Assembly: GCA_002393815.1 (NCBI GenBank)
Contig: DGUB01000073.1
Span: 1 to 16,017, forward strand
Direction of reading: 5' to 3'
Source: Ruminococcus sp. UBA4321
GTDB taxonomy: Bacteria > Bacillota > Clostridia > Oscillospirales > Ruminococcaceae
Length of the DNA stretch: 16,017 bases
Within the stretch, counting starts at the first letter, position 1. Every line of letters starts with the position of its first letter. Of the stretch, positions 1 to 16,017 are shown piece after piece. Position numbers and translations under genes: made by a program. The notes beneath the pieces were generated by a model. It was not told the DNA's origin. It did no database searches and saw nothing but the letters and a program-made list of their open reading frames with translations.

Positions 1-1482
1 CCTTATATGAGCTTTACATGGGGCGGAGTCACCTATAAGGGCGCGTTCATCGTCCAGAATGATGAAGCCGATACGCCCGTCACAAAGATGACCTTCACGG
101 CAACCGGAATCAATATCTGCATCTGGGGAAGCAAGAAGGAAGCTTATGATATTACCAAAGATTTGGTAAACCGCACAGGTTCCGGAAAAATGGTCTACAA
201 CGCCGACGAAAATGCCGGAAATAATACCACTGTCAAAATCGGCAGTACGGATTTGTTAAGCGGAGTTTCTTATTATATTACGAATAAATTCAACGGCTTG
301 TCGCTCGACCTCGCCGGCGGTGATACCGCTGACGGCGCGAACATTCAGCAGTGGGGACTGACAGGCGGAAGCCAGCAGGAATGGAGAATCATCGCCACTG
401 ATAACGGCTACTGCAAGATTGTTTCCATGGCGGACGAAAGCAAGGCAGTCACCGTTGACGGCTCAACTGCCGATAACGGTCTGAATATTCAGATTGCCTC
501 TTATACCGGCGCAGATAATCAGCAGTTCAAGCTGATTCAGAACAGAGGATTCTACGGTATTGTGTCGAAATCTTCTGCTGATAAAGCCGGGCTTGACGTT
601 TACGCCTGGAGCGAGGAAAACGGCGGAAATATCAACCAGTGGGAATACTGGGGCGGTGATTGTCAGTTGTGGTATATTACACCAGCTTATCCGGAAATTA
701 ACGATTTTGATTATGTCATCAAAAGTGTAAACAGTGGGCTGTTTCTTTCTTACAACAGAAGCTATGATGTATTTCAGGAAGATATAGAAACTGTCTGGAA
801 TGTAAAAGCAACAGCGGACGGCTGGTATCAGATTTTGAATCAGGATGGAAAAGCCATGACAGTTGAGGAATCCAGTGCAGAAGACGGAAAAAATATATAT
901 CTGTCAGAAAATACCGGAGATATTTCACAGAAATTCAGCCTGTACACAAACAATGACGGTTCTGTCTCGATTCTGACGGCGGTTTCCGGAAGCAAGTCCT
1001 CTCTGGATGTATACAATATCAGTCAGGACGCAGGCGCAAATATCTGTCAGTGGAATTACTGGGGCGGAGTGGGTCAGCAGTGGATTCTGACTCCGGCAGC
1101 GGCGGAAACTCCCGAACCAGTCACCGAAACCGAAACAGAACCCCCGACGGAAGCACCTACAGAAGCACCAACCGAAGCACCTGCGACGGAAGAACCCTCA
1201 ACAGAAGAAATTACCGAACCGACTGCCGAAGAAACTACCGAATCCGAAACAGAAACTCAGTCGGAAACAGAACATAAAATCATTTATGGTGATGCGGACT
1301 GCTCCGGAAAAGTAGATATTCTGGATGTTATCACCATCAACAGAAATATTCTCGGAAAAGAAAAACTCAGTGATGACGGATTCCAGAATGCCGATGTCGA
1401 TAAAGATACCAAAATCAGTGCTTCCGATTCCCTGAATATTATGAAATTCATTGTCGGACTGACATCTCTGCCCGTTGTATAA
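1..1482 (+). CDS. 3' part of a secreted protein with two ricin-type lectin domains and a C-terminal dockerin
   Basis: The reading frame is open to the left edge, so the N-terminus, signal peptide and any catalytic domain lie outside the window. Counting from the ATG at 7, residues 1-77 are a beta-rich piece I cannot assign. Residues about 78-228 and 232-365 look like two ricin B-type beta-trefoil (CBM13-like) modules, with Q-x-W/F signatures at 124-126, 172-174, 220-222, 308-310 and 357-359. A Pro/Thr/Glu linker follows (about 366-425, with PTEA repeats). The last 65 residues are a type I dockerin: two Ca-binding loops starting GDADCSGKVD (428) and DVDKD, each followed by a helix. In the family, dockerins plug enzymes into scaffoldin cohesins, and CBM13 modules bind galactose, xylan or arabinan side chains. 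The protein is therefore probably a cellulosomal plant-polysaccharide enzyme; its reaction cannot be told here. Confidence 0.85.
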   Translation, partial: PYMSFTWGGVTYKGAFIVQNDEADTPVTKMTFTATGINICIWGSKKEAYDITKDLVNRTGSGKMVYNADENAGNNTTVKIGSTDLLSGVSYYITNKFNGLSLDLAGGDTADGANIQQWGLTGGSQQEWRIIATDNGYCKIVSMADESKAVTVDGSTADNGLNIQIASYTGADNQQFKLIQNRGFYGIVSKSSADKAGLDVYAWSEENGGNINQWEYWGGDCQLWYITPAYPEINDFDYVIKSVNSGLFLSYNRSYDVFQEDIETVWNVKATADGWYQILNQDGKAMTVEESSAEDGKNIYLSENTGDISQKFSLYTNNDGSVSILTAVSGSKSSLDVYNISQDAGANICQWNYWGGVGQQWILTPAAAETPEPVTETETEPPTEAPTEAPTEAPATEEPSTEEITEPTAEETTESETETQSETEHKIIYGDADCSGKVDILDVITINRNILGKEKLSDDGFQNADVDKDTKISASDSLNIMKFIVGLTSLPVV

Positions 1483-1493
1483 TCTTCTTTATG

Positions 1494-1523
1494 AAAAGTT
1501 CCCGTTCTGCCGGGAACTTTTTT
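1494..1523 (+). terminator. Rho-independent terminator of the dockerin gene
   Basis: Stem AAAAGTTCCCG (1494-1504), six-base loop, then CGGGAACTTTT running into a T-tract ending at 1523. It lies 11 bases after the TAA of the dockerin gene. Confidence 0.9.
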
Positions 1524-1533
1524 GTTCCCGGCA

Positions 1534-1562
1534 TTGACAAAATCTTCAAAAAATAGTATAAT
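1534..1562 (+). promoter_or_regulatory. Sigma-A type promoter of the histidinol-phosphatase gene
   Basis: TTGACA at 1534-1539 and TATAAT at 1557-1562 match both consensus hexamers, with a 17-base spacer. It begins about ten bases after the preceding terminator, so the gene is transcribed on its own. Confidence 0.88.
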
Positions 1563-1591
1563 AATAAAAAACAGAAAGGATTTGAATTCTT

Positions 1592-2362
1592 ATGCTTGCC
1601 AATTATCACACTCATACATACAGATGCCATCATGCCGAAGGCGAAGACAAAGCCTATGTGGAAGCCGCAATCCGCAACGGAATGAAAGTACTCGGATTTT
1701 CCGACCATTGTCCGTTTGTCTATCCGGATGATTTTGTTTCCCATACCAGAATGCTGCCTTCGGAACTGGATGATTATTTCACCAGCCTGACCAAACTCCG
1801 CGACGAATATAAAAAAGACATTACCATCTATATCGGCTTTGAATCGGAATATATTCCGGAACTGCTTCCGGAACAGGAAAAATTATTTGCTGACTATCCT
1901 GTCGATTATCAGATTTTAGGTCAGCATTTCATTATCCGTGAACCCAGTCCCTATACAGGTACGATTGTCAGTGATGAAACAATTCTGGAATCTTATGTCA
2001 ATTCCGTAATAGACGGCATGGAAACCGGAAAATACAAGTATCTTGCTCACCCCGATTTGATGGGCTTTTCCGGTTCGCGCGAAATCTATGACAAACACTA
2101 CCGGAAGTTATGCGAATATCTCAAAGCACATGATTTGCCTGTCGAAATCAATCTGCTCGGCGTGGTGGAACACCGTCACTATACAGACGAACATTTTCTG
2201 AAACTCGCCGGAGAAATCGGCTGTAAAGCGATTATCGGCTGTGATGCCCATCAGCCTTACAGACTGGATTATCGTGTTGGTCAGTCGCTCTGTCAACAGA
2301 TGGCTGCCCGAAATGGTCTGAAACTTATTGATTATCTGCCTGGTCTCGAACCGAAAGCATAA
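1592..2362 (+). CDS. hisK: Histidinol-phosphatase, PHP family (HisK/HisJ type)
   Basis: The product (256 residues) resembles PHP-superfamily histidinol-phosphate phosphatases (EC 3.1.3.15), the penultimate step of histidine synthesis in the cytoplasm. Metal-ligand motifs of the fold are visible in order: HTH at residues 6-8, SDH at 37-39, GFESEY at 82-87, GQH at 110-112, AHPDL at 152-156 and GCDAH at 216-220. These would hold a trinuclear metal site. Length is normal for the family. The start follows AGAAAGGA (1573-1580) by 11 bases, and the gene has its own consensus promoter. No other his gene is in the window, so it stands alone here. A relative acting on another phosphate ester cannot be excluded, since PHP phosphatases are hard to separate by sequence. 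Confidence 0.88.
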   Translation: MLANYHTHTYRCHHAEGEDKAYVEAAIRNGMKVLGFSDHCPFVYPDDFVSHTRMLPSELDDYFTSLTKLRDEYKKDITIYIGFESEYIPELLPEQEKLFADYPVDYQILGQHFIIREPSPYTGTIVSDETILESYVNSVIDGMETGKYKYLAHPDLMGFSGSREIYDKHYRKLCEYLKAHDLPVEINLLGVVEHRHYTDEHFLKLAGEIGCKAIIGCDAHQPYRLDYRVGQSLCQQMAARNGLKLIDYLPGLEPKA

Positions 2363-2431
2363 ACCTCTAAAAAATGAGACATATTTTTCCAATAATTAGC
2401 AAAAATTCACAAATTGTTCACAGATAGGTCT

Positions 2432-2460
2432 TTAAAAGTTAACTGAATTTATGCTATAAT
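2432..2460 (+). promoter_or_regulatory. Extended -10 promoter of the TetR-type gene
   Basis: TATAAT at 2455-2460 is preceded by TGC (an extended -10). The -35 at 2432-2437 (TTAAAA, 17-base spacer) is only a partial match. The surrounding intergenic DNA is very AT-rich. Confidence 0.7.
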
Positions 2461-2505
2461 AATATTATAATTTTAAAATCAATTTCAGGAAAGGGAGTGT
2501 ATTTC

Positions 2506-3120
2506 ATGCCAACAGAAGTTTTTTTCCGGCTCACCCCCGTGAAACAGCAGCATATTATTGAAGCTGTCAAAGAAGAAATCACACGCGCACCGTTTGAAGA
2601 ATTTTCTATTTATAATGTTGTCCGCAACTGCGGTATTTCCAGAGGCAGCTTTTATCAGTATTTTGCCAATAAGGAAGATATTATGATTTATCTGCTTTCT
2701 GCCTATAACAGAAGCGTTCTGGAACGCTTTATGCAGTCACTGAAAGAAAACAACGGCAATTTGTTCACCGCTTTGGAAGACGGTTATCGTTTCGTTGTGA
2801 GAATGCTGTGCTATAAAGAATCCAAAGCCTACCGTCAGCACCTGTTCTGCAATGCGGATTTCTACGAAAAACTCTGGAGAGACCATGACTTTTCTGTGGA
2901 GAAATATCCGGCTCTGCTGGAAGCTCTGGAACTTATCAATATTCAGAATCTTCGCATAGACGGTCGTGAAGAACTCAAAACACTGATTGAAATCTGCATG
3001 GCTTCTGTCACAAGAGAGTGTATCACTCTGCTGATGACAAACTGTACAGAACAGATGGCTTGTGACAGCTTTATAAAAAAACTGAACCTGCTCAGAAAAG
3101 CCTATCAGATGACAGAATAA
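2506..3120 (+). CDS. TetR/AcrR-type transcriptional regulator
   Basis: The protein has 204 residues, the usual TetR size. The N-terminal helices carry a typical TetR helix-turn-helix at about residues 31-55: FSIYNVVRNCGISRGSFYQYF, with the characteristic G-SRGSFYQYF-NKEDI ending. The C-terminal 150 residues are helical and divergent, as expected of the ligand-binding and dimer region, so the inducer cannot be predicted. I chose the ATG at 2506 over an in-frame GTG at 2497 because the strong site AGGAAAGGGAG ends at 2497 and is correctly spaced only for the ATG. It is transcribed alone and converges on the vWA unit. A target gene is not evident. Candidates are itself or the neighbouring surface genes, which is a guess from position only. 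Confidence 0.85.
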   Translation: MPTEVFFRLTPVKQQHIIEAVKEEITRAPFEEFSIYNVVRNCGISRGSFYQYFANKEDIMIYLLSAYNRSVLERFMQSLKENNGNLFTALEDGYRFVVRMLCYKESKAYRQHLFCNADFYEKLWRDHDFSVEKYPALLEALELINIQNLRIDGREELKTLIEICMASVTRECITLLMTNCTEQMACDSFIKKLNLLRKAYQMTE

Positions 3121-3122
3121 CA

Positions 3123-3159
3123 GAAAATGCCCCTGTTACGGGGCATTTTCTTCTTTTTT
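3123..3159 (+). terminator. Terminator between the TetR-type gene and the converging membrane-protein gene
   Basis: An 11-bp stem, GAAAATGCCCC (3123-3133) pairing with GGGGCATTTTC (3140-3150), with a six-base loop followed by TTCTTTTTT. The T-tract serves the plus-strand regulator gene. The stop codon of the minus-strand membrane protein (3136-3138) sits in the loop. Confidence 0.88.
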
Positions 3160-3723
3160 CGGGACGAAGATTCCGGAATCGGTCAGCGTGAAAATCAGAA
3201 CCAGATAAAACAGTGTATAAATCATGCTGACTGCCGGAAATTTCAGATATGCCTGCATGAGAAGCAGTATCAGACAAAAGAAGATACACGCAGTAAAGCG
3301 TTTCTGTTTCCGGACTGTGAAAAGTCCCAGAATTCCCATAAAAATCAGTACCATGCACATCAAAAGGAACATGACGGAAATCATCATCAGCAGAACACTG
3401 CCGACAGCATTCAGCCCCGGCAGAGCCGTGTCCGGTTTGCCGTTTAGTGAAAAAGATTCGTTCCGTGTGGTGAACATCTGCCATCCGAAGTATATCGCCA
3501 GCAGAAATTCTGTGATGCAGTGCGCCTGAAAAATTCGTTTCGTATCCATGCCGAATGCACACATCAGTGACAGAATCAGCATAAAAATCGAAATCATCAG
3601 TGAAAGTACAACATTCTGCACCGCTCCGGAAATCACTGCCACCCGGACGGCATCCGCCAGCTCCAGAAGGCTGAATGCCGTCATCACAATGCCGATTTGT
3701 GTTTGAAATTTTATTTTTTTCAT
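3136..3723 (-). CDS. Integral membrane protein of unknown function
   Basis: I do not recognise the family. The 195-residue product has five or six hydrophobic helices at about residues 10-31, 36-57, 66-82, 105-135 (long enough for one or two passes), 142-161 and 165-182. A short basic N-terminus and a charged C-tail flank them. No catalytic or transport motif is evident. Its ATG overlaps the TGA of the upstream vWA lipoprotein gene in an ATGA arrangement, and AGGAG (plus-strand CTCCT at 3732-3736) lies eight bases before the start within that gene. The two are therefore likely co-transcribed and translationally coupled, which suggests a shared task at the membrane. A longer minus-strand frame (3092-3826) overlaps it but lacks protein-like composition. 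Confidence 0.72.
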   Translation of the reverse strand: MKKIKFQTQIGIVMTAFSLLELADAVRVAVISGAVQNVVLSLMISIFMLILSLMCAFGMDTKRIFQAHCITEFLLAIYFGWQMFTTRNESFSLNGKPDTALPGLNAVGSVLLMMISVMFLLMCMVLIFMGILGLFTVRKQKRFTACIFFCLILLLMQAYLKFPAVSMIYTLFYLVLIFTLTDSGIFVPKKEENAP

Positions 3724-5174
3724 TGTTTGTACTCCTGAATAATTCTGACAATGATATCATGCAGGGATTCGACTTCATAATCGCCGATAATCGGCTCAAG
3801 ATGAGAGTCACCAATACCGGAATCATCCGTCAGAAAGACATAATCCCCGTTTGTGCAGATGGCTAACGCTCTGCCGAACAGTTCCGTTTCTCTCGAACCG
3901 TTGGAAGAGACTACCGGAATCAGATGAATTCCCTTTGCAGAAGCTTCTTCGATAATGGCTTCAAAGTCCGTGCCGTCATGAGGGGGCGCATCATAAATCA
4001 GGAACGCAATCTTGACGGATTCGTCTTTCCAGTCGGGAGAGAATATGGTTTCTTTCAGGACTTCGTAGACGGCTTCCGGCTCGTCTCCTCCGCCGGATGC
4101 AAATTCTTCATTCAATTTGTTTCTGACCGCCTGTACATCGCCTGTGAATCCGGAACAGTTCGTGACATAAACATCTCCCTCATCTTTATAGAAATTCACG
4201 GAATACATGGTATTTTCGTTCCCGGCTTCTTCGGCAATCGCACTGAAATCACTCTGAAGATACAGCATTTCATCCCCCATAGAACCCGTCGTATCAACAA
4301 TGAACATAATCTGTGTATCGTGATAAAGCTTCTGTTCGGCATCGAGCTGAACGGTATAGCTTCTGTCACCCGTGAGTGCGTTGCCCTGTTCGTCCACAGA
4401 AGCGGATTCAATTTCGATTGTCTGTGAAAGTTCTCCCTGTGTGACGGTCAGATTCGCGCCTGTCTTGCCGTTCATCTCAAAGACATAAGCCTGACCGTTC
4501 TTATCTGTGACGGCTCTCCAGATGGTCTGCGCCTCATCATTCAGGACAACTTCCGCATTCGGCAGAGGTGTGCCGCTGTTATCGGTCACAGTCACAGCGA
4601 TTCTCTGCGTGGGGTCAAGTCCGAAACTCGGAAATTCGATAACTCCGGTATTTACCAGATTCGAGAAGAATCCCCAGTTTTCGTGGTCTTTCCATTCTCC
4701 GGCGGTGAGCATTCCGACAGAAGCCTGCACAGCGGGTTCAGGTTCGGGAACGGGTTCCGGCTCGATAATCACATCATCTTCGGCGTAAGCTTCCGGAGCA
4801 ATGGGTTCGCCGTCCGGAGCATCGGCAGTCTTTACGGCGGAAAGTGCAGCTTCTGCGCCTTCGGCAATGGAAGCGGCATCGAAATCAGCAGAATTGAGTA
4901 CATCCCCGGCGGCTTCACCTTCATCAGCGAATCCGCCGGCTTCTTCGGCGAACCCGGCAGCCTCAGGAGCGGCAGCAGCTTCCGGAACAGCGGCGGCTTT
5001 TTCTTCGGCAGGCGCGGCGGCGGCAGAGGAAACATCCCCCTTCACGGCTTCCCTGGCGAACTCCGCAGCAGGAGCGTCGGTAAGGGTATTCGTTTCCATG
5101 CCTGCACCGCATCCGGTATAGGCGAGCATTGTCAGAACTGCGGCAAATGCCATTAACTTATTATATTTTTTCAT
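3720..5174 (-). CDS. Surface lipoprotein with Ala/Glu-rich stalk and von Willebrand factor A domain
   Basis: The 484-residue product starts with a lipoprotein signal; Cys22 in AYTGC is the likely lipidation site, with Tyr at -3 being atypical. Residues about 33-150 are low complexity, rich in Ala, Glu and Pro, ending in an EPEPVPEPEP tract, probably an extended stalk. Residues about 185-260 look like a beta-sandwich of the bacterial Ig or carboxypeptidase-regulatory type (GTPLPNAEVVL, then DKNGQAY). The vWA domain spans about 285-484. Its MIDAS metal site is DTTGS at 294-298, with Thr344 and Asp395 as likely further ligands; GGGDEPEAV at 361-369 is typical of vWA proteins. Such domains bind protein partners through a divalent metal. 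The start is fixed by AGGAGG upstream. I saw no convincing minus-strand promoter in 5175-5300. The partner and role are unknown; the downstream coupled membrane protein is a candidate. Confidence 0.85.
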   Translation of the reverse strand: MKKYNKLMAFAAVLTMLAYTGCGAGMETNTLTDAPAAEFAREAVKGDVSSAAAAPAEEKAAAVPEAAAAPEAAGFAEEAGGFADEGEAAGDVLNSADFDAASIAEGAEAALSAVKTADAPDGEPIAPEAYAEDDVIIEPEPVPEPEPAVQASVGMLTAGEWKDHENWGFFSNLVNTGVIEFPSFGLDPTQRIAVTVTDNSGTPLPNAEVVLNDEAQTIWRAVTDKNGQAYVFEMNGKTGANLTVTQGELSQTIEIESASVDEQGNALTGDRSYTVQLDAEQKLYHDTQIMFIVDTTGSMGDEMLYLQSDFSAIAEEAGNENTMYSVNFYKDEGDVYVTNCSGFTGDVQAVRNKLNEEFASGGGDEPEAVYEVLKETIFSPDWKDESVKIAFLIYDAPPHDGTDFEAIIEEASAKGIHLIPVVSSNGSRETELFGRALAICTNGDYVFLTDDSGIGDSHLEPIIGDYEVESLHDIIVRIIQEYKQ

Positions 5175-5295
5175 GATAAAAATCCTCCTTAAGAATTTGA
5201 TTTGTTTTGAATGGCTTCTGTCTTATATACGGATTTGAAATCTGCTTTTTATGGGAAAATACTGCACAAAGTTTTAGCTTATTTTTTATTTACTA

Positions 5296-5324
5296 TTGAC
5301 AAATTCATAAAAATCTGTTATCAT
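5296..5324 (+). promoter_or_regulatory. Extended -10 promoter of the GH5 gene
   Basis: TTGACA at 5296-5301, 17-base spacer, TATCAT at 5319-5324 preceded by TGT. It faces away from the vWA gene in a 175-base divergent intergenic region. AGAGGAG at 5331-5337 is the ribosome site for the ATG at 5350. Confidence 0.82.
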
Positions 5325-5349
5325 TTTCTCAGAGGAGTGTGATTTTTCT

Positions 5350-6537
5350 ATGCTGAAAAAATTAAGTATCTTATTATCCTGCATGATGCTGATAAGCTTT
5401 GCCGGGTGTTCCGGTCAGAACACAAATTCAGTTAGTCCGGATAATCCGCCGGTTCTCACACAGGAAGCCGGAAAAACGGCATCCGAAACGGCTCTTGATG
5501 CCGTTTACAATATGAAAATCGGCTGGAATCTCGGCGATACGCTTGATGTCTGCGCCGCTGACCGCGACGGCGACGGCAAAGTCAATGAACATCCGGCGGA
5601 CGGCGAACAGGTTGACGAAACCCTCTGGGGCAATGTCATAACAACCCCGGAATTATTTGAGCATCTCAAAGCTGACGGCATTAACGCCGTCAGAATTCCG
5701 GTCACATGGCGCGACCATCTCGGCGATGCGCCCGATTATCAGATAAATCCAGAATGGCTTGCCAGAGTTCACGAAGTTGTCGATTATGCCATCGCACAGG
5801 ATATGTATGTTCTGCTGAATGTCCATCACGACGGCGGCGGCGACCCGCAGTTCGGTGCGTGGATTAGAAATGCTTCTTCCGATTATCAGGGAACTGCCGA
5901 AAAATATACTGTTCTCTGGACGCAGATTGCTGAAAGCTTTGCAGATTATCCGGACAAGCTCATCTTTGAATCCATGAATGAAGTCGGCTTCGACCATATG
6001 GCACAGCCCAGAGCCTACGAAATTTTAAATAACCTGAATCAGCTGTTTGTCAAGACAGTACGGAAATCCAATCCGGACAGAAATCTGTTAATCGCCGGAT
6101 ACTGGACGGATGTCGAACAGACATGCAACAGCTTATTCAAACTTCCGGAAGATACGGAACAAAACAGACTGATTGTCTCTGTCCATTACTATACGCCGTG
6201 GCAGTTCTGCGTCAGCGACCAGCAGAAAACATGGGGCAGTCCCGGAGAAGTCCGCATCATGGAAGCCAATGTCAGAAAACTCAAAGAAAATTTTATCGAT
6301 AACAATATTCCGGTTATTGTCGGCGAATACGGAACGATGAAATCCGCCGACACCGCAAGCCGTGTGTATTTCTGCGAAATGCTCACAAAACGCTGCTTTG
6401 AAGCCGGAATCCCCTGCTATTTCTGGGACAATGGCGAGGAATATGACCGGACTGCCTTCCAGTGGCGCACGCCCGGTCTGATCGAAGCCTTACAGCACGC
6501 TGTCAGCGGTGAGGATTACGAGGTTACAAAATCATGA
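5350..6537 (+). CDS. Lipid-anchored GH5 endoglucanase-type glycoside hydrolase
   Basis: The 395-residue product has a lipoprotein signal with lipobox FAGC (Cys20), a short spacer, then one GH5 TIM barrel from about residue 50. Family marks are IGWNLGDTLD (57-66), VRIPVTW (114-120) with the conserved Arg115, LNVHHDGGG (156-164), the acid/base Glu211 in ESMNEVGF, His279 and Tyr281 in VSVHYYTPW, the nucleophile Glu326 in IVGEYGTM, and Trp359 near the end. GH5 enzymes cleave beta-1,4 glucans or mannans with retention; the exact substrate is uncertain, but the motifs resemble Ruminococcus and Clostridium cellulases. There is no dockerin or carbohydrate-binding module, so it should act at the cell surface on oligosaccharides rather than in a cellulosome. 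An EF-hand-like DRDGDGKVN (71-79) is inserted after the first barrel strand. The last codons overlap the next gene by ATGA. Confidence 0.92.
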   Translation: MLKKLSILLSCMMLISFAGCSGQNTNSVSPDNPPVLTQEAGKTASETALDAVYNMKIGWNLGDTLDVCAADRDGDGKVNEHPADGEQVDETLWGNVITTPELFEHLKADGINAVRIPVTWRDHLGDAPDYQINPEWLARVHEVVDYAIAQDMYVLLNVHHDGGGDPQFGAWIRNASSDYQGTAEKYTVLWTQIAESFADYPDKLIFESMNEVGFDHMAQPRAYEILNNLNQLFVKTVRKSNPDRNLLIAGYWTDVEQTCNSLFKLPEDTEQNRLIVSVHYYTPWQFCVSDQQKTWGSPGEVRIMEANVRKLKENFIDNNIPVIVGEYGTMKSADTASRVYFCEMLTKRCFEAGIPCYFWDNGEEYDRTAFQWRTPGLIEALQHAVSGEDYEVTKS

Positions 6538-7001
6538 ACCGGCAGGAACTGACAGTTTCCGAAATCAGACAGACGAAACGTCCGCTGAATCAATATGAAA
6601 GACCGTTCAAAGCTTTTCGCTTCTATACGGTTATGTTCGGAATTTTTCTTTTTCTGCTTCTGATACATTTTGCGTTCAGAGACGGCATTTCCGGCTGTCT
6701 GGAAGTACTGAAAGCCTTCCCTTTCCTGATTGGAATTTATCTTTTTATCTGGCTTCTGCAATTTCTGGACTGCTGGGACTATCTTCGGTGGTATAACAGA
6801 GCCGTTCGCGAAGGTGAATATTTCGAAGGCGAAATTGTCAGAACTCTGGAAAATCCGGGAAGACGCAGCAGCACTTTTTACGAATATATCATTCAGCTTG
6901 AAAATGGTCAGCTTGTCAGAACGCCGATTTATGACAAGATAGCGGCAAATTCCTGTGATGTATATTTCTACCGGAAAAAATATTATTTCAGATTATATTG
7001 A
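6534..7001 (+). CDS. Small membrane protein, two helices plus a beta-rich cytoplasmic-type domain, unknown function
   Basis: I do not recognise a named family. The 155-residue product has a basic N-terminal segment, hydrophobic helices at about 31-48 and 61-79, and a soluble tail of about 70 residues that alternates like a small beta-barrel (GEIVRTLEN, YEYIIQLENGQLVRT, CDVYFYRKKYYF). That pattern resembles DUF3592-like tails, where a short beta-domain follows a helical hairpin, but the match is from memory only. Its ATG overlaps the TGA of the GH5 gene, so translation is probably coupled to the glucanase. No separate promoter is visible. No catalytic residues are evident. Confidence 0.72.
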   Translation: MNRQELTVSEIRQTKRPLNQYERPFKAFRFYTVMFGIFLFLLLIHFAFRDGISGCLEVLKAFPFLIGIYLFIWLLQFLDCWDYLRWYNRAVREGEYFEGEIVRTLENPGRRSSTFYEYIIQLENGQLVRTPIYDKIAANSCDVYFYRKKYYFRLY

Positions 7002-7022
7002 ATCTGATAAAAAATATCATGC

Positions 7023-7051
7023 TTTACATTTCCGGAAAAATATGTTATACT
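7023..7051 (+). promoter_or_regulatory. Extended -10 promoter of the tgt operon
   Basis: TTTACA at 7023-7028, 17-base spacer, TATACT at 7046-7051 preceded by TGT. AGGAGAAG at 7073-7080 is the ribosome site for tgt. No terminator is visible between this promoter and the end of the previous gene, so read-through from the GH5 unit is possible. Confidence 0.8.
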
Positions 7052-7087
7052 TAAAGATATTATTATCAATACAGGAGAAGTTATCTT

Positions 7088-8233
7088 ATGGGAATTTATC
7101 AGCTAATCAAGACAGAAAACAAAGCAAGGCGCGGAACGGTCACAACCGTACACGGCACGTTTCAGACTCCGTGCTTTATGAACGTCGGCACATCGGCGGC
7201 AATCAAGGGGGGCATTTCCTCTCCGGAACTCGCTGGTTTGAAATGTCAGGTCGAACTCTGCAATACCTATCACCTGCATTTAAGACCCGGTGACAAGATT
7301 ATCCGTCAGATGGGCGGTCTGCACAAATTCATGAACTGGAAACGCCCGATTCTTACCGACAGCGGCGGATTTCAGGTATTTTCTTTAGCAAAGCTGCGTA
7401 AGATTAAGGAAGAAGGGGTTTATTTCCAGTCGCATCTGGATGGTTCGAGGTTATTCATTTCGCCGGAAGTCAGTATGCAGATTCAGTCGAATCTGGCTTC
7501 TACCATCGCGATGGCGTTTGATGAATGTGTCGAAAATCCTGCTCCTTATGACTATTCGGCGAAATCCTGCGAACGCACAACGCGCTGGCTGATTCGCTGC
7601 AAAGAAGAAATGCAGAGATTAAACAGCCTGCCGGAAACGATTAACAAGAATCAGTTATTATTCGGCATCAATCAGGGCTGTACGTTCGAGGAACTCAGAA
7701 TTGAACATATGCAGCAGATTACAGAACTCGACCTTGACGGCTATGCCGTTGGCGGTCTTGCCGTCGGCGAACCGACAGAGGAGATGTACAGAATCCTGGA
7801 TGCTGTCGTGCCGTACATGCCGTCTGACAAGCCGAGGTATTTAATGGGTGTCGGAACACCGTCGAATATTATCGAAGCCGTCGCAAGAGGAATTGACATG
7901 TTCGACTGTGTCATGCCGACCAGAAACGCCCGGCACGGTACTATTTTTACATGGGCGGGAATGCGCCATATGAAGAATCAGACCTATCAGACAGACCCGC
8001 GCCCGATGGATGAAGAATGCGGCTGTCCTGCCTGCCGGAACTTTTCAAGAGCGTATGTGCGCCATCTGTTCAAGGCGAATGAAATGCTTGCCGGACGGCT
8101 GACTGTCATTCATAATCTGTATTTCTACAATACACTGACGGAAAAAATCCGTGATGCGCTCGATAACGGCACATTTGAGGAATTCCGCGCCGAATATTCC
8201 AAAAAACTGGCAAAAAAAGCCCCTGATGATTAA
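7088..8233 (+). CDS. tgt: tRNA-guanine transglycosylase (queuosine pathway)
   Basis: The 381-residue product matches bacterial TGT (EC 2.4.2.29), which swaps guanine 34 for preQ1 (or queuine in salvage types) in GUN-anticodon tRNAs. Asp91 in LTDSGGFQ is the general acid/base position. Asp273 in MFDCVMPTRNARHG is the catalytic nucleophile position, corresponding to Asp280 of the Zymomonas enzyme. The zinc site is Cys311, Cys313, Cys316 and His342, with the same spacing as in that enzyme. The length is normal and the start is set by a good AGGAG site. It heads an operon with mntP-like and GNAT genes 33 and 19 bases apart; these have no obvious link to tRNA modification. No queA or preQ1 synthesis gene is in the window. 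Confidence 0.96.
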   Translation: MGIYQLIKTENKARRGTVTTVHGTFQTPCFMNVGTSAAIKGGISSPELAGLKCQVELCNTYHLHLRPGDKIIRQMGGLHKFMNWKRPILTDSGGFQVFSLAKLRKIKEEGVYFQSHLDGSRLFISPEVSMQIQSNLASTIAMAFDECVENPAPYDYSAKSCERTTRWLIRCKEEMQRLNSLPETINKNQLLFGINQGCTFEELRIEHMQQITELDLDGYAVGGLAVGEPTEEMYRILDAVVPYMPSDKPRYLMGVGTPSNIIEAVARGIDMFDCVMPTRNARHGTIFTWAGMRHMKNQTYQTDPRPMDEECGCPACRNFSRAYVRHLFKANEMLAGRLTVIHNLYFYNTLTEKIRDALDNGTFEEFRAEYSKKLAKKAPDD

Positions 8234-8266
8234 TTAAAAATTTTAATCAGAGAGGAAGCCTGCTGA

Positions 8267-8836
8267 ATGAATTTTTTTGAACTTCTGCTGACTGCGGTCG
8301 GCTTGTCGATGGATGCGTTTGCGGTATCAGTCACGGACGGATTATGCTGTACCAATCTGAAAAAACAGCAAATCTTTCAGATTGGCATCTGTTTCGGAAT
8401 CTTTCAGGGCGTGATGCCTCTGACGGGCTTCTTTCTGGGGAAAGCATTTGAAACCTATATTACTGCGGCTGACCACTATGTCGCCCTGATTTTACTGGGC
8501 TATATCGGCATCCGGATGATTCTGGATGCCGTCCGGGAAGCAAAGCAGAAGGAAACAGAACATTATGAACTCAGCATGAAAACTTTGCTTCTGCAAGGAA
8601 TCGCGACCAGTATCGATGCGCTGGCTGTCGGGGTCAGTTTCGCGGCTCTGGCGAATATCAACATCTACTGCGCCGTTTCGGAAATCGCCTTGATTACCTG
8701 TCTTTTCTCGCTGACGGGTGTGCGGTTCGGCAGAAAATTCGGTGCAAAGCTCGGTAGCCGCGCACTCCTGACAGGCGGTGTGATTCTGGTCTGTCTGGGA
8801 ATTAAAATTTTTATCGAACACATGTTTTTTTCATAA
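8267..8836 (+). CDS. mntP: MntP-type manganese efflux membrane protein
   Basis: The 189-residue product is a compact six-helix membrane protein with the internal two-fold repeat of the MntP (YebN, DUF204) family. The paired acidic signatures are both present: SMDAFAVS with Asp16 and TSIDALAVGVSFA with Asp117, as is the GxxQGVMPLTG segment (45-54). In E. coli the protein exports Mn2+ and protects from manganese excess; the same role is inferred. AGAGGAAG precedes the start. In many bacteria a Mn-sensing yybP-ykoY riboswitch precedes mntP, but only 33 bases separate it from tgt here, so it must depend on the tgt promoter unless control is internal. Confidence 0.9.
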   Translation: MNFFELLLTAVGLSMDAFAVSVTDGLCCTNLKKQQIFQIGICFGIFQGVMPLTGFFLGKAFETYITAADHYVALILLGYIGIRMILDAVREAKQKETEHYELSMKTLLLQGIATSIDALAVGVSFAALANINIYCAVSEIALITCLFSLTGVRFGRKFGAKLGSRALLTGGVILVCLGIKIFIEHMFFS

Positions 8837-8855
8837 TCAGAAAGGGTGTATTTTT

Positions 8856-9344
8856 ATGAATCTTCAAATCCGCACCGCAAAGCCGGAAGATTTGGAACAG
8901 CTGACTGTGATTGAATCCGTCTGCTTTCCACCGGAAGAAGCCGCCGATTCTGAAAAAATCAGAAGCAGAATCGAACAGTTTCCGGAGCATTTCTTCGTTC
9001 TGACGGAGAATCAGCAGATTGCCGGATTTATCAACGGGCTTGTTTACGGTTCTCCGGTGCTGATTGACGAAATGTTTGACGACGCTTCTCTGCATGACGA
9101 AAACGGCAGCTATCAGATGATTCTGAGCCTTGCTGTTTCGCCGGAATTTCAGCATAAAGGCTATGGAACGAAACTGCTGCATCATCTGATTGCTTCCGCC
9201 AAATCCCAGAACCGGAAAGGCATCACACTCACCTGCAAGGAACAGCTTGTTCCCTTCTATACGGCATCCGGATTCCGGAATCAGGGAAAATCGGATTCGG
9301 TTCACGGCGGCTTTGAGTGGTACGAAATGCGGATTCAGTTTTAA
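8856..9344 (+). CDS. GNAT-family N-acetyltransferase
   Basis: The 162-residue product has the GNAT fold. The acetyl-CoA-binding motif A is LAVSPEFQHKGYGTKLL (92-108), with the pyrophosphate loop Q-H-K-G-Y-G at 99-104. A C-terminal FYTASGF segment (134-140) is typical of motif B. The overall pattern, with two acidic loops and a late aromatic WYEM, resembles the small arylalkylamine-acetyltransferase-like GNATs, so a small amine or polyamine is a possible acceptor. The true substrate cannot be read from sequence. AAAGGGTG at 8841-8848 precedes the ATG, 19 bases after mntP. It is the last gene of the tgt operon before a strong hairpin. Confidence 0.88.
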   Translation: MNLQIRTAKPEDLEQLTVIESVCFPPEEAADSEKIRSRIEQFPEHFFVLTENQQIAGFINGLVYGSPVLIDEMFDDASLHDENGSYQMILSLAVSPEFQHKGYGTKLLHHLIASAKSQNRKGITLTCKEQLVPFYTASGFRNQGKSDSVHGGFEWYEMRIQF

Positions 9345-9345
9345 G

Positions 9346-9383
9346 ACAAAAATCCGGCTGGAATCTGAATTTCCAGCCGGATT
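9346..9383. terminator. Bidirectional terminator between the GNAT and flavodoxin genes
   Basis: A perfect 13-bp stem, AATCCGGCTGGAA (9351-9363) with TTCCAGCCGGATT (9371-9383), and a seven-base loop. On the minus strand it runs into TTTTT, so it best fits the flavodoxin transcript. On the plus strand the tail is ATTCTCTT, weaker but probably enough to end the tgt operon. Confidence 0.85.
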
Positions 9384-9413
9384 CTCTTGGAGATGGAAGT
9401 TTTGAAATTTCGA

Positions 9414-9824
9414 TTATTTTGCGAGTGCTTCACCGAGTGCCTTGCAAGCGGCAAGTGCATCATCGTCGGGGGCTTCGTTTGCTGTTACGGAATCTGCAAC
9501 CAAATTAGCACCGGCTGCCTTGGCATCTTCTTCCCAGTTGCGCATCCATTCGCCGTCACCCCAGCCGTAAGAACCGAACAGGGCAATTTTTTTGCCGTTC
9601 AGGTTAGCTTTGACTGCATCCCACATGGGCTGGAATTCATCTTCTTCGAGGACTTCTGCGCCCATTGCCGGACAGCCGAATGCAACTGCATCGAATTCAT
9701 TTGCCTTGTCAGCAGAAAAATCAGCGGCGGTGATGAGTTCTGCACCTGCGGCTTCTGCAACGGCATTTGCCATAGCTTCAGTATTTCCTGTCTGGCTCCA
9801 ATAAACAACTGCGACTTTACTCAT
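9414..9824 (-). CDS. Flavodoxin (short-chain, Clostridium type)
   Basis: A 136-residue FMN-binding electron carrier of the cytoplasm that can replace ferredoxin when iron is short. The phosphate-binding loop is SQTGNTE at 10-16, the first flavin loop is GCPAMGAE (50-57) and the second is GSYGWGDGEWM (84-94). These are the three FMN-contacting loops of Clostridium beijerinckii and Megasphaera flavodoxins, and the length matches. I chose the ATG at 9824 because AAAGGAT lies ten bases upstream; a longer frame starting at 9836 would put its ATG directly on that ribosome site. Its acidic surface fits a partner of oxidoreductases. It is monocistronic and diverges from the solute-binding-protein gene. 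Confidence 0.95.
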   Translation of the reverse strand: MSKVAVVYWSQTGNTEAMANAVAEAAGAELITAADFSADKANEFDAVAFGCPAMGAEVLEEDEFQPMWDAVKANLNGKKIALFGSYGWGDGEWMRNWEEDAKAAGANLVADSVTANEAPDDDALAACKALGEALAK

Positions 9825-9886
9825 GATAAAAATCATCCTTTCAAGATTTAAAATTTTTAGTTAGCTTTCGCTTATTAACATTACCC

Positions 9887-9915
9887 ATTATAACTTTTTT
9901 TATGATTTCTATCCA
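9887..9915 (-). promoter_or_regulatory. Promoter of the flavodoxin gene
   Basis: Read on the minus strand, a perfect TATAAT (plus-strand 9887-9892) follows TGGATA (9910-9915), a partial -35, by 17 bases. The region is AT-rich. I saw no clear Fur-like palindrome. Confidence 0.6.
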
Positions 9916-9966
9916 CTCCAAACAGAAAGAAAAACAATCCGTTCGGACATTTTTCAAGAGATAGCA

Positions 9967-9995
9967 TTGACTTTATACAAAAAATATGCTATAAT
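9967..9995 (+). promoter_or_regulatory. Extended -10 promoter of the solute-binding-protein gene
   Basis: TTGACT at 9967-9972, 17-base spacer, TATAAT at 9990-9995 preceded by TGC. The ribosome site of the gene is weak by contrast (GGAAAG at 10020-10025, 14 bases before the ATG). Confidence 0.85.
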
Positions 9996-10039
9996 GAAAA
10001 ACGGATTTACTATTTTTTTGGAAAGCCGTGTGATAAATT

Positions 10040-10858
10040 ATGAAAAAACTGAACAATTATTTCCTTGCGGCGGCAGCACTGTGTTTTCTGACCGGATTTT
10101 CCGGCTGTGCCGGAAAGCAGGACACTTCCGAAATAGAACACGAACTGCCGGATACTGGAATTCATGCCATTTCTGACCTGAACGGAAAAAGAATCGGCAC
10201 ACAAATCGGCACAACCGGCGTGATTTACGCGGAAGATATTCCCGATGCACAGCTGCAAAACTTTACCAAGCCAAGTGCCGCCCTCAAAGCCCTGAAAGAA
10301 GATAAGATTGACGCTGTCATCCTCGACAGCGAACCCGCAAAAACACTGACAGCAGAAGATGACTCTTTCCGGATTCTCTATGAAGCACTTGTCGAAGAAG
10401 AATATTCCATCGCCTATGCCAAAGACAATGCCGAACTCGGTCAGAAAATTGATGCCGCGCTTTATACGCTCAAGAAAGACGGCACTCTGGACAAGATTAC
10501 AAGCCACTGGATTGGCGAAGATGCCGACCAGGTTTCCTATCAGCCGGATAAGAAAGTCACCAGAGAAGGTACGCTCATTATGGCAACGAATGCCGAATTT
10601 CCGCCCTATGAAAGCAAAGATGCTTCCGGACAGATTGTCGGGATTGATGTCGATATGATGAATGCTGTCTGTGACAAGCTCGGCATGAATCTGGAAATCA
10701 AGGATATGCCCTTCGATTCCGTGCTTGCTTCCGTCCAGACGGGCAAGGCGGATGTCGGTGCCGCCGGCATCTCCGTCACGCCGGAACGTCAGGAAGAAGT
10801 GAATTTCTCCCAGAGTTATGCGGTTTCCAAATTAGTCGTTGTTGTCCGGAACGAGTAA
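10040..10858 (+). CDS. Amino-acid-type ABC solute-binding lipoprotein with permuted halves
   Basis: The 272-residue product starts with a lipoprotein signal (SGC, Cys23). It has the segments of a family-3 (amino-acid, PAAT-type) solute-binding protein, but in the wrong order. Residues about 43-160 are the usual second half: ISDLNGKRIGTQIGTTG of lobe 2, AVILDSEPA with Asp96, then LKKDGTLDKITSHWIG that normally ends the protein. After a short linker (161-173), residues 174-271 are the usual first half: REGTLIMATNAEFPPYE, GIDVDMMNAV, MPFDSVLASVQTGKADV and ISVTPER with Arg250, ending at VVVVR where the chain normally crosses the hinge. Both ligand-contacting elements are kept, so one full two-lobed fold could form. 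It has its own promoter and a hairpin behind it. No permease or ATPase gene is in the window, so it is an orphan here. Confidence 0.88.
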   Translation: MKKLNNYFLAAAALCFLTGFSGCAGKQDTSEIEHELPDTGIHAISDLNGKRIGTQIGTTGVIYAEDIPDAQLQNFTKPSAALKALKEDKIDAVILDSEPAKTLTAEDDSFRILYEALVEEEYSIAYAKDNAELGQKIDAALYTLKKDGTLDKITSHWIGEDADQVSYQPDKKVTREGTLIMATNAEFPPYESKDASGQIVGIDVDMMNAVCDKLGMNLEIKDMPFDSVLASVQTGKADVGAAGISVTPERQEEVNFSQSYAVSKLVVVVRNE

Positions 10859-10881
10859 AAAAATCAAATCTGTATTTCTTC

Positions 10882-10917
10882 AATACCCTGTGAATGCCCT
10901 GTGCTTCACAGGGTATT
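10882..10917 (+). terminator. Hairpin terminator of the solute-binding-protein gene
   Basis: A 13-bp stem, AATACCCTGTGAA (10882-10894) with TTCACAGGGTATT (10905-10917), and a ten-base loop, 24 bases after the stop. The following CTTGTC is a poor T-tract, so termination may be incomplete. Confidence 0.72.
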
Positions 10918-10987
10918 CTTGTCAATTCTGTTGAAAAAATTCATGAAAACCAGAAATATATTTTCTGTTTCCCATACTAAAAAATCC

Positions 10988-11016
10988 TTGACAAAATTGT
11001 ATTTTTATGTTATACT
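10988..11016 (+). promoter_or_regulatory. Strong extended -10 promoter of the Tp47-like surface protein gene
   Basis: Perfect TTGACA at 10988-10993, 17-base spacer, TATACT at 11011-11016 preceded by TGT. One of the best promoters in the window, predicting a transcript start near 11022-11024 and a leader of about 87 bases. Confidence 0.9.
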
Positions 11017-11020
11017 TCTA

Positions 11021-11095
11021 TTTGTATTCAAAAATCAGTAAGCGAAAACTTACTCCTGCATAAAAAATGCAGAAATACAAAACTTTTTAGAAGTT
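11021..11095 (+). promoter_or_regulatory. Structured 5' leader, predicted three-way junction RNA
   Basis: TTTGTATT (11021-11028) pairs with AATACAAA (11074-11081) to close a loop that holds two hairpins: AGTAAG/CTTACT (11037-11042 and 11049-11054) and CTGCAT/ATGCAG (11056-11061 and 11067-11072), separated by single bases. A further short hairpin AACTT/AAGTT (11081-11085 and 11091-11095) abuts the ribosome site AGGAG (11096-11100). The outer stem begins almost at the predicted transcript start. It matches no riboswitch I know. Protection of the mRNA 5' end is one reading. Confidence 0.5.
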
Positions 11096-11109
11096 AGGAG
11101 AATTGAATC

Positions 11110-12672
11110 ATGAAAAATTTCAAGACAATTGCAGTTCTGACCGCAAGTCTGGCACTGGCTGTCAGTGCCGTTCCGTTTGCCGCTTCTGCCGCAGATGCGG
11201 ATTATATTTACGGCACAATGGATATTCCTTATGCCGATTTCTACAAGGCTGAACTCGCCGGCAGCAACAATGCCTATGAAGTAGATGCTGTTTCTTCCGC
11301 TACCGCTACCAAATGGGCAAAGAACGGCGAAGGCGAACTCTTTGAAGGTTCTTATCACAGCGAAGCCGCCGAAGACGGCTCCGGACAGATTCTTGGTGTT
11401 ACCTATCCGGTTGCTATCACACAGGCTGACCTCGATGCCCTCGCAGATAACTACAATTTCACCGCTCTGGAAGAAGTTCCGGCTGCTTACAAAACTGTCA
11501 CCGTGACAGACGGCACAGCAGAATTTTCTGCTGTCAACGACGCAGAACCCCAGACTTTTGAAGCTGAAATCAACCTCAGCACAGAAACCCCGTGGGGTGA
11601 CTATGTGATTGCCGTCAATACTGCTCCGGAAGATTTAGGGGCTATCTATGGCGCAGTTCTCAAAACTGCCGAAGGTCATGCCTATGCAATGCGCCATGAA
11701 CAGAATATCTGGAGAGGTCAGTTTGCATGGTCTTCCGGTATCAAGACAACAGAACCTCACGGCAATACACTGGATTTTGAAGACTATCAGTCACTGATGG
11801 GCGAAACCATTAATCAGATTGTCTATATCGCAAAATCCGGTTACTATACAGTCAATACAGAAACTTATGTTCCCGTCAAGTTTGAAAATACGCTGACAGC
11901 CGAAAACGGCAAATCCGGAAGCGGTTCTGTCAACTGGACACAGACCGGATTCCCGGAAGATTATCAGCTGACAGGCTCCGTGGCAGAGAATTTCTCCGTC
12001 GGTGAAGACGGCGTTATCGCCTATACTGATGCCGTACCGGGTTCTTACACGCTGACCGTATCTGACGAAAACGGAAAATATGCTTCTGTCACAGCAAGCT
12101 TTGTTCTCAGCACCGAAGATTTACCCGTTGCCTATGATAAAGAAAACAACAAGCTTGTTGCCGCCGAAGGCTTTACTGACGAAGATGCCGCTAACTTCCT
12201 CAAGAATCTGGCGAACGTCAATGTCAATGAAAAAGATTATTCCGCAACCGGAAAAGGCGCAGTCGCTATTATTGATAAAGACGGCGTTATCAATTTTGAA
12301 GCCGCTTCCGGCAGAGGCGATACCGCAACACCCGTATTCGACGGCAGCGGAAATTATACGATTACTGTGACATCAACAGGCTACGAAACGCCCCTGACTA
12401 TCACCCTGACAGCAGAAGAACCGACAGAAACGGAAACCACTGCTTCTGAAACAACAACCTCTACAACAACATCCACAACCGCAAAAACAACAGCGAAAAC
12501 CACTACAACTGCAAAGACAACCACAACTGCTGCCAAGACAGCTTCTTCCACCACTTCTTCCAGCACTGGTTCTTCCGAAAGCCCGAAAACCGGGGATACT
12601 GCTGCTGCAATTCCGATGGCTGTTCTAGCTGCTGCCGGACTGACCGCATTCGCAGCCAAGAAAAGAAAGTAA
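11110..12672 (+). CDS. Cell-wall-anchored Tp47-like surface protein with a flavinylation-like motif
   Basis: The 520-residue product has a signal peptide (cut near AASA-27), a folded region of about 240 residues, beta-sandwich repeats, a Thr/Ala/Lys linker (about 437-490) and a sorting signal: SPKTG (491-495), hydrophobic helix, KKRK tail. Ser replaces Leu of the classic LPxTG. The folded region (IYGTMDIPYADFYKAEL, AYEVDAVSSAT, then RHEQNIWRGQFAWSSGI) resembles from memory the Treponema Tp47 penicillin-binding antigen family found in many Firmicutes; its function there is unclear. VDAVSSAT (58-65) resembles the D-x-x-S-G-A-T site modified by ApbE, but the usual Gly is Ser. Residues 337-435 include a bacterial-repeat-like module. 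It precedes a heme/FMN membrane protein and ApbE, suggesting a wall-side redox or acceptor role, which is inference. Strong promoter and leader suggest high expression. Confidence 0.8.
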   Translation: MKNFKTIAVLTASLALAVSAVPFAASAADADYIYGTMDIPYADFYKAELAGSNNAYEVDAVSSATATKWAKNGEGELFEGSYHSEAAEDGSGQILGVTYPVAITQADLDALADNYNFTALEEVPAAYKTVTVTDGTAEFSAVNDAEPQTFEAEINLSTETPWGDYVIAVNTAPEDLGAIYGAVLKTAEGHAYAMRHEQNIWRGQFAWSSGIKTTEPHGNTLDFEDYQSLMGETINQIVYIAKSGYYTVNTETYVPVKFENTLTAENGKSGSGSVNWTQTGFPEDYQLTGSVAENFSVGEDGVIAYTDAVPGSYTLTVSDENGKYASVTASFVLSTEDLPVAYDKENNKLVAAEGFTDEDAANFLKNLANVNVNEKDYSATGKGAVAIIDKDGVINFEAASGRGDTATPVFDGSGNYTITVTSTGYETPLTITLTAEEPTETETTASETTTSTTTSTTAKTTAKTTTTAKTTTTAAKTASSTTSSSTGSSESPKTGDTAAAIPMAVLAAAGLTAFAAKKRK

Positions 12673-12713
12673 TCTTCCTTAACTATTATAGTTTCCTTTC
12701 AAAAGAATATGTG

Positions 12714-12753
12714 CATCATCCGCCCTGTCCTGTCACTGACAGACAGGGTGATG
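12714..12753 (+). terminator. Hairpin after the Tp47-like gene, possible terminator or attenuator
   Basis: CCCTGTC (12723-12729) pairs with GACAGGG (12742-12748), and CATCA/TGATG extend it with a small bulge. There is no T-tract, so termination is doubtful; it may stabilise the upstream mRNA 3' end while allowing read-through into the next gene. Confidence 0.45.
12730..12742. promoter_or_regulatory. Perfect palindrome CTGTCA-C-TGACAG, possible operator
   Basis: A 13-base perfect inverted repeat lies upstream of a TATACT (12757-12762) that could be a -10. The overlapping CTGACA would be a -35 with a short 15-base spacer. A regulator bound here would block that promoter. The same bases form the hairpin above, so the symmetry may be RNA-level only. 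Confidence 0.3.
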
Positions 12754-12794
12754 GTGTATACTGACAAAATTTTACATACAGGAGTTATTGAATT

Positions 12795-14267
12795 ATGTTA
12801 TTTTTAATCGCGATTATTGTCGCCGGATTGTTTTCCTGGCTCTGTGCCGATTCCCTCAGAAAACATCCCGTGCCTTTCTACATTGCCGGAACTGTGCTTT
12901 CTGTCGTGATGATTATTCTGAATCAGAAGCATGTACAGACAACGGAATTCACAAATACTTATATTATCGGATTATTCAACCGCGGCGCACTGGCGGCGGC
13001 ACTCTGGTGCGTTGTCGCATGGATTGGCGCACTGCCCGACGGTGCAAAGGAAATCCGGAAACGCCTGCTCCCCGCAAGAGGTGAACTTTCTATTTTTGCG
13101 GCACTGATTACGCTTTCTCATGCGGTCGTTTACGGCATCAGCTATGTCAAAAGGCTGTTCAGCGGCAGACCCGGCGATACAGATTTTATTCTGACCTGCA
13201 TCATCTGTCTGGTTCTCATGCTGATTATGATTCCTCTGACAGTGATTTCCTTCAAAGCAATCCGGAAAAAAATCAAGGGCAAAACCTGGAAGAATCTCCA
13301 GCGAGCCGCCTATGTCTTCTATGCGCTGATTTATCTGCATATCATGGTGATTCTGATTCCCCGTGCGCGTCAGGGCAGAGAGGGCGTTATGCTGAGTATT
13401 CTGGTCTATACTGTCGTATTCGTCGGCTATGCCGTGTTCCGCATCCGGAAAGAAATCATCCGTAAAAAGAAGCCCCAGAACACTGCCGCTATGAACGGCG
13501 TTTGTGCCGCTGTCTTTGTTTTCATCACCAGTATGATGGGGATTTCTTCCAGAGCAACCGAAGCCCCGGCTGTAACCGCCGAGAAAACAACTCCGGCAGA
13601 AACTTCTGTTTCCACAGCTGTTCCCGTTACAGAAACAGAAACAGTTTCCGTTTCCGAAACCGAACTGCTGACAGAATCCGCATCCGAAACCGAAACCATC
13701 GCCGAAACAGAATCCGTTCCAGAAGAATCTGCTCCGGGAACTTCCGAATCAGAATCAGAAAGCGTTTCCGAATCGCAGACCGCCTCTGAAACTGAAAAGC
13801 CTTCCGAAACCTCTGCTGTTTCCGAAACGTCTGTGACGGAAACTGCCGTACAGGAAACCGCTTCTGCTGAAACACCCGAAGAACCTGTTCTGCAGGAAGA
13901 AGCTCCCGTTCAGGAAGAACAGCCCGTTCAGCAGGAAGAAAATCCCGTTCAGGAAGAAGCCCCCGCTCCCGAACCGGAGCCGGAACCCGTCAATACTATC
14001 TATAACGACGGTACTTACAGCGTGACGAAATTCGGCTATGACAGCGATGTGTATATTACTGTCACTATCGAGAATGATGTGATTGTTGATGTGACTGCTT
14101 CCTGCGAGGAAAGCGACATGTATTATTTCGATGTTGCCTATCCGGTTCTGAAAAGCGCGATTCTCGCTTCACAAAGCCCCGATGTCGATGCGGTTTCCGG
14201 TTCGACATACAGTTCCGATGCGATTCGCGACGGCGTCCGCGAAGCCCTCAGTCAAGCCAGAAAATAA
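12795..14267 (+). CDS. Ferric-reductase-like membrane protein fused to an extracytosolic FMN-binding domain
   Basis: The 490-residue product has about eight hydrophobic helices (near 1-18, 27-44, 61-79, 98-117, 132-153, 170-190, 197-214, 233-250). Helices 4-6 resemble the heme-binding core of ferric reductase/MsrQ-type proteins: His109 in LSHAVVYG and His182 in IYLHIMVI could ligate one heme b. The family's LHR before the latter is LQR (168-170), so a second heme site is probably missing. Residues 255-400 are a low-complexity Ser/Thr/Glu/Pro linker long enough to reach into the wall. Residues about 401-490 are an FMN-binding domain (NDGTYSVTKFG start) with VDAVSGST (464-471), the motif on which ApbE links FMN to the Thr (Thr471). 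It should carry electrons from the membrane through heme to outside FMN. AGGAG at 12780-12784 fixes the start; ApbE is next. Confidence 0.88.
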   Translation: MLFLIAIIVAGLFSWLCADSLRKHPVPFYIAGTVLSVVMIILNQKHVQTTEFTNTYIIGLFNRGALAAALWCVVAWIGALPDGAKEIRKRLLPARGELSIFAALITLSHAVVYGISYVKRLFSGRPGDTDFILTCIICLVLMLIMIPLTVISFKAIRKKIKGKTWKNLQRAAYVFYALIYLHIMVILIPRARQGREGVMLSILVYTVVFVGYAVFRIRKEIIRKKKPQNTAAMNGVCAAVFVFITSMMGISSRATEAPAVTAEKTTPAETSVSTAVPVTETETVSVSETELLTESASETETIAETESVPEESAPGTSESESESVSESQTASETEKPSETSAVSETSVTETAVQETASAETPEEPVLQEEAPVQEEQPVQQEENPVQEEAPAPEPEPEPVNTIYNDGTYSVTKFGYDSDVYITVTIENDVIVDVTASCEESDMYYFDVAYPVLKSAILASQSPDVDAVSGSTYSSDAIRDGVREALSQARK

Positions 14268-14270
14268 AAC

Positions 14271-14299
14271 TTGCAAAATAGTTCCGGAAATGCTATAAT
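14271..14299 (+). promoter_or_regulatory. Extended -10 promoter of the apbE operon
   Basis: TTGCAA at 14271-14276 begins four bases after the previous stop codon; 17-base spacer; TATAAT at 14294-14299 preceded by TGC. AAGGAG at 14318-14323 serves apbE. Confidence 0.85.
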
Positions 14300-14331
14300 A
14301 GATACATGACAAAAATAAAGGAGTTTTTTTC

Positions 14332-15396
14332 ATGAAATATCAAATTCTTCCGCCGGTGCTGGCAGTCTGTCTGCTGTGCGGATGTTCGGCAGAACCGGCA
14401 GCTGTTCCGGAAAGTGCTGAAATTTCAGCTGAAACGGTTTCTGCTCCGGCGGTCAGCGACCTGTTCGCGATGGATACTTACATGAATCTGAAAGTCTGGT
14501 GTTCTGACGGCGATTCCGTTCTGAAAGAAGCCGCCGTTCTGATTTCCGGTCTGGAAGATACGCTTTCCGTGACAAATCCAGAAAGTGATACTAGCCGTAT
14601 CAATCAAAATGCCGGTACACCCGTAGAAGTTTCAGAAGATACTGTTAATCTGGTGCAGGAAGCTATAAAAATCGGTGCGGAAAGTCATGGCGCACTGGAT
14701 GTGACTGTTTATCCAGTACTGAAAGAATGGGGCTTTACAACGCAGGAATATCAGATTCCAGATAATCAGACAATACAGAATCTTCTGGATAATGTAGATT
14801 ATACGAAGATTCAGCTTGATGGAAATGCTGTGACAATTCCGGAACATGTACAGATAGATTTCGGCTCACTTGCCAAAGGCTATACTAGTGATAAGCTGAT
14901 GCAGTTATTTCATGAACACGGTGCAGAATCAGCAATTGTCAGTCTTGGGGGAAATGTGCAGGCACTCGGCAGAAAAACAGACGGCAGTTTATGGAAAGTC
15001 GGTATTGTGAATCCCTTCTCCCCTGCTGACAATATGTGTATTCTGGAGATTGAGAATCAGGCAGTTATCACTTCCGGCAATTATGAACGCTATTTCACCG
15101 GAGAAGACGGGAAAAACTACTGGCATATTATAGACCCGAAAGACGGCTTCCCGGCAGATAACGGGCTTGTTTCCGTGACAGTTATCGGAGAAAGCGGACT
15201 GCTGTGTGATGCGCTTTCGACTGCCCTGTTCGCTGAAGGAACAGAACAGGCAATAACACATTATCAGAATTCTGATGATTTCGAGATGATTCTTGTCACC
15301 GAAGACGGAAAGATTCTGCTTTCCGAAGCATTGCAGGATAATTTTCAGAATCTCAGTCAGATGCCTGTTGAGGTGATTTCTCATGACGGAGTCTAA
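14332..15396 (+). CDS. apbE: FAD:protein FMN transferase (ApbE), lipoprotein
   Basis: The 354-residue product attaches FMN from FAD to Thr or Ser of target proteins outside the membrane (EC 2.7.1.180). A lipoprotein signal (LCGC, Cys18) and a short spacer are followed by the ApbE fold: FAMDTYMNLKVW (45-56), GALDVTVYPVLKEWGF (120-135), QIDFGSLAKGYTSD (174-187), SLGGNVQ (204-210), WKVGIVNP (221-228), ITSGNYERYF (246-255), HIIDPKDG (265-272) and LCDALSTALF (291-300). Asp293 and Thr297 fit the Mg2+ site of characterised ApbE. The FMN-binding domain encoded just upstream is the obvious substrate. It has its own promoter and overlaps the next gene by 14 bases, so the three genes ApbE, NusG-II-like and Gx form one operon. 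Confidence 0.96.
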   Translation: MKYQILPPVLAVCLLCGCSAEPAAVPESAEISAETVSAPAVSDLFAMDTYMNLKVWCSDGDSVLKEAAVLISGLEDTLSVTNPESDTSRINQNAGTPVEVSEDTVNLVQEAIKIGAESHGALDVTVYPVLKEWGFTTQEYQIPDNQTIQNLLDNVDYTKIQLDGNAVTIPEHVQIDFGSLAKGYTSDKLMQLFHEHGAESAIVSLGGNVQALGRKTDGSLWKVGIVNPFSPADNMCILEIENQAVITSGNYERYFTGEDGKNYWHIIDPKDGFPADNGLVSVTVIGESGLLCDALSTALFAEGTEQAITHYQNSDDFEMILVTEDGKILLSEALQDNFQNLSQMPVEVISHDGV

Positions 15397-15757
15397 GAAA
15401 AACAAGCAGGTGAACGTGATTCTGCTTATCACAGTATTGGTTATTGTTCTCTGTATCATATGGACGATAGTTGCATTCCGGAAGTCTGCTGGACAAAGAG
15501 TGCTGATAATTCAGGAAAATCAAGTCATTCAGGAAATTGATTTAGCATCTGCCGAAAATCAGGAAATTAAAATTTCATCTGCGGACGGCGGCTATAATCT
15601 GATTCAGATTCAAAATCATGAAATCTGCATTTCAGAAGCAGATTGTCCTGACCAGACCTGTGTAAAAACCGGAATTCTCCGTTCTGAAAGTCTGCCGATA
15701 GTCTGTCTGCCACACAAGCTGATTATCCGCTTTGCCGAAGAAGGGGAAACATCATGA
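15383..15757 (+). CDS. Membrane-anchored NusG domain II-type protein
   Basis: The 124-residue product has one N-terminal membrane helix (about 11-32) and a small extracytosolic beta domain of the NusG-II type: the RVLIIQENQVIQEIDL strand pair, then CISEADCPDQTCVKTG and SLPIVCLPHKLIIRF. Cysteines 82, 88, 93 and 108 are in the positions typical of these proteins (C-P-D-x-x-C-V-x-x-G and V-C-L-P). Its biochemical role is unknown, but the family recurs next to ApbE, FMN-binding proteins and Gx transporters. The Cys pairs could make a disulfide or a redox site. GAGGTG at 15370-15375 precedes the ATG, which lies inside the end of apbE. The end overlaps the next gene by ATGA. Confidence 0.85.
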   Translation: MTESKKNKQVNVILLITVLVIVLCIIWTIVAFRKSAGQRVLIIQENQVIQEIDLASAENQEIKISSADGGYNLIQIQNHEICISEADCPDQTCVKTGILRSESLPIVCLPHKLIIRFAEEGETS

Positions 15758-16017
15758 AACTGAAAAAATTAACGGAACTGGCACTGCTGACCGCACTTGC
15801 GCTGATTATCTTTGTAATAGAACTTCACTTTCCGGATATTCTGCCCATACCGGGTGTAAAACTGGGACTTGCAAATATTATTACAGTTTATGCCATTTTT
15901 CAGTATCAGCCATCAGAAACAGCAATGCTTGTTGCCTGTCGTGTCATTCTGGGGGCGATATGCAGCGGAAATATGTCAGCATTGTTATACAGCGCATCAG
16001 GAGCGGCAATGTGTCTG
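15754..16017 (+). CDS. Gx-family transporter (heptaprenyl diphosphate synthase component I-like), 5' part
   Basis: The ATG overlaps the TGA of the NusG-II gene. 88 codons are visible before the window ends. The start MKLKKLTELALLTALALIIFV, then IPGVKLGLANI (35-45) and an ACRVILGAICSGN segment, is the signature of the Gx/Hpre_diP_synt_I family: small membrane proteins resembling ECF S-components. Despite the synthase label they are probably transporters; the substrate is not known. In flavinylation loci they usually follow NusG-II, and a flavin or quinone-related substrate has been suggested. Partial only because the window ends. Confidence 0.85.
   Translation, partial: MKLKKLTELALLTALALIIFVIELHFPDILPIPGVKLGLANIITVYAIFQYQPSETAMLVACRVILGAICSGNMSALLYSASGAAMCL

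Follow-up and report, generated by a model that had tools for sequence, protein, structure and literature searches.

In the extracellular electron transfer (EET) locus of Listeria, which comprises EetB, FmnB, PplA, and Ndh2, EetB is an FAD-binding ECF-S protein required for flavinylation, according to the available text of PMC9973259. MsrQ-like flavinylated systems, as far as the available text of PMC8238504 describes them, combine an MsrQ-like heme protein with two heme sites, FMN_bind, and ApbE in one cluster. They are broadly distributed in Actinobacteria and infrequent elsewhere, and some resemble assimilatory iron reductases, a role already proposed there. Flavinylation-linked cytochromes near iron-storage genes are also known from the DUF4405 flavinylation-associated cytochromes and ferrosome FezC (PMC11334425).

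Here we describe a locus that shares features with each of these systems, found in a window (the whole 16,017-nucleotide stretch of DNA analyzed) from Ruminococcus. Like the Listeria locus, it encodes ApbE (the counterpart of FmnB) and the predicted FAD exporter EetB. However, its membrane step is a predicted heme protein, there is no sign of demethylmenaquinone synthesis, and, as an earlier note on this DNA remarked, no Ndh2 or PplA homologue occurs among the window proteins scanned. As in the MsrQ-like systems, a predicted MsrQ-like heme protein, FMN_bind, and ApbE are clustered, but here the heme and FMN domains are fused without an NAD-binding domain (PF00175 is absent from the domain matches), the invariant His residues form one pair, the partners are a Tp47-fold wall protein together with flavodoxin and FeoB, and the set occurs in Clostridia. 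With the DUF4405 and FezC systems it shares a flavinylation-linked cytochrome, in some relatives near putative iron-storage genes, but it differs from them in that its heme protein belongs to another family, the MsrQ-like one, and is paired with the surface Tp47-fold protein. We propose that the cluster encodes a flavin-based cell-surface reductase, and we see about an even chance that its job, the most likely one, is ferric iron reduction for FeoB uptake.

Organization of the locus

The earlier note described five consecutive genes at the end of the window, and all five open reading frames are present there (Table 1). Its description of overlapping frames is accurate for ApbE/NusG (14 nt) and NusG/EetB (4 nt), but the heme-FMN and ApbE frames are separated by 64 nt. 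Because the region contains 13 promoter-like sites versus 9.3 expected, the promoter upstream of the Tp47-fold gene is weak on its own. The window also encodes a GH5 cellulase together with a dockerin protein, which supports the earlier view of a fiber-degrading organism. Within the window there was no Rfam match and no tRNA, and the viral collection contained no relatives. The ApbE of this set is the only one matched in the window's own genome, a draft that is 72% complete.

Table 1 Coordinates of genes, domains, and motifs in and near the five-gene set
Feature	Positions	Strand	Basis
Flavodoxin, proposed cytosolic electron donor	9414..9836	-	TIGR01753, 133.3 bits (cut-off 123)
Sigma-70-like promoter TTGACA-17-TATACT, 5' of Tp47-fold gene	10988..11016	+	Pattern scan, 11/12 matches
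Tp47-fold, sortase-anchored surface protein, 520 aa	11110..12672	+	
DAVSSAT, ApbE-site-like motif of Tp47-fold protein	11284..11304	+	
PF07550 Shr-like HID domain of Tp47-fold protein	12136..12390	+	24.5 bits (cut-off 22.3)
NPXTG-type sorting signal (SPKTG), residues 491-520	12580..12669	+	Ruminococcus NPXTG model NF033846, 28.5 bits (cut-off 23.5)
MsrQ/ferric-reductase-like heme membrane protein with C-terminal FMN_bind fusion, 490 aa	12795..14267	+	Ferric_reduct and FMN_bind scores
His109, candidate heme ligand	13119..13121	+	Invariant in 24/24 aligned homologues
His182, candidate heme ligand	13338..13340	+	Invariant in 24/24 aligned homologues
FMN_bind domain (PF04205)	14034..14252	+	40.6 bits (cut-off 22)
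DAVSGST, canonical flavinylation motif, residues 465-471; Thr471 is the expected FMN site	14187..14207	+	Sequence
Possible second promoter 5' of apbE	14271..14299	+	Pattern scan, 10/12 matches
ApbE, FAD:protein FMN transferase lipoprotein	14332..15396	+	280.7 bits (cut-off 25.6)
NusG domain II membrane protein	15383..15757	+	NusG_II (PF07009), 97.1 bits (cut-off 29.6)
EetB-type (PF07456) ECF substrate subunit, predicted FAD exporter	15754..16017	+	72.8 bits (cut-off 30) from the 88 aa preceding the contig end, which cuts the gene

In the heme-FMN protein, the Ferric_reduct model (PF01794) scores 27.0 bits, just below its cut-off of 28, and the same family is annotated for many, not all, of the listed homologues. 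His109 and His182 both lie within predicted hydrophobic segments and form one candidate heme-ligand pair. The DAVSGST target motif had already been recognized; its Asp465 and Thr471 are invariant in all 24 aligned homologues.

The first protein of the set, previously called wall-anchored and Tp47-like, does carry a sortase signal, and its likeness to Tp47 is established by fold, not by Pfam. Its structural match to PDB 1o75 has a sequence identity of 18%. In Foldseek searches, Tp47 ranks first for the N-terminal model and, once matches are realigned, for the whole model; before realignment, Ig- and cadherin-type chains lead for the whole model and Tp47 is not among the best 50 matches. No 1o75 match was obtained in PDB sequence searches with the protein and profiles A1, A3, A4, and A5 (E up to 10) or with one distant relative. 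The Pfam PBP-Tp47 families (PF14889/PF14888) do not match the window protein, and PF14889 is the commonest Pfam match in distant relatives (15/29 with an E-value no higher than 1, the lowest being 0.0027). A genome search with PF14889 says nothing, because it matched neither the controls nor any of 147 genomes from the order. Whereas Tp47 of Treponema pallidum is a lipoprotein, the window protein is sortase-anchored; of the 120 Pseudobutyrivibrio-type relatives listed, 113 have a lipobox-like stretch.

The Tp47-fold and heme-FMN genes form a conserved pair

In 78 of 79 testable loci, the Tp47-fold gene is followed immediately by the heme-FMN gene, so this pair is neither scattered nor unconserved, and the view of the locus as a flavinylation-linked extracytosolic electron transfer set with conserved gene order is upheld. 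Of the 80 loci, 37 have apbE next to the pair and 26 lack it in their flanks; in the other 17, the contig is too short to judge. The full five-gene order also occurs in another family (L191, Pseudobutyrivibrio sp. YE44). Within the genus, 20 genomes have the Tp47-fold gene, and 17 of these also carry the heme-FMN gene; none of the 18 genomes lacking the former has the latter. This count leaves out partial matches such as that in G010, where an FMN domain next to ApbE sits at the edge of a contig. FMN_bind-type and Tp47-fold domains even occur in a single polypeptide at three loci (L185, L186, and L188), one of them above the Pfam cut-off. Gut fiber-degrading bacteria share a conserved gene set that appears to move electrons across the membrane onto a Tp47-like surface protein.

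Genus-wide presence tests, which are limited by draft genomes and shared ancestry, gave no significant link between the Tp47-fold gene and ApbE (16/20 versus 10/18, p 0.16) or avoidance of Rnf (p 0.09, the Rnf count covering only 13 of 20 matching genomes, those with E under 1e-50). ApbE is absent from 4 of the 20 genus genomes bearing the Tp47-fold gene and from 1 of 14 genomes of related loci, mostly drafts in both cases. It is unlikely that ApbE serves RnfG alone, because PF02508 is unmatched in the window's own genome and in G001, G004, G009, G011, and G015.

To our knowledge, the physiological function of Tp47 is unsettled. The Tp47 fold now gains a genomic context, adjoining FMN-binding domains and fused to them in some Clostridia, and the role of the spirochete lipoprotein thereby becomes testable in harmless relatives. 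Among the matches listed in the open-licence literature, no title or abstract joins Tp47 to flavinylation; one of the papers listed, PMC5956850, contains each of the words Tp47 and flavin a single time.

Recurrent neighbors point to iron

A flavodoxin homologue is present in the flanks of 39 of the 80 related loci, and in 26 of these 39 it is the gene immediately upstream, in the same orientation. FeoB occurs in 29 loci, whereas 0.75 FeoB genes would be expected from a background of 45 copies in ~63 Mb over 20 genomes. DUF3793 is found in 26 loci, and DUF6110 and its matching P-type ATPase are found in 11 and 12, respectively; we take the latter pair to be fezA/fezB-like. Together, these recurrent neighbors point to iron. 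When the Tp47-fold proteins are clustered at 70% identity, 9 of the 34 clusters have FeoB or the DUF6110/ATPase pair, and in G532 FeoB also lies beside the Tp47-fold/heme-FMN pair. Against an iron role, FeoB is missing from the flanks of the loci closest to that of the window (L066-L074 and L088); in G015 it shares the contig but is ~11 kb distant, and in the window's own genome (G000) it lies on a different contig. Of the 33 loci with 7 kb of sequence to either side, 13 have neither flavodoxin nor an iron gene. No fez gene occurs among the window proteins scanned. Upstream Fur boxes showed no enrichment over simple shuffles. A scan of the whole window gave 5 weak Fur-box matches versus 1.3 expected, one of them across the flavodoxin start and none upstream of the five genes.

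Based on these neighbors and on the domain content of the locus, we infer a direction of electron flow from flavodoxin to iron. Reduced cytosolic flavodoxin would donate to the MsrQ-like membrane protein at its one b-heme (His109/His182), from which electrons would pass to the covalent FMN on the outer domain of the same protein. That FMN may in turn reduce the wall-anchored Tp47-fold protein, which would carry or deliver electrons to ferric iron in the wall. EetB would export the FAD that ApbE uses to attach FMN. The electron donor, left open in the earlier note, is less so: the flavodoxin gene lies in the window, outside the coordinates then considered. Because flavodoxin itself belongs to the genes of iron starvation, its proximity may be a sign of shared regulation instead of a donor role. 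The analysis identified no iron-binding site. If correct, the scheme offers a candidate path for electrons to the surface in anaerobic, apparently quinone-free gut bacteria, tied to iron acquisition.

The DAVSSAT motif of the Tp47-fold protein

The first gene also encodes a flavinylation-like motif that the earlier note overlooked. DAVSSAT does not match the canonical D-x-x-[ST]-G-A-[ST], having Ser in place of Gly. The pattern DA[VFIM][ST]SAT is present in 120/120 homologues listed (the best 120 of 635), and D..[ST]SA[ST] does not occur among 715 background genes.

The motif may be merely structural, with the Tp47-fold protein binding substrate or docking on the heme-FMN protein without a flavin, and we hold this to be moderately probable. 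The Gly position is Ser, never Gly, in all 239 readable homologues among those listed, and many residues near DAVSSAT are equally invariant. Alignment of the N-terminal part with FMN_bind is limited to the 15-residue motif (probability 26%), leaving domain homology between the two unsupported; a fold search of that part returned no FMN_bind structure among the best 50 matches, a result still compatible with kinship. On the other hand, these 239 listed homologues all keep the Asp and the Thr of the motif, and positions 2 to 4 vary much as in ApbE sites; in a second flavin cluster, one orthologous site reads SSAS in some members and SGAT in others. In the available text of PMC12052999, a Gly-to-Ala change in the ApbE motif lowers, but does not abolish, flavinylation.

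A tentative, on balance doubtful, proposal is that the Tp47 fold represents a novel class of surface protein, flavinylated by ApbE or acting as a flavin partner, with D-x-x-x-S-x-T as a variant site. Together with the heme-FMN protein and flavodoxin, it would form a surface iron reductase that gut Clostridia operate without quinones. If such sites are flavinylated, the motif used in ApbE substrate searches is too narrow, and fold kinship would offer the same role as a testable answer for Tp47 itself. A purely structural DAVSSAT opposes only this proposal and is compatible with a surface iron reductase.

Alternative roles for the gene set

The earlier note envisaged that the set disposes of excess fermentation electrons on an outside acceptor, as in Listeria extracellular electron transfer. 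A cellulolytic fermenter carries surplus reductant, ApbE and EetB are common to the Listeria set, no Rnf/Nqr match was found in the window's own genome, and relatives hold other secreted FMN_bind proteins, one of which (L059) is fumarate-reductase-like by eye. However, a UbiA-family prenyltransferase was matched in only 3 of 38 genus genomes (1 of the 12 best; 14/14 controls were positive) and not in the window's own 72% complete genome, which speaks against the Listeria route, as does the lack of Ndh2 and PplA among the window proteins scanned. The recurrent iron genes likewise argue against disposal as the likely purpose, and we regard it as unlikely.

We consider it quite improbable that the surface protein captures heme or hemoproteins, with the flavin-heme pair reducing or stripping heme iron. 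The wall anchor, the iron neighbors, and PF07550, named for the Shr hemoglobin-interacting domain and above cut-off in the window protein, would suit such a function; with E-values of 10 or less, 23 of the 26 aligned homologues match this domain. Yet it is weak or absent in Pseudobutyrivibrio-type relatives (matched in 4 of 29 members when E is at most 1), among them L191, which keeps the adjacent heme-FMN gene, and hemoglobin is probably scarce in plant-fiber guts. An MsrPQ-like reductase, in which the heme protein feeds surface methionine sulfoxide or disulfide repair, is very improbable: the heme domain does score 22.2 bits to the MsrQ model, but this is far under the cut-off of 130, and no MsrP-type enzyme occurs among the window proteins scanned.

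A minor observation concerns the far end of the gene set: at one related locus (L068), the gene after EetB sits on the opposite strand.

The Tp47-fold and heme-FMN genes form a conserved pair

The last five genes of the window (G000:C102:1-16017) proved to be as the earlier note described them. The first encodes a 520-aa secreted protein of Tp47 fold whose C-terminal end is a Ruminococcus-type sorting signal, and the second a 490-aa membrane protein in which an MsrQ/ferric-reductase-like heme domain is joined to an FMN_bind domain (site DAVSGST). All 24 aligned homologues keep His109 and His182 of this heme-FMN protein, a pair that would be enough for one b-heme. Downstream lie genes for ApbE and a NusG-II protein, and then a PF07456 gene of which only the start is present; this last family is that of Listeria EetB, described as an FAD-binding ECF subunit required for flavinylation (PMC9973259). 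That the organism degrades plant fibre is indicated by two further products of the window, a dockerin protein and a cellulase of family GH5. The best SBP_bac_3 match of the solute-binding protein is confined to the first part of the profile, and no transporter partner was found for it among the scanned neighbours.

Further features of the window
Feature	Position	Strand	Remark
Dockerin protein	1-1482		ricin-type lectin repeats
GH5 cellulase lipoprotein	5350-6537		
Flavodoxin gene	9414-9836	minus	1.3 kb upstream of Tp47-fold gene
Solute-binding protein, 272 aa	10040-10858		SBP_bac_3 matches two stretches

Homology to the Tp47-fold gene was used to fetch 80 loci, kept out of 244. In 78 of the 79 that could be tested, the immediate 3' neighbour of this gene is the heme-FMN gene; L074 is the sole exception, and L066 ends too early. 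ApbE adjoins the pair in 37 loci and is absent from the flanks in 26, the remaining 17 contigs being too short. When 14 genomes, picked mostly for having no ApbE beside the pair, were searched whole, 13 had ApbE somewhere. NusG and EetB genes accompany ApbE in 13 of the 14 ApbE loci fetched (14 of 17 matches), and the remaining locus (L159) has FMN_bind domains in their place.

Across 38 genomes of the genus, the Tp47-fold gene occurs in 20 (7 of 27 matching genomes dropped for matching in the C-terminal tail only) and the heme-FMN gene in 17, all within those 20 (5 of 22 dropped for matching in the FMN domain or a low-complexity stretch only). One dropped genome, G010, may have a cut heme-FMN gene: an FMN domain there sits at the edge of a contig, with ApbE and NusG after it. 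Two genomes, G004 (that of L074, judged by identical coordinates) and G021, have the Tp47-fold gene without a heme-FMN neighbour, with ApbE, EetB and flavodoxin near. R. flavefaciens 007c carries the pair in two tandem copies (L143).

Outside the genus group, Pseudobutyrivibrio sp. YE44 (G498, named by way of P0241) has all five genes in unchanged order and G532 has the pair. The Tp47-fold family is patchy: of 391 genomes sampled from the class, 6, our own included, match at E up to 1e-8. In two genomes the Tp47 fold and an FMN_bind-type domain share one polypeptide (two copies in G570, one in G421), with the site DA[KR]TGAT and domain scores of 24.4, 17.1 and 16.4 bits, one of the three being over the Pfam cut-off of 22; G438 has the Tp47-fold domain without the FMN_bind-type domain. 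Two homologues (P0103, P0108) end in a dockerin in place of the wall-sorting signal, so the protein may be mounted on a cellulosome.

A variant flavinylation-like site in the Tp47-fold protein

The Tp47-fold protein has a second flavinylation-like site, DAVSSAT, which differs only at Gly from the ApbE site given in parts of a published study, D-x-x-[ST]-G-A-[ST] (PMC12052999). DA[VFIM][ST]SAT is present in 120 of 120 listed homologues (best 120 of 635; 119 by pattern search, P0113 by separate reading), and D-x-x-x-S-x-T in 119 of 120 from a distant branch (best 120 of 470), P0298 being without its N-terminus; such counts represent one inherited site, not many events. In the 80 loci the motif occurs in 81 of 82 Tp47-fold frames, the remaining frame representing the C-terminal part of a gene that is split; L185, L186 and L188 read DAVTSST. 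In 715 other genes of the same loci (232,409 aa) there is no match to D..[ST]SA[ST], against 3 to the canonical D..[ST]GA[ST].

The Gly position is Ser in every readable listed homologue and never Gly, which counts against flavinylation; in the published work, flavinylation falls to about half when Gly is replaced by Ala (PMC12052999). We regard flavinylation of the Tp47-fold protein as possible but doubtful. One heme-FMN homologue (P0130) itself has the canonical Gly replaced (DSVSEST).

Iron-gene neighbours point to a possible ferric reductase

Our best reading of the cluster, to which we give an even chance, is a wall-located ferric reductase for iron assimilation. The parts resemble those of MsrQ-like flavinylated systems, and an iron-reductase role has already been proposed for some of these systems (PMC8238504, section 10). 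Neighbours were searched with phmmer (E up to 1e-10; the ATPase only at >=500 bits, three weaker matches dropped), and the four queries and the ATPase and DUF6110 proteins of L113 were checked against Pfam. FeoB was found in 29 of the 80 loci and DUF3793 in 26; 11 loci have DUF6110 and 12 a matching P-type ATPase. In R. flavefaciens ATCC 19208 (L132) the order is FeoB, DUF3793, flavodoxin, Tp47-fold, heme-FMN, DUF6110, ATPase. A density of 45 FeoB copies in 20 genomes predicts 0.75 FeoB genes for the 80 loci, although the Poisson figure for this enrichment is overstated because the loci are related; at 70 % identity, FeoB or the DUF6110/ATPase pair occurs in 9 of 34 clusters, in several orientations. 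The ferric-reductase reading has weak points: iron genes are not adjacent in the loci nearest the window, of the 33 loci with full flanks 13 lack both flavodoxin and an iron-gene neighbour, and no Fur signal was found upstream.

A homologous flavodoxin lies in the flanks of 39 of the 80 loci. In 26 of these it is immediately upstream in the same orientation, in 10 it is upstream but on the opposite strand, and in 3 it lies elsewhere. Of the other loci, 32 are without one, and 9 show none in <1.5 kb of upstream sequence. Flavodoxin occurs without FeoB or the DUF6110/ATPase pair in 12 loci, several of the window's nearest included, and the reverse holds in 5. This nearness can mean co-regulation instead of electron donation: two studies describe raised flavodoxin and more abundant FeoB1 protein in Clostridioides difficile at low iron (PMC6311696), and, in Faecalibacterium, feoB repression by excess ferrous iron and a flavodoxin gene that rose with the feo operon (PMC10781979).

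That the cluster disposes of fermentation electrons outside the cell, as the earlier note proposed, seems to us improbable. A Listeria-type menaquinone route is unlikely because no UbiA-family prenyltransferase was found in our own genome (a 1.78-Mb draft, 72 % complete), and only 3 of the 38 genus genomes match, with controls positive in 14 of 14.

As far as our searches go, these features are new: the nearly constant Tp47-fold surface partner of the heme-FMN protein, the fusion of this partner to an FMN_bind-type domain elsewhere, the variant ApbE-like site that it carries, and the setting among flavodoxin and Feo genes in Clostridia.

A second flavin cluster and other FMN_bind proteins

A second flavin cluster is present elsewhere in the same genome (G000:C88; L003, L163) and in 18 other genus genomes (L164-L181). 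It comprises an FMN_bind lipoprotein (D[AS][IV]SGAT in all 19), a small anchored protein without a Pfam match and, in 18 of 19, a cytochrome-like membrane protein. At one site the small protein reads SSAS in 15 of 19 homologues, one with the leading Asp changed to Glu, and canonical SGAT in 4; this interchange is an independent hint that a flavinylation site may have Ser for Gly. In our own genome an ABC transporter was seen by eye 5' of these genes.

Other FMN_bind proteins of relatives include a secreted protein with leucine-rich repeats and a weak, below-cut-off dockerin-like stretch (L057:385-1788) and two very long surface-type frames with FMN_bind at the start (L058, G001:C53, 1521 aa; L052, G021:C313, 1296 aa). 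A secreted protein in one relative (L059, G017:C222) has two FMN_bind domains and then, by eye, a fumarate-reductase-like part, and is a possible respiratory reductase.
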